Shown in pieces: positions 1 through 64,000 of a DNA stretch of 64,000 bases; within the stretch, counting starts at the first letter, position 1; every line of letters starts with the position of its first letter. A program made the position numbers and the translations under genes. The stretch lies in the NCBI GenBank assembly GCA_016860845.1, contig BOKF01000009.1, positions 124,001 through 188,000 of the forward strand. Reading direction: 5' to 3'. This DNA comes from Chloroflexota bacterium (GTDB taxonomy: Bacteria; Chloroflexota; Anaerolineae; 4572-78; J111). The notes under the pieces are model-generated. The model made no database searches, was not told where the DNA came from, and was given only the letters and a program-made list of their open reading frames with translations.

Positions 1-231
1 ATTATCCGCTACGACATCCGGGCTTATTTACGCAAAATGGCCGAGCCGGTACAGCCGCGCAACTATTTAGAAGCCGGCCAGCTCAAGACCGTGTCGTGCC
101 ACAAGGTCTACCATTTGAATTTTGTCTCGCGCTACCGTTCCATCAAGCCCCATAAAGACAAATTAGACCGCCGTTTGCGCCTGGTGCTTAACCGCAGGGG
201 CATTAAACGGGTAGAGCATGTGCCGACATAA
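1..231 (+). CDS. C-terminal fragment of an unrecognised protein
   Basis: An open frame runs from the first base of the window to a TAA at 229-231, so the gene begins upstream. The visible 76 residues are basic (many Arg and Lys near the end, including the ending RRGIKRVEHVPT) and show no signal peptide, membrane segment or motif I can assign. It ends 20 bp before the aminotransferase gene and could be co-transcribed with it. An internal ATG at 37 is unlikely to be the true start because the frame continues upstream. Function unknown. Confidence 0.55.
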   Translation: MIRYDIRAYLRKMAEPVQPRNYLEAGQLKTVSCHKVYHLNFVSRYRSIKPHKDKLDRRLRLVLNRRGIKRVEHVPT

Positions 232-251
232 CCTTTATAAGGCAGCGTCGA

Positions 252-1379
252 ATGTCAATCCGCGATCGGTTTCCAATTTTACAGAAGAAAGTCTACCTCA
301 ATAGCTGCTCGCAAGGGGCGCTGTCCATTGATGTTAAGCAGGCTTATGAAACGTACCTGCACGATTGGGATGAGAAAGGCTCGCCCTGGGAAGTGTGGAT
401 GGAGCGCGGGGAAGCGGCGCGGCAGGCCTTTGCCGGGCTGGTCAACGCCGAGCCGGATGAAGTGGCCGTCTGCACTTCGGTCTCGGCCGGAGTCAGCGCC
501 CTGGCCAGCGCCCTGGATTTTAGCGGGGAGCGCAACAAAGTAGTCGTCAGCGATTTCGAGTTTCCTACCATCGGCCAAATCTGGCATGCCCAGGAGCGGC
601 GCGGAGCCAGGGTGGTCCATGTACCTGCCGCCGGCAACATCATTCCTACCGAACGGTTTGCCGAGGCGATTGACGAGAGGACGAAAATTGTCTCGATTAC
701 CCACATCTGCTTTCGCAACGGCTCGCGGCTGGATGTGCCGGCTATCGTCGAGTTAGCCCATCGCCAGGGAGCGCTGGTGCTGCTCGACAGTTATCAAGCC
801 CTGGGCACCTTCCCCATTGACGTCAAAGCATTGCATGTGGATTTCTTGACCGGCGGGACGCTGAAATACCTGCTGGCTTCCGCCGGACTGGCCTATCTGT
901 ACGTCCGCCAAGATCTCATCCCCACCTTGGAGCCAACCGCGCTGGGCTGGTTCTCGCAAACCAATATCTTTGCCATGGACATCTATGCTAACACCCCTTC
1001 GCCCACGGCCCGCCGCTTTGAGACCGGTTCGCCGCCGGTGCCGAATATTTATGCCGGTGTGGCCGGCATCAACCTGATCCAATCCATCGGCCTGAACAAG
1101 ATCGAGGCTCATCTGCACGAACTCACCGGGGCCATTAAAGAGGGGGCGCTGCGGCGGGGCTTCACCCTGGTCACGCCGGCCGACCCGGCCCGGCACGGCG
1201 CGCTGATTACCTTGCGCTCGCATAACGTCAGCCAACTGGTCGGGCGGCTGGAAGAGGACGGTATTATCACCTCCAGCCGGGACAGCAACCTGCGCATCTC
1301 GCCCCACATTTATAATAATTTGGCCGATGTGAACCGGCTCATGGACTGCCTGACTAAACATAAAGAATTGCTGGTGTAA
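252..1379 (+). CDS. Class V PLP-dependent aminotransferase (cysteine desulfurase/isopenicillin epimerase-like)
   Basis: This 375-residue protein has the fold-type I class V pattern. VLLDSYQALG places the aspartate that contacts the pyridine nitrogen at D179, and GGTLKYLLAS carries the probable Schiff-base lysine K205. The N-terminal FPILQKKVYLNSCSQG and the substrate-loop region ETGSPPVPN are typical of the family. The family includes cysteine desulfurases, selenocysteine lyases and isopenicillin-N-epimerase-like enzymes. I see no diagnostic active-site cysteine loop of SufS type, so the substrate is unknown. No Fe-S assembly genes are adjacent. Cytoplasmic. The ATG at 252 is preceded by only a weak purine-rich stretch. 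Confidence 0.85.
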   Translation: MSIRDRFPILQKKVYLNSCSQGALSIDVKQAYETYLHDWDEKGSPWEVWMERGEAARQAFAGLVNAEPDEVAVCTSVSAGVSALASALDFSGERNKVVVSDFEFPTIGQIWHAQERRGARVVHVPAAGNIIPTERFAEAIDERTKIVSITHICFRNGSRLDVPAIVELAHRQGALVLLDSYQALGTFPIDVKALHVDFLTGGTLKYLLASAGLAYLYVRQDLIPTLEPTALGWFSQTNIFAMDIYANTPSPTARRFETGSPPVPNIYAGVAGINLIQSIGLNKIEAHLHELTGAIKEGALRRGFTLVTPADPARHGALITLRSHNVSQLVGRLEEDGIITSSRDSNLRISPHIYNNLADVNRLMDCLTKHKELLV

Positions 1380-1425
1380 AGCCAGGGGGAAGCAACTCTA
1401 TCCTCGTTTGTACGTATAGAAGTAG

Positions 1426-1493
1426 AGACACCTGGTTTTTAAGCATTTAAGCAGCAAAAGAACCTTACATTGAAACCCAGAAACCGGGTGTCT
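1426..1493. repeat. Degenerate inverted repeat (AGACACC...GGTGTCT type)
   Basis: Arms at 1426-1439 and 1480-1493 are near-complementary (agacacctggtttt against gaaaccgggtgtct) and enclose about 40 bp. The element fills most of the gap between the aminotransferase and the small membrane protein gene. It is probably a decayed non-coding mobile palindrome. No coding potential. Confidence 0.45.
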
Positions 1494-1532
1494 GAAAAGA
1501 GATCGTGACACGTAAAGGATAAGGAGTAACTT

Positions 1533-1739
1533 ATGAAAAACCCTGGTACAGCGGCAGTCTTGAGTTTTATCCTGCCGGGTTTGGGCCAGCTTTATAACGG
1601 CCAAATCTGGTGGGCAATTTTCTGGTTAATCATCACCCCCGGCTTTTGGCTGGGAACCGGCGGGTTGTTAGGCTGGGTTTGCCACCTGATTTCGGCGTTT
1701 CAGGCGTATTCGCATGCCAAAAGTCGGCCGAGGTTTTGA
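1533..1739 (+). CDS. Small TM2-like membrane protein
   Basis: A 68-residue protein with a good Shine-Dalgarno (aaggag at 1521-1526). It opens with NPGTAAVLSFILPGLGQLYNG, a pattern typical of TM2/DUF5683-type small membrane proteins: a hydrophobic helix ending in PGLGQ-Y-G, followed by a second hydrophobic stretch. Two membrane helices are predicted (about residues 5-20 and 25-50). Function unknown. A related but different TM2-like gene lies at 52213-52491. Confidence 0.65.
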   Translation: MKNPGTAAVLSFILPGLGQLYNGQIWWAIFWLIITPGFWLGTGGLLGWVCHLISAFQAYSHAKSRPRF

Positions 1740-1748
1740 GTCCGTCTT

Positions 1749-1779
1749 TCTCGTTCCCAGACGAAGTTTGGGAACGAGA
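1749..1779. repeat. Palindromic repeat, GTTCCCA...TGGGAAC family, copy 1
   Basis: Perfect 11-bp arms (tctcgttccca / tgggaacgaga) around a 9-bp centre, located between two plus-strand genes. Related palindromes occur at 23927-23959 and 29341-29369, so this is a dispersed family. It may act as a transcript-stabilising or terminating hairpin, but no T-run follows. Confidence 0.7.
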
Positions 1780-1815
1780 AATTCACCTTAAATTCCGCTC
1801 TTATAGGGAGGAGAA

Positions 1816-2508
1816 ATGTCTCAACGAAGCGGCAAAATGATTTCCTTTGAGATGCAGGGTCAAAGCAACAGCGGCTACCTGGCGTTGCCCGGCGGCGCTG
1901 GCCCCTGGCCGGGGGTCGTGGTCATCCAGGAGTGGTGGGGCCTGGATGAGCATATCAAAAGCATCGCCGACCGCTTTGCCGGAGAAGGTTTTGCCGCCCT
2001 TGCGCCTGATTTGTACAATGGCCAGGTGGCGACCGAACCGGACGAGGCCCGCAAATTGCGCATGGCCCTGGTTTGGGATGAGGCGCTGGCGGTGATCCAG
2101 GGAGCGATCAATTATCTGGTCGGGCAGAGCCAGGTGTCGCCCAAAAAGGTGGGCGTGATCGGCTTTTGCATGGGCGGCGGGTTAACCTGGCACGCGGCGG
2201 CTAAATTGGCCCATGTGGGTGCAGCCGCTCCCTTCTACGGCGGCGGCCCCGAAATGACCGATGAGGAAGTTGGCCGGATCAGTGCGCCGGTGCTGGCGAT
2301 TTTTGGCGAATTGGACCAGGGTGTGTCCCCTGAGGTGGCCAACCAGCGGGCGGCGCAGATGAACCGGGCCGGCGTTAAGCACAAAACGGTCATCTACCCC
2401 AACGCTCACCACGCTTTTTTCAACGACACTCGCCCCGTCTACAATCCAGAAGCCGCCGCCGATGCCTGGCAGCGGACCCTGCGTTTTTTCAGGGATGCCC
2501 TGGTGTAG
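1816..2508 (+). CDS. Dienelactone hydrolase family protein
   Basis: An alpha/beta hydrolase of 230 residues, the normal length for dienelactone hydrolases. The nucleophile elbow is GFCMGG with Cys118 in place of serine, as in true DLH enzymes. The remaining triad residues are probably Asp167 (GELDQGV) and His199 (NAHHAFF), and Glu39 in IQEWWG matches the glutamate that interacts with the catalytic cysteine in DLH. Members hydrolyse dienelactones in chlorocatechol breakdown, but many homologues act on other esters. No catechol pathway genes are nearby, so the substrate is open. Strong ribosome site (gggaggag, 1807-1814). Cytoplasmic. Confidence 0.9.
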   Translation: MSQRSGKMISFEMQGQSNSGYLALPGGAGPWPGVVVIQEWWGLDEHIKSIADRFAGEGFAALAPDLYNGQVATEPDEARKLRMALVWDEALAVIQGAINYLVGQSQVSPKKVGVIGFCMGGGLTWHAAAKLAHVGAAAPFYGGGPEMTDEEVGRISAPVLAIFGELDQGVSPEVANQRAAQMNRAGVKHKTVIYPNAHHAFFNDTRPVYNPEAAADAWQRTLRFFRDALV

Positions 2509-2518
2509 CCCAACCTAG

Positions 2519-2851
2519 ATGGCCCTCCGAATTATTCCCCTGATTGTGTCTGCGTTCTTGTTGGGCGCTCATTTCCTCCGCCAGGGCAATTTGTGGCTGG
2601 TCGGGCTTTGTTTGCTGGCGCTGGGCCTGTTGTGGGTCAAAAAGCGCTGGAGCCTGATTGTCCTGCAATTCCTGGCCTATCTGGGTGCGTTGATCTGGGC
2701 GAGTACAGCTATTTCCATTGTCCAGCAGCGCCTGGCCCTGGGTGAGCCGTGGCTGAGAGTAGCGATCATCCTGGGCGCAGTCGTTTTGCTTTCCGTACTT
2801 GCCGGACTGCTGTTGAATACCCCTGCGGTGAAAGAAAGATATTCGCCGTGA
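2519..2851 (+). CDS. Small integral membrane protein, unknown function
   Basis: 110 residues, very hydrophobic, with about four membrane helices (roughly residues 3-20, 25-40, 45-65 and 80-100) separated by short basic loops. It begins 10 bp after the dienelactone hydrolase stop and is probably co-transcribed with it. I do not recognise the family. Confidence 0.6.
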   Translation: MALRIIPLIVSAFLLGAHFLRQGNLWLVGLCLLALGLLWVKKRWSLIVLQFLAYLGALIWASTAISIVQQRLALGEPWLRVAIILGAVVLLSVLAGLLLNTPAVKERYSP

Positions 2852-2884
2852 TATGGGGCAGATAAAGTGCCCACGATTATCATC

Positions 2885-2912
2885 TTGCTTTTCACCGGAT
2901 ATATGCTATACT
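2885..2912 (+). promoter_or_regulatory. Putative sigma-70 promoter for the transporter operon
   Basis: TTGCTT (2885-2890) and TATACT (2907-2912) are separated by 16 bp, with an extended -10 TGC directly before the hexamer. They lie about 145 bp upstream of the binding-protein start. Confidence 0.5.
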
Positions 2913-3056
2913 CGTGACCCACAAGGTTCTGTTACAGAGAACGCAAGCCTCGCACCCGCTGTTTTTTAGTACGTCCACTTATCTAAAATTTCAGATCTGC
3001 TTTTATCGTTATGCTCATTATTTTTATTCATTCAGCTAAAAAGAGGAGAAGTTGCG

Positions 3057-4781
3057 ATGAAGAAGAGAGTCATTTTCAGCCTACTGGTCATCCTGACCCT
3101 GGTATTGGCCGCCTGTAGTAGCGCGCCTGCGCCGACCACCGCGCCGCCGGCCGAAAGCTCCGGCGGTTCTGAAGCCGCTCCGGCGGAGTCTGCCGCTACC
3201 GAAGCTCCGGCTGCGGCCACCGAAGCGCCTGCAGCCGAAGAGGCCGGAGCGATGACGCCCCAAAAGGGGGGTTCAATCACCGTGGTCTACAAAGATGACC
3301 TGGCCACCCTGGACCCGGCCATCGGCTATGACTGGACCAACTGGCCCACCATCAAAATGGTCTTCGACGGGCTGCTCGATTATGATGACAGCACCAACCT
3401 GCTACCCCGTATCGCCGAAAGTATGCCGGAGGTGAACGCCGACGGCACCGTGTACACCTTCAAATTGAGGCAGGGCGTCAAGTTCTCCAACGGCCGCGAA
3501 GTAACGGCGGATGATATAGTTTACACCATCACCCGTGTCCTTGATCCCAAGACAGGCAGCCCCGGCGCGGGCTTCTACGTGGGGATTAAGGGTGCCCAGG
3601 AATTTATTGACGGCAAGGCTACCTCGGTGGAAGGGATCAAGGCGGTGGATCCATCCACGGTCGAGTTTACCCTAAACCAGCCGGATGTAACCTTCCTCAA
3701 CAAGATGGCGCTCAATTTTGCCTTCATTGTCCCCAAGGAAGAGGTCGAAAAAGCGGGTGAAAATTTTGGCCATGCCCCGGTTGGCACCGGCCCGTTCAAA
3801 CTCACAGAGTGGCAGCCGGGCCAATACCTGGTTTTTGAACGCAACCCTGATTACTTCTATGAGGGACTGCCCTATCTGGATGGGGTCAGAATTGAGGTTG
3901 GGGTTGAACCGGATGTGGCCTTGTTGCGCCTGGAAAAGGACGAGATTCAGATGATGGGCGATCCGCCGCCAGGCGCAGACTGGACGCGCATCATCAATGA
4001 CCCGGCCTGGGCCAATCGAATCGAGAGATCGCCGCAGGTCAACACCACTTACATTGCTATCAACACGACCATGCCGCCGTTTGATAATTTGAAAGTGCGG
4101 CAGGCGCTCAACCACGCCATTGACAAGCAGCGCATTGTGCAGTTGCTAAACGGCCGGGCCACCGTCGCCAATCAGATTCTCCCGCCGCTGATGCCCGGCT
4201 ACGATCCCGATTACACGGGCTACGAATATGACCCGGAAAAAGCCAAAGCGCTGCTGGCCGAGGCCGGTTTCGCCGATGGCTTTGAGACCAGCATTGAATG
4301 TATCTCGGTTGAACCACAGCCCAAATTGTGCGAGTCCTTCCAGCAGGACCTGGACAAGATTGGTATCAAACTCACCCTCAACACCCTGGCTGCGCCCAAC
4401 GTAATCGAAGATGCCGGGAACGGCAAGACGCCGCTGGTCTGGTCGGGCGGCCTGGCCTGGACGCAAGATTACCCCGACCCCGATGACTTTTATGCGCCCA
4501 TCCTTGGCTGCGATTCGAACATACCCGGCGGCTGGAACTGGTCGCGCTACTGCAATGAGGAGCTGCACCAAAAGAGCCTGGAACTGCTGGCCATGACCGA
4601 CCGTGCCGCTCGCCTCGAAGCCTACAAGCCGTTCTTCAAGGCGCTTATGGATGACGCGGTCTGGGTGCCGGTCATCAATGGTGAGTACGACGTGGCCCAC
4701 TCCGAAAAGCTTCACGGCCAGCCGACGCTGACTCACCCGGAACACCTCTTCCGTTATGAAACAATGTGGTTGGCGCAGTAA
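3057..4781 (+). CDS. ABC transporter solute-binding lipoprotein, peptide/nickel family 5
   Basis: 574 residues. The N-terminus is a lipoprotein signal with lipobox LAAC (Cys20), followed by a low-complexity Ala/Pro/Glu/Thr linker to about residue 75 and then a full SBP_bac_5 domain (about 80-560). Characteristic segments include TLDPAIGYDW near the start, FKLRQGVKFSNGREVTADDI, and PVGTGPFKLTEWQPGQ. The family delivers oligopeptides, nickel or other solutes to an ABC permease on the outer face of the membrane. Two matching permease genes follow. Strong ribosome site (aaagaggagaa). The exact ligand cannot be read from sequence; the downstream acetamidase gene suggests amide or peptide-like nitrogen compounds. 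Confidence 0.93.
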   Translation: MKKRVIFSLLVILTLVLAACSSAPAPTTAPPAESSGGSEAAPAESAATEAPAAATEAPAAEEAGAMTPQKGGSITVVYKDDLATLDPAIGYDWTNWPTIKMVFDGLLDYDDSTNLLPRIAESMPEVNADGTVYTFKLRQGVKFSNGREVTADDIVYTITRVLDPKTGSPGAGFYVGIKGAQEFIDGKATSVEGIKAVDPSTVEFTLNQPDVTFLNKMALNFAFIVPKEEVEKAGENFGHAPVGTGPFKLTEWQPGQYLVFERNPDYFYEGLPYLDGVRIEVGVEPDVALLRLEKDEIQMMGDPPPGADWTRIINDPAWANRIERSPQVNTTYIAINTTMPPFDNLKVRQALNHAIDKQRIVQLLNGRATVANQILPPLMPGYDPDYTGYEYDPEKAKALLAEAGFADGFETSIECISVEPQPKLCESFQQDLDKIGIKLTLNTLAAPNVIEDAGNGKTPLVWSGGLAWTQDYPDPDDFYAPILGCDSNIPGGWNWSRYCNEELHQKSLELLAMTDRAARLEAYKPFFKALMDDAVWVPVINGEYDVAHSEKLHGQPTLTHPEHLFRYETMWLAQ

Positions 4782-4809
4782 AGAAATAGTTTGAACTGAG
4801 GGAACTAAG

Positions 4810-4937
4810 GGCCTGTAAAAGAAATATTTCCTGCATGTCATTTCGACCGAAGGGAGAAATCCCCGCAGACTCTGTAGGGATTTCTCGCTATCGCTCGAAA
4901 TGACAAGATAGAACGCGAGAACTTATTTTTACAGGCC
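4810..4937. repeat. Nested palindromic element (MITE-like)
   Basis: Outer perfect 11-bp arms (ggcctgtaaaa at 4810-4820, ttttacaggcc at 4927-4937) enclose an inner palindrome with perfect arms tgtcatttcga (4836-4846) and tcgaaatgaca (4895-4905), plus a further gagaaatccc/gggatttctc pair. It is non-coding and sits between the binding protein and permease genes of one operon. The structure fits a small non-autonomous mobile element. Confidence 0.75.
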
Positions 4938-4985
4938 AAAGGGAACTTTCACCTTCCAGTTTCGTCAGCTTCGTTTGAGGCCACT

Positions 4986-5960
4986 GTGGCTATTACCAAA
5001 CTCGATACCCAACGGCAGAAAAAATCCGACTCGTCTGACCAACCTGTTTCTGAGCATGCTTGGTTTGCTGCCCCTCATGAAGCCGGTTATTTTACCCTGG
5101 CCTGGCGGCAGTTGCGGCGCGACCGGGCGGCTATGTTCGGCCTGGCCTTGATCGTGCTCATCGCCCTGGCGGCCATTTTTGCCCCCCTTTTCGCCCCCCA
5201 TGACCCGGCGGAACAGTTCCGTGATGGCTTGACCCCGGATGGGCAGCCCATCCCCAGCACCCTCTTGACGGAAGGAAGTTGGCGTTTTCCCTTTGGCACT
5301 GATGCCAATGGGCGCGATTTGCTCAGCCGCATCCTCTATGGGGCGCGGGTCAGCTTGATTGTGGGGGTGCTGGCCAATGCCCTGGCCGTGGCCCTGGGGA
5401 CGTTCATCGGCTCGATTGCCGGCTACTTCGGCAATCCCCTCGAAACACTGCTCATGCGTTTCACCGACATCATGATGGCCTTCCCCACCCTGCTGCTGGC
5501 CATGACCCTGGTAGCGATCCTCAAGCCCAGTATGTGGATCATCATCGTGGTAATTGGCCTGGTTTACTGGACCTGGATCGCCCGCGTGGCCTATGGGCAG
5601 GTGCTGTCGCTGCGCCAGCGGGATTTTGTGGTAGCAGCCAGGGCCATTGGGGCGAAACGTCGCTACACCCTGCTGCGGCATATTTTGCCTCAACTGGGGC
5701 CGACCATCATTGTTTGGGGAACCCTGGGCATTGCGACCAACGTTATGCTCGAAGCCAGTCTGAGCTACCTGGGCATCGGCGTGCAGCCGCCAACGCCGAG
5801 CTGGGGCGGCATGATCCAGCAGGCCCAATCCTTCTACCGCACCGCGCCCTGGATGGTCATTTTCCCCGGCCTGGCCATTATGGTTACGGTCTTCGCTTTC
5901 AATCTGCTGGGCGACGGGCTGCGTGATGTGCTCGACCCCAGCCAGCGGGGGAGACTATAA
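4986..5960 (+). CDS. ABC transporter permease, DppC/OppC type
   Basis: 324 residues starting at GTG. It has an N-terminal OppC_N helix region (AWRQLRRDRAAMFGLALIVLIAL, about 35-60) and a BPD_transp_1 domain (about 115-320) with some six membrane helices. The EAA loop that docks the ATPase is visible as ARAIGAKRRYTLLRHILP followed by QLGP. It forms a heterodimer with the next gene product. The permease order here (C before B) is the reverse of the usual dppBC order. No ATP-binding subunit gene follows, so the ATPases must be encoded elsewhere or shared. Confidence 0.92.
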   Translation: MAITKLDTQRQKKSDSSDQPVSEHAWFAAPHEAGYFTLAWRQLRRDRAAMFGLALIVLIALAAIFAPLFAPHDPAEQFRDGLTPDGQPIPSTLLTEGSWRFPFGTDANGRDLLSRILYGARVSLIVGVLANALAVALGTFIGSIAGYFGNPLETLLMRFTDIMMAFPTLLLAMTLVAILKPSMWIIIVVIGLVYWTWIARVAYGQVLSLRQRDFVVAARAIGAKRRYTLLRHILPQLGPTIIVWGTLGIATNVMLEASLSYLGIGVQPPTPSWGGMIQQAQSFYRTAPWMVIFPGLAIMVTVFAFNLLGDGLRDVLDPSQRGRL

Positions 5961-5962
5961 CC

Positions 5963-6889
5963 ATGTGGGTTTTTATTGTCCGCCGTTTGGTTCAGGCGAT
6001 TCCGGTGCTGCTCGGTATCTCCGTGCTGACCTTTATCCTCATCTACTACTTGCCGGCAGACCCGGCCCGCATGTACGCCGGACCCAGTGCCACCGTCGAA
6101 ACGGTGGATCGTATCCGCCACGAATTGGGTCTCGACCAGCCGTTGTGGGTGCAGTACACACGCTACGTCGAACGGCTGCTGCACGGAGATTTAGGGTTTT
6201 CCTATCGCAAGCAGATCGCCGTCACCGACCTCATCCTGAGCCGGATGCCTTACACCCTGGCCCTTATCGGCGGCGGTATCCTGGTGGAGTTGGTCATTGG
6301 CCTGTCGGTGGGAATTGCCTCGGCCCTGGGGCGGGGACGCTGGCCTGACCGCCTGGGCATGTTTATCGCCCTGCTGGGGGTATCCGCGCCGCCGTTTTGG
6401 CTGGGGCTGCTGCTCCTCTACTGGTTTGGCTTTTTGTTGCCCATCTTTCCCCTGGGCGGGACGGGCAGCCTGGCCCACCTGATTCTGCCGGCCCTCACCG
6501 CCGGCCTGGGCGGAGCCGCCTGGTACGCCCGGATGATGCGCTCGAGCATGCTCGACGTGCTCTCGAATGATTACGTGCGGACAGCGCGGGCCAAGGGCCT
6601 GTCCGATCGCTGGGTAACGGTGCGGCACGTTTTGCCCAACGCCCTGAACCCAATCATCACCATGGCCGGGATGGACATTCCCTGGTTCATTGGTGGCGTG
6701 GTGTTGGTCGAGCGGGTTTTCAACTGGCCGGGGGTAGGCCGCATGGCCGTCGAGGCCATCGAGACGGTGGATGTGCCTCTGATTTTGGGCACGGTTATTT
6801 TTACGGCCTGCATGGTGGTCTTCAGCGGGATTTTGATTGACGCGGTGCAGGGGTTGGTTGACCCACGCATCCGGCACAGCCAATCTTAA
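5963..6889 (+). CDS. ABC transporter permease, DppB/OppB type
   Basis: 308 residues, the normal length, with six predicted helices. The N-terminus MWVFIVRRLVQAIPVLLGIS is characteristic of DppB/OppB, and the EAA loop reads RTARAKGLSDRWVTVRHVLP. It starts 3 bp after the partner permease stop, so the two are translationally close. Together with the lipoprotein it forms the import channel for a peptide-like solute. Inner membrane. Confidence 0.93.
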   Translation: MWVFIVRRLVQAIPVLLGISVLTFILIYYLPADPARMYAGPSATVETVDRIRHELGLDQPLWVQYTRYVERLLHGDLGFSYRKQIAVTDLILSRMPYTLALIGGGILVELVIGLSVGIASALGRGRWPDRLGMFIALLGVSAPPFWLGLLLLYWFGFLLPIFPLGGTGSLAHLILPALTAGLGGAAWYARMMRSSMLDVLSNDYVRTARAKGLSDRWVTVRHVLPNALNPIITMAGMDIPWFIGGVVLVERVFNWPGVGRMAVEAIETVDVPLILGTVIFTACMVVFSGILIDAVQGLVDPRIRHSQS

Positions 6890-6924
6890 CGACCACTGGC
6901 GGCGGACCGCTGACCGCTACCTCC

Positions 6925-6966
6925 ACCCTTCTCTCCCCCTATTAGGGGAAGGGTTAGGGAGGGGGT
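6925..6966. repeat. C-rich/G-rich palindrome, family copy 1
   Basis: The arm containing ctccccctatt is followed by aggggaagggttaggg, making an imperfect palindrome in the gap before the acetamidase gene. Related sequences occur at 14101-14149, 42516-42598 (inside a glycosyltransferase gene) and 52769-52812 (inside fmt). Confidence 0.55.
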
Positions 6967-7026
6967 GTGGTCACGCTTACCCTGACCTATAAATTAGATT
7001 TTTATTATGCAAAGGAGCTAAATTTT

Positions 7027-7956
7027 ATGGCTACGCATCATTTAGACGACACCCAACCTCATGCATGTTGGGATAACTCTTTGCCGCCGCGAGTGCATAT
7101 TCAATCCGGCGACACGGTGGTCTTTGAAACGCTGGAGGCTTCGGCCAACCAGATTACCCCCAGCTCAGGTCACGATGCGGTCGCAAACCTGAGTTTCGAT
7201 CCGATCCATCCCCTGACCGGCCCGGTCTACGTGGAAGGAGCGGAATCTGGCGATACGCTGGAAGTGGAGATTGTCAGCATCCAACATAAAGGCTGGGGTT
7301 GGAACGGAGTTATTCCCGGCTTTGGGTTGTTAGGTGAGGATTTTTCTGTCCCCTATTTACATCATTATAAAATCGAGGGTGAGGTTTGCCACTTCAGCGA
7401 CAAGATTCAGATCCCTTATGAGCCGCACTGTGGGGTGATGGGCGTCGGTCCCCGCGAGCCGGGCCGGCTGACCACCATCCCCCCGCGAGAGAATGGGGGC
7501 AATATTGATATTCGCCACCTCAACCCCGGCGTGCGAGTCTTTTTCCCGGTGCTGGTTTCTGGCGCACTCTTCTCCTGCGGCGACTGCCACTCGGCGATGG
7601 GGGATGGGGAGGTGAACGGCACCGGCATTGAAACGCCGATGACGGTTACGCTCAAGTTCAACCTGCACAAAGGCAAGACCATCCCGGAACTGCATTTTAT
7701 CACCCCGCCCGGCAAGAAATTAACGGTGGCTGATGAAGGTGGCTACTACGTGGCTACGGCGCACGGCCCTGATCTGTTCAAAAATGCCCAGCAGGCGGTC
7801 CGCTACATTATTGACTACCTGGAAGCCGAACACGGTCTGACCCGCGAGCAGGGGTACTGCCTGTGCGGCGCTGCCGTAGATTTGAAAATCAGCGAAATTG
7901 TAGACGCGCCCAACTGGATTGTCTCGGCCTATCTGCCGTTGGGCATTTTTAAGTAG
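7027..7956 (+). CDS. Acetamidase/formamidase family protein
   Basis: 309 residues from the ATG at 7027, chosen because aaaggag (7011-7017) lies at good distance and because an upstream GTG at 6967 would start inside a palindromic repeat. FmdA/AmdA family features include THHLDDTQPHACWDNSLPPR near the N-terminus, PHCGVMGVGP, CGDCHSAMGDGEVNGTGIE and the closing Cys-containing LCGAAVDLKISEIVDAPNW. The family hydrolyses formamide or acetamide to ammonia and the acid. Sitting directly after a peptide-type importer, it may degrade amides brought in by it (inference). Cytoplasmic. Confidence 0.92.
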   Translation: MATHHLDDTQPHACWDNSLPPRVHIQSGDTVVFETLEASANQITPSSGHDAVANLSFDPIHPLTGPVYVEGAESGDTLEVEIVSIQHKGWGWNGVIPGFGLLGEDFSVPYLHHYKIEGEVCHFSDKIQIPYEPHCGVMGVGPREPGRLTTIPPRENGGNIDIRHLNPGVRVFFPVLVSGALFSCGDCHSAMGDGEVNGTGIETPMTVTLKFNLHKGKTIPELHFITPPGKKLTVADEGGYYVATAHGPDLFKNAQQAVRYIIDYLEAEHGLTREQGYCLCGAAVDLKISEIVDAPNWIVSAYLPLGIFK

Positions 7957-7970
7957 CCGGCAGTAACTTA

Positions 7971-8008
7971 AAAGCGGGGGTCCAAAATGTATTGTGGACT
8001 CCCACTTT
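7971..8008 (+). terminator. Probable rho-independent terminator after the acetamidase gene
   Basis: A 14-bp stem (7971-7984 with 7995-8008, some G-T pairs) with a 10-nt loop ends in an A/T-rich run (ttattatta). It begins 14 bp after the acetamidase stop. Confidence 0.65.
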
Positions 8009-8035
8009 ATTATTAGACTCTATCGAGGGAAAACC

Positions 8036-8120
8036 AGGTGACAGGCACTTTTAAACACTAAATAAAGGCAGATTTTGTTCAAATAAGCCCAATGAGTAGT
8101 CCGATAAGTGCCTGTCACCT
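8036..8120. repeat. MITE-like element with perfect 15-bp inverted repeats
   Basis: aggtgacaggcactt (8036-8050) and its exact complement aagtgcctgtcacct (8106-8120) flank 55 bp of A/T-rich sequence without coding potential. The sequence resembles ends of elements mobilised by IS200/RAYT-like transposases, but no transposase is present here. Confidence 0.7.
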
Positions 8121-8135
8121 TAATCCCGATACGGT

Positions 8136-8615
8136 TTATTGGCTAAGCCGGTCACGAAAGGCGGCGATTTGGGCGCTGTGTTCCCGTTTGTGGCCGTAGT
8201 AAGTATAAACGATAAAATCGTCCAGGTCATATTCTGAGCCGTACCAGGGCAGTGTGCCGTTTTGCCGGTAGGTCTCGGCGGGGATGCGCGCGGCCAGGGC
8301 CATTGCTTGGGCGTGGGCGTCGTTTAATTCGGCCAGGACGTTGGCCATCGCCCTATCCCGGCGGAGGGCCACCTCCTTGTCGTTGAACTGCTGCAAGCCT
8401 GCCCCCATTTTTTCCAGATAGGGGGTCGGGCCGCCCTCTAAAAAGCCAGAAAGTACTTCGACCAGGGCATGCTCATAAGAGGCCAGGTGAGCGATGATCT
8501 CCTTGACCGACCAGACGCCGCAGGCCCCTGGAGTGCTTATCTCAGCCTCGGGAAAATCCTTCAGTGTATTGAGTAGTGTCAGTTGCCCATATTTCAGAAT
8601 ATCAACTGTGTTCAT
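8136..8615 (-). CDS. DinB-like / ClbS-DfsB family protein
   Basis: 159 residues forming a four-helix-bundle pattern. GVWSVKEIIAHLASYEH near residues 33-50 and YYGHKREHSAQI near the C-terminus supply the histidines expected for DinB metal binding. The nearest family by look is ClbS/DfsB (DUF1706). Members include self-protection hydrolases and thiol transferases, but function here is unknown. Excellent ribosome site (aagggggg). Convergent with the acetamidase gene. Confidence 0.75.
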   Translation of the reverse strand: MNTVDILKYGQLTLLNTLKDFPEAEISTPGACGVWSVKEIIAHLASYEHALVEVLSGFLEGGPTPYLEKMGAGLQQFNDKEVALRRDRAMANVLAELNDAHAQAMALAARIPAETYRQNGTLPWYGSEYDLDDFIVYTYYGHKREHSAQIAAFRDRLSQ

Positions 8616-8648
8616 CGAGTCCCCCCTTCAATGAATAGCTGCTCAGTT

Positions 8649-8676
8649 AGAGGGCCAAAGTTTAACTTTGACCCTC
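8649..8676. terminator. Hairpin between two minus-strand genes
   Basis: Palindrome agagggccaaagtt / aactttgaccctct, one mismatch. It is followed on the plus strand by ttattttttac but not by a T-run on the minus strand, so its role as a terminator for the upstream minus-strand dehydratase gene is uncertain. Confidence 0.35.
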
Positions 8677-8727
8677 TTATTTTTTACTTGGGACGATCCT
8701 CTGCCGGCGAACGAGTAACTCCTGCCT

Positions 8728-9750
8728 CTAATTTTTGACCTCCCGCCCGGCGTATTGGCGCTGGTAATATTCCTGATAATGATCGCCGCCTTTGATCTTG
8801 CGCCACCACCATTCGTTGTCTGCATACCATTTGACCGTAGCCGTGATAGCCTGCTCGAAGCTGTGGGCGCTGCGCCAGCCCAGGGCCTGGATTTTGCTGC
8901 AATCGAGAGCATAGCGCCGGTCGTGACCGGGCCGGTCGGTGATGGGTTGGATCAGGCTGGCGGGCTTGTCAAGCAGTTTGAGGATCAGGCGGGCCATCTC
9001 GATATTGGTGGTTTCAACGCCGGTGCCGAGGTTGTAGATTTCGCCGACCTGGCCCTGGCGCAGCACCATATCAATGCCTTCGCAGTGGTCCTGCACGTAC
9101 TGGTAATCACGCATTTGCAGGCCGTCGCCGTAAAGAGGCAGGGGCTTGTTGTCAATCGCGTTGGTGATAAAGAGGGGGACGGCCTTCTCCGGGTACTGGT
9201 AGGGGCCGATGTTGTTGCTGCCACGGGTGATGGTGACAGGGAGATTGAAGCTGGTGTAGTAGGCCAGGCACATCAAATCGCCGCCGGCTTTGGCCGCCGA
9301 GTAGGGGCTGCGCGTGTGCAGCTTGTCGCTTTCTTTGGAGCGGCCTTCCAGCACCGCGCCGTAGACTTCGTCGGTGCTGATCTGGTGATAGCGCTCGATC
9401 TGATACTTCTTGGCTGCCTCTAAAAGGATATAAGTGCCGTACACGTCGGTTTGAATAAAGCCGCCTGGCTCCATCAACGAGCGGTCCACATGGGTTTCGG
9501 CGGCAAAGTTGACGATGGTGTCAATATTGTAGCGCCCCATTACTTCGTCAACTTCGTGGGGATGGCAAATATCGCCCTGGTAAAAGTGATAACGCGGATT
9601 TTCTTCCACCGGGATCAGGTTGTCCAGATTGCCCGCGTAAGTCAGCTTGTCGAAAACGACGATGTTGACATCATCATATTTGCTGAGCATCAACTGGACA
9701 AAGTTCGAGCCGATAAAACCGGCCCCGCCGGTGACCAAGATATTTTTCAT
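8728..9750 (-). CDS. rfbB: dTDP-glucose 4,6-dehydratase
   Basis: 340 residues, standard length for RmlB/RfbB. Extended short-chain dehydrogenase signature: NAD-binding GGAGFIG (8-14), STDEVYG (125-131) and the YxxxK pair Y150/K154 (SPYSAAKAGGD). TRGSNNIGPYQYPEK and PLYGDGLQMRDYQYVQDHC are typical substrate-binding stretches. It converts dTDP-glucose to dTDP-4-keto-6-deoxyglucose for deoxysugar (for example rhamnose) synthesis. The other rml genes are not in the window. Ribosome site ggagg at 8-nt spacing. Confidence 0.93.
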   Translation of the reverse strand: MKNILVTGGAGFIGSNFVQLMLSKYDDVNIVVFDKLTYAGNLDNLIPVEENPRYHFYQGDICHPHEVDEVMGRYNIDTIVNFAAETHVDRSLMEPGGFIQTDVYGTYILLEAAKKYQIERYHQISTDEVYGAVLEGRSKESDKLHTRSPYSAAKAGGDLMCLAYYTSFNLPVTITRGSNNIGPYQYPEKAVPLFITNAIDNKPLPLYGDGLQMRDYQYVQDHCEGIDMVLRQGQVGEIYNLGTGVETTNIEMARLILKLLDKPASLIQPITDRPGHDRRYALDCSKIQALGWRSAHSFEQAITATVKWYADNEWWWRKIKGGDHYQEYYQRQYAGREVKN

Positions 9751-9847
9751 TACAATTGCCTCCAGAGTGGAAATATTTTAACACCGTCCATTTTAGTAGG
9801 GAAAAGTATGAAGTCAGTGTGAAAAAAGTTAGAAGACGGTTGGAAAA

Positions 9848-11047
9848 CTAGCCGGTGACATCCGATTGAACGACGCGAACAGACCGCCGCTGTAAGGCGG
9901 CATAGGCCAAAATACAAGCCAGGCCCAGCAGCGGGGGAAAAACTAACAGTTGCAGGCCGGCGGCTAATGAGGAATTGTCGGCCACAAAGCCGGTAAACGA
10001 TGCGCCCAGGCCGCCCGGCGCCCAGCCCACACCCATAACCAGGGCTGAGGCAAAACCAACCCCGTAAGGCCAGGTTTCCTGAGCCATAATAACGGCGACA
10101 GGAAAGGTCAGGCCGATGAGTACCCCCACCAATCCAACCAGCAAAAGCTGCCAGGGACCGCTGGCGTGCAGAAAAAGCCACAAAGCCGGCCCGATTAAAA
10201 CCATGCTGACCACAAACACCTGCCAGCCTCCAATCCGGTCAGACAGACTGCCGCCGGTCAGGCTGCCGATACCGGTAGCCACAGCAAAAGTAGCCAGCAT
10301 TTGTCCACCCAGTGCCAGCGAGCCGCTCTGGCTCTGAATCCATTCCGGCAAATAAGTCACAAAGCCTACCTGCACCCACGAGCGGCACATGACCGCCACA
10401 ACCAATAAGATCAGGCCCCGCTTAGTTCCGCTATCCATAGCCGACAGCGCAGGACGGTGAGGCGAATGGTGCGGGAGCCGGCTGGACTCAATTTGGCCCT
10501 CTCGGCCCAGTTGCCAGTGCAGCATCAGGCCGACCAGCAGGGCGATAGGAATCAGGATAGTGGTTCCTGGCAGGCCCAGCCAGGCGATGCCAGTCGCCAC
10601 CAGCAGCGGACTCAGGGCCGAGCCGAAGTTACCGCCTACGGCGAAAATAGATTGGGATGTCCCGCGATTCTTGCCGGTGTTGGCTGAAGCCAGGGTGGCC
10701 CCGGCCGGGTGAAATGCCGCCGAGCCAAGAACGCCCAGCCCAACCAGCCCGATTAACGAGAGATAGTTCCAGGTAAAGCCAACCAACCCCAACAGCGTTC
10801 CCATCCAGATTATGCTCAAAACGGTTATCCGCCGCGCTCCCCACTGGTCGCTCAAATGGCCGAAGACGGGCTGCAGCAGCGCCTCGCTCAAACCGGCGAC
10901 GAGGGCGATCACCCCAATCTGGCTGTAGGTCAGGCCCAGGGTGTTGATGAGAATAGGATAAAGCACCGGCAAAAAATTGCCGCACAATTCAATGGTAAAA
11001 TGGGCCAGAGCCACCAGAAACACGGCCCGGGTGAAAAAAGAAGTCAT
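9848..11047 (-). CDS. MFS transporter, fosmidomycin-resistance-like
   Basis: 399 residues with about 12 membrane helices. The loop GHLSDQWGARRI (about 63-75) is the MFS motif A, and GVLGSAAFHPAGATLAS matches the region conserved in Fsr-type exporters. The second half repeats the motif as GGSLSDRIGG. Probably a drug or metabolite exporter in the inner membrane; substrate unknown. It lies downstream of the DsbA-cyclophilin gene but is separated from it by a terminator. Confidence 0.85.
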   Translation of the reverse strand: MTSFFTRAVFLVALAHFTIELCGNFLPVLYPILINTLGLTYSQIGVIALVAGLSEALLQPVFGHLSDQWGARRITVLSIIWMGTLLGLVGFTWNYLSLIGLVGLGVLGSAAFHPAGATLASANTGKNRGTSQSIFAVGGNFGSALSPLLVATGIAWLGLPGTTILIPIALLVGLMLHWQLGREGQIESSRLPHHSPHRPALSAMDSGTKRGLILLVVAVMCRSWVQVGFVTYLPEWIQSQSGSLALGGQMLATFAVATGIGSLTGGSLSDRIGGWQVFVVSMVLIGPALWLFLHASGPWQLLLVGLVGVLIGLTFPVAVIMAQETWPYGVGFASALVMGVGWAPGGLGASFTGFVADNSSLAAGLQLLVFPPLLGLACILAYAALQRRSVRVVQSDVTG

Positions 11048-11071
11048 ATCGAGGGTCCTCTTAAGTATAGA

Positions 11072-11097
11072 AAAACGCCCCGGTTGGGGGGCGTTTT
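11072..11097 (-). terminator. Rho-independent terminator of the DsbA-cyclophilin gene
   Basis: Perfect stem aaaacgcccc / ggggcgtttt (11072-11081 and 11088-11097) with 6-nt loop. Read on the minus strand it ends in a T-run (gtttttc) 29 bp after the TAG stop at 11126. Confidence 0.85.
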
Positions 11098-11125
11098 CTT
11101 TTGCTGTACAGGGTTGACTGCCCGC

Positions 11126-12538
11126 CTAACTCTTTTCCTCAATAGTGATGTCCGTAATTTTGTCGCCAGGAGGAGCATCGGGGGTGGTTTGTGGGTCGCG
11201 CGGGGTAATGGCCTCAACTACGTCCATCCCCTCGATGACGCGGCCAATGATGGTAAAGCCCGAGTTCAATTGCGGAACGGCATCGTAGGTAATGAAAAAC
11301 TGGCTGCCGTTGGTGTTGGGACCGCTGTTAGCCAGCGAGACAACTCCCGGCCCGTCAAACGTACGGGAGGAAGCGATTTCGTCGTTGCAGCGGTAGCCGG
11401 GGAAGCCAATGCCAAGACCGGTCGGGTCGCCGCCCTGGGCCACAAAGCCCGGCAGGACGCGATGGAAGGTGACGCCTTTATACCAGCCGTTTTCGGCCAA
11501 AAAGGCGAAGCTGTTGACATTCACCGGGGCGGTGTCCGTGTAAAGTTCAATAACAATATCACCTTTTCCGGTTTCGATGGTGGCCGTGTACTGTTTTTCG
11601 GGATCAAGGACCTGCTCCGGCTGGCTGTACCAATTCTCACGCAGTTGCATAAGCTTGATAAAAGCATCCAGCCCTTCGTAGGATAGGCCAAAATTTTGGG
11701 CCGGATAATCTACCCCGTTGACGACAAAGCTGGGCGTGCTGGTCAACTGAGATTGGACAGCCGCATCGTAATCCGCCTGAATTTTGTCGGCATAGGTATG
11801 CTTTTCCAGGTCTGACTTGAACTGGTCAATATCCGCTACTCCGGCTTCTTCGGCGTAGCCAACGAGCACCTCTATCATCTCGGCTTCAGGCTTGGAAACC
11901 CACTGGTCCTGGCGCTCAAACAAAAGGTCGTGCATTTCCCAGAATTTATCCTGGGCGCCTGCCGCTTCGGCAGCTTCGGCGGTAATCATAGCTTTATCGT
12001 GAATGGTCAATAAGGGAAAATGACGAAAAACCAGGCGCAGGTCATCGCCGTAATCATCTTTGAGTTTCTCCGCCACGGGAGAAATACCGGCGCAGCCCGG
12101 TCATTGAAAGTCGCCGTATTCAATCAGGGTGACTGGCGCATTGTCCGGGCCTTTCGACCAATCCTGATCGGATACGGGGGCAATCAGGCTGTTACTGGGA
12201 ATTTCGACTGCCTGGCAGATCGCGTCTGAAGTTGCTGCCGGGGCGGATGTGCCGGTGGGAGTAGCCACCTCTGAGGTGGCGGCTGCCTCGGTGGCTGTTG
12301 GCTGTTGTGCTTCAGGTTGGGTTGTGGCCGGGGCGGCGGCTGCTTCTTCGGTTTGAGTAGGCCCGCACGATTCATCGGCGCCACAGCTAGCGTCTCCATT
12401 TGTGGTGACCACTGCCGCTGCTGCTTCGGTTTGGGTGGGAGCGGGCTGGGCCGCGCCGCCGCAGGCAGCCAAAAGCAGCAAACTCAGCAAGAGCAAGCTC
12501 ATCAGCCAGGCTACCTGTGGCTGAAATTGTTTTAGCAT
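11126..12538 (-). CDS. Probable selenoprotein: lipoprotein with DsbA-like thioredoxin domain fused to cyclophilin
   Basis: One frame of 471 codons runs from ATG at 12538 (ribosome site aggaagagga) to TAG at 11126, interrupted only by TGA at 12103-12101 (codon 146). The first half has a lipobox (LLAAC, Cys26), an Ala/Thr/Glu-rich linker and the strand VTLIEYGDFQ. After the TGA come PGC and a continuing DsbA/Thioredoxin_4 domain with LVFRHFPL and the cis-Pro loop TSTPSF (Pro269). A cyclophilin domain follows (about 317-468) with FHRVLPGFVAQGGDPTG (Arg360) and SQFFIT (Gln413). The TGA replaces the first Cys of the CxxC motif, giving U146-P-G-C149, and a SECIS-like hairpin follows. Predicted role: extracytoplasmic thiol oxidoreductase plus prolyl isomerase acting in protein folding. 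A nonsense mutation or sequencing error (TGC to TGA) is the alternative. TGA serves as an ordinary stop in neighbouring genes. Confidence 0.8.
12065..12084 (-). promoter_or_regulatory. Candidate bacterial SECIS element
   Basis: On the minus strand a perfect 7-bp stem (tttctcc / ggagaaa) encloses the loop CGTGGC. The stem starts 17 nt and the loop 24 nt after the in-frame TGA at 12103-12101. Bacterial SECIS elements have a short stem, a small apical loop with a G among its first two bases, and a UGA-to-loop distance of about 16-37 nt, all of which are met. It lies inside the coding sequence, as in all bacterial selenoprotein genes. Confidence 0.7.
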
Positions 12539-12650
12539 GGTCCTCTTCCTTTTTCGTAATGACTAGAATGGAATAACGAGGGATATTTTACCATAAACCT
12601 GGGGAATGTCGAAGTGGAGGGTGGCTCGACCTTTGAACGGAGAGCGGCAG

Positions 12651-13979
12651 TTATTCGTGAACTACTACCAGGGTACCCGGGTTATCGGTGCTGGCAACTA
12701 CCTCGGCCTGGCCAGGGGGAAGAACCGGGTTGGCCCACTCAAATAACTGCTTGGCCTGGCTGGTTTCCAAATTAACGCAGCCGTGACTCATCGGCTGGCC
12801 AAAGTTGCTGTGCCAATAGGTGCCATGTAAAGCGTAACCGGCGTAGAAATACATCGTGTAGGGGACTTCGGGTAAATAATAGTCAGAGCCAACCATCAGG
12901 GTGGAGGTCAGTTTCCAGTAGATGTTGAACTTGCCCAGCACGGTCGGGGTGTTGGGCAGCCCGGTCGAAACGGTGAACGACATCACCGGCACGTCACCCT
13001 CCCAGGCCGTCACCTTCTGGTTGGTCACGTCAACTTCGATCCACTTTTCGCCGGGGTAGGCTGGCTGGTGCGCCAGCAAAGCGCGATCAACCGGCTGTTT
13101 TTCGGGGGGGAACGGCCCAACTGGCCCAATGAGTTGAGACGGGTCAATTGAAACCTGTTTAGTTTCATGGTTGAATGAGTGGGCCAGATCTGCGGAAAGC
13201 GGAACTGTGGTTGAAGGGAGGGATGAGTCAGCTATGGTGGGTGGTTGGTAAATGTGGGGGGGTGGTTCCGGCAGAACAACGGTATCTGTAGCCGAGGTCA
13301 AACTTTTGCTGCCGGTTTTTGGCGTTGTCACGACTACCGGGTCGGCTGCTACGGCTGCTTCAACCTGGGGACTTGCCGTTGGCACGGGAGCAGCGATGGG
13401 CGCACCGGCCAAGGTGGATGAGGGTATGGCCGGCATCCAGGCAGCCAGGGTTTCCGGCGGCACAAACAAGAGCGCGCCCAGGCCAATGGCCATCAGGCCG
13501 AGCGCCCCGGTAATCAAAAAGATACCCAGGAAAGGATTGATGGTACGGCGGGCGCGGTGAGCCAAAGCGCCTTTTTTGGCCTTTTCCTGGACTTCTTCGG
13601 AAAGCAAGAGAGAGCGGATGGAGTCTTCACCGGCATCTTCGCTTGAAGTAGTGGCTGTCTGGTCCGAGGTTGGCGCAGTGTGGTCGGTGGGAGGGTCTGG
13701 CTGTTCCGGCGGCAGTCCCAAGCGCACCCTGGCCCAGCGAATCCCGGCTTTGGCCCGTTCATTGCTCGGGTCGAGGGCCAACACCCGGTTAAGCAGACGA
13801 ATGGTATCTTGCGGGGAGGGCAGGACAAAAGCTAACCAGAGCATCGCGGGAATGTTGTTGGGGTCTTGCCTGAGCACGGCGATGAGGTGACTTCTGGCCT
13901 CGTTTTCTCGGCCAGTACGGGCTGCTTCAATACCCAGGCGCAAATTGTCAGTAATGGTCGCTGGTTGTTGGCTGCTCAT
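12651..13979 (-). CDS. Membrane-anchored L,D-transpeptidase (YkuD) with N-terminal TPR
   Basis: 442 residues. Residues about 8-85 form a TPR-like pair (EAARTGRENEARSHLIAVLR, LNRVLALDPSNERAKAG). A single membrane helix follows at about 147-172, then a Pro/Thr-rich linker, and a YkuD domain at about 310-442. The catalytic signature is HGTYWHSNFGQPMSHGCVN, with Cys401 as nucleophile. The family cross-links peptidoglycan stems (3-3 links) or attaches proteins to the wall. The TPR is predicted on the cytoplasmic side and the catalytic domain outside. Followed leftward by the selenoprotein-like gene's upstream region. Confidence 0.88.
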   Translation of the reverse strand: MSSQQPATITDNLRLGIEAARTGRENEARSHLIAVLRQDPNNIPAMLWLAFVLPSPQDTIRLLNRVLALDPSNERAKAGIRWARVRLGLPPEQPDPPTDHTAPTSDQTATTSSEDAGEDSIRSLLLSEEVQEKAKKGALAHRARRTINPFLGIFLITGALGLMAIGLGALLFVPPETLAAWMPAIPSSTLAGAPIAAPVPTASPQVEAAVAADPVVVTTPKTGSKSLTSATDTVVLPEPPPHIYQPPTIADSSLPSTTVPLSADLAHSFNHETKQVSIDPSQLIGPVGPFPPEKQPVDRALLAHQPAYPGEKWIEVDVTNQKVTAWEGDVPVMSFTVSTGLPNTPTVLGKFNIYWKLTSTLMVGSDYYLPEVPYTMYFYAGYALHGTYWHSNFGQPMSHGCVNLETSQAKQLFEWANPVLPPGQAEVVASTDNPGTLVVVHE

Positions 13980-14100
13980 ACGCTTGTTCTTGTCCCAAAA
14001 AGTGTTACTAGTTTAGCATAGCTTATGTTAGATTGCAATCCATTTGTCTGAGGTTAAGGGATTAGCTTCGCTGTAAAGAAGATTCTATGGTAAAATGACC

Positions 14101-14149
14101 GCACCCCCACCCTAACCCTCCCCCTTTTAGGGGGAGGGCAGGGGAGGAG
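14101..14149. repeat. C-rich/G-rich palindrome, family copy 2 (contains trmD ribosome site)
   Basis: ctaaccctcccccttt is followed by agggggagggca and ggggaggag, an imperfect palindrome of the same family as the copies at 6925, 42516 and 52769. Its right end provides ggaggag, the only Shine-Dalgarno-like sequence before trmD. Confidence 0.6.
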
Positions 14150-14164
14150 TCGGTGGTCGTTTTG

Positions 14165-14953
14165 ATGCGATTTGATATTTTGACCCTTTTCCCCGAAATG
14201 TTTACGGGCGTTTTTGACGCCACGATTATTGGTCGCGCCCGCGAGATGGGGCACGTCGAAATTGTGCTGCACAATATTCGCGACTACGCCCCCGGCAAAC
14301 ATCATGTGACCGACGATACGCCCTACGGCGGCGGGGGGGGCATGGTTATGAAGCCGGAGCCGATTTTTAATGCGGTCGAGGCTATCCTGGGGCTTGAGAT
14401 CCCCGGCGATGGCTATCAGCCGCTGGTGCAGCAAGGCTATCCGCCCATCATCTTGCTGACGCCCCAGGGCCGCCTGCTCAAGCAAACGGTCGCCCGCGAG
14501 TTGATGGCCCACGAGCGGATGCTGCTGCTGTGCGGCCGCTATGAGGGCGTGGACGAGCGGGTGCGCCAATACCTGGCCACCGACGAGCTTTCTGTCGGCG
14601 ATTACGTTCTCTCCGGCGGCGAAATTGCGACGATGGTATTGGTAGATGTGCTGACCCGCCTCATTCCCGGCGTGCTGGGCGACCCCGCCGCCACCGCCAA
14701 TGACTCTCACTCCGCCGGTCTGCTGGAATATCCCCACTACACCCGTCCCGCCGACTATCGGGGCCATGCCATTCCCGACATTCTTCTCTCCGGCCATCAC
14801 GCCAAACTGCAAGCCTGGCGGCGGCAGCAAGCGCTGGCCCGCACCCTGGCCCGCCGCCCGGATTTATTGGCCGAAGCGAAGCTGAGTGAGGCGGATCGGA
14901 AGTATCTGGCCGGGTTGTCCTTAAACGCCTCAGAAGATGAAGTAAACCCATGA
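14165..14953 (+). CDS. trmD: tRNA (guanine-N1)-methyltransferase TrmD
   Basis: 262 residues from the ATG at 14165, chosen because the family begins [13 protein letters not shown]; an in-frame GTG at 14153 would add four residues. Hallmarks of the trefoil-knot SAM enzyme are [29 protein letters not shown] and [13 protein letters not shown] (SAM site), and the catalytic-loop region EYPHYTRP. It methylates G37 of tRNAs to prevent frameshifting. It heads the conserved trmD-rplS-rnhB order; the usual upstream partners rpsP and rimM are absent here. Confidence 0.96.
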
Positions 14954-14995
14954 GTGAATGGAATTTTCACGCTGGAGCGAAATTTCCCCCTAGAT

Positions 14996-15025
14996 TTGCT
15001 TGACTCCCTTAACTTATGCTATAAT
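14996..15025 (+). promoter_or_regulatory. Putative sigma-70 promoter upstream of rplS
   Basis: TTGCTT (14996-15001) and TATAAT (15020-15025) are spaced 18 bp. A second reading, TTGACT at 15000, has only 14 bp spacing. It lies in the trmD-rplS gap just before a terminator-like hairpin. Confidence 0.55.
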
Positions 15026-15037
15026 CCTCCTTCGTGA

Positions 15038-15063
15038 CTGGCGACAACGCCAGCACTTTTTTT
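15038..15063 (+). terminator. Terminator-like hairpin between trmD and rplS
   Basis: Perfect 6-bp stem ctggcg/cgccag with ACAA loop, followed by CAC and seven or more T. It may end trmD transcripts or act as a leader attenuator for rplS, since the putative promoter lies directly upstream. Confidence 0.6.
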
Positions 15064-15104
15064 GTGGAATAAATTATTTTCTGACAAAATAAAGAGCTGA
15101 TCAT

Positions 15105-15200
15105 AAAGCGTAAAACGTAATGCGTAAATGATTGACCCGCAAAGTAGACATTACGGCCAGCACCCGTTTTTTGGGTGTTCACGTTTCACGTTTTACGGGT
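15105..15200. repeat. Inverted repeat of the CGTAAAACGT type before rplS
   Basis: cgtaaaacgt (15109-15118) pairs with acgttttacg (15188-15197). Inside is a second hairpin, cacccgttttttgggtg. Related short phrases (acgtttcacgtttt) recur at about 33465. The rplS frame is open through this repeat from 15132, but that is not evidence for translation. Confidence 0.5.
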
Positions 15201-15236
15201 GAGCGCTTTTTCAACGTTAATAACGAGGTACAGACA

Positions 15237-15608
15237 ATGGCTCACGCAGTTGATTTAATCCAGGCAATCGAATACCAGGCAACGCAGCAGATCAAGGATG
15301 AACGGCCGGAACTGCGCCCTGGCGACACGGTCAATGTGCATGTCCGCATCGTCGAAGGGAACCGCGAGCGCATCCAGGTGTTTCAAGGGATCGTGGTGGC
15401 TATCCGGGGCGGCGGGATGAACAAATTCTTCACGGTGCGGCGGATCGCCGCGCACGGGGTTGGGGTGGAACGCACCTTTCTCTACTACTCACCGCGTATT
15501 GAAAAAATCGAGGTGCTGCGCCACGCCAAAGTCCGCCGGGCCAAGCTTTATTACCTGCGCTCCCTCAGCGGTAAGTCGGCTCGCTTGAAGGAAAAGCGCC
15601 TTCCTTAA
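15237..15608 (+). CDS. rplS: 50S ribosomal protein L19
   Basis: 123 residues from the ATG at 15237 ([15 protein letters not shown]), matching the family's usual length of about 115. The frame is open further upstream, but that extension lies in a repeat. Signature stretches are [41 protein letters not shown] and [20 protein letters not shown]19 sits at the 30S-50S interface of the ribosome. It follows trmD and precedes rnhB, as in many bacteria. Confidence 0.97.
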
Positions 15609-15652
15609 AGAAAGAAATAGAAGATAGAGGATAGTAGGTGGAAGATAGAAAT

Positions 15653-16321
15653 ATGACCTTCGACCTTCGATCCACTATTCTCTATCCTCCATCCTCTGCT
15701 CTTCCCAATTTACACAAAGAAATGACCCTGCGCGAGCAGGGTTTTCGTTTTATAGCCGGGTTGGATGAGGCGGGGCGAGGCGCCTGGGCCGGCCCGGTTG
15801 CCGCCGTCGCTGTCATTTTGCCGCTCGACCGGCCTGACCTGGCCGCCGTTCTGGCCGGGCTGGACGACTCTAAAAAGCTGCGACCCCATCAGCGCGAACA
15901 ATTCTTTGAATTGATCCACGAGGTGGCCCTGGCCGTTGGCGTAGGGCTGGTTTCAGCGGCGCGGGTGGACGAGTTGAACGTGCTCGAAGCGACACGCCAG
16001 GCCATGCAGCAAGCCCTCAGTGCGCTAAAAGTGCTGCCGGATTACCTTCTGCTGGATCATGTCCGTTTGCCCGCCGTTGCCTTGCCCCAGGATGCTTTCC
16101 CCAAAGCTGATCGTCTTTCCCTTACCGTGGCCGCTGCCTCGGTGGTGGCCAAGGTCACGCGGGACCGCCTGATGGTCCAATATGACCAGGAGCATCCCGG
16201 TTATGCCTTTGGCCGGCACAAAGGGTACGGCACTGCCGCTCATCAAGTGGCTTTGGCTGAACTTGGCCCCAGCCTCCTCCATCGAATGAGCTATAAACCC
16301 GTGAAAGCGGCCCTTTTCTAA
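15653..16321 (+). CDS. rnhB: Ribonuclease HII
   Basis: 222 residues from the ATG at 15653. The catalytic signature is [14 protein letters not shown] (Asp38, Glu39), followed by LDDSKKL and LLLDHV, which carry further acidic residues, and KVTRDRLM. The start is uncertain: [16 protein letters not shown] aligns with the conserved PxLxxExxLxxxG[FY]R that precedes the active site in relatives. The ATG at 15722 is therefore too late, and the first residues (about 1-16) are encoded by a short repeat (gatagaggatag / ctatcctccatc type). GTG at 15638 is also possible. Removes ribonucleotides from DNA. Confidence 0.92.
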
Positions 16322-16339
16322 TCCTCCGTTTACTTATGT

Positions 16340-17143
16340 TTATCTCTTGAGGGGAATAAAGCCATGCTCCGGTCCCAGTTGGTCGAACTGGGCCTTGAGC
16401 ATGTCTCGCTCGACGGTTTTGCGGGCGACTTTTCGCTCCATCTCGGCCGCCAGTTCGCCCAGCAAATCCCGGCCCCGGCGGCGGGCCAGTTTGACCTCCA
16501 AGCTCAACTGCACGCTGGGACGGTGGGGAATTTGGCGCAACTCGCGTTCGATCTGGCGCAGCCGGCGCTGGCAGCGCTCCAGTTCAGCTTGCAACGCTTC
16601 GAGCGAAACCTCGAAGGTTGAACGTTCAATCTCCAACGTTTGGGCCAGTGCGATCAGTTCGGCCAGGCTGCGGGCGGCATAAGCGGCATTGATCGCCGCC
16701 ATTTTTTCGGTGCGCCGGGCGCGGTCGAGTTCGTCCGCGGCCAAATCGGGGTGGGAGCGGCGGGCCAGTTGGCGGTACAGACGCCGGATTTCGACCTCGT
16801 CGGTGGGGCTGGGCGGTTGGGGCGGTGGGGTGGGGGCACAATCGGCGGGCCGCTGCCAGGCGCGGCGGTACTGGTAGTCCACCGAGGCATAATCCTGGCC
16901 CTGCTGCTTTCGCCGGATGAGGTGCAGGCGGTCCATATACCGCTCGATTTCCGCTTCGAGCGCCTCCAACCGGTCGTACAAGTAGCCGACGCGGGCTTCA
17001 AAGGCAAATTCAAAAGCATTGACCTCGGCCAGCCGGTCGGCCAGTTCCGCCTCTTTTTCGATCAGCTCACTTTTGGCCTGCTCGACAGCGGCGCGGAGGC
17101 GGTTTAATTTTTCGGATGTAGTTTCTGTTTGTGAACGGGCCAT
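16340..17143 (-). CDS. Coiled-coil protein with internal J-domain
   Basis: 267 residues with two long Glu/Arg/Leu-rich coiled coils (about 8-85 and 170-255). Between them is a J-domain-like segment: EIRRLYRQLARRSHPDLA, then EKMAAINAAYAARS. The HPD motif needed to stimulate DnaK ATPase is present. A Pro-rich spacer precedes it. J-domains are usually N-terminal; here it is flanked by coils. Cytoplasmic, with no signal peptide. Probably a DnaK co-chaperone with an unknown client; no dnaK gene is nearby. Confidence 0.7.
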   Translation of the reverse strand: MARSQTETTSEKLNRLRAAVEQAKSELIEKEAELADRLAEVNAFEFAFEARVGYLYDRLEALEAEIERYMDRLHLIRRKQQGQDYASVDYQYRRAWQRPADCAPTPPPQPPSPTDEVEIRRLYRQLARRSHPDLAADELDRARRTEKMAAINAAYAARSLAELIALAQTLEIERSTFEVSLEALQAELERCQRRLRQIERELRQIPHRPSVQLSLEVKLARRRGRDLLGELAAEMERKVARKTVERDMLKAQFDQLGPEHGFIPLKR

Positions 17144-17204
17144 TCATTCAGTCCAGGTGATGCATTTACGAAATTATACCCGATAATACGATTCCCACAC
17201 AACC

Positions 17205-18287
17205 TTATCCACGCCGCCGCCTGAACAGTCCCCGGCGGTAGCGCAGTGACCGGTCTGAGGACCAGGGCGCGTAGGGAGCCATGGTCAAACCGGCCAGGGC
17301 CAGCAGGGGCGCGTCGTAATTGACCCGCCAGCCGTTGAAATTGCGCCAGGCTTCGTCCCGGTCGGGTTTGAGAGGCACTCCCTGCTGGGCCAGCCGGTTA
17401 TAAGCGGCGTCAAACTCGTCGCGGCTGATGCTGATCGGATCATCGGGGTTGGGATTGGGATTGTAAGGCACGTCGAAGAAGTCCGCAATGCGGCGCAGCG
17501 CGATGTAGCCGGCCCGCAGGCACAACTGCGCCTCCGGCTCGCGGGGCAGATCTACAGTGGAGTCAACCAGCGCGGCAGCGTCGAGGACAGTGCCGGCGGC
17601 GGTGATCCAGGACCGCTCGGGCTGCGGGGATCGAAAAAAAACCAGCGCCGCCAGCGAAGTGTGGCTCTCGTCAAGTTCCACAAACCAATTTTCCCAGGCA
17701 ACCCACTGTTCGGTCAGGCGGTGCAGCCCGTGGATGCGCTGGAAGCGCAGGATCATCTCAACAGCCGAGGGCGGCGAGCCAGCCCGAACTTCCAGCAGAG
17801 CTACCGCCGCCTCACGCCGGGAGAAGGCGGCGTACATACTCGGCAGGTAGGCAATCAAGAGCGCGATTAAAATCAGACCAATGGTTGCCTCGGTAAAGGC
17901 CAGGATCGTTTGAGGCAGGTCGTTGACCGGGGCGAAGCCGAGGGTTAGCAGCGAGGAGCCGCTCAACAGGAAGGCGGCTCGCCAGGATTCGACCCCGACA
18001 GCCCAGAACATGCCCATGTAGCCGATCAGGACCAGGATCAGCCAGAAAGGAAGTAATAACAGCAAACTCAAGGGCGCATAGATTGCCATGATCCGGTCGC
18101 GCTCCTCGTAAGAATTGGCTTTCTTGGCCTGCAGATCGAATAAGAAGCGCGTAGTCAGGAATAAGGCGCGGGCCAGAAAATCGGAGACGCTGCGGGGCAG
18201 GACAAAGGTGTGAATGGCGGAGCGTGAAGTGTAGATGACCAGAGCCAAACCGGCGGTAAAAATGATGACTCGCAGAGCAATGTTCAT
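17205..18287 (-). CDS. Membrane protein resembling a two-helix K+ channel with degenerate filter
   Basis: 360 residues. Hydrophobic segments at about 3-22, 68-95 and 126-150 frame a re-entrant-loop-like stretch LLSGSSLLTLGFAPVNDLP (about 107-125), which resembles an ion_trans_2 pore loop with TLGFA where K+ channels have T-V-G-Y-G. The C-terminal 200 residues are soluble, helical and unrecognised. The changed filter argues against a standard K+ pore. Function unknown. It ends near the J-domain gene (about 60 bp), and both are on the minus strand. Confidence 0.55.
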   Translation of the reverse strand: MNIALRVIIFTAGLALVIYTSRSAIHTFVLPRSVSDFLARALFLTTRFLFDLQAKKANSYEERDRIMAIYAPLSLLLLLPFWLILVLIGYMGMFWAVGVESWRAAFLLSGSSLLTLGFAPVNDLPQTILAFTEATIGLILIALLIAYLPSMYAAFSRREAAVALLEVRAGSPPSAVEMILRFQRIHGLHRLTEQWVAWENWFVELDESHTSLAALVFFRSPQPERSWITAAGTVLDAAALVDSTVDLPREPEAQLCLRAGYIALRRIADFFDVPYNPNPNPDDPISISRDEFDAAYNRLAQQGVPLKPDRDEAWRNFNGWRVNYDAPLLALAGLTMAPYAPWSSDRSLRYRRGLFRRRRG

Positions 18288-18490
18288 GAGAAATATACCT
18301 GAGCTAATGAGGTTTGAATTTCAAAATCGGCAATGAGGCTGGAAGGTTGGAAGACTGGAGGACTGGATAAAAAACAAGGCGTAATAGTAGCACAAGTTGA
18401 GGCGGGGAAAAAATGGAGTAATTTTGGCTAAATTTTCCGATTACCGGCGAGGCGAGTATACTCTGGACACCAGAAGGTTGGAGGGAAAAT

Positions 18491-18985
18491 ATGGCGCCTC
18501 ATTCGAGCGAGACAAAACTGCTGGTTGGGATCATCATGGGCAGCATTTCTGATTTGGAAACGATGCGGGAAGCGGCGAATATGTTGGAGATGTTTGAGAT
18601 TCCACACGAGATGCGGGTGGTTTCGGCGCACCGCACCCCGGACCTGCTGGTTGAGTACGCCACCACTGCCGTCGAGCGCGGCCTTGAGGTGATTATCGCC
18701 GGGGCGGGGGGGGCCGCTCACCTGCCGGGGATGACCGCGGCCATGACCATTTTGCCGGTGATCGGCGTGCCGATACAGACGAAAACGCTCCAGGGTCTCG
18801 ATTCTTTGCTTTCAATTGTCCAGATGCCCGCCGGTGTGCCGGTGGCGACCATGGCCATTGGTAATGCCAAAAACGCCGGGTTGATGGCCGCCCGAATCCT
18901 GGGTATCAAATATCCGGCCATAGCGGTCAGGCTGAAGCAGTATGCCGAAACCGTCGCCAATGAAGTCAAAGCACTCCAAATTTAA
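18491..18985 (+). CDS. purE: N5-carboxyaminoimidazole ribonucleotide mutase PurE
   Basis: 164 residues, typical of class I PurE. The active-site signatures are [22 protein letters not shown] (with the catalytic His), [14 protein letters not shown] and [20 protein letters not shown] followed by [10 protein letters not shown]. It catalyses N5-CAIR to CAIR in purine synthesis, using the product of PurK encoded 9 bp downstream. A weak TATACT at 18457-18462 may be its -10 box. Confidence 0.96.
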
Positions 18986-18994
18986 GAGGTGGCT

Positions 18995-20131
18995 ATGATC
19001 CTGCCGGGCAGCACGATTGGCATGTTAGGCGGCGGGCAGTTGGGCCGGATGTCTACCTTCAAGGCCAAGCAGATGGGCTACAACGTGGTTGTGCTCGATC
19101 CCGCGCCCCATTGCCCCTGCGGCCAGGTAGCCGACGCGCAAATCGTGGCTCACTTTGACGACGAGTCGGCTCTGCAGGAACTGGCCGCCGCATGCGATGT
19201 GATCACCTATGAGTTTGAAAACGTGGCCGTACAAGCGGTAGAACTGCTGGAAAGTTGGGGCAAGACAGTCTGGCCGGACAGCCATGCGCTCAGAATCAGC
19301 CAGCATCGCTGGGCTGAAAAGGAGTTTCTGCGCCAGAGCGGCGTCGGCGTTGCCGATTTTTTCAAGGTGGCAGCCAGGGCCGATTTGGCGATTGCCGCCG
19401 CACAAATCGGCTTTCCCAGCCTGTTGAAAACCGCTACGGGCGGCTACGATGGCAAAGGACAGGTTCTTTTGCACAATGATACCCAGGCAGGGCAAGCCTT
19501 CGATACTCTGAACCATCCGGCCTTGATCTGGGAAAAACAGGTTCCCTTTATCAAAGAGTTGAGCGTTATCTGTGCCAGAAACCGGCAGGGAGAGGTCGTC
19601 ACTTACCCGGCGACTGAAAATATCCACGTTGACAATATTTTGGATATTTCGCTCGCCCCGGCCGAGGCGCCGGCCAAGGTGCAAGCCGAGGCGCAACGGG
19701 TGGCCCGGATCATCGCCGAGAAACTAAATTTGGTGGGGGTTTGCGGGGTGGAGATGTTTCTGCTGTCCGACGAGACAATTTTGGTCAACGAACTGGCCCC
19801 ACGGCCCCATAATTCCGGCCATTACACCCTAGATGCCTGCCGCTGCTCCCAATTCGAGCAGCACATCCGGGCGATATGTGGCTTGCCGCTTGGCTCGACC
19901 GAATTGAAGGGTTACGCGGCGATGGTCAACCTGCTGGGGACCGGGGCAGGCAACAACCTGACTGGTCTGGAAGATGTCCTGCAAAATAGCCGGGTTTGCT
20001 TTCATCTCTACGGCAAACATCAAGCGGCAGCCAAGCGCAAGATGGGTCATGTAACGGCCCTATCCGACTCTAGTGTGCATGAGGCGCTGGGCTGGGCGCT
20101 TGAAGCGCGAGAAAAACTCAAGTGGCAATGA
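18995..20131 (+). CDS. purK: N5-carboxyaminoimidazole ribonucleotide synthase PurK
   Basis: 378 residues from the ATG at 18995, preferred over GTG at 18989 because that GTG overlaps the ribosome site (aagagg). An N-terminal Rossmann-like GMLGGGQLGRM is followed by an ATP-grasp domain with LLKTATGGYDGKGQVL, VEMFLLSDETILVNELAPRPHNS and YGKHQAAAKRKMGHVT. It carboxylates AIR using ATP and bicarbonate, feeding PurE. The gene pair purE-purK forms an operon. Confidence 0.96.
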   Translation: MILPGSTIGMLGGGQLGRMSTFKAKQMGYNVVVLDPAPHCPCGQVADAQIVAHFDDESALQELAAACDVITYEFENVAVQAVELLESWGKTVWPDSHALRISQHRWAEKEFLRQSGVGVADFFKVAARADLAIAAAQIGFPSLLKTATGGYDGKGQVLLHNDTQAGQAFDTLNHPALIWEKQVPFIKELSVICARNRQGEVVTYPATENIHVDNILDISLAPAEAPAKVQAEAQRVARIIAEKLNLVGVCGVEMFLLSDETILVNELAPRPHNSGHYTLDACRCSQFEQHIRAICGLPLGSTELKGYAAMVNLLGTGAGNNLTGLEDVLQNSRVCFHLYGKHQAAAKRKMGHVTALSDSSVHEALGWALEAREKLKWQ

Positions 20132-20157
20132 ATTTATGGTTAAGCGCCTTAAAAAGA

Positions 20158-20186
20158 TTGTCAACTGTATTAAGAAATGCTATAAT
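20158..20186 (+). promoter_or_regulatory. Strong sigma-70 promoter for the BMP-family gene
   Basis: TTGTCA (20158-20163), 17-bp spacer, TATAAT (20181-20186), with extended -10 TGC. The gene start is 154 bp further on, leaving a long leader in which I recognise no riboswitch. Confidence 0.7.
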
Positions 20187-20340
20187 TGAGACGGAGAAGC
20201 TTCCGTACTTTCATCCTGAAATCAGCCATTTTCCCACCGGTTTACCTGACCAACGGACGAGCTGCCACAAGCGATTTTAACCCCTGATTGTAAGCAGTTT
20301 TAGCACCATACCTTACTTTAGCGAGACGAGGAAGTACGCT

Positions 20341-21252
20341 ATGCCCCAAAAAACAAAAGTTGGACTACAACTCAGTGTTGGCGGATTGGGCGATCTATCG
20401 TTTAATGACTCCGCTTACGCCGGTCTGCAGGAAGCGCAACAACTGCATGGGATTGAGTTTCAAACGGCGGTTTGGGAAAACCCGATGCTGAATGCGGTTA
20501 ACCTTGAAAACTGGGCCAAAGAGGGATTTGATCTGATTGTTGGTATTGGTTATGGCAATGCCGCGCCCCTGAGTGAGGTAGCCGCCCGCTATCCTCAGCA
20601 ACGTTTTGCCAGTGTTGATGTCGCCGCCGAAGGGCAAAATGTCTGGTCGGCCACTTACCGGGAGTATGAAGGTGACTTTGTGGTGGGGGTGCTGGCGGCG
20701 CTGGTGACCCAAACTCACATGGTTGGCTTTATGGGCGGCGGGGTTACCCCGGTGGTGCGGCGGATTGAACTCGGCTTCGCCCAGGGGGTCAAAAATGTCG
20801 ACTCTTCCATCAGCTTTATTTCCGATTACGTGGGCGAGTTTGACGACCCGCTCAAGGGTCGTTTGCTGGCCGAAACCCAGTACACTCTCGGCGTGGATGT
20901 GATTTATCAGGTGGCGGGTCGCTGCGGTATCGGAGCAATTGAAGCCGCTAACGAATTTGGCCGCTGGATTATCAGCACCGGCGGCGACCACAGCGATCTG
21001 GCTCCCAATGCTGTGTTAACCAGCCGCATCAAGAATGTGGGTAAGCCTATCCTGGATGTAATCGAAAGCGTCGTCGCCGGTCGCTTTGAAGGCGGGGTGA
21101 TTAAAAGTTATGGTTTTGCCGAAGGCGGCCTGATGATGGCTCCTATCCGGCCCAGTGTTTTCAAAATTGTGACGCCCGCCATCCAGAACATCATGCAGGA
21201 AGTGCAAGCCCAGGTTATCAGCGGCAAAATCAAAGTTGAACTTGAAGAATGA
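20341..21252 (+). CDS. BMP/PnrA-type nucleoside-binding protein lacking a signal peptide
   Basis: 303 residues spanning a full BMP (basic membrane protein/PnrA) domain: VGLQLSVGGLGDLSFNDSAY at the start, then FDLIVGIGYGNAAPL, VGFMGGGVTPVVRRIELGF and YGFAEGGLMM. The family normally binds purine nucleosides outside the cell and begins with a lipoprotein signal. Here the protein starts directly at the domain, with a good ribosome site (gaggaag) at the first ATG. It may act in the cytoplasm or be a sensor. Its position after purEK supports a purine link (inference). Own promoter at 20158 and terminator at 21291. Confidence 0.85.
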   Translation: MPQKTKVGLQLSVGGLGDLSFNDSAYAGLQEAQQLHGIEFQTAVWENPMLNAVNLENWAKEGFDLIVGIGYGNAAPLSEVAARYPQQRFASVDVAAEGQNVWSATYREYEGDFVVGVLAALVTQTHMVGFMGGGVTPVVRRIELGFAQGVKNVDSSISFISDYVGEFDDPLKGRLLAETQYTLGVDVIYQVAGRCGIGAIEAANEFGRWIISTGGDHSDLAPNAVLTSRIKNVGKPILDVIESVVAGRFEGGVIKSYGFAEGGLMMAPIRPSVFKIVTPAIQNIMQEVQAQVISGKIKVELEE

Positions 21253-21290
21253 TCCGGCCCTGGCAATTCACAGGATTGTTTACAATTAGC

Positions 21291-21316
21291 ATCCCTCCTC
21301 AGCGAGGGATGTTTTT
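21291..21316 (+). terminator. Rho-independent terminator after the BMP gene
   Basis: Perfect 8-bp stem catccctc/gagggatg (21291-21298, 21304-21311) followed by TTTTTATTA. It overlaps the last codons of the convergent minus-strand gene. Confidence 0.85.
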
Positions 21317-21958
21317 ATTAGCGGCGTAAGCCTGCAACGCCTGCTGAATCTCGTGGGCCAAATCTATTTTTTGGTTTTGCGTCCCCAGGTTCTCGTTGAG
21401 CAGGATGATCGGGCCGCGCTCGGTTTCTAAGGTCAACAGCAGGGCCTGGTGATCACGCCCGCCGATGGGGTGAGTCACTTTAGCCTGGCGGATCTCTTGA
21501 TAGGCCAGCGTTTCTCCCTGAAGTTGGGCCGACGCCTGGTAGTAAAGTTCCCCCTGCTTTTGATCCAGGCGAATGAGGCAACTCTGCGCCTCGGCCTGGC
21601 GTTCAGCTTGCACAAACTTGGCCGACAGGCGGGTCAGCGCCAGCGCCACCACGCCCCAGGCGAGCGCCGGCAGGGCCAAAAAGGCCACAATAAAGACAGC
21701 CTTGACCCCCCAGCTCTGCTGGCTGATCCCCAGGCCGGCGGCCAACCCAGCCAGGATTAAAATCACCAGCAGCGCTCCGGCTGGTCCCCAGGTAAGCCAG
21801 CCCAAACCCTGCACCAGCGGCTCGCCCCGAATGGTGAAGACTCGCTCGCCGGGCCGGGTTTCTTCCTGTACCGTTGTGATCAACTGGGCCGATTTGTTGA
21901 CGATGAGCCACCAGGGGCGGCGATAAGGGGCCACCGGCGGCCGGGGCTGGTTACTCAT
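21299..21958 (-). CDS. Two-helix membrane protein of unknown function
   Basis: 219 residues from the ATG at 21958, chosen because it overlaps the DUF3054 gene stop as ATGA (translational coupling). After an N-terminal soluble segment (about 1-55) there are two membrane helices (about 62-82 and 88-112). A cytoplasmic C-terminal domain of about 100 residues follows, with YYQASAQLQGETLAYQEIRQ. I do not recognise the family. The coupling suggests it works with the DUF3054 protein. Confidence 0.65.
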   Translation of the reverse strand: MSNQPRPPVAPYRRPWWLIVNKSAQLITTVQEETRPGERVFTIRGEPLVQGLGWLTWGPAGALLVILILAGLAAGLGISQQSWGVKAVFIVAFLALPALAWGVVALALTRLSAKFVQAERQAEAQSCLIRLDQKQGELYYQASAQLQGETLAYQEIRQAKVTHPIGGRDHQALLLTLETERGPIILLNENLGTQNQKIDLAHEIQQALQAYAANKNIPR

Positions 21959-22407
21959 GCGGCCTGAGGTCCGGCGCGCCTGGCCCACCAACTATAGCCC
22001 AGCCGCCAAACGAGCATGAAAAGGCTGGCCACCGTCATGGTTACAAGCACGAAAATAGGAATGATTCCGCCAGGGATAGCCCGGCCCAGGAACAGCGCCC
22101 GCAGCAGTCCGGCCAGCGGCCCGCCAATAAGCCAGACGACCAGGATGCGCGGCATAAACTTTGGCCAGCTCTGGCTGATGTCGGCCCGAAACAGGCCAAA
22201 CCAGGGCGCCAGCACAAACCAGCTAATCACAAAAGGCGCTGCCGTAATTATCCCGGCCACAATATCCGTGCCGGGCAGCGAGTGGCTGCCTCGGCCCACC
22301 CAGGTGAACAGAAGCAAAACCAGCAAATCCCCGCCAACCAACACAGCCAGGCGATAAAGCGAATGAGTTAGATGGTCTGTTTTTTGTAGACTCACGAGAC
22401 TCTCCAA
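21955..22407 (-). CDS. DUF3054 family membrane protein
   Basis: 150 residues with four predicted helices. DUF3054 features are the N-terminal GGDLLVLLLFTWVGRGSH, then AAPFVISWFVLAPWFGLF and VVWLIGGPLAGLLRALFLGR. Function of the family is unknown. Overlaps the next gene by 4 bp (ATGA). Confidence 0.8.
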   Translation of the reverse strand: MESLVSLQKTDHLTHSLYRLAVLVGGDLLVLLLFTWVGRGSHSLPGTDIVAGIITAAPFVISWFVLAPWFGLFRADISQSWPKFMPRILVVWLIGGPLAGLLRALFLGRAIPGGIIPIFVLVTMTVASLFMLVWRLGYSWWARRAGPQAA

Positions 22408-22455
22408 AAATAACCATGGCTTAATTTTAGTGAAATTATTCGGTAATTCATCGTT

Positions 22456-22574
22456 GTCCGCCGAGGGCTAGAAGCCCCCGGCTATGACAGGTGAAAACCA
22501 CTTAAAAGCGGTTCTTCAGCCTGCTTCAGCGGGCTTCCAGCTAGGGTAGCCGGGCGTTTCAACGCTCGGCGGAC
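22456..22574. repeat. Composite palindromic element (GCCGAGGGCTAGAAGCCC type)
   Basis: Outer arms gtccgccgaggg (22456-22467) and cgctcggcggac (22563-22574) pair with one mismatch. Inside are further hairpins, including aaccacttaaaagcggtt. Non-coding and MITE-like. Confidence 0.7.
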
Positions 22575-22770
22575 GGCCTGCTGGGGTGATGTTGTAATTA
22601 CCAAATGCTCTCTGAGTAGTATAGTCAACTTGAGGCAATCAACAATTTTACCAGGGGCCAAGGATATTTCTTGGAGCTTGTTCCCCTGACTTTTCCCAAT
22701 ATATAGGCACTGTTTGCGGTTATACCCCAAAATATAGGGTCTCTATACTTCAATATTATGACAAGCTATG

Positions 22771-22799
22771 TTGACACGTTATGGAAAGTCAAGTAAAAT
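22771..22799 (+). promoter_or_regulatory. Strong sigma-70 promoter
   Basis: TTGACA (22771-22776), 17-bp spacer, TAAAAT (22794-22799). Located 83 bp upstream of the exported protein start. Confidence 0.7.
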
Positions 22800-22881
22800 A
22801 GAATATGTAAAGTTGGGTTGAAAGCTAGAGTGGTGAATTAGCTGTTTTTTCAGCGCCACTACCGGAAGGGAGGGACAGAAG

Positions 22882-23901
22882 ATGAAACGAGACTATTTCT
22901 GGCTCAGAACTATCTTGACCGGCATGATCGTCGTCGGGTTGTGGCTGGCGCTCCCGTCAACGCCGGCTTTATCGCAGCAGAGCGAGAACCAGCAAAACCT
23001 GATTATTAACGGAGGCTTTGAGGAGGGGTTTCAAGGCGAGTTTGGCGTAGGGTATGGCTGGGGGGCGTTTAGCAACGGTAATGCGGCTATCGGCTGGAAC
23101 GCCGACGCCTGGGCGCCGGTGGTCATTGCCGGCAGCCACGCCCAGCTCATCGAAATCAAGAATGCCGCCGACCGGGATCGCTACGCCGGAATTTATCAAA
23201 CTGTAGCCGTGGTGCCGGGCCAGCCGTATAAGTTGACCATCAAAGGACTGATCCGTTCTGAAGAGGGTGACGTTCAGACATCAAATTACGGCTACCGGCT
23301 GCAATACGGGCTTGACGATAGCGGGGGCACGGCCTGGGAGCTGGTCAACGAAAAGAATTGGCAGGAAATCCAGTGGGATGAGCAGCCCTTGAATGACCCG
23401 GCCAACGGCACTTACCGTTTTGATACCTTTGAAACGACAATTACGGCCAAAGGCGACAAGCTGACTTTGTTTATCCGGGCCTGGAAGAAGTGGATCAACA
23501 ATGGCGTCGGCCTGTATGACCTGGATGAGATCAGCCTGGTTGGGCCTGCCCCGGAAGGGGTTCAGGCTGCGGCAGGCCAGGCTGCGGCTGTCGGTGACCC
23601 CAATCAGCCCACTGAGGGAGAATTGGTTGCTGCGGAGCCGTCTATCCAGGTATCTGAACATGACGGGGATGTAGCCCCGGAGGCCGTCCAGCCGGAAGCT
23701 ACCGCTACGCCGCAGCCTCAACCGCCAGCCGCGCCCCAGGCCACGCCTGTCCCCCAGCCGACCACCGGGCAGTTGCCGGTATCGGGGGCGGACAAGGAAG
23801 GTTCAATCAACTTTGTGGAGATTCTGGCTGTTGTTTTGGTGCTGGTCTTGTTGACCGGAGCGATTACCACAACCGTCCGGCAACGCCGGCCGGTGGAATA
23901 A
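22882..23901 (+). CDS. Exported CBM-like protein with C-terminal membrane anchor
   Basis: 339 residues. A signal peptide (about 1-31) precedes a beta-rich domain starting LIINGGFEEGFQGEFGVGYG (about 40-215), which resembles carbohydrate-binding CBM4/9-type jelly rolls. A Pro/Ala/Thr/Glu-rich linker (about 220-295) follows, then LPVSGADKEG, a membrane helix (about 310-330) and the basic tail RQRRPVE. The LPxxG-helix-basic arrangement resembles a sortase sorting signal, but the motif is LPVSG rather than LPxTG, so it could equally be a simple membrane anchor. Surface protein, ligand unknown. Strong ribosome site (gggaggga). Confidence 0.75.
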   Translation: MKRDYFWLRTILTGMIVVGLWLALPSTPALSQQSENQQNLIINGGFEEGFQGEFGVGYGWGAFSNGNAAIGWNADAWAPVVIAGSHAQLIEIKNAADRDRYAGIYQTVAVVPGQPYKLTIKGLIRSEEGDVQTSNYGYRLQYGLDDSGGTAWELVNEKNWQEIQWDEQPLNDPANGTYRFDTFETTITAKGDKLTLFIRAWKKWINNGVGLYDLDEISLVGPAPEGVQAAAGQAAAVGDPNQPTEGELVAAEPSIQVSEHDGDVAPEAVQPEATATPQPQPPAAPQATPVPQPTTGQLPVSGADKEGSINFVEILAVVLVLVLLTGAITTTVRQRRPVE

Positions 23902-23926
23902 ATAGTTTATTGACAGTGTGCCTTTT

Positions 23927-23959
23927 TCGTTCCCACGCTTCGCGTCAGTTTGGGAACGA
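23927..23959. repeat. Palindromic repeat, GTTCCCA...TGGGAAC family, copy 2
   Basis: tcgttccca (23927-23935) and tgggaacga (23951-23959) form perfect 9-bp arms in the gap between two plus-strand exported protein genes. Confidence 0.65.
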
Positions 23960-24010
23960 GATAAAAGGAGAATCTTGGCCGGCCGCTAAGTTAACGGAGA
24001 TGATAAAACC

Positions 24011-25315
24011 ATGAAAAAAACGCTTTGGCTCCTTATAACTTTGTTACTCGTGGCAGCGGTCTTACCGTTGACTTCTCAGGCCGCGCCGTTGCTGAAATTG
24101 AGCTGGCGGGCCGAGTATTACGATAACGCCGGCCTGTCGGGCGCACCTCGCTTGAGTATTTACGAGGCTGCGCTGAACCATGATTGGGGCAACGGCTCGC
24201 CAGCGGTAGAAATCCCGGCGGATAATTTCTCCGCTCGCTATACCATTACCCGCCATTTTGAAAAAGGGACCTACCTCTTTTTGCTGTCTGCTGACGACGG
24301 CGCACGAGTCTGGTTGGATGGCAATCTGATTCTTGACGCCTGGGATTTTGGCTACAAAAGCCGCAAAGCCAAAGTTTACATTGACACGACCGGCGACCAC
24401 GAGCTGCAAGTCGCCTACTTTGAAAAAACCGGCCGGGCAGTGATTAAGTTTGAGTGGCTGCAGATGGCCGGCGAGGATGATATTGTGGGGGCGTGGCGGG
24501 GCGAATATTTCAACAACCGCGATTTGGCCGGAACTCCGGCCGTGGTCCGCCAGGATGGGGCGATCAATTATGACTGGAACAGCGACTCGCCCGATCCGAA
24601 AATTACCCGCGACAACTTCTCGGTCCGTTGGACCCGCTCGATTTACCTCAGGGAGGGCCTTTACCGGTTTAGAGTGCAGCACGACGATGGGATGCGCCTT
24701 TACGTGGACGGCAAAATCTTCTACGATTCGTGGTATGATCAGGCAGTGACCTATCACACGTTGGAAGTGCCGCTCAAGGGTGGCTATCGCACCTTTGTCG
24801 TCGAGTATTACGATCATGTCGGCAACGCCGTGGCCCAGGCCAGCTTCGACGGCGACCCGGACGGCTACGATAATTACGAACCCGGTCCCGACGGTGCAGC
24901 CATCGTTGTAGACGACAGCAGCCCGCGCTTTAGCTGGGGCGGGCCGAAGGGCAATCGCTATGTTGGCCCCGGCGGGTACGGCTCCAGCTCCTGGACCTAC
25001 AACACGACCAACAATACGATTAACTTTGGCAAGTGGAGTCCGCCCATTGCCGCCGCCGGTAACTATGAAATCTTTGCCTTTATCCCCGGCAGCAACGCCA
25101 CCACCGGCTCGGCTCGCTACGAAATTCTGCACTTCGGCCAGCGCGACTGGCGGACGCTCAACCAGAGCCGTTATGCCAACGAGTGGGTCAGCCTGGGCAC
25201 TTATTACTTCAAGGGCGGCGGGCAAGATGAGTGCGTCTTCCTCTACGACAGCACCGGCGAGGCCAACAACAGCACCCGAATTGCCTTTGATGCGCTGAAG
25301 TTTGTGAAAAGATAG
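24011..25315 (+). CDS. Secreted protein with two PA14 domains and golvesin-like C-terminus
   Basis: 434 residues. A signal peptide (about 1-24) is followed by two tandem PA14 domains (about 30-155 and 158-280). Each has the pattern of WRAEYYDN or WRGEYFNN, a DWGNGSP or DWNSDSPDP segment, then DDGxRxxxDG. A golvesin C-terminal-like domain (about 295-434) has the pattern VVDDSSPRFSWGG and AAGNYEIFAFIPGSNATT, ending IAFDALKFVKR. PA14 domains bind sugars or modules of surface proteins; golvesin-like domains occur in surface and matrix proteins. Probably a secreted glycan-binding protein. Terminator directly downstream. Confidence 0.85.
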   Translation: MKKTLWLLITLLLVAAVLPLTSQAAPLLKLSWRAEYYDNAGLSGAPRLSIYEAALNHDWGNGSPAVEIPADNFSARYTITRHFEKGTYLFLLSADDGARVWLDGNLILDAWDFGYKSRKAKVYIDTTGDHELQVAYFEKTGRAVIKFEWLQMAGEDDIVGAWRGEYFNNRDLAGTPAVVRQDGAINYDWNSDSPDPKITRDNFSVRWTRSIYLREGLYRFRVQHDDGMRLYVDGKIFYDSWYDQAVTYHTLEVPLKGGYRTFVVEYYDHVGNAVAQASFDGDPDGYDNYEPGPDGAAIVVDDSSPRFSWGGPKGNRYVGPGGYGSSSWTYNTTNNTINFGKWSPPIAAAGNYEIFAFIPGSNATTGSARYEILHFGQRDWRTLNQSRYANEWVSLGTYYFKGGGQDECVFLYDSTGEANNSTRIAFDALKFVKR

Positions 25316-25330
25316 CTCGTTTTGGAAATA

Positions 25331-25366
25331 AAAAGACCCCTAAGGATTTAACCTCTGGGGTCTTTT
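25331..25366. terminator. Bidirectional rho-independent terminator
   Basis: Stem aaaagacccc / ggggtctttt (25331-25340, 25357-25366), with T-rich ends on both strands. It separates the convergent PA14 gene and the small minus-strand gene ending at 25367. Confidence 0.85.
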
Positions 25367-25576
25367 TTATTGCCATTCACTACGGATTTCCTTTTGGAAA
25401 ATCAAACCATCTTTTTCCCACTTCAAAATACCGCTGTATTGTAGGCGATTAAGTTGAGCTGTATAAGTTCTGATTAATTCCTGTAACATTTTTTCGGAAT
25501 TGCCGTTAAATTTTTGCTGTAAAAGTTCCGTGATTTGTTTTTCTAAAGTACGGTCCTGAATTTGTAAGGTGAGCAT
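25367..25576 (-). CDS. Small hypothetical protein
   Basis: 69 residues, Gln/Leu-rich and probably helical (TLEKQITELLQQKFNGNSEK), ending with IRSEWQ. The length and amphipathic N-terminal segment would suit a ribbon-helix-helix or Phd-like antitoxin, but no partner toxin is adjacent. The surrounding sequence is noticeably A/T-richer than the rest of the window. Function unknown. Confidence 0.45.
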   Translation of the reverse strand: MLTLQIQDRTLEKQITELLQQKFNGNSEKMLQELIRTYTAQLNRLQYSGILKWEKDGLIFQKEIRSEWQ

Positions 25577-25782
25577 AAAGCCTCGCTTTCATCGTTTCTA
25601 GAGGTTGTAAGATATAGTTATTTTACCCTACAATTTTGGACTGAAAAGTCAGATAAGGAATATTCTTCCATCCAGTTTGGGACTGGTAGCAGGGCGGATG
25701 ACCGCCTCACTGACTGTAACTTAGCTGGACCATTTACTCAGATTTTGATGAGAGGTAATAACGATTATTCACAATTTTCGTT

Positions 25783-26250
25783 TCATGTTGGCAGTAACTC
25801 AAAATATTGATCCCACCAAGTACCTGATAATCTATGATTTTCAGCATAATAAGGTTCATCTAAGCTAGCCATATCTATATACACAAATCCACGCGCTTCA
25901 ACGGCTTCAACAATGGCTGTGATTTTTTTCGCTTCTAATGGCTCTGATGAACTACTCCATATCGTGAAAAGGTTGCCAAAGCACGAAAATCGGATACCTA
26001 CTATTGTACGAATATAGGTTTGACCCGTATCAGCAGTGTGCAATTCTTCAACGGATAAATCGGCAAAAAATGAAGTAGGATATTGAAAGTAATCATGGAG
26101 CACCAAAGAACGTCCTACTATCTTTTTTATCGTAGGCTTAAGTTCTTTCACCCGCGCTAACATGTGTTTGTAATCAAAATCAGGCGGAGGATATTTTTTA
26201 TATTCAGGTTTATCGTATGTTTTCAAGATGCTAAGCAGTTCTGAGTCCAT
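25783..26250 (-). CDS. Hypothetical protein in an A/T-rich patch
   Basis: 155 residues, no signal peptide or membrane segment. Features include DFDYKHMLARVKELKPTIKK, TSFFADLSVEELHT and the ending GTWWDQYFELLPT. Size, acidity and aromatic C-terminus recall immunity-type proteins of polymorphic toxin systems, but I cannot assign a family and no toxin gene is adjacent. Lower G+C than flanking genes suggests transfer. No clear ribosome site. Confidence 0.5.
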   Translation of the reverse strand: MDSELLSILKTYDKPEYKKYPPPDFDYKHMLARVKELKPTIKKIVGRSLVLHDYFQYPTSFFADLSVEELHTADTGQTYIRTIVGIRFSCFGNLFTIWSSSSEPLEAKKITAIVEAVEARGFVYIDMASLDEPYYAENHRLSGTWWDQYFELLPT

Positions 26251-26334
26251 TAGGGTGTTAGTTGATTTTTACGAGTCCAGCTAACTGTTTATTAACCAAA
26301 CGTTGATTTCCGGGCTAGCTTCAACATATACAAC

Positions 26335-27351
26335 CTACACTCCATCGTACTTAGCAATGAACTCCTCGGCCTTCTCCACCAGCTCGCGGTTGCCGACAAA
26401 GAGCGGGGTGCGCTGGTGCAGGGCGGTCGGCTGGATGTCGAGGATGGGCTGGCGGCCGGTGGAGGCGTAGCCGCCGGCCTGCTCGATGATAAAACTCATC
26501 GGCTGGGCCTCGAAGAGCATGCGCAGTTTGCCGTTGGGCGATTTTGTATCGGCAGGATAGTAGAAGACGCCGCCGCCCAACAGGTTGCGGTGAATGTCGG
26601 CGATCATGGAGCCGATGTAGCGCAGCGACAGCGACCTGGTGTTGCCTTCCTCGCCGCGCAGCCAGCGGGTATAGCGCTGGATGCCTTCGCTCCAGCGGCT
26701 CTGGTAGCCCTGGTTGGCGCTGTAAAATTTGGGTTCCGGCAAACGGATATTGGGATGGGAGAGCAGAAACTCGCCGATGCCGGGATCGAGGGTAAAGCCA
26801 TGCACCCCGTTGCCGGTGCTGTAGACCATCATCGTGCTGGAGCCATAGACAATGTAACCGGCGGCGACAATCTCAGCCCCTTTTTGCAGCACATCTTCCA
26901 ACATGCCGGGGCCGACCTCGCTTTTGCGGCGTAAAATGGAAAAGATGGTCCCCACGCTGACGTTATAATCTATGTTGCCCGAACCGTCCAGCGGGTCGAA
27001 CAGCAGCACGTACTTGCCACAGTCATACTTGTCCGGAATGGAAATAATATCTTTCTCTTCCTCTGATCCCATCACACACAGCCGCCCGGTGTGATCATTT
27101 AATTGAAAGATGGTGCGGTGGGCATACTCATCCAACAATTGGACCTCTTCGCCCTGCACGTTGACCGTGCCGGTCGCGCCGATAACATCGGCCAGGCCGG
27201 CGCGGGTGGTGTGGCTGGAAATCAGCTTAGCCGCCAACGCCATATCGTAAAGCAAAGCTGTAAGCGTGCCTGAGGCGTCAGGGAAAGCGGCCTGTTCATC
27301 CAGAATATGCCGCTCAATGGTCACAATGCGTTTATTAATTTTGATGGACAT
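26335..27351 (-). CDS. fbp: Fructose-1,6-bisphosphatase class I
   Basis: 338 residues, the family's normal length. The metal and phosphate site is [20 protein letters not shown], with MGSEEEKDI upstream supplying acidic ligands and [20 protein letters not shown] downstream. It dephosphorylates fructose-1,6-bisphosphate in gluconeogenesis or a carbon-fixation cycle. Good ribosome site (ggaggg). It stands alone on the minus strand. Confidence 0.96.
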
Positions 27352-27559
27352 CCTTGTCTTCCCTCCGGTTATTATAAATATGGCTCACCTTGTCGGCGGA
27401 TTCATTATACCCTGCCTCATTCCTCTTAGACAAGAAGACCTGACCGTTCCGCTTTCGAGAATTATTCCGGGGATGTGAAGTGTCTATATTTAGTGGACCA
27501 GATAATCTACCTACGACATCTTGTGGTTTTGTTAAAGTGAGATTTTTCGCAAGAGCCAC

Positions 27560-27588
27560 TTGACCCGGCGAGTCGAGTTTGATATAAT
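27560..27588 (+). promoter_or_regulatory. Strong sigma-70 promoter for the HNH gene
   Basis: TTGACC (27560-27565), 17-bp spacer, TATAAT (27583-27588), about 50 bp upstream of the GTG start. Confidence 0.7.
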
Positions 27589-27638
27589 GTTAGCCATATT
27601 TGGCCCCCTTAGCGCGAGTAAAATGGAGGCTACTTATT

Positions 27639-28142
27639 GTGGGAGATGTCCTTGTTCTAAACGCAACTTACGAACCTCTCAGTGTTGTTTCGGTCAAGCG
27701 AGCGGTTGTGCTGCTATTAAAGGAAAAGGCCGAATTGATTGAGGCGGCGGAAGCCAAGTTGCGTTCCGAAAATTTCAGCCTGCCCAGGCCGCTGGTCATC
27801 CGCCTGGTTTATTTTGTCAAGATCCCGCACCGGATTACCCTGCCGGTCACCCGGCGAGGGGTGCTGGCCCGCGACCACTACACTTGCCAGTACTGCGGTG
27901 CGATGCCCCTCCGCAAAGATTTGACGATGGATCACGTCCTGCCCCGCTCTCGCGGCGGCAAGACCACCTGGGAAAATGTGGTGACCGCCTGTGATAGATG
28001 CAACGGCCGCAAGGGCAGCCGTACTCCCACCGAAGCCAACATGACTCTCCTCAACCCGCCCAAACGCCCGCGCTACATCGCTATCGCTGCCCTGACCAGC
28101 TTGGAAGCTAGAGAGGCGTGGGGCAAATACATGTGGGAGTGA
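27639..28142 (+). CDS. HNH endonuclease family protein
   Basis: 167 residues from GTG at 27639, chosen because relatives begin with VLVLNATYEPLSVVSVKRAV and because tggagg lies upstream. The HNH core is CQYCGAMPLRKDLTMDHVLP, then SRGGKTTWENVV and ACDRCNGRKG, with four zinc-binding cysteines and the DH/N/H catalytic set. This stand-alone HNH family is widespread; its role (DNA repair or defence) is not established. Own promoter and terminator. Confidence 0.85.
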   Translation: MGDVLVLNATYEPLSVVSVKRAVVLLLKEKAELIEAAEAKLRSENFSLPRPLVIRLVYFVKIPHRITLPVTRRGVLARDHYTCQYCGAMPLRKDLTMDHVLPRSRGGKTTWENVVTACDRCNGRKGSRTPTEANMTLLNPPKRPRYIAIAALTSLEAREAWGKYMWE

Positions 28143-28161
28143 TCCCGTTTTAGTTAAATTT

Positions 28162-28196
28162 AACGCCTCCGTACTTACCGTACCGAGGCGTTTTTT
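28162..28196 (+). terminator. Rho-independent terminator of the HNH gene
   Basis: aacgcctccgtac pairs with gtaccgaggcgtt (one mismatch) around a short loop, followed by TTTTTT, 20 bp after the stop. Confidence 0.85.
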
Positions 28197-28207
28197 ATCT
28201 GTTTAAG

Positions 28208-28316
28208 AAGCTGTCTGAAAAGGCGTAATGTGGAGGTCGTAGTAACGACTTCAGTCGTTTGCAGCCCCACCCTTGACGACTAAAGTCATCACTACAAACA
28301 CTTTTTAGACAGACTC
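28208..28316. repeat. Nested palindromic element (MITE-like)
   Basis: Outer arms around gtctgaaaag (about 28208-28222) and ctttttagacagact (about 28301-28315) enclose an inner imperfect 21-bp inverted repeat at 28239-28259 and 28275-28295 (gtagtaacgacttcagtcg type). Non-coding. Confidence 0.65.
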
Positions 28317-28414
28317 TAAGAAATGAGAGAGGTCCCAGGTAACAGGGAGTAGCAATCAGTCTGGCTACTGATTACCGACCCCTGTTTACTATTTTCAGCG
28401 AGGAGAATTGGTAA

Positions 28415-29326
28415 ATGAGTGATCGAAAAGATCGCATTCGCATTCAGATTGGCGCCCAGGAATTTAGTGTCGTCGGGGGCAGTTTTCAAGAGATGTTGGC
28501 GGCGGTCAAGCAAATCAATAGCCGCCGTTTTGTGAGTGAATCTAAGCTCTGGCAACTGCCGGGCCCGGTTGAGGAAGTGCAGCGCCAGCTCGAAATCGGC
28601 GGCTATTCGCTGGAAGGCGGCGCTCCTGTCGCCAGCGCATCTGCGGCTCGCGCCGCGTCTCTCACCGCTGGCGGTGACCGGGTGCGGGTGCTGGTGGCCG
28701 GGCAGCGGCTGGCGGTCGTCGGCGGCAGCTTTCAAGAGATGCTGGCGGTGATCAAAGGGCTGCCGGGCCGGCGTTTTGACAGCGAAACCAAGCTGTGGGA
28801 AATTTCAGGCGATCCGGGAGTTATTAAGGGGATGATCGAATCCGCCGGGTTTCAACTGGAAGGCGCGGCAAAAATTCCCCTGGGGCCTGTCCCGCCGATG
28901 GAAATGCCGGATTTTAGCGGGCAGGCCCCTCCCACGCCCTATGAGGAGCCGAATTTCTTTGACGACGAAGCGCCCGAGCCGCCCCCGTGGTGGGATGATG
29001 AAATGACCCCACCTCCCGTTGACGATAATTATTTGGCTGAGCCTTTTGAATTTGAACCACCTCCAGCGGGGGCCAGACAGGCAGCGTCCATGCCGGCGGC
29101 AGCGCCAGCCGGGCGGCGCAGCGGCGACCGGATTCGCATCCGCCTGGGGGATGTGCTGTTGGTGATCAGCGGCGGCGAATTTCAAGCAATGCTGGCCTGG
29201 ATCAAGAGTATTCCGGGCCGGCGCTTTAATGGCGAGGAGCGGGTGTGGGAGCTTCCCGACACGATGAGCCTGGAGTCGCTGGGCCAAAGAGTTGCCGCAG
29301 CAGGGTTTGTGCTGGAGCAGGAATGA
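28415..29326 (+). CDS. Protein with three copies of an unrecognised ~60-residue domain
   Basis: 303 residues with three homologous units at about 5-67, 88-150 and 238-303. Each runs R-[IV]-R-x-x, then GGSFQEMLA-x-[IV]-K (GGEFQAMLAWIK in unit 3), then a GRRFxxExKLWE[IL] signature and a final helix ending AGFxLE. An acidic, Pro-rich linker (about 155-230) separates units 2 and 3. The segment IPGRRFNGEERVWELP recalls the IPGRRWDxExKxW motif of HARP-like regions in SMARCAL1-type helicases, which suggests nucleic-acid binding (inference). No signal peptide. Confidence 0.65.
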   Translation: MSDRKDRIRIQIGAQEFSVVGGSFQEMLAAVKQINSRRFVSESKLWQLPGPVEEVQRQLEIGGYSLEGGAPVASASAARAASLTAGGDRVRVLVAGQRLAVVGGSFQEMLAVIKGLPGRRFDSETKLWEISGDPGVIKGMIESAGFQLEGAAKIPLGPVPPMEMPDFSGQAPPTPYEEPNFFDDEAPEPPPWWDDEMTPPPVDDNYLAEPFEFEPPPAGARQAASMPAAAPAGRRSGDRIRIRLGDVLLVISGGEFQAMLAWIKSIPGRRFNGEERVWELPDTMSLESLGQRVAAAGFVLEQE

Positions 29327-29340
29327 GTTGAAGTAACATC

Positions 29341-29369
29341 CTTGTTCCCAAACTCAGTTTGGGAACAAG
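29341..29369. repeat. Perfect palindrome, GTTCCCA...TGGGAAC family, copy 3
   Basis: cttgttcccaaact and agtttgggaacaag are perfect 14-bp arms around a single base. Located between convergent genes, where it may also act as a bidirectional hairpin. Related to copies at 1749 and 23927. Confidence 0.75.
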
Positions 29370-29378
29370 GGTAATTTC

Positions 29379-30290
29379 TCAGCGCGCGGGAATAGCCAGC
29401 GCCTGGGCCTGGCCCTCGGCGTGGTAGCTGCTGCGGACCAGCGGCCCGCTTTCAACCCAACGGAAGCCCATTTCCATGCCGGCGTCGTGAAATTCCTGAA
29501 ATTCGCTGGGGTGGACGTAGCGATAAACCGGCAAATGCAGCGGCGACGGGCGCAGATACTGGCCGATGGTCAAAATATCGAGCTGGTGCTCGCGCATATC
29601 GCGCATGACCGCCAAAACTTCCTCTTTGGTTTCACCCAACCCAACCATAATCCCGCTTTTTGTCGTCGTGCCTGGGTCCAGGATTTTGGCATTTGACAAC
29701 ACTTTAAGGCTTTGCTGGTAGTTGGCCTGGGGGCGGACCGTCCGGTAGAGCCGCGGCACCGTTTCGGTATTGTGATTCAGAATTTCCGGGCGAGCTTCCA
29801 TGACCTCTTGGAGGGCAGGCAGGCTGCCCTTAAAATCGGGAATGAGCACTTCGATGGTGCAGTTGGGCAGCCGCCGGCGAATTTCGCGGATGGTGTTGGC
29901 AAAAATATGCGCTCCGCCGTTGGGCAGCTCATCGCGATTGACCGAGGTCAGCACGCAGTGGCTCAGATTCATGGCCAGCACGCTTTCGGCCACGCGGCGC
30001 GGTTCGTCCTCATCCAGGCGTTGGGGGCGGCCCGTTTTGATATGGCAGAAGCCGCAAGAGCGGGTACAGGTATCGCCCATCAGCAAAAAGGTGGCGGTGC
30101 CCCGGTTCCAGCACTCGCCGATATTGGGGCACATGGCTTCTTCGCAGACGGTGTGCAGCCCCTGCTCGCGCATCAGATTTTTGAGGCGGCTGTAACCATT
30201 TCCAGCCGGCAGGCGGACCTTGAGCCATTCCGGCTTGCGCTTGGGCAGTTCATTTTCGAGAGTAATATCGTCAGGTTTTATTAAATTCAT
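29379..30290 (-). CDS. lipA: Lipoyl synthase
   Basis: 303 residues from the ATG at 30290, just downstream of lipB. The frame extends upstream into lipB but the family does not need it. The radical-SAM cluster is CTRSCGFC (Cys75, 79, 82) and the auxiliary cluster is [12 protein letters not shown] (Cys49, 54, 60), with FLLMGDTC between. It inserts two sulfurs into octanoyl chains on lipoyl domains, completing the pathway begun by LipB. The C-terminal [10 protein letters not shown] is typical. Confidence 0.96.
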
Positions 30291-30312
30291 TCTCCTGGGA
30301 GTCCTTTTGTTT

Positions 30313-31053
30313 TTAAGAGGCCAGCAAGAGCGGCGCGCTCGGTTCGGTGGTAACCCGTTCCATTTCAAAAACCTGGCAAAAGGATTGGATCACAGGCTCC
30401 AGCAGGCAACTCACTTCAACCGGCCTGCCCACCACCTCAACCAGCGAAGTGACCCGGCAGCCGGGCAGACCACGTGGTACAATCAAATCAAAAAAGGTCA
30501 AATCAGGATTGATATTGATCGAAAAACCATGACTGGTAACATGGTTCTGATCAAGTTTGACCCCAATGGCCGCAATTTGGGCCATCTGAAAATGGTCGGA
30601 CTGAAGCAGTTCAGAGCCATTAGGACGGGCATTGCCGGTAAAAACCCAGACCCCTGGCTGGCCCCGCCCCCGAAACGCCCGCACTTTGAAGTCGGCCAAA
30701 GCCCGAATGATGACGCTTTCTAGCAGTTTAAGGTAATGGTGATACCCTTGACCCGGCTCACTTAACTTCAAAATAGGGTAGCAGACCAACTGGCCCGGAC
30801 CATGATAGCTGACGGAACCGCCTCGATCCACCGCATGATAAGCTACATTTCGCTGGGCTAGTTCCTGCTGATTGACCAGCAGATGCTCCCGGTGTCCGCC
30901 AATGCCGACGCTGAAGGTAGGGGGGTGTTCCAGCAATAAAAGCGTATTGGGAATTTCATTGGCTGCTCGCCGGGCGGCTAACTCCTTTTGCAGACTCAGA
31001 GCTGCCCCGAACTCCATTTGACCAAGCCATCGAGGGTGACAAGTAGGGATCAT
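30313..31053 (-). CDS. lipB: Octanoyltransferase
   Basis: 246 residues. The signature [19 protein letters not shown], the lysine-containing [20 protein letters not shown] and the catalytic cysteine in PGCRVTSL match LipB. It moves octanoate from acyl carrier protein to lipoyl domains. Order lipB-lipA with a 22-bp gap indicates one operon. Ribosome site aaggaga. The ~200-bp leader has small hairpins (ccccggttgggg, cctcaattttgagg) without an assignable RNA family. Confidence 0.94.
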
Positions 31054-31255
31054 GTCGGTCTCCTTTTGCCTGATTCTTCTGCGAGATTGAACAGACTTTG
31101 GTTTTTGGCAGCACTGGGCAGATGAATAAGGCGTGGGCCTGTGGTCCTACCCCCGGTTGGGGTAAACGTTGCCCTCTTTTACTCGTAGGTGGAACACGTC
31201 CCCTCAATTTTGAGGTCCCCTGGAGCGTCCCGCCGGAACAGATTTTTGAGAAGCT

Positions 31256-31969
31256 TCAGCTTTCCAGGTCTGCCAGCCCCTCTTCTAATTGCCAGATAAC
31301 CTCATCAATCATAGGCAAAGGGGTTTCCAGCCGGTCGAGCGCGGTGTCCAGAACGACCAGCAGAGGGTTCTGCCCTTGCTGGGCTGCCCTAACCCGGGCC
31401 AAACGCAATCGGCGGATCGCCTCATTGATTTTAGGGCCGTCGTAGAGTTGGTCGAGCGCGCTGTAGATGAGTTCGGTCAAATCCTGGGGTGGCGCGGCCG
31501 GCAGCACAGGTAAAGCTTGCGGTCCCGAATAAGCACGCTTGGCTACAGCCACCGCCTCCTGCTCCCACGCGGAGCCATAACTAGCCTGCATGGGGTCAAA
31601 ATCACCATTGAAATAAATATAAACGTGTTGATTCCACAGCACTCTGTTGACGGCATCGTAAACCTCGTCGGGGTGAGGGCTGTGGGCAACCAGTTTGCCG
31701 TGAGTCGGCTCATACTCGTCATCTTCAACGGGCGAGATGATAAAGGCCAGCCACTCGTTGGGAAATATGCGGGCAATCTCTTCTATGAGGGGCAGTCGCT
31801 CTACTTCGGTCATGGTATTGTATGGGCAGCCACAGTTGCAATCACCGCCGCATTGGCCCGGCGTTTTGCAGCCGGTACGTTTGGTAAAAGGCTCGGCATA
31901 CCAGTTTTCCGGTTCCCTCATTCTGGCCGCTGGAACCGCTGTCAGATCAAGTAATTCGATTTTGGTCAA
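31256..31969 (-). CDS. Hypothetical protein with N-terminal cysteine cluster
   Basis: 237 residues. Residues about 33-49 hold five cysteines (TGCKTPGQCGGDCNCGCPY), spaced C-x5-C-x3-C-x-C-x-C, suggesting metal or Fe-S binding. The middle contains FPNEWLAFIISPVEDDEYEP followed by THGKLVAHSP, which resembles a short alpha/beta domain seen in other Chloroflexota proteins. The C-terminal third is helical. No signal peptide. Function unknown. It lies upstream of lipB on the same strand but about 200 bp apart. Confidence 0.6.
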   Translation of the reverse strand: MTKIELLDLTAVPAARMREPENWYAEPFTKRTGCKTPGQCGGDCNCGCPYNTMTEVERLPLIEEIARIFPNEWLAFIISPVEDDEYEPTHGKLVAHSPHPDEVYDAVNRVLWNQHVYIYFNGDFDPMQASYGSAWEQEAVAVAKRAYSGPQALPVLPAAPPQDLTELIYSALDQLYDGPKINEAIRRLRLARVRAAQQGQNPLLVVLDTALDRLETPLPMIDEVIWQLEEGLADLES

Positions 31970-32303
31970 AAGTTATATTCCTGCCATCCAAAATAATAGG
32001 TGTGTGTCTTCTATTATAAATTATTAAGTAGATTAATCAAGAGGCTAACCAATAAAACAGCACATTCTCTGGTAAGTCGCACGCAAGCCAGCAAGCACCA
32101 TGTCCGGTTTCTCAGAAAGGGAAAGACGGTGGTACAATGAGGTAAGTAAAGACAGGGTTCTCAACAGGCGATTTGTCGCTACTTGTTACGTAACAACTGT
32201 TAGTATACCACATTTTTCTTGGCCTATACCATACGACTGCCATACGAACCTGGTCAAAGATTTTTGCCGCTCCGCGAGCGAATGGGGGAAAGGACGTCAA
32301 AGC
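31970..32303. other. 334-bp divergent intergenic region
   Basis: It separates two divergent genes. It is A/T-rich at the left end, where the minus-strand promoter is likely. The plus-strand frame is open here but looks untranslated. A perfect palindrome (32183-32196) and possible -10 boxes are the only features seen. Confidence 0.6.
32183..32196. promoter_or_regulatory. Perfect 14-bp palindrome, possible operator
   Basis: TTGTTACGTAACAA is perfectly self-complementary and lies just before a TATACC (32204-32209) upstream of the aminotransferase. It could bind a dimeric regulator; no regulator is identified. Confidence 0.35.
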
Positions 32304-33461
32304 ATGACCTATCTGGCGCAGCGTGTCCGCAACTTTGGCACGACCATTTTTTTTGAAATGACCACTCTGGCCAATCATCACCAGGCCGTTAACCTGGGAC
32401 AGGGTTTCCCTGATTTTCCCGGCCCTGATTTTTTGAAAGGGGCGGCCATCCGGGCGATTCAGGACGACATCAACCAGTATGCTCCTGGCAGCGGCCGGCC
32501 TTCGCTGCGCGAGGCCATCGCTCAAAAAATGGAGCGCCATTACGGTCTAGCCGTCAATCCGGCTACCGAGATTACCGTGACCAGCGGCGCCACCGAAGCC
32601 ATTTTTGCCACGATCATGGGCCTGGTCAACCCCGGCGACGAGGTCATTCTCTTTGAGCCGTATTATGACTCCTACCTGCCGTCGGTGCAGATGGCCGGGG
32701 GCGTACCTCGCTTTTACACGCTCCGGCCGCCGGATTGGGCCATTGACCGGGACGAACTGGCCGCTCTCTTTTCTGACAAGACCAAACTCATCGTCGTCAA
32801 CACTCCCCACAACCCCACCGGCAAAGTTTATGAGGAGGCTGAGCTGCGCCTGATTGCCGAGCTGTGCCAGGCGCACGATGTCATCGCCGTGGTAGACGAG
32901 GTCTACGAATATATTATTTTTGATGGCTTGCAACACGTCTCACTCGCCAAGCTGCCCGGAATGGCCGGCCGCACCGTGACTATTTCCAGCGCCGGCAAAA
33001 CTTTCAGCATGACCGGCTGGAAGATCGGCTGGGCCGTGGCTCCGGCCGAGTTAAACCAGGCTGTCTTTCGAGTGCATCAATTTTTGACCTACTCCGCCGC
33101 CGCGCCGCTGCAAGAGGGTGTTGTTACCGCCCTGCAGATCGCCGACGATTATTATGCCGAACTGGCCGGGATGTACCAGGCCAATCGCGATTTCCTGGCT
33201 TCTGCCCTGATCGAAGCCGGTCTTAAACCGATTATCCCCCAGGGGACTTACTTTATTATGGTGGATATCAGCGAGTCAAACTTTCCCGATGACGTCGCCT
33301 TCTGCCGCTACCTGACCACCGAAATTGGCGTGGCCGCTATTCCTCCCAGCGCCTTCTACTTCAATCCCGCCGATGGGGCCAAACTTGCCCGCTTCGCCTT
33401 CTGCAAAACCCGGCCTACCCTGGAAGAAGCAGCCCGGCGGCTGCAAAAGTTAAAGCGCTAA
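32304..33461 (+). CDS. PLP-dependent aminotransferase class I (methionine/kynurenine aminotransferase-like)
   Basis: 385 residues from the ATG at 32304 (aaagga upstream). The N-terminus FFEMTTLANHHQAVNLGQGF then PDFPGPDF is characteristic of the YbdL/KAT methionine or kynurenine aminotransferase group. The PLP lysine is in SSAGKTFSMTGWKIGW, and the fold signatures NTPHNPTGKV and VVDEVYEYI are present. It probably transaminates methionine, aromatic or other side-chain amino acids; the exact substrate is not resolved. Cytoplasmic. Confidence 0.92.
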   Translation: MTYLAQRVRNFGTTIFFEMTTLANHHQAVNLGQGFPDFPGPDFLKGAAIRAIQDDINQYAPGSGRPSLREAIAQKMERHYGLAVNPATEITVTSGATEAIFATIMGLVNPGDEVILFEPYYDSYLPSVQMAGGVPRFYTLRPPDWAIDRDELAALFSDKTKLIVVNTPHNPTGKVYEEAELRLIAELCQAHDVIAVVDEVYEYIIFDGLQHVSLAKLPGMAGRTVTISSAGKTFSMTGWKIGWAVAPAELNQAVFRVHQFLTYSAAAPLQEGVVTALQIADDYYAELAGMYQANRDFLASALIEAGLKPIIPQGTYFIMVDISESNFPDDVAFCRYLTTEIGVAAIPPSAFYFNPADGAKLARFAFCKTRPTLEEAARRLQKLKR

Positions 33462-33477
33462 AACGTTTCACGTTTTT

Positions 33478-33486
33478 TGTTATAAT
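33478..33486 (+). promoter_or_regulatory. Extended -10 promoter for the OsmC gene
   Basis: TGTTATAAT (33478-33486) matches the extended -10 TGnTATAAT. No good -35 is seen; it lies 42 bp before the ATG. Confidence 0.45.
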
Positions 33487-33527
33487 CAGGCTATTCAACC
33501 TATCGTTAATGTTTACAGGAGAAACTT

Positions 33528-33938
33528 ATGGGCACTGTCAACGCTTCCGCCCGCTGGGCGGGCGAGCAATTGAACTTTATCGGCACCAGCTACAAGGGCC
33601 ACCAAATTCCAATGGGCGGCGACAATATCTCGCCGACGCAGATGCTGCTGTTGGGGCTGGCCGGCTGTACCGGCATGGACGTGGTCAGCATCCTCCAAAA
33701 AAAGCGCCAGGCCGTCAAGGATGTCCAGGTGCAGATTACCGCGCACCAGCCCGACGAATACCCCAAGCCCTACCATACCATCGAGATCAAATATATCGTT
33801 GCTGGCGAAAATCTTGACGCCACCGCTGTCGAGCGGGCGATTGCCTTATCCGCCGAGAAATATTGTATCGTCAGCCAAACCCTGCAGCGGCCTGTTGAAC
33901 TTAAAACTTCTTTTGTGATTGAAACAGGCCTGGAGTAA
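33528..33938 (+). CDS. OsmC/Ohr family protein
   Basis: 136 residues. The two conserved cysteines are in LLLGLAGCTGMDVV (Cys47) and EKYCIVSQTL (about Cys110), with PTQMLLLG before the first. OsmC proteins reduce organic hydroperoxides with this cysteine pair. Both positions are ordinary cysteine codons here, although selenocysteine OsmC forms exist in other bacteria. Strong ribosome site (caggagaa). Confidence 0.92.
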   Translation: MGTVNASARWAGEQLNFIGTSYKGHQIPMGGDNISPTQMLLLGLAGCTGMDVVSILQKKRQAVKDVQVQITAHQPDEYPKPYHTIEIKYIVAGENLDATAVERAIALSAEKYCIVSQTLQRPVELKTSFVIETGLE

Positions 33939-33983
33939 GGGCGGTTCGGGCCTGGCTGTGCTTCACCCCTGCGGGCCTAAGCT

Positions 33984-34141
33984 GCTAGGGTCTGTTGACG
34001 TTTCACCTGGTTGGCCCAAAAACGCATGCTGAGTAGGCGTCAGCCGTATCGAAGCGGCGTTTTTGGGGCCGATTTCGCATGCGGAGCGCCCGTTAGGGCG
34101 TATCGAAGCGGCGAAATCGGCAAATATCAACAGACCCTAGC
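33984..34141. repeat. MITE-like element with perfect 15-bp terminal repeats
   Basis: gctagggtctgttga (33984-33998) and tcaacagaccctagc (34127-34141) are exact complements. The interior carries two direct copies of cgtatcgaagcggcg (about 34047 and 34100). Non-coding. Confidence 0.75.
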
Positions 34142-34192
34142 TCAAGATTTGGCCGGAGACTTAGGATTCCGGCTAGATATATGGAGGTATCC

Positions 34193-35719
34193 TTGAACAT
34201 TACTGTCCAGCAAGGCGGCATCCAGACTATCGCCGCCGATGCCATCATTGTCAATTTATTTCAAGGCGTGACCGAACCGGCCGGGGCGACCGGCGCGGTC
34301 AACAAAACTCTCGGCGGGGCGATCAGCGAATTGATTGCCGGAGGCGACCTGCGCGGTAAGTTGGGCGAGACGGCCGTCCTCTACCCGCGCGGCGCCATCC
34401 CCGCCCGGCGAGTCATCCTGGTCGGCCTGGGTAAAGCCGATAAGCTTGATTTGGAAGCGGTGCGCGAAGCCGCCGGAGCAGCGATCAAGCAGGCGGAGAA
34501 GCTCGGCGCAGCCCATGTGGCTACGGTGGTACATGGCGGCGGGACGGGCGGGCTGGATTTGGCCGAGGCCGCCCAGGCCGTGGTCGAAGGAACGATGCTG
34601 GCTTTGTACCGCTATGACGCGCCCAGGGCAAAAAAGGAAGAGGATGAACCGCGGGTTGAGGCGGTGACTCTGGTCGAGTTTGAGGCAGCCAAGATGGAGG
34701 CTGTTGAGGCCGGGGCGCGGGCGGGCCAGATCATCGCCGAGAGCGTCTACCTGACCCGCACGCTGGTCAACCAGCCGAGCAATGTCGCCACCCCCAGCGC
34801 CATTGCTGAAGCGGCCCAGAAGATGTGCGCCGAGGTCGGCCTGGTTTGCCGGGTGCTGGACGAAGCCGAGATGCGGGCCGAGGGTATGGGCGCGCTGCTG
34901 GCCGTTACCCAGGGGGCGGCTCAACCGGCTAAATTTGTGATTATGGAGCACCGGCCGGCTGCAGCGGCGGAACAACCGCCGGTCGTCCTGGTGGGCAAGG
35001 GCGTCGCCTTCGACACCGGCGGCTACTCCATCAAGCCCTGGGAACACATGGGCGATATGAAGATGGACATGGCCGGGGCCGGGGCGGTTATCGGGGCGAT
35101 GCGGGCCGTGGCTTTGCTCGACCTGCCGCTGCCGGTGGTCGGCCTGGTGCCAACGGTTGAAAATGTTATCAGCGCTACGGCCTACAAACCGGCGGATGTT
35201 TTCATCGCCAAAAATGGAGTCAGCATTGAAATCATCAGCACCGACGCCGAGGGCCGCCTGATTCTGGCCGACGCCCTCTGCTACGCCGGCACGCTGCATC
35301 CGGCGGCAGTCATTGACGTGGCCACGCTGACCGGGGCGAAAGTGATGGCTTTGGGTGCCCGGACCAACGCTCTCTTCTGTGACGACGAGGCCCTGCGCGA
35401 GGCCCTGTTGGCTGCCGGGCAAAAAGTTGGCGAGCCGTTGTGGCGCATGCCGCTCGACCCCGCCTACGACCGCCAGATCAAGAGCAATGTGGCCGATATT
35501 AAAAATTCAGGGGGACGGGGCGGTGGCGCAATTACTGCCGCCCGTTTCCTGGCCCATTTTGTTGGCGAATGGCCCTGGGCGCACATTGACATGGCCGGCA
35601 GCGCCGAGTCCGGCAGCGGGCCGGAGCACACTCCGCGCAGCTACATGACCAAAGGAGCCAGCGGTGTTCCCCTGCGGACGTTAGTGGAGTATTTGCGCAG
35701 TGTAGCCGTGGTAAGTTGA
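34193..35719 (+). CDS. pepA: Leucyl aminopeptidase (M17)
   Basis: 508 residues from TTG at 34193, preferred because GGAGG lies 5 bp upstream; the ATG at 34181 lies before that site and has none of its own. M17 signatures: GKGVAFDTGGYSIKP (metal and catalytic Lys), MKMDMAGAGAV, and STDAEGRLILADAL (metal ligands Asp/Glu and catalytic Arg; relatives usually have NTDAEGR). It removes N-terminal residues from peptides in the cytoplasm as a two-metal hexamer. An upstream MITE separates it from osmC. Confidence 0.93.
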   Translation: MNITVQQGGIQTIAADAIIVNLFQGVTEPAGATGAVNKTLGGAISELIAGGDLRGKLGETAVLYPRGAIPARRVILVGLGKADKLDLEAVREAAGAAIKQAEKLGAAHVATVVHGGGTGGLDLAEAAQAVVEGTMLALYRYDAPRAKKEEDEPRVEAVTLVEFEAAKMEAVEAGARAGQIIAESVYLTRTLVNQPSNVATPSAIAEAAQKMCAEVGLVCRVLDEAEMRAEGMGALLAVTQGAAQPAKFVIMEHRPAAAAEQPPVVLVGKGVAFDTGGYSIKPWEHMGDMKMDMAGAGAVIGAMRAVALLDLPLPVVGLVPTVENVISATAYKPADVFIAKNGVSIEIISTDAEGRLILADALCYAGTLHPAAVIDVATLTGAKVMALGARTNALFCDDEALREALLAAGQKVGEPLWRMPLDPAYDRQIKSNVADIKNSGGRGGGAITAARFLAHFVGEWPWAHIDMAGSAESGSGPEHTPRSYMTKGASGVPLRTLVEYLRSVAVVS

Positions 35720-35734
35720 GGACATTGCCCTTTC

Positions 35735-36085
35735 CTAATAGCCGGCCTGGCTGCGGAGCCGCCGGGCCAGGAGCATACCAATGAGCGATATAAAAAAGCC
35801 CAGAATGGCCGCCAGGATCAATAAATCGCGGGAAGGGTTGGGAGGGGTGTAGCCTTCGGCCCGGCGCAGGTGGGCGGTGGTCAGCAGTTGGCGTTTCAAC
35901 TCAGTCTCAAAGGTGCGGGCAGGGCTTACCGGCCGTAAGGTAGATTTCACCTGCTCGGCCACACCCAGCAGGAGGGCTAACTCCTCCGCATCGGTCAGGT
36001 CAAGAGAGGTATCGCTCTCAGCTTCATCCTTGACCAGACGATCCGCATGCGCCGCCAGGATTTCCTTGAGTTGTTTTTTGTTCAT
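35735..36085 (-). CDS. Small membrane protein, possible anti-sigma factor
   Basis: 116 residues: a soluble N-terminal segment (about 1-85, rich in Asp/Glu/Leu, with DLTDAEELALLLGVAEQVKS) and one membrane helix near the C-terminus (about 90-108), ending RRLRSQAGY. It is the last gene of the minus-strand run sigma factor-DegV-this gene. A cytoplasmic domain plus single helix next to an ECF sigma factor fits an anti-sigma factor, but no zinc-binding motif is present, so this is inference. Ribosome site aagga. Confidence 0.5.
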   Translation of the reverse strand: MNKKQLKEILAAHADRLVKDEAESDTSLDLTDAEELALLLGVAEQVKSTLRPVSPARTFETELKRQLLTTAHLRRAEGYTPPNPSRDLLILAAILGFFISLIGMLLARRLRSQAGY

Positions 36086-36104
36086 ACGTTTGTTCCTTCT
36101 ACAG

Positions 36105-36185
36105 GTGGCAAAGTAGCAAGGTCGCAGAGTAGCAGGGCTACAGCAAAAATTGAGTATATCTTGCGACCCTGCTACCTGCTACCCT
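36105..36185. repeat. Palindromic repeat overlapping the 3' end of a DegV gene
   Basis: The GTAGCA-rich phrase ggtcgcagagtagcagggc and its near-complement gcgaccctgctacctgctac form a long imperfect hairpin. The right arm encodes the last residues of the DegV gene ending at 36172. Confidence 0.6.
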
Positions 36186-37026
36186 GATCCGCCGGGTACG
36201 TAGCAAAGCCCACTGTGCCGGGACCAAAATGAACCGCCAGCGACAGGGCCAGATCGGCGATAAAACTCTCTTGACAATTCAAGCGGCTTTGGATTAAAGC
36301 CAACAACTCTTCTGCTCCGTCCCTGGCCAGGGCGTGGGCCAGTCCCACATGGACCGGCGCCTCCCCGACTCGTTCTGCCGCCATGGCCACCATCCGCTCA
36401 AAGCCTTTTTGCCGGCTGCGGGCGCGTTCCAGCGGAATCAAAGCTCCTTCGTCAACTCCAACAATCGGTTTGACATTCAACAATGAAGCCAGTAACTCGC
36501 GCAGCCGCCCGACCCGCCCGCTCATCCGGGCGTAGCGCAAATCCTTGAGCATAATAAACACGTTGATGTCAGGCCGGCGCGCCTCGAGCTTGGCAGCAAT
36601 CTCTGCCGCCGCCAGGCCCGAGTCGGCCAGATGAGCCGCCTCGCGCACCATCAACCCCAACCCTACCGAGCTAGTCAAGCTGTCTACCACGCTCACCTTG
36701 ACCGAATCCGGCGCTTGCCGGGCGGCCATCGCGGCGCTTTGCCAGGTGCCGCTCAATTTGCTGGTCAGATGAATGGAGAGGATTTCGCTGCCATCGGCGG
36801 CCAGGCTTTGATAGATTTGGCTGAATTCCCCTACCGCCGGCTGGGAGGTGGTGGGTAACATGCCCTCGTCCTTAATCCGCCGGTAGAAAGTCTCCGGGCC
36901 AATCGTTTGCCCTTCACGAAAAGTCTCCAGGCCAAACTGGATATTGACCGGTACAACGGTAAGCTGGTAGCGGTTCAACCAGGCCGGCGGCAGATCGCAG
37001 GTGGAGTCCGTAACGATTTTGATCAC
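36172..37026 (-). CDS. DegV family fatty-acid-binding protein (FakB-like)
   Basis: 284 residues, starting GTG at 37026 overlapping the sigma factor stop as GTGA. DegV signatures: KIVTDSTCDLP at the N-terminus, TTSQPAVGEFSQIY, ILSIHLTSKLSGTWQSA, and a C-terminal FGPGTVGFATYP. DegV/FakB proteins hold a fatty acid for phosphorylation by FakA and feed lipid synthesis. The C-terminal residues are supplied by a repeat. A second DegV lies at 37798-38655, a common arrangement giving different acyl specificities. Confidence 0.9.
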   Translation of the reverse strand: MIKIVTDSTCDLPPAWLNRYQLTVVPVNIQFGLETFREGQTIGPETFYRRIKDEGMLPTTSQPAVGEFSQIYQSLAADGSEILSIHLTSKLSGTWQSAAMAARQAPDSVKVSVVDSLTSSVGLGLMVREAAHLADSGLAAAEIAAKLEARRPDINVFIMLKDLRYARMSGRVGRLRELLASLLNVKPIVGVDEGALIPLERARSRQKGFERMVAMAAERVGEAPVHVGLAHALARDGAEELLALIQSRLNCQESFIADLALSLAVHFGPGTVGFATYPADQGSR

Positions 37027-37622
37027 TGAGCAACCTGGTTTTCTAAATCAGGAAGTTTGGCCTCATTGACCAGATTCTCATGCTCGGCCAGGATCTCTTT
37101 GAGTGAAACCAGGGTGCGATGATAGAGCGATTTAATCGCGCCTTCGCTGCGCCCCAGCACCTGGCCGATCTCGGCATTTGACATGCGCTCCACGAACTTC
37201 ATGACCAGCAAATCCTGGCGCTCGCGCGGCAGGCGTTGAATCGCCGCCAGGAGTAACTCCCGTTCATTGGCCTGCTCGGCGGCGTACTGCGGGCTTTCCT
37301 GCTTGTCGCCGGTCAGGTCCACATCCTCCAGGCCGACTATCTGGCGGCGGCTGTGATCACGCCGCCAATTGACCACGAGATTGTGGGCAATACGGTAAAG
37401 CCAGGCGGCAAAAGGAGCACCCTTGTTGTTGTAGTGAGCAATATGGTTGAGCGCCCGGTAAAACACCTTGGCCGTTAAATCCTCGGCGTCGTGGTGGTTG
37501 CCCAGGCGATAGTAAATGTAATTATATATTTTTTCAACGTACAACTCATAGAGCCGGCCAAACGCTTCAGGATCGGTTTTGGCTCGCTCGATGAGTTGGG
37601 CCTCGTCCATCTCTTCAAACAT
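37023..37622 (-). CDS. ECF-type RNA polymerase sigma factor
   Basis: 199 residues from the ATG at 37622. Region 2 includes DPEAFGRLYELYVEKIYNYI, HDAEDLTAKVFYRAL and FAAWLYRIAHNLVVNWRRD. Region 4 includes LPRERQDLLVMKFVERMSNA and EIGQVLGRSEGAIKSLYHRT, a helix-turn-helix. It directs RNA polymerase to a regulon, possibly membrane or lipid stress, given the DegV gene coupled to it (inference). An upstream in-frame TTG at 37643 is less likely. Confidence 0.9.
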   Translation of the reverse strand: MFEEMDEAQLIERAKTDPEAFGRLYELYVEKIYNYIYYRLGNHHDAEDLTAKVFYRALNHIAHYNNKGAPFAAWLYRIAHNLVVNWRRDHSRRQIVGLEDVDLTGDKQESPQYAAEQANERELLLAAIQRLPRERQDLLVMKFVERMSNAEIGQVLGRSEGAIKSLYHRTLVSLKEILAEHENLVNEAKLPDLENQVAQ

Positions 37623-37797
37623 GTAAACACTGCCCAACGCCAAAAGTTATGTAATCAGGAGGCTGACTGCTGCTCAGGTGGACTTTTTTGACCGCCAACA
37701 AAGCGCGCTGCACCTCCGAGGCTGTTCCATTAACCCAAAAGGTACACGAAGAAGTTGAAAACCACAAAAACTTGGTAGGGGAGTTTAGGCCGGAGAG

Positions 37798-38655
37798 CTA
37801 TGGCCAGGGGTCGGGGCAGATGCCGACGCCCAGAGCGCCCGGTCCCAGGTGAGCGCCGACAACCGGGCCAAGCTCGGAAGTGTAGAAGCGGGTAATATTA
37901 AATCGCTCGGTCATCAGCGCGGCCAGGCTTTCTAGTTCTGCCTGAGCGGCAATATGCATGATACCGGCCTGGACCGGCTGCCGGGGAGTGGAGAGCTGGC
38001 CCTCTAGCTCACTGAAGAGACGCTCCAGCGCTCTTTTTTTGGTCCGCACGCGATCCAGGGGTTGAAGCGTGCCTTCCACCATAGCTAAAATCGGTTTGGT
38101 GTTGAGCAGGGTACCCAAAAAAGCCGCCGCTGTGCCAATACGTCCGCCCCGCTTGAGATATTCCAGCGTATCCACCACTAAAACGATGCGGGTATCCCGG
38201 CGCATCTGCTCCAGGCGGGCTAAAATTTGGGTCAGGTTGTGACCAGCGGCAGCCATCTCGGCGGCGGTAATCGCCATCAACCCCAGGCCCATCGCCGCGG
38301 ATAGGCTGTCAAAAATCGTAATTTTGACCTCAGGCAGTTGTTCTGCCGCAGTCATCGCCGCGTTATAAGTGCCGCTAAGTTTGCTGCTGATGGTCAAAAC
38401 CAAAATCTGCGCTGCAGGACTCTGTTGCAGAACTTGTTGGTAGGCTTGTTTGAACTCACCGCTGGCCGGCTGCGAGGTGGTCGGAAAGTCAGTCGTGGTC
38501 ATGAGCCGCCGGTAGAAGTCGGCATTGCTGAGGCCGGTAATTTCATCGTAGACTTCAGCGCCAAACAAAACTTTCAGCGGCACCACCACAATTTGATGTT
38601 GCTGCAAAATTTCAGGGGGAATATAACCGGTAGAGTCGATAACAACTCTAAGCAT
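37798..38655 (-). CDS. DegV family fatty-acid-binding protein (second copy)
   Basis: 285 residues from ATG at 38655; an upstream TTG start would read through a repeat. Signatures: VVIDSTGYIPPEI, TTSQPASGEFKQAY, LTISSKLSGTYNAA and the ending LGPGALGVGICP. It is homologous to but clearly diverged from the neighbouring DegV. It probably binds a different fatty acid. It lies downstream of the winged-helix regulator gene on the same strand. Confidence 0.9.
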   Translation of the reverse strand: MLRVVIDSTGYIPPEILQQHQIVVVPLKVLFGAEVYDEITGLSNADFYRRLMTTTDFPTTSQPASGEFKQAYQQVLQQSPAAQILVLTISSKLSGTYNAAMTAAEQLPEVKITIFDSLSAAMGLGLMAITAAEMAAAGHNLTQILARLEQMRRDTRIVLVVDTLEYLKRGGRIGTAAAFLGTLLNTKPILAMVEGTLQPLDRVRTKKRALERLFSELEGQLSTPRQPVQAGIMHIAAQAELESLAALMTERFNITRFYTSELGPVVGAHLGPGALGVGICPDPWP

Positions 38656-38698
38656 GGGTGAAAAAGGTTGAAGGTTCAACTTTCAACCTTAACGCGAC
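38656..38698. repeat. Short inverted repeat (AAGGTTGAA...TTCAACCTT)
   Basis: aaggttgaaggttcaac is followed by tttcaacctt, a hairpin in the gap between the second DegV gene and the regulator gene. Similar phrases are common in the other gaps. Confidence 0.5.
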
Positions 38699-38701
38699 AG
38701 T

Positions 38702-39406
38702 TCAGCGTACGCTGGGGGTAATAACATTCATCGCATCGTTCAGGAAGGCAGAAAGCTTGCTGACGCTTTCATCGCTCATTTCGGCCAACTGGTTCTGGAA
38801 GCGTTGGGTGTGGGTTAAGAGCTTGTCGGTCAGGCTCTTGTCTTCGGCTTCATTGGTGAGCGAAAAAGCCACGCTTAAGCCGGCCAAGGCTCCCAGGCCG
38901 ACCTGGCCTTTGGCAGTCAAGCCATTCAAGGCAGAGAGAAGATTGTGGCTGCGCAACCGTTCCAGGTTGAGCAGCAGCACTGAAATCATCTCGGCGCAAT
39001 AGTTAAGCGGCATTCTGGTATCGGGCAGATTCGACAGGGCTTCGCGCAGGGCGTCGGCGGGATTGGTCTGGCGAGCTTCTTCCAGGCGGTGGAGGATGCG
39101 CTCCTTGACCCGTGACCAATCACTGCTGTTCCGCACTTCATCCCGCAGTTGGGTTAAAAATTGCGCCGCTTTGTTTGTCGGGTAAAATACAACTTGCGAA
39201 CGCCCGGGGCCGGCTTGGTCGCCGCTTAAGACATAATCAGAAGCAGCCACCCCTTTTTCTTCCAGCACCTTGAGCATATCATAAGCCGAAAATTTGTTGA
39301 CGCCTAATTTGTCGGCTACGATAGAGTAGTGAACCGGCCCCTTTAACTCTCGATACAATTCAAATAATTTGTCTAAAAATGTTTGTTGGCGAGGAGTCAG
39401 TTTCAT
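38702..39406 (-). CDS. Winged-helix regulator-like protein
   Basis: 234 residues from the ATG at 39406 (ggaggt upstream). The N-terminal 80 residues look like a winged helix: LTPRQQTFLDKLFELYRE, VADKLGVNKFSAYDMLKVLE, then a wing with GPGRSQVVFYPT. The rest is helical, with no known ligand domain. It is divergent from fabF and upstream of a DegV gene, so it may control fatty-acid synthesis or uptake (inference). Confidence 0.65.
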   Translation of the reverse strand: MKLTPRQQTFLDKLFELYRELKGPVHYSIVADKLGVNKFSAYDMLKVLEEKGVAASDYVLSGDQAGPGRSQVVFYPTNKAAQFLTQLRDEVRNSSDWSRVKERILHRLEEARQTNPADALREALSNLPDTRMPLNYCAEMISVLLLNLERLRSHNLLSALNGLTAKGQVGLGALAGLSVAFSLTNEAEDKSLTDKLLTHTQRFQNQLAEMSDESVSKLSAFLNDAMNVITPSVR

Positions 39407-39601
39407 CAAACACCTCCGTAGCACGGGTAATAGAAGCCAAAAAAACCAAAAACTGCCCAAATTTTACATGTAACTTTCCAGCTTGTCAACTAAGCACGTA
39501 TCTACAACGGGGTTTCGGGGTTTTATCCTAGTGGCTTTATCAAAATAAACGAGGAAGCTTAAACGTTCCTGAGATTCGCAGAGAGGATAGATTAAAATCG
39601 T

Positions 39602-40864
39602 ATGTTTACCAATGGAAACGGTCACCGGCGGCGAGTTGTCATCACCGGTATGGGCATGGTCAGCCCGCTGGGTAATAATCTAGCCACAACCTGGGCGGCC
39701 ATGATGCGAGGGGAGTGCGCCGTCGAGCCGATTACCAAGTTTGATACCACTGGTTTTCCCTGTACGGTAGCTGCTTTTGTCAAGGATTTTGACCCGACCC
39801 AGTATATGGACAAGCGCGACGCCCGGCGGATGGCCTCATTTTTGCACTTTGCCGTAGCCGCCGCCCAGGAGGCGATGGCCGATGCCGGCCTGGATATGAG
39901 CCGGGAAGATCCTGAACGGGTGGGGATTGAGATTGGCAGCGCCATTGGCGGTGCGGATGTGGTCGAGGGAGAACGGTTGAACCTGGAACAGCAGGGCCTA
40001 AAAAAGGTTAACCCGGCCACTATCCCGGCTTTGCTGATCAATATGCCCGGTTGTTACATCGCGATTAATAACAACATTCGCGGGCCGGTCAATGCTTCGG
40101 TGACGGCCTGCGCCACCGGCATCTCCGGTATTGGCGAGGGGATGCGCCGGATTGTGTGGGGCGACGCCGATGTGATGCTGGCCGGCGGCACCGAGAGCGC
40201 CATTACCCCGCTGACCGTCGGCGCTTTTGGCCGGTTGACCGCTCTGACCAAGCGCAGTGACACCCCCAAAAAAGCAATCACCCCCTTCGACGCCAACCGT
40301 GACGGCACCGTTGTTGGGGAGGGAGCCGGGGTCGTCGTCCTGGAGTCATTAGAACACGCCCAGGCACGGGGGGCGCGCATCCTGGCCGAGGTCAAGGGTT
40401 ATGCCCTGACCAGCGACGCTTTCCATATCTCCTCACCCCGCGACGACGGCAGCAGCCAGGTGCGAGCCATGCGGCGCGCGCTGCAGGATGGCGGCCTGGA
40501 ACCGCAGCAAGTGGATTACATCGGGGCGCACGGCACCGGCACACCCCTGAATGACGCCATCGAAACCAAAGCCATCAAGCTGGTCCTGGGGGAAGCAGCC
40601 TACGACGTGGCGATTAGCTCGATCAAGAGCATGACCGGCCATACCCTGGGTGCGGCCGGGGCGTTATCGGCTATTGCCACGGTCAAGGCGATGCATGCGG
40701 GTTATCTCCCCCCCACGATCAACCTGGAAACGCCCGACCCTGAGTGTGACCTGGATTATATTCCGAACGAGCCGCGCCAGGCCGAGGTGAAAGTTGCCAT
40801 GGTCAACGGCTTTGGCTTTGGCGGGCAAAATGCCAGTATCGTCTTGCAGAAGTGGGAAGAGTAA
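39602..40864 (+). CDS. fabF: 3-oxoacyl-[acyl-carrier-protein] synthase II
   Basis: 420 residues. The catalytic triad is Cys170 (VTACATGIS), His310 (GAHGTGTPLND) and His347 (MTGHTLGAAGA), typical of FabF condensing enzymes. It opens RRVVITGMGMVSPLG. It elongates acyl-ACP with malonyl-ACP in fatty-acid synthesis. It stands apart from a fab cluster, but next to the DegV/regulator genes, consistent with lipid metabolism. A gagagga ribosome site lies about 12 nt upstream. Confidence 0.94.
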   Translation: MFTNGNGHRRRVVITGMGMVSPLGNNLATTWAAMMRGECAVEPITKFDTTGFPCTVAAFVKDFDPTQYMDKRDARRMASFLHFAVAAAQEAMADAGLDMSREDPERVGIEIGSAIGGADVVEGERLNLEQQGLKKVNPATIPALLINMPGCYIAINNNIRGPVNASVTACATGISGIGEGMRRIVWGDADVMLAGGTESAITPLTVGAFGRLTALTKRSDTPKKAITPFDANRDGTVVGEGAGVVVLESLEHAQARGARILAEVKGYALTSDAFHISSPRDDGSSQVRAMRRALQDGGLEPQQVDYIGAHGTGTPLNDAIETKAIKLVLGEAAYDVAISSIKSMTGHTLGAAGALSAIATVKAMHAGYLPPTINLETPDPECDLDYIPNEPRQAEVKVAMVNGFGFGGQNASIVLQKWEE

Positions 40865-40895
40865 CCAGTAGACGGGGAATTTTGGGACGGAAAAA

Positions 40896-41957
40896 ATGAT
40901 GACTGATACGACAACCCAACTGCGTAAATTTCCGCATCTCAGCCCGGCGGCGTTTCAGCATCCGGCGGATGTACAGGCTATTGCCAATTTGCGCAAAGTG
41001 CCCTTGCTGGCGCCGCTCATCAAGTTCATTTCCAGTTCCGTCTTTGAAAAGCAAATGAGGCTGATGAGCATTTCCAGTGCGGTCCGGCTAGGGCCGAACC
41101 AGGCCCGCAGCATTTACCAAAAATTCGAGCGAGCTGCCGCCATCCTGGATTTGCCGGAGCTGCCCGAGCTGTATGTCAGCAGCCAGTATGTTATCAATGC
41201 CATGGCTTTTGGCGTTCATAAGTACCAAATCACCTTGTATGCCGGTTTGATTGATTTTTTGACGGAAGAAGAACTGCTGGCGGTTATCGGGCATGAATTG
41301 GGCCACGTTAAGTGCCAGCACATGCTGTACAAAACCATGGCCTATTTGCTGCGGGTTTTGGGAACTGAAGTGCTTTATAACCTCCTCCCCGCCGGAACAG
41401 GTATGCTAGCCACGATTCCGCTGCAGATGGCTATCCTGCACTGGGAACGCATGGCCGAATTTTCGTGCGACCGGGCGGCGCTGCTGGTGGTGCAGGATCA
41501 GGCCGTTGTCGCCAGCGCCCTGGCCAAGCTGGCCGGGGGCTCAAAAAAGATTCTGCCGGAGTTGAACCTGGACGAGGTGGTGCAGCAGGCTCAAGAGTAC
41601 GATGCCTCCAGCGAGGGGCTGGTGGAAAAGCTGGTCCAGGTCAACTTGATGCTCGTCCAGACCCACCCTTTCCCGATTGTGCGAGCCAGAGAAATTATGA
41701 CCTGGGCCGACTCCGAGCAATATCAGGCGATTCTGGCCGGCAATTACGTCCAAGAGGCAACCTCGCCCGCCTTGGTCTTGACCGAGCCAAGCGGTAAGGT
41801 TTGCCCCGCGTGCGGGCGGGTGGTCAACGCTTCGGCCCACCTCTGCCTGGCTTGTGGCAGCAGTCTCAAAGGCGCTCGGCGGGTGTGCGCCCAATGTGGC
41901 ATCAAGGTGTTCTCCACCTGGGAAACCTGCCCCGGCTGCGGCAACCACTTAAAGTAG
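40896..41957 (+). CDS. M48 family zinc metalloprotease with C-terminal zinc ribbons
   Basis: 353 residues. The protease signature is VIGHELGHVKCQH (His133, Glu134, His137), and MAEFSCDRAALLV supplies the downstream zinc-ligand Glu and the conserved Asp. A C-terminal tail (about 300-353) carries paired CxxC motifs (CPACGRVV, CLACGSSL, CAQCGIKV, CPGCGNHL), forming two zinc ribbons. The hydrophobic segment around 145-175 is likely membrane-associated. It may act in membrane protein quality control, by analogy with HtpX. It lies 31 bp after fabF. Confidence 0.88.
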   Translation: MMTDTTTQLRKFPHLSPAAFQHPADVQAIANLRKVPLLAPLIKFISSSVFEKQMRLMSISSAVRLGPNQARSIYQKFERAAAILDLPELPELYVSSQYVINAMAFGVHKYQITLYAGLIDFLTEEELLAVIGHELGHVKCQHMLYKTMAYLLRVLGTEVLYNLLPAGTGMLATIPLQMAILHWERMAEFSCDRAALLVVQDQAVVASALAKLAGGSKKILPELNLDEVVQQAQEYDASSEGLVEKLVQVNLMLVQTHPFPIVRAREIMTWADSEQYQAILAGNYVQEATSPALVLTEPSGKVCPACGRVVNASAHLCLACGSSLKGARRVCAQCGIKVFSTWETCPGCGNHLK

Positions 41958-42050
41958 ACGGTAGTCGGTAGACGGTAGACAGGGGGTATTTTCCCGTTTG
42001 CTGTCTACTGGATAACTCTCATAAGGTTTTGACTTATTGAAGTCCCACTA

Positions 42051-42123
42051 TGGGACGCGGATTAAACGGATCGAACGGATTTAAGTCATTCTTATCCGAA
42101 AAATCGGCCGAATCCGCGTCCCA
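42051..42123. repeat. Inverted repeat (TGGGACGCGGATT)
   Basis: tgggacgcggatt (42051-42063) and its exact complement (42111-42123) enclose about 47 bp. The preceding stretch (about 41958-42011) holds gtagacggtag phrase repeats with a ctgtctac counterpart. The whole gap between the convergent protease and glycosyltransferase genes is repeat-derived. Confidence 0.7.
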
Positions 42124-42148
42124 TTGCCCACGCGTCTTATTGTGAAGA

Positions 42149-43819
42149 TTACCTGCTGCCTACCTGTTGGCAGGGTTCCAATTTTTCTCCATCCAGCTCC
42201 CAACAAACCCGATCCTTAAACTCTTCCCGCAGCTTTTGAGTCAACTCTGGCCCTTCGTCGCTGGCGTAGACAACCGGCCCATCGAGCGTCGGGCTGTTAG
42301 CGGCAAAAGGCGCGGCAAAATCGCTCCACTTTTCTACATTTTTGACAATCACCAACGCCGGTTTGGACAGATCAGCTCGCTCTATCACCTGCAATTGAGC
42401 TGCCGTGATGCCGTATTTGCCTTTCTGAGCGGCTAATAGCGGCGGCAAATTCCAGATCAGGTTATAAGCAATGAAAACGGTGACTACCCCTACAGGCAGC
42501 CAGCGCAGCCTGCTTCTCCCTCCCCCTTCTAGGGGGAGGGTTGGGGAGGGGGTCTGACCCTCCCCAACCCTCCCTTCGGTCGCCCTCTCAGGGAGGGGAA
42601 CGGACTTCTGCCAATCAGCCAAAATTTCCCCGGAAATCTGGATACCACGAACGGTTAACAGCAGAAACGCCGGCAGCGCATCGTAATAATACCTCGGAAA
42701 GCCGCCGTCTGTCCCGCCGAAAGCCCAATAGAAAATGTGGACAAAAATCAGGCTGAGGATCGTCGCCAGCAGCAGCCAATCCCAGCGGTTGGCCCGCCGG
42801 GCCAGAAATGGAATTGGCAGAAACAATACATTGCTCCAGCCGGGCCAGCCAAAGAGTCCCGTCGCCAGCGCAGCCAGCTTGAGCCGGGTGTTGATGAAAA
42901 TGGCATCGGCCAGGGTGTAGCCATAAGGGCCAATATTCGGCCCGAAGCCGAGGCGGTCATACGGCCAGACGAGGAGGTAGGTGTTGAAAAGGGGGTCGCC
43001 GGTGATGGCCCACCAGTACAGCGGCAACAGGGCAGAAATGGTTAATCCCCCCAGGGCCAGCCACAGCAAAATTTCCCCATGAATTTCTCGCCTCAAGGCG
43101 AGAGCCAGCAAAAAGATGCCTGCCGTCAGCCCAATCCCCACCCCTGCGAAAGGACGGGTGATAAAGGCGGCGCCAAGGAAGAGGCCGGTGAGGAGAGCGA
43201 GAAGCGTGAGGCGTGTTCCGGCAGTTATATAGAACAGCGCGACGAGCGCCAGCGTTGACCAAAACAGCGAGGCAGTATGCGACAGGAATGAACTGGACAA
43301 AAAGAGAAAACCGGGCGTCATAAGACCTAGCCCGGCGGCCCACAGACCGAGGTGTTCTTTGGGTAAACCCCTGAGATCTTTTTTATAAAAACAGCGCCCC
43401 AGCCAGGCAATCAAGGCCAGCGTCACTGCCGCCAGCAGCGCATTGATGAGCCAGGGAGCGTTCAACCGCCCTCCCAAGCTCAACAAGGCCGGCCAGCCGG
43501 GAGGATACTTGCCAAAACGCTGGCCCTGATAATCTACCACAAAAGGGGTCCAGAAAGCCTGCCGGTAGCGCGGCGTTGGCGCGGTTAGCCGGTTTTGGGC
43601 AAAAACTTTGGCCTGGAAAATGTAGGCCACTTCGTCTTCGGAATGGGGAACATGCTCAAAAATTTGATCGGAGAGAAAGGCAATGGTAAGAAAGGCGATG
43701 AGGCAAATGATAATTAAAGCAAAAATAGAAATGTGGCGGGGTAACAATTGAAGTAACCTGATCAAAAATTGAGGAATAAACGCCTCAGCTACGGTCCCGG
43801 CTGCCTCTCCGCTAACCAT
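42149..43819 (-). CDS. Polytopic membrane glycosyltransferase (GT39/PMT-like)
   Basis: 556 residues with about 11 membrane helices. The first extracellular loop has HVPHSEDEVAYIFQAKVFAQ with the acidic pair expected for metal-dependent lipid-linked sugar transferases of the GT-C fold, followed by GKYPPGWPALLSLG. It probably transfers a sugar from a polyprenyl donor to a surface acceptor. Between two helices (about residues 430-460) a Pro/Glu/Gly-rich insert (ATEGRVGEGQTPSPTLPLEG) is encoded by a C-rich palindromic repeat. The start overlaps the end of the nSTAND gene by 31 bp. Confidence 0.75.
   Translation of the reverse strand: MVSGEAAGTVAEAFIPQFLIRLLQLLPRHISIFALIIICLIAFLTIAFLSDQIFEHVPHSEDEVAYIFQAKVFAQNRLTAPTPRYRQAFWTPFVVDYQGQRFGKYPPGWPALLSLGGRLNAPWLINALLAAVTLALIAWLGRCFYKKDLRGLPKEHLGLWAAGLGLMTPGFLFLSSSFLSHTASLFWSTLALVALFYITAGTRLTLLALLTGLFLGAAFITRPFAGVGIGLTAGIFLLALALRREIHGEILLWLALGGLTISALLPLYWWAITGDPLFNTYLLVWPYDRLGFGPNIGPYGYTLADAIFINTRLKLAALATGLFGWPGWSNVLFLPIPFLARRANRWDWLLLATILSLIFVHIFYWAFGGTDGGFPRYYYDALPAFLLLTVRGIQISGEILADWQKSVPLPERATEGRVGEGQTPSPTLPLEGGGRSRLRWLPVGVVTVFIAYNLIWNLPPLLAAQKGKYGITAAQLQVIERADLSKPALVIVKNVEKWSDFAAPFAANSPTLDGPVVYASDEGPELTQKLREEFKDRVCWELDGEKLEPCQQVGSR
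42516..42598. repeat. C-rich/G-rich palindrome, family copy 3, inside a coding sequence
   Basis: ctccctcccccttctaggg continues into ggagggttggggaggg, and a second palindrome starts with ccctccccaaccctccc and ends ctcagggagggg. It lies in frame inside the glycosyltransferase gene and encodes a low-complexity loop. Related copies at 6925, 14101 and 52769. Confidence 0.75.
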
Positions 43820-46800
43820 GCCTCGAACCTGGCAAAATCTTCTTGCGCCCCTTTTTGGTCCCTCCCTTGCAGCCGGGCAATACCCCGGCTGTTGTAGTAA
43901 AGCCCATTCTCCGGCTCTAACTCGATGGCTTTATCACACGCCTCAAGCACAGCCTCGGCGAAACCATGCCGCGTCCCGGTATCACACAGGGTATGCCATG
44001 CTTCAGCAGAATTGAGGGCAGCGGCCAGGTTGATTGCTTCCTCAAATTTAGCCGGGGCAGTTTCTTCATCAGCTTGATTGGCCGCATCCACCGCTGCTGT
44101 CAGGACGTTTTCAAAAGTAGGCTCGGCCAGGCGTTGCGCTTCAGCTTGCGGATCGAGTTTGAGGCTGGGGTCCAGGTCCAGGGCCTGCTGGAAGGTAGAG
44201 GTGGCTGACTCGACGTCGCCGGCCCTGGCCTGTTCTTTAGCCGTATCCAACAGACTTTGGACGCCTTCTTGGAGGGCTTGCTGCGCTTCGGCTTCGGGGT
44301 CAAGCTCAAGGGTGGGGTCAAGGGTGAGCAAATGGTTGAATTGAGCAATAGCCTCGTCAACTTGCCCATTTCTGGCCAGATCACGCGCCGCCTCGATCAC
44401 ACTGGCGGGAACGGGCAGGTTAGGGCAGGTGCGGTGATAAGGTAAAGAGGCAGGTAAATAGGCAGCCCACTCCGCTGCCCCCAAATTGCGGGTGACCCAT
44501 TGGCAGGAAGGTTGCATAAACCTGGTATTTAACAATTGAATGGTTTGATCCTGTGAGGCTGAAGCCAGTTCCTGGCCGTCTGGACTCCAGGCGACGTCAA
44601 AAACCCAGTCGGTGTGGCCGTGCAGGGTGGCAATCGGCTCCGCCTTAGCTACATCCCAAACGATAACAGTTTGATCATCTGAAGCGGAGGCCAACTGTTT
44701 GCCATCGGGACTCCAGGCAACACTATGAACCCAGTCAGTGTGACCATGAAGGGTAGCCGCTGGTTGGCCCGTCGCTACATCCCAGATCATAACGGTTTGG
44801 TCGAGTGAGGCCGAAGCTAATTGTTTGCCGTCAGGACTCCAGGCGACACCAAAAACCTCCCCTTTATGGCCACGAAAGGTAGCAGTTGCTTGGCCCGTCG
44901 CTACATCCCAGATCATAACGGTTTGGTCGGTCGAGGCCGAGGCTAATTGTTTGCCATCAGGACTCCAGGCGACGCCTAAAACCTCCCCCTCATGGCCGCG
45001 CAAGGTAGCCGCCGGTTGGCCCGTCGTTACATCCCAGATCATAAGGGTTTGATCGAGTGAGGCCGAGGCTAATTGTTTGCCGTCAGGACTCCAGGCCACC
45101 TGCCTGACGATATCCGTGTGGCCTGGCAAGGTGGCACTAGGCTGACCTTCCTCTACATCCCAAATGATAACCGTTTCATCAGAGGAAGCTGAAGCTACTT
45201 GCCGTCCATCCGGGCTCCAGGCTACGTCGTTGACCACATCCGGATGGCCACGTAAGGAAGTGGTCTGGCCAGTGGTCCTATCCCAAATAATAATTGTCAG
45301 ATCGGCTGAAGCTGAAGCCAGACGGTTGCCTTCAGGACTCCAGGCAACGCTGTTAATTGAGTTAGTATGGCCCCGCAGCGTAGCGCCAGCCGGCCCATTC
45401 GCCATATCCCAGATGATAACAGTTTGATCAGATGACGCCGAGGCCAGCCAGCGGCCATCTAAGCTCCAGGCCACATCTTGTACCTCACCCGTATGGCCGT
45501 ACAAAGTGGTAATAAGTTGACCGGTGGTCGTATCCCAGAGAATAACGGTCTGATCGGCGGAGGCTGAAGCCAGTTTTAGGCCATCAGGACTCCAGGCCAC
45601 GTTGTTAACCCAGTCGCTGTGTCCACGCAGGGTAAAGATCGGTTGGCCGGTTGCTACATCCCAGATGATGACGGTCTGATCAACCGAAGTTGAGGCCAGG
45701 CGCTTGCCATCGGGACTCCAGGCTACTCCATAGACCCAACTGGTGTGGCCGTGTAAAGTGCGTGTACGCCGGCCCGTGGTCACATTCCAAATAATAATCG
45801 TTTGATCGCCGGAGCCTGAGGCCAATTGCTTGCCGTCGGGACTCCAGGCGACACCCTGGACCTCGCCGGTATGCCCGCGCAGGGTGGCCGCCCGCTTCCC
45901 TGTCGCCACATCCCAAATGATAATTGTTTGATCAGGTGAGCTTGAGGCCAATTGTTTGCCGTCGGGACTCCAGGCGACGCGATAGACAATATCCTCGTGC
46001 CCGTGCAGAATGGACGTCGGCTGGCCTGTGGCCACATCCCAGATAATGACCGTTTTATCAAACGAGCCCGAAGCCAATTGTTTCCCATCAGGACTCCAGG
46101 CGACGCTAAATGCAGAGCCGGTGTGGCCACGTAAAGTGGTAAACTGGCCGGTGTCTTTGCCCCAAATGGTAACCGTCTGATCGGCTGAGGCTGAAGCCAA
46201 TTGCCGGCCATCCGGACTCCAGGCTACAGCAAAGACCGGCCCGGTGTGGTTTTCAAGAGTGGCTTGCAGCGGAAAGTAACGATAGGGAACTTGCCCAATA
46301 ACCCGTTTCGCCTCCAGGGTTTGGGTCATCCCCTGAGCCTCAAAGAGTAAGAGTAGAGCCTGCTCCGGACTTTTATCCAAAACACTCTGGGCCTGGCTGG
46401 TCAACTGGCGGGCATTGGCCAGATTGGTCTGGCGTTGGGCTTCGGCGGCGTTGGTTTCGGCTATGATTTTTTCGGCCTGGGCGGTAGCCTCGGCCTGAGT
46501 GGCTTTGATGGCTTGAACCTGGGCTTCAGCCTGGGCACGGACTGCGTTGAGCGCCTCGACCTGGGCGGCGTTTTCGGCGTTTTGCGCCCGAACAGCTTCG
46601 GCCTGGGCGGTGGCTTCGGCGCGGCTGGCCTGGGTGGCTCCGGCGACTGCTGTGGCCGCCGAGATAGCCTGCTGGGCGGCTGACCGGCTCTGAATAATGG
46701 CAATAGCAATAGCAGCCCCAATGATGACCAGAACGGTCGCCGCAATCAGCCCGTATCGCCGCAGTTGCGCCCGGCGGTAGGCCGCCTCGCTCAAATGCAG

Positions 46801-48525
46801 CAATTTGGCGGCGTCGTCCTCCAGCCGCAAAAACCGGCGTTGACTGCGGATGATGTTAAATTTGTCGTCACTTAAGAGGGTGCCGTGTTGCTTGAAGGTG
46901 GCTACCTCTTGTTTGAGCAGTTCCTCGGCGGCCTTGCGGGCCTGGGTTTCCGGGTCCAGTCTGATTTCGGTGAGCAGGTAGTCGTGGGCCAACTCGTAAG
47001 CCAGTTGGCTGGTAGATTCATCCTCTTCCACCACATTCAACAGCCGGGTTTCGACCAACTGATCCAGCAGGCTATCCAGGTCTTGCGCGCCGACCAGGTA
47101 AGTAGCCAGGGTGGCGGCCAGGTCGCTCTTGGCGCGGCGAATGCGCCGTTGGTCGGAGGAAACCAGGGCCATCAGCAGATGACGGGCAATCTTGCGCTCG
47201 GTCGGGTTGAGGGTGCGGTGCAGCACCCGGTTGAGATGGCCGCGCAATATACCCTGGGCGCGCCCCTCCTCCTCATACATCTGTTGGGTAATCGTCGCCG
47301 GCACTCCCGGATTTTCAGCTCGCCGCTCTTGCAGCGTGTTATAGAGGGCCGAGCAGACCAGTTGGATTTGGGGAGGCGAGATTTCATCGCTTTGCTCTTC
47401 GTGCAAATCTGTGAGCAGCGCCCCGACTAAATCCGGTTCAAAGGTGATACCCTGGCGAGCAGCCGGTCCGGTGATAACGGTTTTGGCTTCCAGGAAGTTC
47501 AAGCGGTTGAGCCGGTAATCGTTCTCAAAGGGGTTGCGGATGCGGGGCCGAAAATTAGCCAGGTTGCCAAAAAATTCCGTGCGCAGAGCCAGCACCCAGC
47601 GCACATTGAGGCTTTCGTCCTCCAGACAGCCGGCCAGCTCGGCCACAAAGGCGTGGCGGAGGTCCTCATCGAGCTGGGTAAAGACTTCTTCAAACTGGTC
47701 AAGTAATAAATAGAGGGTAGACTGCTGGCCTAACACTTCCGTCACCTGGCGCAAAAAGTCGCGCAGAGGGAGCTGGACCAGTTCCGGGTTTTCGGCCAGA
47801 TTAGGTAGAAAGACTCGTTTGATAACCAGGGTAGGAGATTGGTTGTAGGGCCGGAGATAGACCGGCAGATGGCCCTGCCCAATCAGCCGGTTGGCAATGC
47901 CCGCTTGCAGCAGCGAGCTTTTGCCCGCCCCGGACTCGGAATGGAGGATGGTCAGCCTTCCGCGTTGAAGCTGCTGCAGCAGGTCGGCAATGGCCTGGTC
48001 GCGGCCATAAAACAGTTCGGCGTCGCTGAGGGTATAAGATTGCAAGCCTTTGTAGGGGTTGCTGCCGGCGGTGTCTGCGGTATTGGTGGCAACGGCCTGG
48101 AGGCGGCGGGCATAATCGCTGACGCCCTGGGCCAGGCGTTGGGCAACAATGGAACGAGCCGTTTCGGCTGCCTCGGCGGCAGTCAGGGCGCGCTCGACGA
48201 TGTGGCTAATGTTTTGGATAACCTGGTCGCCGGCCACATAGGTTTCGGCGGTGATGTTGACTACCTGGCCATCGCGCAGGGCCAGCAGCAGGGGTTTGAG
48301 GGCCTCTTCTAATTCGGCCTCAGATAATTGGCCGGCCAACGCTTGCTCAAGCAGGCTAATCGCATCGTAGTGATCCTGAATTTGATGGAGCAGTTCCAGG
48401 GGAGCATTGCCGCCGTACTTGGCCTGCCGTTCCTGGAGAATGTTGAGGTTTTTGGTTAGCTCAACCAGTTGCTTTCGCCGGGCAGCAACATCAAGAGTCG
48501 TTTGATCGGCGGCCAGCATCAGCAA
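43789..48525 (-). CDS. nSTAND ATPase with 14 WD40 repeats and C-terminal TPR
   Basis: 1578 residues. N-terminal helical region (1-165) with YVAGDQVIQNISH, resembling effector-associated segments. An nSTAND1-type ATPase follows: NPYKGLQSYTLSDAELFYGRD, P-loop SESGAGKSS (about 195) and Walker B LLLDQFEEVF. A membrane helix (about 592-612) precedes an Ala/Gln/Glu-rich coiled coil (about 615-700). Fourteen near-identical WD40 repeats (about 757-1335, VAWSPDGKQLASAS-type) form two 7-bladed propellers. TPR-like helices end the protein. Such proteins are signal-transducing NTPases, often in defence or stress responses. No enzymatic effector domain is obvious. The gene downstream overlaps by 31 bp. 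Confidence 0.88.
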   Translation of the reverse strand: MLMLAADQTTLDVAARRKQLVELTKNLNILQERQAKYGGNAPLELLHQIQDHYDAISLLEQALAGQLSEAELEEALKPLLLALRDGQVVNITAETYVAGDQVIQNISHIVERALTAAEAAETARSIVAQRLAQGVSDYARRLQAVATNTADTAGSNPYKGLQSYTLSDAELFYGRDQAIADLLQQLQRGRLTILHSESGAGKSSLLQAGIANRLIGQGHLPVYLRPYNQSPTLVIKRVFLPNLAENPELVQLPLRDFLRQVTEVLGQQSTLYLLLDQFEEVFTQLDEDLRHAFVAELAGCLEDESLNVRWVLALRTEFFGNLANFRPRIRNPFENDYRLNRLNFLEAKTVITGPAARQGITFEPDLVGALLTDLHEEQSDEISPPQIQLVCSALYNTLQERRAENPGVPATITQQMYEEEGRAQGILRGHLNRVLHRTLNPTERKIARHLLMALVSSDQRRIRRAKSDLAATLATYLVGAQDLDSLLDQLVETRLLNVVEEDESTSQLAYELAHDYLLTEIRLDPETQARKAAEELLKQEVATFKQHGTLLSDDKFNIIRSQRRFLRLEDDAAKLLHLSEAAYRRAQLRRYGLIAATVLVIIGAAIAIAIIQSRSAAQQAISAATAVAGATQASRAEATAQAEAVRAQNAENAAQVEALNAVRAQAEAQVQAIKATQAEATAQAEKIIAETNAAEAQRQTNLANARQLTSQAQSVLDKSPEQALLLLFEAQGMTQTLEAKRVIGQVPYRYFPLQATLENHTGPVFAVAWSPDGRQLASASADQTVTIWGKDTGQFTTLRGHTGSAFSVAWSPDGKQLASGSFDKTVIIWDVATGQPTSILHGHEDIVYRVAWSPDGKQLASSSPDQTIIIWDVATGKRAATLRGHTGEVQGVAWSPDGKQLASGSGDQTIIIWNVTTGRRTRTLHGHTSWVYGVAWSPDGKRLASTSVDQTVIIWDVATGQPIFTLRGHSDWVNNVAWSPDGLKLASASADQTVILWDTTTGQLITTLYGHTGEVQDVAWSLDGRWLASASSDQTVIIWDMANGPAGATLRGHTNSINSVAWSPEGNRLASASADLTIIIWDRTTGQTTSLRGHPDVVNDVAWSPDGRQVASASSDETVIIWDVEEGQPSATLPGHTDIVRQVAWSPDGKQLASASLDQTLMIWDVTTGQPAATLRGHEGEVLGVAWSPDGKQLASASTDQTVMIWDVATGQATATFRGHKGEVFGVAWSPDGKQLASASLDQTVMIWDVATGQPAATLHGHTDWVHSVAWSPDGKQLASASDDQTVIVWDVAKAEPIATLHGHTDWVFDVAWSPDGQELASASQDQTIQLLNTRFMQPSCQWVTRNLGAAEWAAYLPASLPYHRTCPNLPVPASVIEAARDLARNGQVDEAIAQFNHLLTLDPTLELDPEAEAQQALQEGVQSLLDTAKEQARAGDVESATSTFQQALDLDPSLKLDPQAEAQRLAEPTFENVLTAAVDAANQADEETAPAKFEEAINLAAALNSAEAWHTLCDTGTRHGFAEAVLEACDKAIELEPENGLYYNSRGIARLQGRDQKGAQEDFARFEAWLAERQPGP
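44530..46255 (-). repeat. Tandem WD40-coding repeats
   Basis: Fourteen units of about 126 bp with strongly conserved nucleotide sequence (for example the recurring plus-strand phrase gactccaggc) lie inside the nSTAND gene. The high DNA-level identity between several units implies recent duplication or gene conversion. This may cause assembly or recombination instability. Confidence 0.85.
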
Positions 48526-48696
48526 ATCCCCCTAATTGCGATGGATAAAAATTAGTTAATATTTGGGACGGACTAATTTTACCCCACGCCGCCGATAGAC
48601 ACAAGTGCTAAGTTGTCGGGGAAAAATTTTGTTGGTGATCGAAGCCGCAAGTCGTAAGTTACAGGTTGCAGTATGCGGCCTGCAACCTGATTGAAG

Positions 48697-49758
48697 TTAG
48701 GACTTGCGTTTAAATTTAATGAAGTACCACTGTTTGTCGTTTGCGTTGGTGTCAAAGGGAACATCTTCCGATTGGCGCACGCCGTTGGCGTCTTCCAGGT
48801 GCAGCAACCAACTGGTGGTTTCGATGCCGCCGGGCGGCTCGAATTTGACGTTGCCGCTTTTGATGACCTCACCGGGGGCGTTATAACCCTCATAAAACCA
48901 GGTAGAGAGGGGACTTTCGTAGGTCAGGTTATGATCCAGCCGCGTGCCGACCACTTTCATATCGCCAATCGGGATGTCGCTGGGGTCAACAATGGCAACA
49001 TAGATAACAATGAAAGAGTTGGTGGTGGGACTGTTGTAAAATTCGGCCAGGAGAAAATTATAGCCTGAGTCGGCGGGCGCCGCCGCAGCAACCGTCGCAG
49101 GCTGGGCAGTCTCGCCACCTGGGGCCAAAGGTGAGCTGAAGGTAGAGGCATCTGCCAGGGGGGGCGGGGCCGCCGCAACCGCCGGGCTGGTGGGTACGGG
49201 TGAGGTGAAGGGCGAGTCAACGATAGGCGGGGGTACGGCTTCGACCGGGGCGCTGGGGGGTTCGGGTGGAGGGACATCGGCAGGAAGCGGGGTGGGCATG
49301 ACAAGGGCGAAGGTAGGGGTAGCCGTAGGCATGGGGGTGTCGGTTGGCCAGGGCGTGTCGGTTGGTAGAGGGGTAGCCGTACTGGTTGGCATGGGCGGAA
49401 TGGTCGGCAGCTTTACCAGGCGCAGCGGGTCAGTTGGCGTGGCGCTTGGCTCATCGAACATCTGGAGCACTTCAGCGAATAATTTAGCAAAGTTATCCGG
49501 GGTTGGTGTGGCGGTGGGCCGGAGCGGGCGAGGTGACGGCAGCGGAGCGGGCGCTACCGCCGGAGGCGCAGTTTGCTCAGGCAGAGACAATTCATTCAGA
49601 CCGGGGACAAGGGTGGGAGTCGCGGGCAGCACCACATATCGGGGCCGTGTCGGCAGGGGTTTCTCGCGAACGCCTGGGCTTGAGGTCATACTGCATGCCA
49701 GGCCGGTTATCAGGAGAATGAGCAAAGGGTAGATGAGGGATAAGCGTCGGTACTTCAT
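48697..49758 (-). CDS. Lipoprotein with long Pro/Thr linker
   Basis: 353 residues. Lipobox GLAC (Cys22) is followed by a very long Pro/Thr/Ala-rich region (about 25-235) that contains TDTPWPTDTPMPTATPTF. A C-terminal domain of about 115 residues begins YNFLLAEFYNSPTTNSFIV and resembles an immunoglobulin-like or surface-adhesion domain. I do not recognise the family. Outer-face lipoprotein, on the same strand as the nSTAND gene but about 170 bp away. Confidence 0.7.
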   Translation of the reverse strand: MKYRRLSLIYPLLILLITGLACSMTSSPGVREKPLPTRPRYVVLPATPTLVPGLNELSLPEQTAPPAVAPAPLPSPRPLRPTATPTPDNFAKLFAEVLQMFDEPSATPTDPLRLVKLPTIPPMPTSTATPLPTDTPWPTDTPMPTATPTFALVMPTPLPADVPPPEPPSAPVEAVPPPIVDSPFTSPVPTSPAVAAAPPPLADASTFSSPLAPGGETAQPATVAAAAPADSGYNFLLAEFYNSPTTNSFIVIYVAIVDPSDIPIGDMKVVGTRLDHNLTYESPLSTWFYEGYNAPGEVIKSGNVKFEPPGGIETTSWLLHLEDANGVRQSEDVPFDTNANDKQWYFIKFKRKS

Positions 49759-49961
49759 TCGATCACCTGCTTTCTAACTAAACCGACTAACCCTATCTTA
49801 GTGAAACCTCGCCCGCTTAGCTACGGTTTGAAGCTGCACCTGTCAAGGTTTTATAATAACTGGGTGAACCTCCCTTTCCTCACTGATAATCTTACCAGTT
49901 TATTAGGGCAATTTCAATAATACTTAAGAGCGATATTGGGTAATGCTCGCTGGACTCGGGG

Positions 49962-51662
49962 TCATTGACTGGGCCGCAAATCCTTGATTTCCAACTGCAT
50001 GCGCCGCTCGCTGTTCCATTCGTTAAATTCGAGCATGTAAACAATATCAATTTGCTGGGTGGGGCGCAGCCTGGTAGCCCAGTGACCGTGGCGAAAGGCG
50101 ACTGCACTCCAAATTTGCTTACCGTCGTGCAGAGCCAGGCGGAGATGCTGGTTTTCCTGGCCCATGGTCTTGAGGCTTTTAATGGTTAAATTGCGGCTGA
50201 GAAAGGTGGGGGTGGGGTTGCCGTAGCCAAACGGCTGCAAGGCAGCGATGGCCTCGACCAACCCCGGCTTGACTCCGCGTAGATTAATTTCGGCATCAAT
50301 GGTGAGGCTGGGGCTCAGCGTAGACACGTCCAATTGCTGCTGGGCGACCTGCAAGAGGTGGGCCTCAAAAGCCGGCACGTTTTCATTGGCCAGAGTAAAG
50401 CCGGCGGCGGCAGCGTGACCGCCATAGCGAACCAGCAAATCGGCGCACTGGTCCAGGGCCTCGGTGATATGAAAGTCGGGAATGCTGCGGGCCGAACCTT
50501 TGGTGTACTGGGAACCGCGCTCGGCCACCAGGACCGGCCGGTAAAATTCCTCGCTCAACCGGGAGGCGGCCAGACCGACAATGCCGGGATTGAAATCGGC
50601 GTGGTGAATGAAGTAGAGCGGGCGGCGGACGTTGTCGGCCAGAATGGCCTGCCGGGCCACCTCTACGGTTTGTTGGGTCAACCGCTGGCGTTCTCGATTT
50701 TGCAGATCGAGTTGGGTGGCCAGGTGAATGGCTTCAAAATCGGTTGCGGCCATCAGGAGTTGGTAAGCAGCCAGAGCGCTGTCGAGGCGGCCGGCGGCGT
50801 TGAGACGCGGTCCGATAGCAAAGCCAATGGTTCCGGCGGAAATGACCGGCCTGGTCCCAATTTTTTCCATTAAAACGGCCAGCCCCGGCCGCAGAGATTG
50901 GTTGAGGTGGCGCAAGCCAGCCTGGGCCAATTTGCGGTTTTCACCGTAGAGTGGGGCCAGATCGGCGATGGTGCCCAGGGCAACCAGATCGAGAAAATCA
51001 CTGGATTGGAGGCCATTTTGATGGAAGGGACTATAATTGACCAGGGCTTGAACTAACTTGTAGGCCAGACCCACTCCGGCCAAATCTTTAAAAGGATAAG
51101 TGCAACCCGGCTGTTTGGGGTTGATGGCAGCCAGGGCCGGCGGCGCCTCATCGCCGACGTGGTGGTGATCGGTGATGATAATATCCAACCCCAAGCTGTT
51201 GCCATAGGCCACTTCTTTAACCGAGCGAATGCCGCAGTCAACCGTGAGGACCACTTTCACCCCCTGGCTGGCCAGTTCAGCCAGGGCCTCGTTATTCAGG
51301 CCGTACCCTTCGTCAAAGCGGTTGGGAATATAAGCCCGCACCTGCGCTCCCAAAGCGGTCAACGCCTGGACCATTACCGTCGTGGCTGTAACGCCGTCTA
51401 CATCGTAGTCGCCGTAGACGGCAATCGTCTCCTGGTTAGCAATCGCCTGGCTAAGACGGGCGACGGCTTCGGTCATGCCTTTCAGGGCGAGAGGATCATC
51501 ATTGGACCAACTATGAGCCAGAAACTCATGCACTTCCTGGGGTTGGGTGAAGCCTCGATTGTAGAGAATTTGGACAATCAGTCGGGGTAAATCGGCAAAT
51601 TGGGCAAAATGAGCCTCGGGGGCGCGCGGTGAAACCTCCCACCGTTTTAATGATGTGGACAA
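49962..51662 (-). CDS. recJ: Single-stranded-DNA-specific exonuclease RecJ
   Basis: 566 residues, normal for bacterial RecJ. DHH-phosphoesterase motifs: GDYDVDG (84-90), VVLTVDCGIRS, IIITDHHHVG (DHH 165-167), and DHHA1 signature VRYGGHAAAAGFTL. The C-terminal OB-fold is present (QIDIVYMLEFNEW). It degrades 5' single-stranded DNA in recombination and repair. It stands alone on the minus strand. Confidence 0.96.
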   Translation of the reverse strand: MSTSLKRWEVSPRAPEAHFAQFADLPRLIVQILYNRGFTQPQEVHEFLAHSWSNDDPLALKGMTEAVARLSQAIANQETIAVYGDYDVDGVTATTVMVQALTALGAQVRAYIPNRFDEGYGLNNEALAELASQGVKVVLTVDCGIRSVKEVAYGNSLGLDIIITDHHHVGDEAPPALAAINPKQPGCTYPFKDLAGVGLAYKLVQALVNYSPFHQNGLQSSDFLDLVALGTIADLAPLYGENRKLAQAGLRHLNQSLRPGLAVLMEKIGTRPVISAGTIGFAIGPRLNAAGRLDSALAAYQLLMAATDFEAIHLATQLDLQNRERQRLTQQTVEVARQAILADNVRRPLYFIHHADFNPGIVGLAASRLSEEFYRPVLVAERGSQYTKGSARSIPDFHITEALDQCADLLVRYGGHAAAAGFTLANENVPAFEAHLLQVAQQQLDVSTLSPSLTIDAEINLRGVKPGLVEAIAALQPFGYGNPTPTFLSRNLTIKSLKTMGQENQHLRLALHDGKQIWSAVAFRHGHWATRLRPTQQIDIVYMLEFNEWNSERRMQLEIKDLRPSQ

Positions 51663-51744
51663 CTCTGATCTCCAAAGATTTTAACGGACAAACTGCAATT
51701 ATAATCCAAAGACCGGCCAAGCCCAAACTCGCTGAAGATAAAAA

Positions 51745-51766
51745 TCCCCCGCCAACCGGCGGGGGA
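51745..51766 (-). terminator. Rho-independent terminator of the DUF4870 gene
   Basis: Perfect 9-bp stem tcccccgcc/ggcggggga with AACC loop. Read on the minus strand it is followed by TTTTTATC. It lies about 45 bp after the DUF4870 stop. Confidence 0.9.
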
Positions 51767-51810
51767 CTGAAAAGTTTCGATTGAGTTGTTGAGCTGAATT
51801 TTAGGGCAAT

Positions 51811-52122
51811 TTAAATCCAACCCTGCCCTTTAAGAAAGCCGGTCAGGCCAGGGATTTCAAAGTATTCGCCTTGATAAGCTTTAAAGGCCCAGTAGAACGT
51901 AACGAGCCAGAGTAATAAAGGCACGCAGGCCAGGATGATGGTCCAGCCCAAGACAATGCTGGCGATAATGATAACGACGTTTACGGCCAGAGCTTGAACC
52001 GCGTGGTACTTTTGGAAGGGGCGCTTTTTCATGTCTTCCACCAGCAGGATGACAAGCGCAACAATCCCGATGGGGTAAGATAGAGCGGCCATCAATTTGT
52101 CTTGATCATTAATATCGTTCAT
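51811..52122 (-). CDS. DUF4870/Tic20-like small membrane protein
   Basis: 103 residues from the ATG at 52122 (gagg upstream). The pattern DKLMAALSYPIGIVALVILL, PFQKYHAVQALAVNVVI and FYWAFKAYQGEYFEIP is typical of DUF4870 proteins, with three membrane helices. Function unknown. It ends at a strong terminator. An open frame upstream (to 52185) is unlikely to be translated. Confidence 0.8.
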   Translation of the reverse strand: MNDINDQDKLMAALSYPIGIVALVILLVEDMKKRPFQKYHAVQALAVNVVIIIASIVLGWTIILACVPLLLWLVTFYWAFKAYQGEYFEIPGLTGFLKGQGWI

Positions 52123-52212
52123 CAGATAGTTTGCCTCACTTGATACAACTATTTGCTGTTTGATAATTTGTGACGGGTTGTTCACCCTGGTGAATTGTGG
52201 ATAAAACGGAGT

Positions 52213-52491
52213 TTATTTTTCCCAGAACCACTCCATATCGCCAATAGGCTGGCCTTTTTGAAGCTTGTCGGCCAGCATGTAGGCATCTATGGCTCCTAAG
52301 ATATTGATAATAACACCAAGACCAAATGCACAGTACAGGAGCACCGTCACAACAATCAGGATAATCCCCTTTTTCTGTTGTCCCAGGTATATTTGTCCAA
52401 CGCCACCTAGTAGGAGAAAGCTCAGGATGGCTGCGACAATGGGGTTTTTGGGCGGGTCACTGGGCTGAATCTGCATGGTTGAGTTGAACAT
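52213..52491 (-). CDS. TM2-domain-like small membrane protein
   Basis: 92 residues from the ATG at 52491 (aaggagg upstream). NPIVAAILSFLLLGGVGQIY, then LGQQKKGIILI, gives a TM2-type helix-turn with G-Q-Y-L-G, and a second helix ends at DAYMLADKL. TM2 proteins are small membrane proteins of unknown function. It lies about 90 bp upstream of the DUF4870 gene, on the same strand, possibly in one operon. Confidence 0.75.
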   Translation of the reverse strand: MFNSTMQIQPSDPPKNPIVAAILSFLLLGGVGQIYLGQQKKGIILIVVTVLLYCAFGLGVIINILGAIDAYMLADKLQKGQPIGDMEWFWEK

Positions 52492-52701
52492 TCTATTCAC
52501 TGCCTCCTTAATTTTTATGTGCAGGTTTGAAATGTTACCAGATAATCTAATTCTAACATAGGTTTGAGTCCCATGCAACATAACTGCTTTTTTTTGGAAA
52601 ATTTGGATGGGTTGGGTCCAGGATTTTAGATTTTAGATTTTGGATTTTAGATTGAATCAGCCTAGAATGAATATAAATTGAAAGATGAGCGTAAATTTTT
52701 T

Positions 52702-53688
52702 GTGGCAAAAAGAATTATTTTTATGGGTACGCCCGATTTTGCCGTGCCGGCTTTATCCGCTTTAATTACCCCTCCACCTCCCCCCCTGCAAGGGGGGGGA
52801 GTAAGGGAGGGGTATGAAGTCGTCGCTGTTGTCACCCAGCCGGACCGCCCCAGCGGGCGGGGTAAGCAGTTGATCCCTTCGCCGGTTAAGCGATTGGCCC
52901 AGAGCGCGGGGTTGAAGGTGCTTCAGCCCGAAACTCTCAAAGATGAAGCCGCCGTGGCCGAACTGGCGGCGCTTGAGCCAGATCTGATGGTGGTGGCGGC
53001 ATTTGGCCAGATTTTGCGCCAGAATGTCTTGACCTTGCCGCTGTATGGCTGTATTAACATCCATGCCTCGCTGCTGCCGCGCTGGCGAGGCGCTGCGCCG
53101 GTGGCAGCCGCCATTCGCGCTGGCGATGCCGAGACCGGGGTGACATTGATGCTGATGGATACAGGGTTAGATACCGGCCCCATGCTCGCCCGTCGCAGTG
53201 TACCGATCACCCCCCAGCATACTGCTGGAACGCTGACGGCTGAATTGGCTGAAGTCGGCGCTGCCCTGCTGCTTGAAACGCTGCCCGCCTGGTTCGCCGG
53301 TGAGATCGAGCCGCAGCCGCAGGATAACAGCCAGGCGACGCTGGCCCCCCGCCTGAAGAAAGAGCAGGGCGTGATCCATTGGACGCAATCCGCCGTTGAG
53401 ATTGAGCGCCAGGTCCGCGCCTTTGATCCCTGGCCCGGCACGTTTACCGAGGGACCGCGCGGCCCTTTCAAAATTCTGGTGGTTGAGGTAGCTGAGATGA
53501 TTGGCCCGTCGCAAGCTGGACCCGGTACGGTCTTTAAGTACCAGGGCCGAGTCTATGTGTCCACAGGCCAGGGGGTGGTTCGCTTGGTGATCGTGCAGCC
53601 GGCGGGTAAGAAAGAAATGACTGCCGAGGCCATGCTGAACGGCCAGCCTGAACTATTGGGGGCGCGGCTGAGAGAAGTCGAAGTTTAA
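52702..53688 (+). CDS. fmt: Methionyl-tRNA formyltransferase
   Basis: 328 residues from GTG at 52702, giving KRIIFMGTPDFAVPALSAL as in the family. Signatures: TQPDRPSGRGKQLIPSPVK, the formyl-transfer site NIHASLLPRWRGAAPV, and MLMDTGLDTGPML. It formylates initiator Met-tRNA. Between SALI and YEVVAVV there are about 12 extra residues (TPPPPPLQGGGVREG) relative to the family, encoded by the C-rich palindromic repeat at 52769-52812. The enzyme is otherwise complete. The insertion is in a loop before the second strand and likely tolerated. Confidence 0.94.
   Translation: MAKRIIFMGTPDFAVPALSALITPPPPPLQGGGVREGYEVVAVVTQPDRPSGRGKQLIPSPVKRLAQSAGLKVLQPETLKDEAAVAELAALEPDLMVVAAFGQILRQNVLTLPLYGCINIHASLLPRWRGAAPVAAAIRAGDAETGVTLMLMDTGLDTGPMLARRSVPITPQHTAGTLTAELAEVGAALLLETLPAWFAGEIEPQPQDNSQATLAPRLKKEQGVIHWTQSAVEIERQVRAFDPWPGTFTEGPRGPFKILVVEVAEMIGPSQAGPGTVFKYQGRVYVSTGQGVVRLVIVQPAGKKEMTAEAMLNGQPELLGARLREVEV
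52769..52812. repeat. C-rich/G-rich palindrome, family copy 4, inside fmt
   Basis: cccctccacctccccccctg on the left arm and agggggggagtaagggag on the right form an imperfect palindrome that keeps the fmt frame open. Same family as copies at 6925, 14101 and 42516. Confidence 0.75.
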
Positions 53689-53732
53689 AGGTTTGGGTTT
53701 TATAGGCGTTGAACTGCGGTTGGACGTAAATT

Positions 53733-55283
53733 ATGCACGAGGCCGTAAATTATTGTCTGAATCTGAACGAGGCGAGCATTGACTTTTTGCGCCTCATTGA
53801 GGCCCAAATGAGCATTGTGGCTGATCTCAGCCGGGCTGATATTCTGTTGTATGCCCGCAAGTCGGAGCAAGAGGCGATTGCTCTGGCCCACGCGCAGCCT
53901 CATTCTCTGGCCCACGTTTACAACAAAAGCCGGGAAGGCTATATCATTACCAATAAAACCCGGCCCGAAGTGATGCAGACCTTACTGACCGGCCGGCACC
54001 AAAAAGAATACCGCAGCTTTATTGCCGAAGGCGCCCCGGTCGTCAGGCAGGCGCTGCCGGTTTTGTGCCCGCCGCCGCTGGCTGCTTTTAGCTCCGCTGG
54101 CGAGACAGCCGAACAGCCGCGAGTCATAGCCGCGTTGATTATCGTCACCAATTTGATCGAGCATGAGCGCCACCGGCTGCGCAGCCGGGTTTTTCAGCAG
54201 GCCCTAAAAAGGTTACAGATCATGGTTTCCTATGGACAGGTTCTCGGGGCAGAGGCGTTAACGCCTTTTGGGGAGCAGGATGGAATTATTTTTGTGGATA
54301 GTTTGGGGATGGTGCAGTACGCCAGCGGAATAGCTTTAAACCTTTACCGCCGCCTGGGCTATAAGGAAAATATCGTGGGACGCCGCCTGGCCGATCTGGA
54401 TACCGCGGACGAGGAAATCCGGCAGTCGGCTTTAACCCAAAATCGCTGCCTGGAACGTGAAACCAAAGAAGGAGACCGTTACTGGGTGCGCAAAGCCCTG
54501 CCCCTAGTGACTTACTCCCCCAGCCGGCGCCCTTGGTCGGATACCTTTAAGCGCGGCAAGCTGGTTGGAAAAGAAGATGGAATGATCATCGCTTTCCATG
54601 ATGCAACAGAGAGCCGGCGGCAGGATCAGGAAATTCGGGTCAAAAATGCCATGATCCAGGAAGTCCATCACCGGGTCAAAAACAACCTGCAAACCATTGC
54701 CGGGCTGTTACGTATGCAAGCCCGGCGGGTTAAATCTGAAGAGGCCCGCCAAATTCTGGATGAAACGCTTAATCGAATTCTAAGCATCGCCGTTATCCAC
54801 GAATTTCTGTCCAATGAAAATTCCAATATCATCAATATCAAAGAGGTCAGCCACCGGATTGTGGCCCAGTTTCGGCAGGGAATGCTTAATCCTGAAAAAG
54901 AAATTTGCCTCGAATTAGTAGGCGAGCCGATTTATCTCCCGGCGCGGCAGGCCACCGCCTGTTCATTAATTATCAATGAGTTGTTGCAGAATGCGATTGA
55001 GCATGGCTTTGAACATAAACAAAAGGGATTTGTTCGGGTGAATTTGGCAGATGAGGGTGATCAGGTTATCATCACTGTCACCGATAACGGCGATGGCTTG
55101 CCCTCCGACTTTAAATTAGACCAGGGCGACAGCCTGGGCTTTCACATTGTGAAAATTTTGGTTGAAGAGGACCTGAAAGGCCAGCTTCAACTGGAAAACG
55201 GCAACGGCTTGGCCGTCACCGTAAAATTCCCTAAAATCTTATTCAGAGGTGAGGAAGGGTGGAAAGAACACGCGTCATTATAG
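53733..55283 (+). CDS. Sensor histidine kinase, PdtaS/HisKA_2-like
   Basis: 516 residues, soluble (no membrane helices). N-terminal H_kinase_N/GAF-like sensor (about 1-180), then a PAS-like domain (about 185-290) with DGIIFVDSLGMVQYAS. Next is the HisKA_2 phosphoacceptor EVHHRVKNNLQTIAGLLRMQ (His about 310), and a HATPase with NELLQNAIEHGF and TDNGDGLPSDF. The architecture matches PdtaS-type kinases. It overlaps the ANTAR response regulator gene by 25 bp, its evident partner. The signal is unknown. Confidence 0.88.
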   Translation: MHEAVNYCLNLNEASIDFLRLIEAQMSIVADLSRADILLYARKSEQEAIALAHAQPHSLAHVYNKSREGYIITNKTRPEVMQTLLTGRHQKEYRSFIAEGAPVVRQALPVLCPPPLAAFSSAGETAEQPRVIAALIIVTNLIEHERHRLRSRVFQQALKRLQIMVSYGQVLGAEALTPFGEQDGIIFVDSLGMVQYASGIALNLYRRLGYKENIVGRRLADLDTADEEIRQSALTQNRCLERETKEGDRYWVRKALPLVTYSPSRRPWSDTFKRGKLVGKEDGMIIAFHDATESRRQDQEIRVKNAMIQEVHHRVKNNLQTIAGLLRMQARRVKSEEARQILDETLNRILSIAVIHEFLSNENSNIINIKEVSHRIVAQFRQGMLNPEKEICLELVGEPIYLPARQATACSLIINELLQNAIEHGFEHKQKGFVRVNLADEGDQVIITVTDNGDGLPSDFKLDQGDSLGFHIVKILVEEDLKGQLQLENGNGLAVTVKFPKILFRGEEGWKEHASL

Positions 55284-55846
55284 CGGATGATGAGTCTATT
55301 GTTAGGACAGATTTAAAAGAGATGCTGACTACGCTGAACTACCTGGTAGTGGGCGAGGTCGGCGACGGGCAGAGCGCGGTCAATTTGGCCCGCGAGTTAA
55401 AGCCTGATGTGGTGTTGATGGATATTAAAATGCCCGATATGGACGGCATCGAGGCCGCCAAAATTTTAACCGAAGAACAAATTGCGCCGGTGGTCCTGCT
55501 GACGGCTTACAGCCAAAAAGATTTGGTGGATCGAGCCAAGGAAGCCGGGGTGGTGGGCTATCTGGTTAAGCCCTTCCGTGAGGCGGACCTGCTGCCCGCC
55601 ATCGAGGTAGCCCTGGCCCGCTTCGGCGAGTTCAAGCAGATGAATCAGGAGGTCCACGATTTGCAGGATGCGTTGGAGACCCGCAAATTGGTGGATCGGG
55701 CCAAAGGTATTTTGATGGATGCGCAGGGGCTGGAAGAGCAGGAAGCCTTCCGCCGTATCCAGAAAATGAGCATGAACACCCGCAAGCCGATGAAAGAAGT
55801 GGCCGAGGCGATTATCCTCGCCCACAAAGCCGGGCAGGGGGAATAG
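55259..55846 (+). CDS. Response regulator with ANTAR RNA-binding output (PdtaR-like)
   Basis: 195 residues starting GTG. Receiver domain: acidic IIADDES, phosphoacceptor Asp55 (VLMDIKMPD), LVKPF with the conserved Lys near 104. ANTAR domain (about 128-190): ETRKLVDRAKGILMDAQGLE and EEQEAFRRIQKMSMNTRKPM. ANTAR proteins bind paired hairpins in RNA leaders and prevent termination, so this system probably controls genes post-initiation. Target RNAs are not identified in the window. Translationally coupled to the kinase gene. Confidence 0.93.
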   Translation: MERTRVIIADDESIVRTDLKEMLTTLNYLVVGEVGDGQSAVNLARELKPDVVLMDIKMPDMDGIEAAKILTEEQIAPVVLLTAYSQKDLVDRAKEAGVVGYLVKPFREADLLPAIEVALARFGEFKQMNQEVHDLQDALETRKLVDRAKGILMDAQGLEEQEAFRRIQKMSMNTRKPMKEVAEAIILAHKAGQGE

Positions 55847-55935
55847 AGGAGGGGAGGATTGGAAGGCTGGAAGGTTGGTTAAAAGATTTTCCAGTCTTCC
55901 AACCCTCAAACCTTCCCGCAATGTGGGACTGCGCT

Positions 55936-57690
55936 ATGACACTCCTTAGAATCGCCCTGGCCCAGATCAATGTTACCGTCGGCGATGTTCAGGGCAACAC
56001 GTCGAAAGTAAAAGAATACCTGGAAAAAGCCAGGGCGGCCCAGGCGGCGATTGTCCTGTTCCCGGAGCTGACCCTGGCCGGGTATCCCCCCGAAGACTTA
56101 CTGCTCAAACCCGGTTTTGCCGCCGCTAATTGGGCCGCTCTGCAAAGTTTACTTCCTCATACCGCCGGGCTAACGGCTGTCGTCGGCTTTGTGGGCCGGC
56201 AGGATGACCTGTTCAATGCGGCGGCGGTCCTGCACGATGGGCAGTTGGCCGGTATTTACCACAAATCCCTCCTGCCCAACTACGCCGTTTTTGATGAAGA
56301 TCGGTACTTTGCCCAGGGTGACACGCCCATTTTGTTCAACCTGCCGGCGACAAGTTCAGATATATCCCCGAAAAAAGAAATCTGTTTCGGGGTGAGCGTC
56401 TGTGAAGACATCTGGTATCCGGCCGGCCCGCCCGAAGCCCAGGCTGCTGCCGGAGCCGAATTGCTCCTCAATATTTCGGCTTCACCCTATCAGAGCGGCA
56501 AAATAAAAAGCCGGGAGCGCATGCTGGCCACGCGCGCCGCCGATAACGTGGCCATCGTCGCTTTTTGCAACCTGGTCGGCGGACAGGACGAACTGATTTT
56601 TGATGGCAGCAGCGTTATCTTCGATGAGCGGGGTAACTTGCTGGCCCGGGGCAAATCTTTTGCCGAAGATTTGGTGTTGGCCGAGGTCAATATCGGCAAT
56701 GTTTTCCGCCAGCGCCTGCGCGACCCCCGCCGGCGCAAAGATGGCCTGGCGGAAATTTACGGCGACCGTTTTCAGCGCATCTCACTCTCGCCTCATGAAT
56801 CCTCCTCGCCTCCTCACCTCCTCACCTCTCTCGCCTCCCCGCTTGAGCCGGTTGAGGAAGTCTACCAGGCTTTGGTGCTGGGGACGCGGGATTACGTTCG
56901 TAAGAACGGCTTCAGCAAAGTAACCCTGGGTTTGTCCGGGGGAGTGGACAGCTCGCTGGTTGCGACCATTGCCGTGGATGCTTTGGGCGCGGAAAATGTG
57001 ATTGGCGTTTCCATGCCTTCACGGTATTCGTCGGACCACTCCAAGAGCGACGCCGTGGAGTTGGCCCGGCGGTTGGGCATTCGTTTGGAGGTGATTGCCA
57101 TCGAGCCGGTTTATCAAGCCTACCTGGAGATGCTGGCCGATGTCTTTGCTGAAACCAAGCCCAATGAAGCCGAAGAAAATTTGCAGAGCCGGGCCAGGGG
57201 CAATACCCTCATGGCCTTGAGTAACAAATTTGGCTGGCTGGTGCTGACCACCGGCAACAAAAGCGAAATGGCTGTCGGCTATGCTACCATTTACGGTGAT
57301 ATGGCCGGTGGTTTTGCCGTAATCAAAGATGTCCCCAAAACGCTGGTTTATGCCCTGTGCCAATACCGCAATGAAAAAATCGGCCAGGTGATTCCTGAAA
57401 GTGTGCTGACCAAACCCCCCTCGGCTGAGTTGCGGCCTAACCAAAAAGATACCGACTCGCTGCCGGAGTACGACATTTTGGATGGTATCCTGGCTGCTTA
57501 TGTGGAAGAGGATTACAGCGCGGCTGAAATTGTCGCCTTAGGCTTTGACGAGGCGACGGTGCGCCGGGTTATTCGCATGGTTGACCGCAACGAGTACAAG
57601 CGCCGCCAGGCGCCCCCCGGTCCCAAAATTACCACCAAGGCCTTTGGCAAAGATCGCCGCCTGCCGATTACCAATCGCTACACTGGATAA
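55936..57690 (+). CDS. nadE: Glutamine-dependent NAD+ synthetase
   Basis: 584 residues from the ATG at 55936. N-terminal nitrilase-like amidase with Glu44 (FPELTLAGYPPEDLL), Lys at about 109 (IYHKSLLPNYAVFDE) and Cys at about 156 (GVSVCEDIWYP). C-terminal synthetase with SGGVDSSLVATIAVDALG and MPSRYSSDHSKSDAVELA. It makes NAD+ from deamido-NAD+ using ammonia channelled from glutamine. A low-complexity Ser/Pro segment (ESSSPPHLLTSLASPLEP) at about 291-308 joins the domains and is encoded by repeated CCTCACCTC motifs. Confidence 0.95.
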   Translation: MTLLRIALAQINVTVGDVQGNTSKVKEYLEKARAAQAAIVLFPELTLAGYPPEDLLLKPGFAAANWAALQSLLPHTAGLTAVVGFVGRQDDLFNAAAVLHDGQLAGIYHKSLLPNYAVFDEDRYFAQGDTPILFNLPATSSDISPKKEICFGVSVCEDIWYPAGPPEAQAAAGAELLLNISASPYQSGKIKSRERMLATRAADNVAIVAFCNLVGGQDELIFDGSSVIFDERGNLLARGKSFAEDLVLAEVNIGNVFRQRLRDPRRRKDGLAEIYGDRFQRISLSPHESSSPPHLLTSLASPLEPVEEVYQALVLGTRDYVRKNGFSKVTLGLSGGVDSSLVATIAVDALGAENVIGVSMPSRYSSDHSKSDAVELARRLGIRLEVIAIEPVYQAYLEMLADVFAETKPNEAEENLQSRARGNTLMALSNKFGWLVLTTGNKSEMAVGYATIYGDMAGGFAVIKDVPKTLVYALCQYRNEKIGQVIPESVLTKPPSAELRPNQKDTDSLPEYDILDGILAAYVEEDYSAAEIVALGFDEATVRRVIRMVDRNEYKRRQAPPGPKITTKAFGKDRRLPITNRYTG

Positions 57691-57692
57691 AC

Positions 57693-57722
57693 AAAAAACA
57701 CTCGAGAGATCGAGTGTTTTTT
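57693..57722 (+). terminator. Rho-independent terminator of nadE
   Basis: Perfect 12-bp stem aaaaaacactcg/cgagtgtttttt with AGAGAT loop, 3 bp after the nadE stop. It separates nadE from the convergent tRNA gene. Confidence 0.9.
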
Positions 57723-57723
57723 G

Positions 57724-57796
57724 TGGGCCCTGTAGGGATCGAACCTACGACCAACCGGTTATGAGCCGGCCGCTCTAACCGCTGAGCTAAGGGCCC
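57724..57796 (-). tRNA. tRNA with CAU anticodon (probably Ile2, lysidine type; possibly Met)
   Basis: The minus strand folds as a cloverleaf: acceptor GGGCCCT/AGGGCCC, D-arm GCTC...GAGC, anticodon loop CTCATAA, T-loop TTCGATC, discriminator A. The TTAGCTCAGCGGTTAGAGC D-arm and GG-rich acceptor resemble tRNA-Ile2 whose C34 is converted to lysidine by TilS. Elongator tRNA-Met cannot be excluded from sequence alone. CCA is not encoded. Confidence 0.9.
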
Positions 57797-57805
57797 AATA
57801 AAAAA

Positions 57806-57876
57806 AGCGGGCAACGGGGCTCGAACCCGTGTAACTAGCTTGGAAGGCTAGGGCTTTACCACTAAGCTATGCCCGC
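57806..57876 (-). tRNA. tRNA-Gly (UCC)
   Basis: The minus strand begins GCGGGCATAGCTTAGTGGTA; the anticodon loop is CTTCCAA, the T-loop TTCGAGC, with a paired acceptor GCGGGCA/TGCCCGC. 71 nt, CCA not encoded. It lies 9 bp from the CAU tRNA, so both are probably one transcript. Confidence 0.95.
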
Positions 57877-57948
57877 ATAGTACTATAAATTATATCCAAT
57901 TAAGGGTTGGTGTAAAATTTTGGACCCGCCTCGAAATTTAGGCGGTCC

Positions 57949-57973
57949 TGTAGGACAAGCAACTTGTCCCACA
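57949..57973. repeat. Short palindrome (TGTAGGACAAG...CTTGTCCCACA)
   Basis: Eleven-base arms with one mismatch around CAA, placed directly after the CheY-like gene end. It may act as that gene's 3' hairpin, or be a dispersed repeat. Confidence 0.5.
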
Positions 57974-58366
57974 TTACTTTTTTAAATTGAGTTGTTCTTT
58001 GATTTCGGCGTCAATCTTGCGAATATCAGGCGGCTTGGTGATGAATTTATTAGCCCCGACCTGTTTGCACAAATCGCGGGTCTTGGCATCGGTAAAGGCC
58101 GATAAGACGAAGATGGGGATATTGGACGTGGCTGGATTGCTGCGTAAAACCTGGATGGCCTGGTCCCCACTCATAACGGGCATACGCATATCCATCAAAA
58201 TAATATCAGGCAGCCAGCTTTCGGCTTTCTCAACACCCTGCTTGCCGTTATCGGCACAAGTCACCTCGTAGCCCAGTATTTGCAGCATTTGGGCTAAAGA
58301 TAACTGCAAGGTTTTATCGTCTTCCACATACAGGACACGAATAGGGATAGTAGTGTTGCTGGACAT
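57974..58366 (-). CDS. Single-domain response regulator (CheY-like)
   Basis: 130 residues with only a receiver domain: VLYVEDDKTL acidic pocket, phosphoacceptor Asp59 (IILMDMRMPVMSG), and ITKPPD with the conserved Lys. No output domain, so it acts by protein-protein interaction. No kinase is adjacent. It sits between tRNA-Gly and tRNA-Pro on the same strand. Ribosome site ggagag. Confidence 0.92.
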   Translation of the reverse strand: MSSNTTIPIRVLYVEDDKTLQLSLAQMLQILGYEVTCADNGKQGVEKAESWLPDIILMDMRMPVMSGDQAIQVLRSNPATSNIPIFVLSAFTDAKTRDLCKQVGANKFITKPPDIRKIDAEIKEQLNLKK

Positions 58367-58408
58367 CGGAACACTCTCCAGGATGTAGTTGTTAAGTCGG
58401 GTGTTCTG

Positions 58409-58483
58409 TCGGGGTGGGCGGATTTGAACCGTCGACCTCTTGGTCCCAAACCAAGCGCTCTAACCGGGCTGAGCTACACCCCG
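58409..58483 (-). tRNA. tRNA-Pro (UGG)
   Basis: The minus strand begins CGGGGTGTAGCTCAGCCCGG; the anticodon loop is TTTGGGA with stem CTTGG/CCAAG, the T-loop TTCAAAT, and the acceptor CGGGGTG pairs with CACCCCG. 75 nt, CCA not encoded. Confidence 0.95.
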
Positions 58484-58550
58484 AATTTGCCTAAAGTATA
58501 CTCTAAATTGTCCTATAAATCAATAGTAGTACTTCGCGTTTAACGCATCA

Positions 58551-60794
58551 TTACCGCGCCCACCAGATTTGAGCTAACAGCCAATCCGGCAGGTTGATGC
58601 CGTCCCAGGCCGTTATCTTCACCGGCGTCCCGCCGGCCGCGCTGACTACATAAATCGCCCAACCGCCCCCCCCGTCCGAAACATAGGCAATTTGCGAGCC
58701 GTCGGGGGACCAGGCTGGCAAGCCGTCTTGACCGGGCGAAGTGGTAATTTGGCGAGGGGCGCTGCCAGCCGTATTAATGGTGTATATATCCCAATTGCCC
58801 CCCTGGGTAGACATATAAGCCAGTTGCGACCCATCGGGCGAGAAATCGGGGGAGCGGTCGCTTTCGTGGTTGGTCAGGCGGGTGGCTTCCCCGCCGTCGA
58901 AGGGAACAACATAGATGCCGGGGTTGTTACCGGCGGGGTCGGTGCCCTGGTAGGCAATCAAGTTGGTAGACGACCAGTCGGGGGTGCGGCCATCTCTTAA
59001 AATGAGGGGATCGCTCTTGCCGTCGGCAAAGCCCAGGAGAACCTGCCAGCGGCCTGTGCCCGGCTCTTGGGCCGGAAAGATGAAGCGGCTGCTGTCGCTG
59101 CCCCAGCGCGGCAAAATATGGCGCTGGAACTGGGTAATCCGAGCATCCTCGCCGCTGGTCAAATCAAAACGGTGAAACCCCTCGGCGTCCAACAGCTCGG
59201 AATGGTAGACCAGCCAGCGCCCATCCGGGCTAACCGCCGGCATCGTGCCGTTAATGACGACCAGTTTGGGAGTCCCCCCGCTGGCCGGCACGGCCAATAT
59301 CTCCCAGCGCGCCTCGGCCGGATTAAAGGCTGAAAAGTAGATCGAGCCGCTGCCGCCCCCCGCAGGTGCAGCCGGCTTGGCGGCGGCAGTTGAGGTGACA
59401 TTAGCAGTGGCGGCAACAGGGGTCGAGCCAGCAGCGCCAGCAGGCGCGGTCGCTTGGGGCGTCACCTCTAGAGTTGAGCCGTTGGCATCGGCCACTTGCA
59501 TTTGGTTGCACTGCTCTGTGCTGATCTCGGCTTTGGCCTGGAGAGCGGCGGTTGGCTCAAGACGGTTGGCAGCGAGAAATTGCGTTTCGGCCTGGCACCA
59601 CTCCTCCTGCTCCATCAACGTATCGCCATACAGCTCATAGGCGTCCAGCAGGCGCTTTTCGACATCCAGGTAAGCGGCATCCTCATCATAGAGCTGGCTG
59701 AAGGCAGCAATAGCTGTTTCCTGGTCGGTCCCTTCCGCTGCTTTGCCCTCGATATACCACGCGGCTTTGGTCAGCTCGACGGTCGCTTCGGGGTCATTGG
59801 GACGTTCGACCAGCGCCCGCTCAAAAGCCTGGAGCGCCTGGTCAATCTCATCCGGGGTAATCAATTGCAGGCCCAGTTGGTAATTGGCCGTGTAAATCAA
59901 CTCGGAGACCCGCTCGGATTGGTAATCCGGGTCGAGGTCACGGATTTGGGCCAGGGTTTCTACAGCCTCGGCCCATTTTTTCTCAGTCACCTGGACCTCG
60001 GCCTTTTCCATAATCGAGGCCGCCGCCGCCGTGCGTGTTTCCGAAGTGGGGGTTGGCCGGGCCTGGGTAATGCGCCGGGTTTCGCGCAGGGCCTCGCGAG
60101 CTTCGAGCAGGCCGGGGTTCAGGCTCAGCGCCAGTTCGAACTCGGCAACGGCCAGCTCCAGCGAGTTGTTTTTTACATGCTCCTGACCCCGTTCAAAATG
60201 CATTTGCGCTTCGGCCTGCTTGGCCGAGGTTTGTTCTTGCAGGCCATGATAGGCCCCCAGGAGACCAATCCCGCCATAGAACAGGCCAATGCACAGAAAA
60301 ATGCCCAGACAGCCCAGCAGGGTCCGGCGCTTGGTGAAGCGGCGCGGCTGCGCTTCGGCGACCAGGTCCGCCTCATCCTGATCATCGGCCAAATAGCCGC
60401 CGTTCTCGGCATAGTCTAAGGCCGGCTCGCCGGCTTCGTACCCGGCATAATCGTCATAATAGGCTTGCTGGCTCTCGTAACCTTCGTCGTAGGAATTATC
60501 GTCTTGACCATACTCCCCATAATCGGCGTAGGGGTCCTGATACCCGGCGTATTCGTCTTCCAAAAACTCATCCGCTGGACCGGCATAGTCAGGCAGGGTT
60601 GAGGGATAAGCCGGATAGGCAGCGTCATCCTCCAGGGTAGAGTCGAAGGATAGTTTGCCGTAGGGCGCGGCGGACGAAGCTGGGGGTGTCTCGCTGTAGA
60701 GGGGCTGCGGCTGGCCGCAATAAGGACAGACCTCTTCCAGGTTGCTGTAGAGGGTGCCGCAGCTTTCACATTGAATGTCGAATTCGTCAGTCAT
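58551..60794 (-). CDS. Zinc-ribbon/TPR/PD40 membrane protein
   Basis: 747 residues. N-terminal zinc ribbon (Cys9, 12, 23, 26), then an acidic Tyr/Gly/Asp-rich region (to about 145) and one membrane helix (about 156-180). Next come TPR-like repeats (about 190-430), a Pro/Ala/Thr linker, and a TolB-type PD40 beta-propeller (about 475-747) with WSPDGSQIAYVSD-like units. Topology suggests cytoplasmic zinc ribbon and external TPR-propeller. Function unknown, probably scaffold or sensing. Upstream gap contains a repeat and no clear ribosome site. Confidence 0.75.
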   Translation of the reverse strand: MTDEFDIQCESCGTLYSNLEEVCPYCGQPQPLYSETPPASSAAPYGKLSFDSTLEDDAAYPAYPSTLPDYAGPADEFLEDEYAGYQDPYADYGEYGQDDNSYDEGYESQQAYYDDYAGYEAGEPALDYAENGGYLADDQDEADLVAEAQPRRFTKRRTLLGCLGIFLCIGLFYGGIGLLGAYHGLQEQTSAKQAEAQMHFERGQEHVKNNSLELAVAEFELALSLNPGLLEAREALRETRRITQARPTPTSETRTAAAASIMEKAEVQVTEKKWAEAVETLAQIRDLDPDYQSERVSELIYTANYQLGLQLITPDEIDQALQAFERALVERPNDPEATVELTKAAWYIEGKAAEGTDQETAIAAFSQLYDEDAAYLDVEKRLLDAYELYGDTLMEQEEWCQAETQFLAANRLEPTAALQAKAEISTEQCNQMQVADANGSTLEVTPQATAPAGAAGSTPVAATANVTSTAAAKPAAPAGGGSGSIYFSAFNPAEARWEILAVPASGGTPKLVVINGTMPAVSPDGRWLVYHSELLDAEGFHRFDLTSGEDARITQFQRHILPRWGSDSSRFIFPAQEPGTGRWQVLLGFADGKSDPLILRDGRTPDWSSTNLIAYQGTDPAGNNPGIYVVPFDGGEATRLTNHESDRSPDFSPDGSQLAYMSTQGGNWDIYTINTAGSAPRQITTSPGQDGLPAWSPDGSQIAYVSDGGGGWAIYVVSAAGGTPVKITAWDGINLPDWLLAQIWWAR

Positions 60795-60807
60795 GATGCG
60801 TGATGCG

Positions 60808-60846
60808 TGATACGTGATGCGTGACTTTTTTACGCATCACGTATCA
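60808..60846. repeat. Inverted repeat (TGATACGTGATGCGT)
   Basis: Perfect 15-bp arms (60808-60822, 60832-60846) around a T-rich 9-nt loop, with extra gatgcgt phrases on the left. It lies between two minus-strand genes and reaches into the leader of the zinc-ribbon gene. Confidence 0.7.
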
Positions 60847-60857
60847 CGTATTATCTT

Positions 60858-62492
60858 TCAAGGTTGATAATCTAATAAATTAGTTCCGGCCTCGTCTGCC
60901 AGTTGGACGCGCAGCGGCCCGGTTGTCGCGGCGAAGGGCCAGTGTAAGGGAGCGGCCGGATCGGCGTTAACAGGCTGGCTCAGGAGAACTGTCTCCCCGG
61001 CCAAAACGCTGATTGTACCGCGAGTTGGGCGGGAAACCAAAAGCGCAACCTCGCTCTGGCCGAGGGCAAGGGCGGCATGCTCGTTGGCCCAGGTCAGACC
61101 GCCCAGCCCGGCCAGCGGCCACCACCGTTCCCGCCACTCGACCGCACCGCCCGGCGGAACGGTCACGTCGTCTTCGGGCCAGAAGCCCCGGTTAGCCCCG
61201 CCCCAGAGTTCAAAATACTGCGAGGCGTCGTCGGTGTAGCTTTTATCGGGGAAAGCTGAACCGAAGGCAAAAAGCTTGTTGCCGGGCACCTGGCCCGGCT
61301 CAATCAACCGAACCACGCCGACATTGATGTCGGGGTTGTAGGCTCCGATAAAGGGCGCATTCAGATCAGGTGCGAACACGCCCAGGTAATTGGCCCACTG
61401 GCGGTAGTCGCGCAAATCGGTCTGCCCGGCGACGGGCCAGGTTAGCTCCTGCCGCTCGCCGGGAATGGCCCAGCCCGGCTCGCCCCGGCTGTGAACAATG
61501 ACCTTGTCCACCGGAATGACAAATTGGGTCTGGGGCGACATCGAAGCTGAACCCAGGGTCAGGGCGGCGTTGGTCCAGAACTGGACCGGCGCGGCCTGGG
61601 CGCTCTCGTTGACCAGCCGGGGCGCGACGGTAAAGGCGGCGCTGTCCGGCGGCAGGGTAACGCTGACTTCCGCGCCGACCCGGCCCGCAGCCCGGTCGCT
61701 CAGGGTGATGGTTGCGCCTTCATTAGTTACACTAGTAGTGTATGTCCAGGGTACGCCAAAGCGGTAGCCATGCTCCTGGGTGGGATAGGCCCATTCCATG
61801 CCGCCGGTCGCCAGCCACCAGTTGGCTTCGTAGGGCTGCAGCACCCCGTAGCGGGAGGGCTTGACCACCGGGTTGTGGTAAAAGATCTCCTGGCCGGTGG
61901 CCTTGATGATAGCGCTGTATAAACGCCCGCCCAGCTCCGGCAAAAAAATCAGCCGCAGGTAGGTGTTTTCCAGGACGACGCCGGTGTAGCTTTTCGGCGT
62001 TGGGCCGGGACCGGCGGCTTCGTAGGCGGCACGGTTGAAGTAAAAGACCGGGATATTATAGACCGGGTCAATCTGCTCGGTCAGGAAATCCCAGATGGGA
62101 TAGGTCGGCAGGGTGAGGCTGGTTATGGAAACCTGAACTGGGGAAGTGGAACTCTGTCCTGAGCCTGATGAAGGGCTAGGGGAAGCGGGGCTGTGTCCTG
62201 AGCTTGACGAAGGGACTGGGGAGGCGAGGACGCGGGAAGCGGTGGCTGGAGCGGACAGTGGTGTAGCCGTTGGCGCAGGCGGCAGGGTGGCGGGAGCGCT
62301 GACGGGCGTGGGGCTGGGGGCAGGGGCTGGTGGTAAAGGGGTGGGGGTAGGGGTTGGCTCTAGCGTTGCTGTTGGCGGAAGCGCCGCTGCGCCGGGCGCG
62401 GCATCAGCGCCGCAGCCCACGATCATAAAAAGCGCCGCCAGGCTCAGGGCTATGGCGGCCAGGGAGTTCCCATGGGACAGGTGTTGCTTCAT
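60858..62492 (-). CDS. DUF5107 lipoprotein
   Basis: 544 residues. Lipobox IVGC (Cys27), a long Pro/Thr/Ser linker (about 35-125), then a DUF5107 domain (about 130-480) with PVFYFNRAAYEAAG, VVLENTYLRLIFLPELGGRL and WATG-like motifs rich in aromatics. DUF5107 is a galactose mutarotase-like beta-sandwich of unknown activity. In the linker, two copies of a 21-bp repeat (62155-62175 and 62194-62214) encode Ser-rich segments. Outer-surface lipoprotein, possibly carbohydrate-related. Confidence 0.8.
   Translation of the reverse strand: MKQHLSHGNSLAAIALSLAALFMIVGCGADAAPGAAALPPTATLEPTPTPTPLPPAPAPSPTPVSAPATLPPAPTATPLSAPATASRVLASPVPSSSSGHSPASPSPSSGSGQSSTSPVQVSITSLTLPTYPIWDFLTEQIDPVYNIPVFYFNRAAYEAAGPGPTPKSYTGVVLENTYLRLIFLPELGGRLYSAIIKATGQEIFYHNPVVKPSRYGVLQPYEANWWLATGGMEWAYPTQEHGYRFGVPWTYTTSVTNEGATITLSDRAAGRVGAEVSVTLPPDSAAFTVAPRLVNESAQAAPVQFWTNAALTLGSASMSPQTQFVIPVDKVIVHSRGEPGWAIPGERQELTWPVAGQTDLRDYRQWANYLGVFAPDLNAPFIGAYNPDINVGVVRLIEPGQVPGNKLFAFGSAFPDKSYTDDASQYFELWGGANRGFWPEDDVTVPPGGAVEWRERWWPLAGLGGLTWANEHAALALGQSEVALLVSRPTRGTISVLAGETVLLSQPVNADPAAPLHWPFAATTGPLRVQLADEAGTNLLDYQP
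62155..62214. repeat. Two copies of the TGTCCTGAGC...GAAGGG repeat inside a coding sequence
   Basis: tgtcctgagcctgatgaag and tgtcctgagcttgacgaag, each followed by GG, recur with a 39-bp period. They are in frame within the linker of the DUF5107 lipoprotein gene. Confidence 0.7.
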
Positions 62493-62629
62493 ACAGAGGG
62501 GCTATGATAGCACCGAATGAAGGGAATGTCCAAATAGGATACGTTTCAATTAGGGTATATTCTTTCCAGGGGCGATATTTTCTGGTACTATTTAGTTCTC
62601 AAGATTGCTCCACGTAGGGAGGTTTACCG

Positions 62630-62770
62630 ATGAACGTACAAATTATTGAGCGAGATGGCAAGCCGGAATGGGCGGTCATTCCCTATGAATTATATCTGCA
62701 ACTGGCCGAAGAGGCAGAGATGTTACAGGATATTGGTGATTATGATGCGATAATGACATTTGTGTTATAA
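62630..62770 (+). pseudogene. Truncated antitoxin-like gene
   Basis: A 46-codon frame with a good ribosome site (gggagg) encodes VQIIERDGKPEWAVIPYELY then LQLAEEAEMLQDIGDYDA. This is the N-terminal region usual for a two-domain HigA/XRE-like antitoxin, where a helix-turn-helix would follow. Here it stops after 46 residues with unrelated sequence (IMTFVL). Most likely a remnant; a functional short antitoxin is possible. Confidence 0.5.
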
Positions 62771-62818
62771 TAGTTTTGTGGTGAAGATTAAGGTAAGACA
62801 CGGAAGGGTGAGGAAAAA

Positions 62819-63247
62819 ATGGGAACAGTTCATGCGATAACATTAGATGTGCCAGAAACAGTTTATGACCAGATTCAGCGGGCAGCGGAAAAAGTGCAGC
62901 GGCCGGTTGAAGATATTCTGGTTGAAGCTATCGCCGCTATAGCACCGGTGATGAATACCGCACCGGTGGAAATGCGTTCGTCGTTGGCCCAGATGGCTTA
63001 TCTGAATGATGCAGCCTTGTGGCAAGCGGCGCGAGCGACCATGCCAGTTGAACAACGAGCACGTCTCGAAACCCTGCATCAACGGCGACAGGCTGGGGAT
63101 AGTTTAACCGCGGAGGAAGAAACGGAAGAGCAGGCCCTCTTAGCCCTTTATCGTGAAACAGTGTTAGTCCGTGCCCAGGCCGCCGTCCTCTTGAAACAAC
63201 GCAACTATGATGTCGCTGATCTGCAGCAATTTACGCCGCTAGAATGA
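62819..63247 (+). CDS. RHH-type hypothetical protein paired with an HNH nuclease
   Basis: 142 residues. The N-terminus (AITLDVPETVYDQIQRAAEK) is ribbon-helix-helix-like, followed by helical sequence rich in Ala, Glu and Arg. Its stop overlaps the next gene start as ATGA. Such RHH plus HNH pairs recur in cyanobacteria and other phyla, but their role (toxin-antitoxin, defence or mobile) is not established. Good ribosome site (gaagggtgagg). Confidence 0.65.
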   Translation: MGTVHAITLDVPETVYDQIQRAAEKVQRPVEDILVEAIAAIAPVMNTAPVEMRSSLAQMAYLNDAALWQAARATMPVEQRARLETLHQRRQAGDSLTAEEETEEQALLALYRETVLVRAQAAVLLKQRNYDVADLQQFTPLE

Positions 63248-63672
63248 GCACCCATCCCATCTCAGCGGCTCTCCGGCAGCGGGTGACCGCAGCGGCCCGC
63301 TTTCGTTGCGGTTACTGCCTAACCTCTCAGCAAATCATTGGCCCCTTGCTTGAAATTGATCATATTATTCCAGAGGCTAAAGGCGGCACAAACGATGAGG
63401 AAAATCTGTTTTTAGCCTGTCCCATGTGCAACAGCCATAAAGCGGCTCGCCAGGAAGCGACCGACCCCGAAAGCCTGCTCACCGTCCCTTTGTTTAACCC
63501 CCGTACCGAAATATGGACCGAACACTTTGAATGGGTGGAAGAAGGAGCCGTTATTCGGGGCAAGACCCCTACGGGACGAGCGACCGTGACTGCTTTGAAT
63601 ATGAATCATCCTGATATTGTGGTCGCTCGCCGCTTGTGGGTGATTGCGGGCTGGCACCCGCCGGTGGATTGA
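63244..63672 (+). CDS. HNH endonuclease
   Basis: 142 residues. HNH core: CGYCLTSQQ, LLEIDHIIPEAKGGTND and NLFLACPMCNSHKA, giving two CxxC zinc pairs and the D-H/N/H catalytic set. It overlaps the RHH-like gene by 4 bp. The C-terminal third contains the conserved aromatic NPRTEIWTEHFEW and NMNHPDIVVARRLW. Probable partner of the RHH protein; the substrate is unknown. Confidence 0.85.
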   Translation: MSTHPISAALRQRVTAAARFRCGYCLTSQQIIGPLLEIDHIIPEAKGGTNDEENLFLACPMCNSHKAARQEATDPESLLTVPLFNPRTEIWTEHFEWVEEGAVIRGKTPTGRATVTALNMNHPDIVVARRLWVIAGWHPPVD

Positions 63673-63782
63673 TGCGTTTGGAGGCTAATACTCTTGGCTT
63701 GGTTGAAGCATTGGCGGCGAAGGTCGGCGCGGCCTGGCAGAGTGACAGGAGCGCCATTGAAACTTTGACTGAGATGCGGTGA
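63672..63782 (+). CDS. Possible very small ORF overlapping the HNH gene
   Basis: A 36-codon frame whose ATG overlaps the HNH stop (TGATG). It encodes MRLEANTLGLVEALAAKVGA then AWQSDRSAIETLTEMR, an amphipathic, helix-like sequence. The overlap suggests translational coupling, but there is no homology evidence. Confidence 0.35.
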   Translation: MRLEANTLGLVEALAAKVGAAWQSDRSAIETLTEMR

Positions 63783-63840
63783 TGAATTGAGTGTAAACTG
63801 AGCCCAGTTACCAGTTTATAAACCAACCGGGAAATTAACA

Positions 63841-64000
63841 ATGAAGCAACACGAAGCAGTGATTGAAGTGATGAAAGCCAACGGCGGCTTTGCTACCTTC
63901 AGCCATCTTTATGCCGAAGTTTTGAAAGTGCCTGGTGTGAAGTGGGGAACAAAAACGCCTTTTGCCTCCATCCGGCGGATTGTGCAGGATGAGCGTTTCT
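63841..64000 (+). CDS. N-terminal part of a winged-helix (HARE-HTH-like) protein
   Basis: The frame opens at ATG 63841 and runs off the window. The visible 53 residues read EAVIEVMKANGGFATFSHLY and GTKTPFASIRRIVQDERF, the pattern of a HARE-HTH/restriction-associated winged helix. Such domains occur at the ends of DNA methyltransferases or restriction-linked proteins. The rest is unknown. Confidence 0.6.
   Translation, partial: MKQHEAVIEVMKANGGFATFSHLYAEVLKVPGVKWGTKTPFASIRRIVQDERF

What the first reader, a model, noticed from the sequence alone, without database searches (positions are those of the whole stretch)
11126..12538. Candidate selenoprotein: Sec in the catalytic CxxC of a DsbA-cyclophilin lipoprotein
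A single minus-strand frame is broken only by TGA at 12103-12101, exactly at the first catalytic cysteine of a thioredoxin-fold motif (U146-P-G-C149). The flanking sequence on both sides encodes conserved DsbA residues. A perfect stem-loop follows, with its loop 24-29 nt after the TGA and a G at loop position 2, matching the known geometry of bacterial SECIS elements. The combination of extracytoplasmic seleno-thioredoxin and cyclophilin in one lipoprotein is, to my knowledge, not a commonly described selenoprotein type.
Basis: partly seen in the sequence, partly recalled or inferred. Interest (0 to 1): 0.93.

Follow-up and report, generated by a model that had tools for sequence, protein, structure and literature searches.

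The report
Selenocysteine foldase fused to cyclophilin
In an uncultured bacterium of the Chloroflexota, a gene for a predicted membrane-anchored protein-folding enzyme carries a UGA "stop" codon exactly where many of its relatives encode the catalytic cysteine, and comparison with 58 other UGA-bearing copies indicates that the codon is likely read as selenocysteine, which would make it a selenoprotein joined to a prolyl isomerase whose relatives stand in databases mostly as truncated proteins.

Summary
Minus-strand frame 12538-11126 is open except for one TGA (12103-12101), at the first position of a CxxC motif in a DsbA-type domain followed by a cyclophilin domain. Of 203 TGA-interrupted frames tested in the window it ranks first for coding signal on both sides. 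In 119 distinct genes, the window's included, this codon is TGA in 59, Cys in 47 and other in 13; Sec and Cys interchange about 15 times on a tree. A hairpin fitting the bacterial SECIS model follows in 54 of 59 TGA genes but 4 of 47 Cys genes. Downstream dN/dS is about 0.08. The window's genome is not held, but all 57 relative genomes with the TGA have SelA, SelB, tRNA-Sec or SelD, and in 49 SelD itself has an in-frame TGA. DsbA/DsbG-like UxxC selenoproteins are known, among them NF041057, also found in Chloroflexota. The cyclophilin fusion and its two SECIS layouts appear in none of the paper listings and passages I saw. Verdict: a well-supported new variant of a known kind; activity is inferred.

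The parts
12541..12549 (-). putative ribosome-binding site GGAAGAGGA, 2 nt before the ATG
   Evidence: read directly from the sequence
11126..12538 (-). coding sequence of a 470-residue Sec-containing DsbA-cyclophilin lipoprotein, ATG to TAG
   Evidence: relatives
12461..12538 (-). predicted lipoprotein signal peptide ending in lipobox LAAC (Cys26)
   Evidence: sequence, no signal-peptide program was run; Cys26 aligned in 56 of 59 TGA rows and 43 of 47 Cys rows
12101..12103 (-). in-frame TGA, proposed selenocysteine 146
12092..12103 (-). catalytic motif U-P-G-C (residues 146-149)
   Evidence: Cys149 in 59 of 59 TGA rows
11657..12157 (-). DsbA/BdbD-type thioredoxin-fold domain (residues 128-294)
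12065..12084 (-). class A SECIS hairpin: 7-bp stem, loop CGUGGC at 12077-12072
11186..11584 (-). cyclophilin-type prolyl isomerase domain (residues 319-451)
11071..11095 (-). probable intrinsic terminator: stem AACGCCCC/GGGGCGTT then T run
   Evidence: read by eye from the sequence; no tool scan was run

Best explanation
The gene has one in-frame UGA, at the place where 47 of 118 distinct relatives encode the first catalytic cysteine of a DsbA-type domain, and this UGA is likely decoded as selenocysteine by SelB with tRNA-Sec at the hairpin whose loop lies 23 nt downstream, giving a predicted membrane-anchored lipoprotein that would combine a seleno-thiol:disulfide oxidoreductase with a prolyl isomerase. 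Shown by sequence and comparison: the single TGA, its Cys and TGA counterparts, the hairpin that follows TGA and mostly not Cys, purifying selection downstream of the TGA, and both domains. Inferred: incorporation of Sec in this organism, export and lipid anchoring at Cys26, attack of the Sec146 selenolate on a substrate disulfide with Cys149 resolving it, and prolyl isomerisation by the second domain on the same client outside the membrane. Whether it works mainly as oxidase, reductase or isomerase is not decided by the sequence.
For: TGA or Cys at one aligned codon: 59 TGA, 47 Cys, 13 other in 119 distinct genes, the window's included. 15 Sec/Cys changes on a quick tree; 12 are forced by well-supported branches when Sec is set against all other rows. 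bSECIS-model hairpin of at least 6 bp in 54/59 TGA, 4/47 Cys and 1/13 other genes; synonymous shuffles of the 59 TGA genes give mean 3.9, max 10. Folding against synonymous shuffles: mean z -1.69 in TGA, -0.37 in Cys genes; p at most 0.05 in 28/59 and 5/47. On 12 independent tree pairs a class A or B hairpin goes with the TGA in about 9.5, against it in 0.1, no difference in 2.4; median sign-test p 0.004, range 0.001-0.07. Compensatory changes in the stems. The CGTGYT loop word of class A recurs in 15 of 18 TGA places but 1 of 14 Cys places found with the known Sec family model NF041057 (18 and 14 aligned). Downstream dN/dS: 0.0107/0.140 to the nearest relative, 0.199/1.13 to L003. Machinery over cut-off in the 57 TGA genomes: SelA 49, SelB 46, tRNA-Sec 42, SelD 50, at least one in all 57; SelD itself has a TGA in 49. 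UGA is not simply reassigned: 15 of 48 long ORFs in the window and 14 of 59 TGA-bearing family genes end in TGA. AlphaFold model: mean pLDDT 84.3, 339 of 470 residues at 90 or more, matching BdbD and cyclophilins.
Against: The window's own genome is not held, so its sel genes are untested. SelB does not tell TGA from non-TGA genomes: 46/57 against 40/54 over the cut-off. The window's hairpin alone is not unusually stable. Five of 59 TGA genes miss the 6-bp hairpin test, and 4 of 47 Cys genes pass it. No protein-level evidence. The cyclophilin arginine (R360) is kept in only 49 of 59 TGA rows, so isomerase activity may be lost in some relatives.
Confidence: 0.9

Rival explanations
1. The TGA is a true stop and the gene is a pseudogene, or a sequencing error replaces TGC/TGT.
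For: Databases hold most relatives as proteins of about 316 residues: 116 of the 120 listed homologues (of 4485 found) start after position 146.
Against: 59 distinct genes share the TGA at one codon with no other internal stop; dN/dS downstream is about 0.08 to the nearest relative; both sides score as coding.
Confidence: 0.03
2. Two proteins are made: a secreted 145-residue stub and a separate cytoplasmic protein that starts at the GTG at 12076, so no Sec is inserted.
For: A GTG lies 24 nt after the TGA in this frame; 75 of 120 listed database homologues begin at position 155.
Against: The split would cut the thioredoxin fold at its active site. The GTG sits inside the SECIS loop, and the upstream EYGDFQ and the lipobox are conserved in frame. 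Cys versions are single open frames.
Confidence: 0.03
3. UGA is read through by another route (near-cognate tRNA, or general reassignment to Trp or Cys), without Sec.
For: Read-through would also give a full-length protein.
Against: UGA still ends 15 of 48 long ORFs in the window and 14 of 59 TGA-bearing family members. A hairpin fitting the bSECIS model tracks the codon, and sel genes are present in the relatives.
Confidence: 0.04

Closest known systems
NF041057, Rcas_1661 family thioredoxin-like (seleno)lipoprotein, given as the 'DsbG-like' UxxC selenoprotein in PMC13188914
   Same: Lipoprotein found in Chloroflexota, DsbA/DsbG-type domain, UxxC at the active site, TGA and Cys forms, CGUGYU loop after the TGA
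   Different: Model length 247, too short for a cyclophilin domain; this protein scores 108 bits against a cut-off of 190
DsbA-like protein form 1 (PF01323, UxxC), listed in PMC13188914 and PMC9312934
   Same: UxxC in a DsbA-type fold
   Different: No isomerase domain is mentioned in the passages seen; I did not compare sequences with the listed example
Bacillus subtilis BdbD (3eu3)
   Different: Cys instead of Sec (recalled); the matched chain of 186 residues has no cyclophilin domain; 24% identity
Cyclophilin-type prolyl isomerases (PF00160; 2a2n, 1w74)
   Same: C-terminal domain fold and most catalytic-site residues
   Different: Here fused behind a seleno-oxidoreductase

Membership tests
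Bacterial selenoprotein gene | in-frame UGA aligned with Cys in homologues | tested here: met
   59 TGA / 47 Cys / 13 other at one codon in 119 distinct genes
Bacterial selenoprotein gene | bSECIS hairpin: loop 3-9 nt, upper stem 4-16 bp, G in first two loop positions, 16-37 nt after UGA, MFE at most -7.5 (model as given in PMC13188914) | tested here: met
   window: 7 bp, loop CGUGGC, 23 nt spacing; the fold of the region holding both hairpins is -16.4 kcal/mol, and this hairpin's own energy was not computed apart
Bacterial selenoprotein gene | SelA, SelB, tRNA-Sec and SelD in the same genome | tested here: inconclusive
   own genome not held; nearest relative G001 has all four
Bacterial selenoprotein gene | Sec found in the protein | not testable with these tools
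   needs 75Se labelling or mass spectrometry
NF041057 Rcas_1661 (DsbG-like) selenolipoprotein | score over the curated cut-off (190 bits) | tested here: not met
   108.1 bits
NF041057 Rcas_1661 (DsbG-like) selenolipoprotein | lipoprotein with UxxC in a Thioredoxin_4/DsbA-type domain | tested here: met
DsbA/BdbD-type thiol:disulfide oxidoreductases | DsbA-type fold with CxxC (here UxxC) and cis-Pro loop | tested here: met
DsbA/BdbD-type thiol:disulfide oxidoreductases | redox activity | not testable with these tools
   needs purified protein
Cyclophilin | PF00160 domain over cut-off | tested here: met
   134 bits against 21.7
Cyclophilin | catalytic arginine (R360 here; its role recalled from human CypA) | tested here: met
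   present in the window protein; 49/59 TGA and 35/47 Cys rows

The most novel reading that the evidence does not exclude
Anaerolineae carry an unrecognised selenoprotein family: an extracellular, membrane-anchored double foldase in which a selenocysteine disulfide catalyst is fused to a prolyl isomerase. It uses two SECIS layouts that replace one another: a near hairpin with a CGUG loop, shared with a separate Chloroflexota selenoprotein family, and a far hairpin with a GGU loop at the outer edge of the known spacing, often behind a second hairpin. The family has switched between Sec and Cys a dozen times or more.
Probability: 0.75. Interest if true: 0.66.

Novelty: new variant of a known kind. 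Interest (0 to 1): 0.58.

Why it matters
It adds a two-domain architecture to the known selenoproteins and shows that many database entries (116 of the 120 best matches listed) are likely cut off at the start of their active site. The many Sec/Cys switches, with the hairpin coming and going alongside, make the family a natural test bed for how Sec is gained and lost. The two SECIS layouts in one gene family offer a direct test of how far from the UGA SelB can work.

Tried and rejected
Pseudogene or read error: rejected by the shared TGA in 59 distinct genes and by dN/dS. General UGA reassignment: rejected by TGA stops in the same window and in the same family. SelB presence as a test between TGA and Cys genomes: not informative, 46/57 against 40/54. 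Thermodynamic significance of the window's hairpin alone: none. Rfam at gathering thresholds: only three tRNAs in the window. A redox partner next to the gene: of ten flanking genes checked in six relatives' loci, five had no Pfam match and none of the other five matched a redox-partner family; the window's neighbours are an MFS transporter, an L,D-transpeptidase and others. A first scan for other TGA-interrupted frames printed none because its score threshold was too strict, the finding's own frame included; it was repeated without a threshold. A fusion outside the class of G001: in a draw of 400 Chloroflexota genomes at E up to 1e-40, the listed matches of genomes not already in the class sample begin at residue 269 or later, i.e. 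in or just before the cyclophilin part (its list is cut and it keeps only strong matches, so weaker fusions are not excluded).

Full report
WHAT IS THERE. The minus strand of the window holds a reading frame from ATG 12538 to TAG 11126, 470 residues long, with a single internal TGA at 12103-12101. Residues 128-294 match Thioredoxin_4 (81.8 bits) and DSBA, and residues 319-451 match cyclophilin (134 bits). The TGA is residue 146, the first position of the U-P-G-C motif. The N-terminus looks like a signal peptide with a lipobox (LAAC, Cys26; read by eye). A hairpin of seven pairs with loop CGUGGC lies at 12084-12065, its loop 23 nt after the TGA. To ask whether such a frame arises by chance, I scored all 203 frames in the window that a TGA interrupts with at least 30 codons on each side, using codon usage from 23 other ORFs. 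This frame ranks first.

RELATIVES. A search of 5.8 billion proteins found 4485 and lists 120; 116 of these begin after residue 146, mostly at positions 155, 156 and 152: gene callers start after the TGA. At the DNA level one search kept 80 loci. I used 32 of them (L003-L033 and L036; L001 and L002 are represented by L087 and L088). Of the rest, those whose match spans the site all have Cys there (L039-L080); L039, also a fusion with Cys, was left out. From a search of 396 genomes of G001's class (387 with a match; list cut at its end) I added every listed match down to E 4.8e-94 (one was already held as L011) plus four below that (the two with a TGA and two without). The ratio of TGA to Cys is therefore not a population frequency. 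With the window this makes 123 records; 4 duplicates dropped leave 119: 59 TGA, 47 Cys and 13 other at residue 146. In the list every match with an internal stop has exactly one, a TGA. All 59 TGA rows and 45 of 47 Cys rows keep Cys149.

TREE. With the site masked, a quick tree of the 119 (SH-aLRT support only) needs 15 Sec/Cys changes; 12 are forced by well-supported branches when Sec is set against all other rows. Window and G001 pair as Sec, with the Cys-bearing G002 as their sister (support 92). The tree cannot say which way most changes went. Cys genes L008 and L088 keep much of the hairpin stem, which suggests recent loss of Sec there.

SECIS. The published bacterial model asks for a 3-9 nt loop with a G in its first two positions, 16-37 nt after the UGA (passage of PMC13188914). 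A detector written on those lines (loops of 3-7 nt, 16-42 nt away, at most one G-U) finds a stem of at least 6 bp in 54 of 59 TGA genes, 4 of 47 Cys genes and 1 of 13 others. Synonymous-codon shuffles of the 59 TGA genes give 3.9 on average and 10 at most. The limit of 42 was set after seeing the second layout below, so the detector is not fully blind. Folding energy against synonymous shuffles gives mean z -1.69 in TGA and -0.37 in Cys genes (Mann-Whitney p 2.8e-8, relatedness not removed). On 12 independent tree pairs a class A or B hairpin goes with the TGA in about 9.5, against it in 0.1 and does not differ in 2.4 (median p 0.004, range 0.001-0.07). Two layouts appear: class A, as in the window (15 rows; loop CGUGYU, CGUGGC or CGUGGU at nt 24-29 after the UGA), and class B (38 rows; loop mostly GGU, 38 nt after the UGA, at or just past the published limit); 3 rows fit both and 3 neither. 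By the same two structures 5 of 47 Cys rows and none of 13 others fit. Stems show compensatory changes: 5 of 7 pairs in class A and 4 of 6 in class B have a change on both sides. Pairing exceeds all 500 shuffles of the 3' letters, a control that does not remove relatedness. In genes found with the model of the separate known family NF041057, the loop word CGTGYT stands in a hairpin of at least 4 bp in 15 of 18 TGA places and 1 of 14 Cys places. Against this, the window's hairpin alone is unremarkable by energy.

IS THE DOWNSTREAM HALF UNDER SELECTION? Between the window and its nearest relative, dN/dS downstream of the TGA is 0.0107/0.140; against L003 it is 0.199/1.13. A pseudogene would not show this.

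MACHINERY. No whole genome is held for the window. The nearest genome, G001 (92.5% nucleotide identity over 7.6 kb), has SelA, SelB, tRNA-Sec and SelD. In the 57 TGA-bearing genomes, matches over the curated cut-offs are SelA 49, SelB 46, tRNA-Sec 42 (at E up to 1e-9, where 3 of 14 control genomes also ring) and SelD 50. None lacks all four, and 49 of the 57 have a SelD with its own in-frame TGA. Their completeness is not told. SelB is also over the cut-off in 40 of 54 genomes whose gene has Cys or another residue, so the machinery allows Sec there too and does not predict which form a genome has. UGA still works as a stop: it ends 15 of 48 long ORFs in the window and 14 of the 59 TGA-bearing family genes.

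WHAT IS KNOWN. Reviews list DsbA-like and DsbG-like selenoproteins (passages of PMC9312934, PMC13188914 and PMC1794560). PMC13188914 gives the DsbG-like one as NF041057, UxxC, which NCBIfam names the Rcas_1661 thioredoxin-like (seleno)lipoprotein; the window protein scores 108 bits against its cut-off of 190, and that model, of 247 positions, is too short for a cyclophilin part. In a draw of 400 Chloroflexota genomes NF041057 is over the cut-off in 29, often with one TGA. No title or abstract opening in the listings describes a bacterial cyclophilin or prolyl-isomerase selenoprotein (searches listed no paper); word searches found no cyclophilin in PMC13188914 or PMC9312934, the 'isomerase' of each being counted once and, in the passages shown, a thiol-disulfide one, and none of six words in PMC12013277. 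Haft and Tolstoy 2025 (PMC12013261) is not held, so it is unread. The claim of novelty covers these searches only.

VERDICT. Sec insertion is strongly supported by comparison but not shown at the protein level; function is inferred from the domains.

Noticed in passing
L159, L161, L165, L171, L172, L175 (also L140, L149, L155, L163): A clade of ten relatives has Ser, Thr or Glu instead of Sec/Cys at 146 and a Cys four residues before it (EYC/QYC/VYC motif), with Cys149 kept: possibly a shifted redox pair.
   Followed up: no
L235 (G048): Two DsbG-like units lie close together, one with TGA and a far hairpin, the other with Cys.
   Followed up: no
L236 (G002), 535-2401: SelB of the closest Cys-bearing relative is split over several frames, although that genome has SelA, tRNA-Sec and a TGA-containing SelD; decay and assembly error are both possible.
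   Followed up: partly
L008 and L088: Genes with Cys at the site keep most of the class A hairpin (L008 also its loop CGTGCT), like a SECIS relic after loss of Sec.
   Followed up: partly
class B genes, e.g. L125 and L134: A second hairpin of varying register often lies between the UGA and the far GGU hairpin, and might bring the far loop closer to the UGA (read by eye).
   Followed up: partly
window 12651-13979: An L,D-transpeptidase gene on the same strand just upstream, and an MFS transporter just downstream (9848-11047); L001 is collinear with this stretch.
   Followed up: partly
window 16340-17143: A 267-residue ORF with only a sub-threshold DnaJ match (25 bits against 27.8).
   Followed up: no
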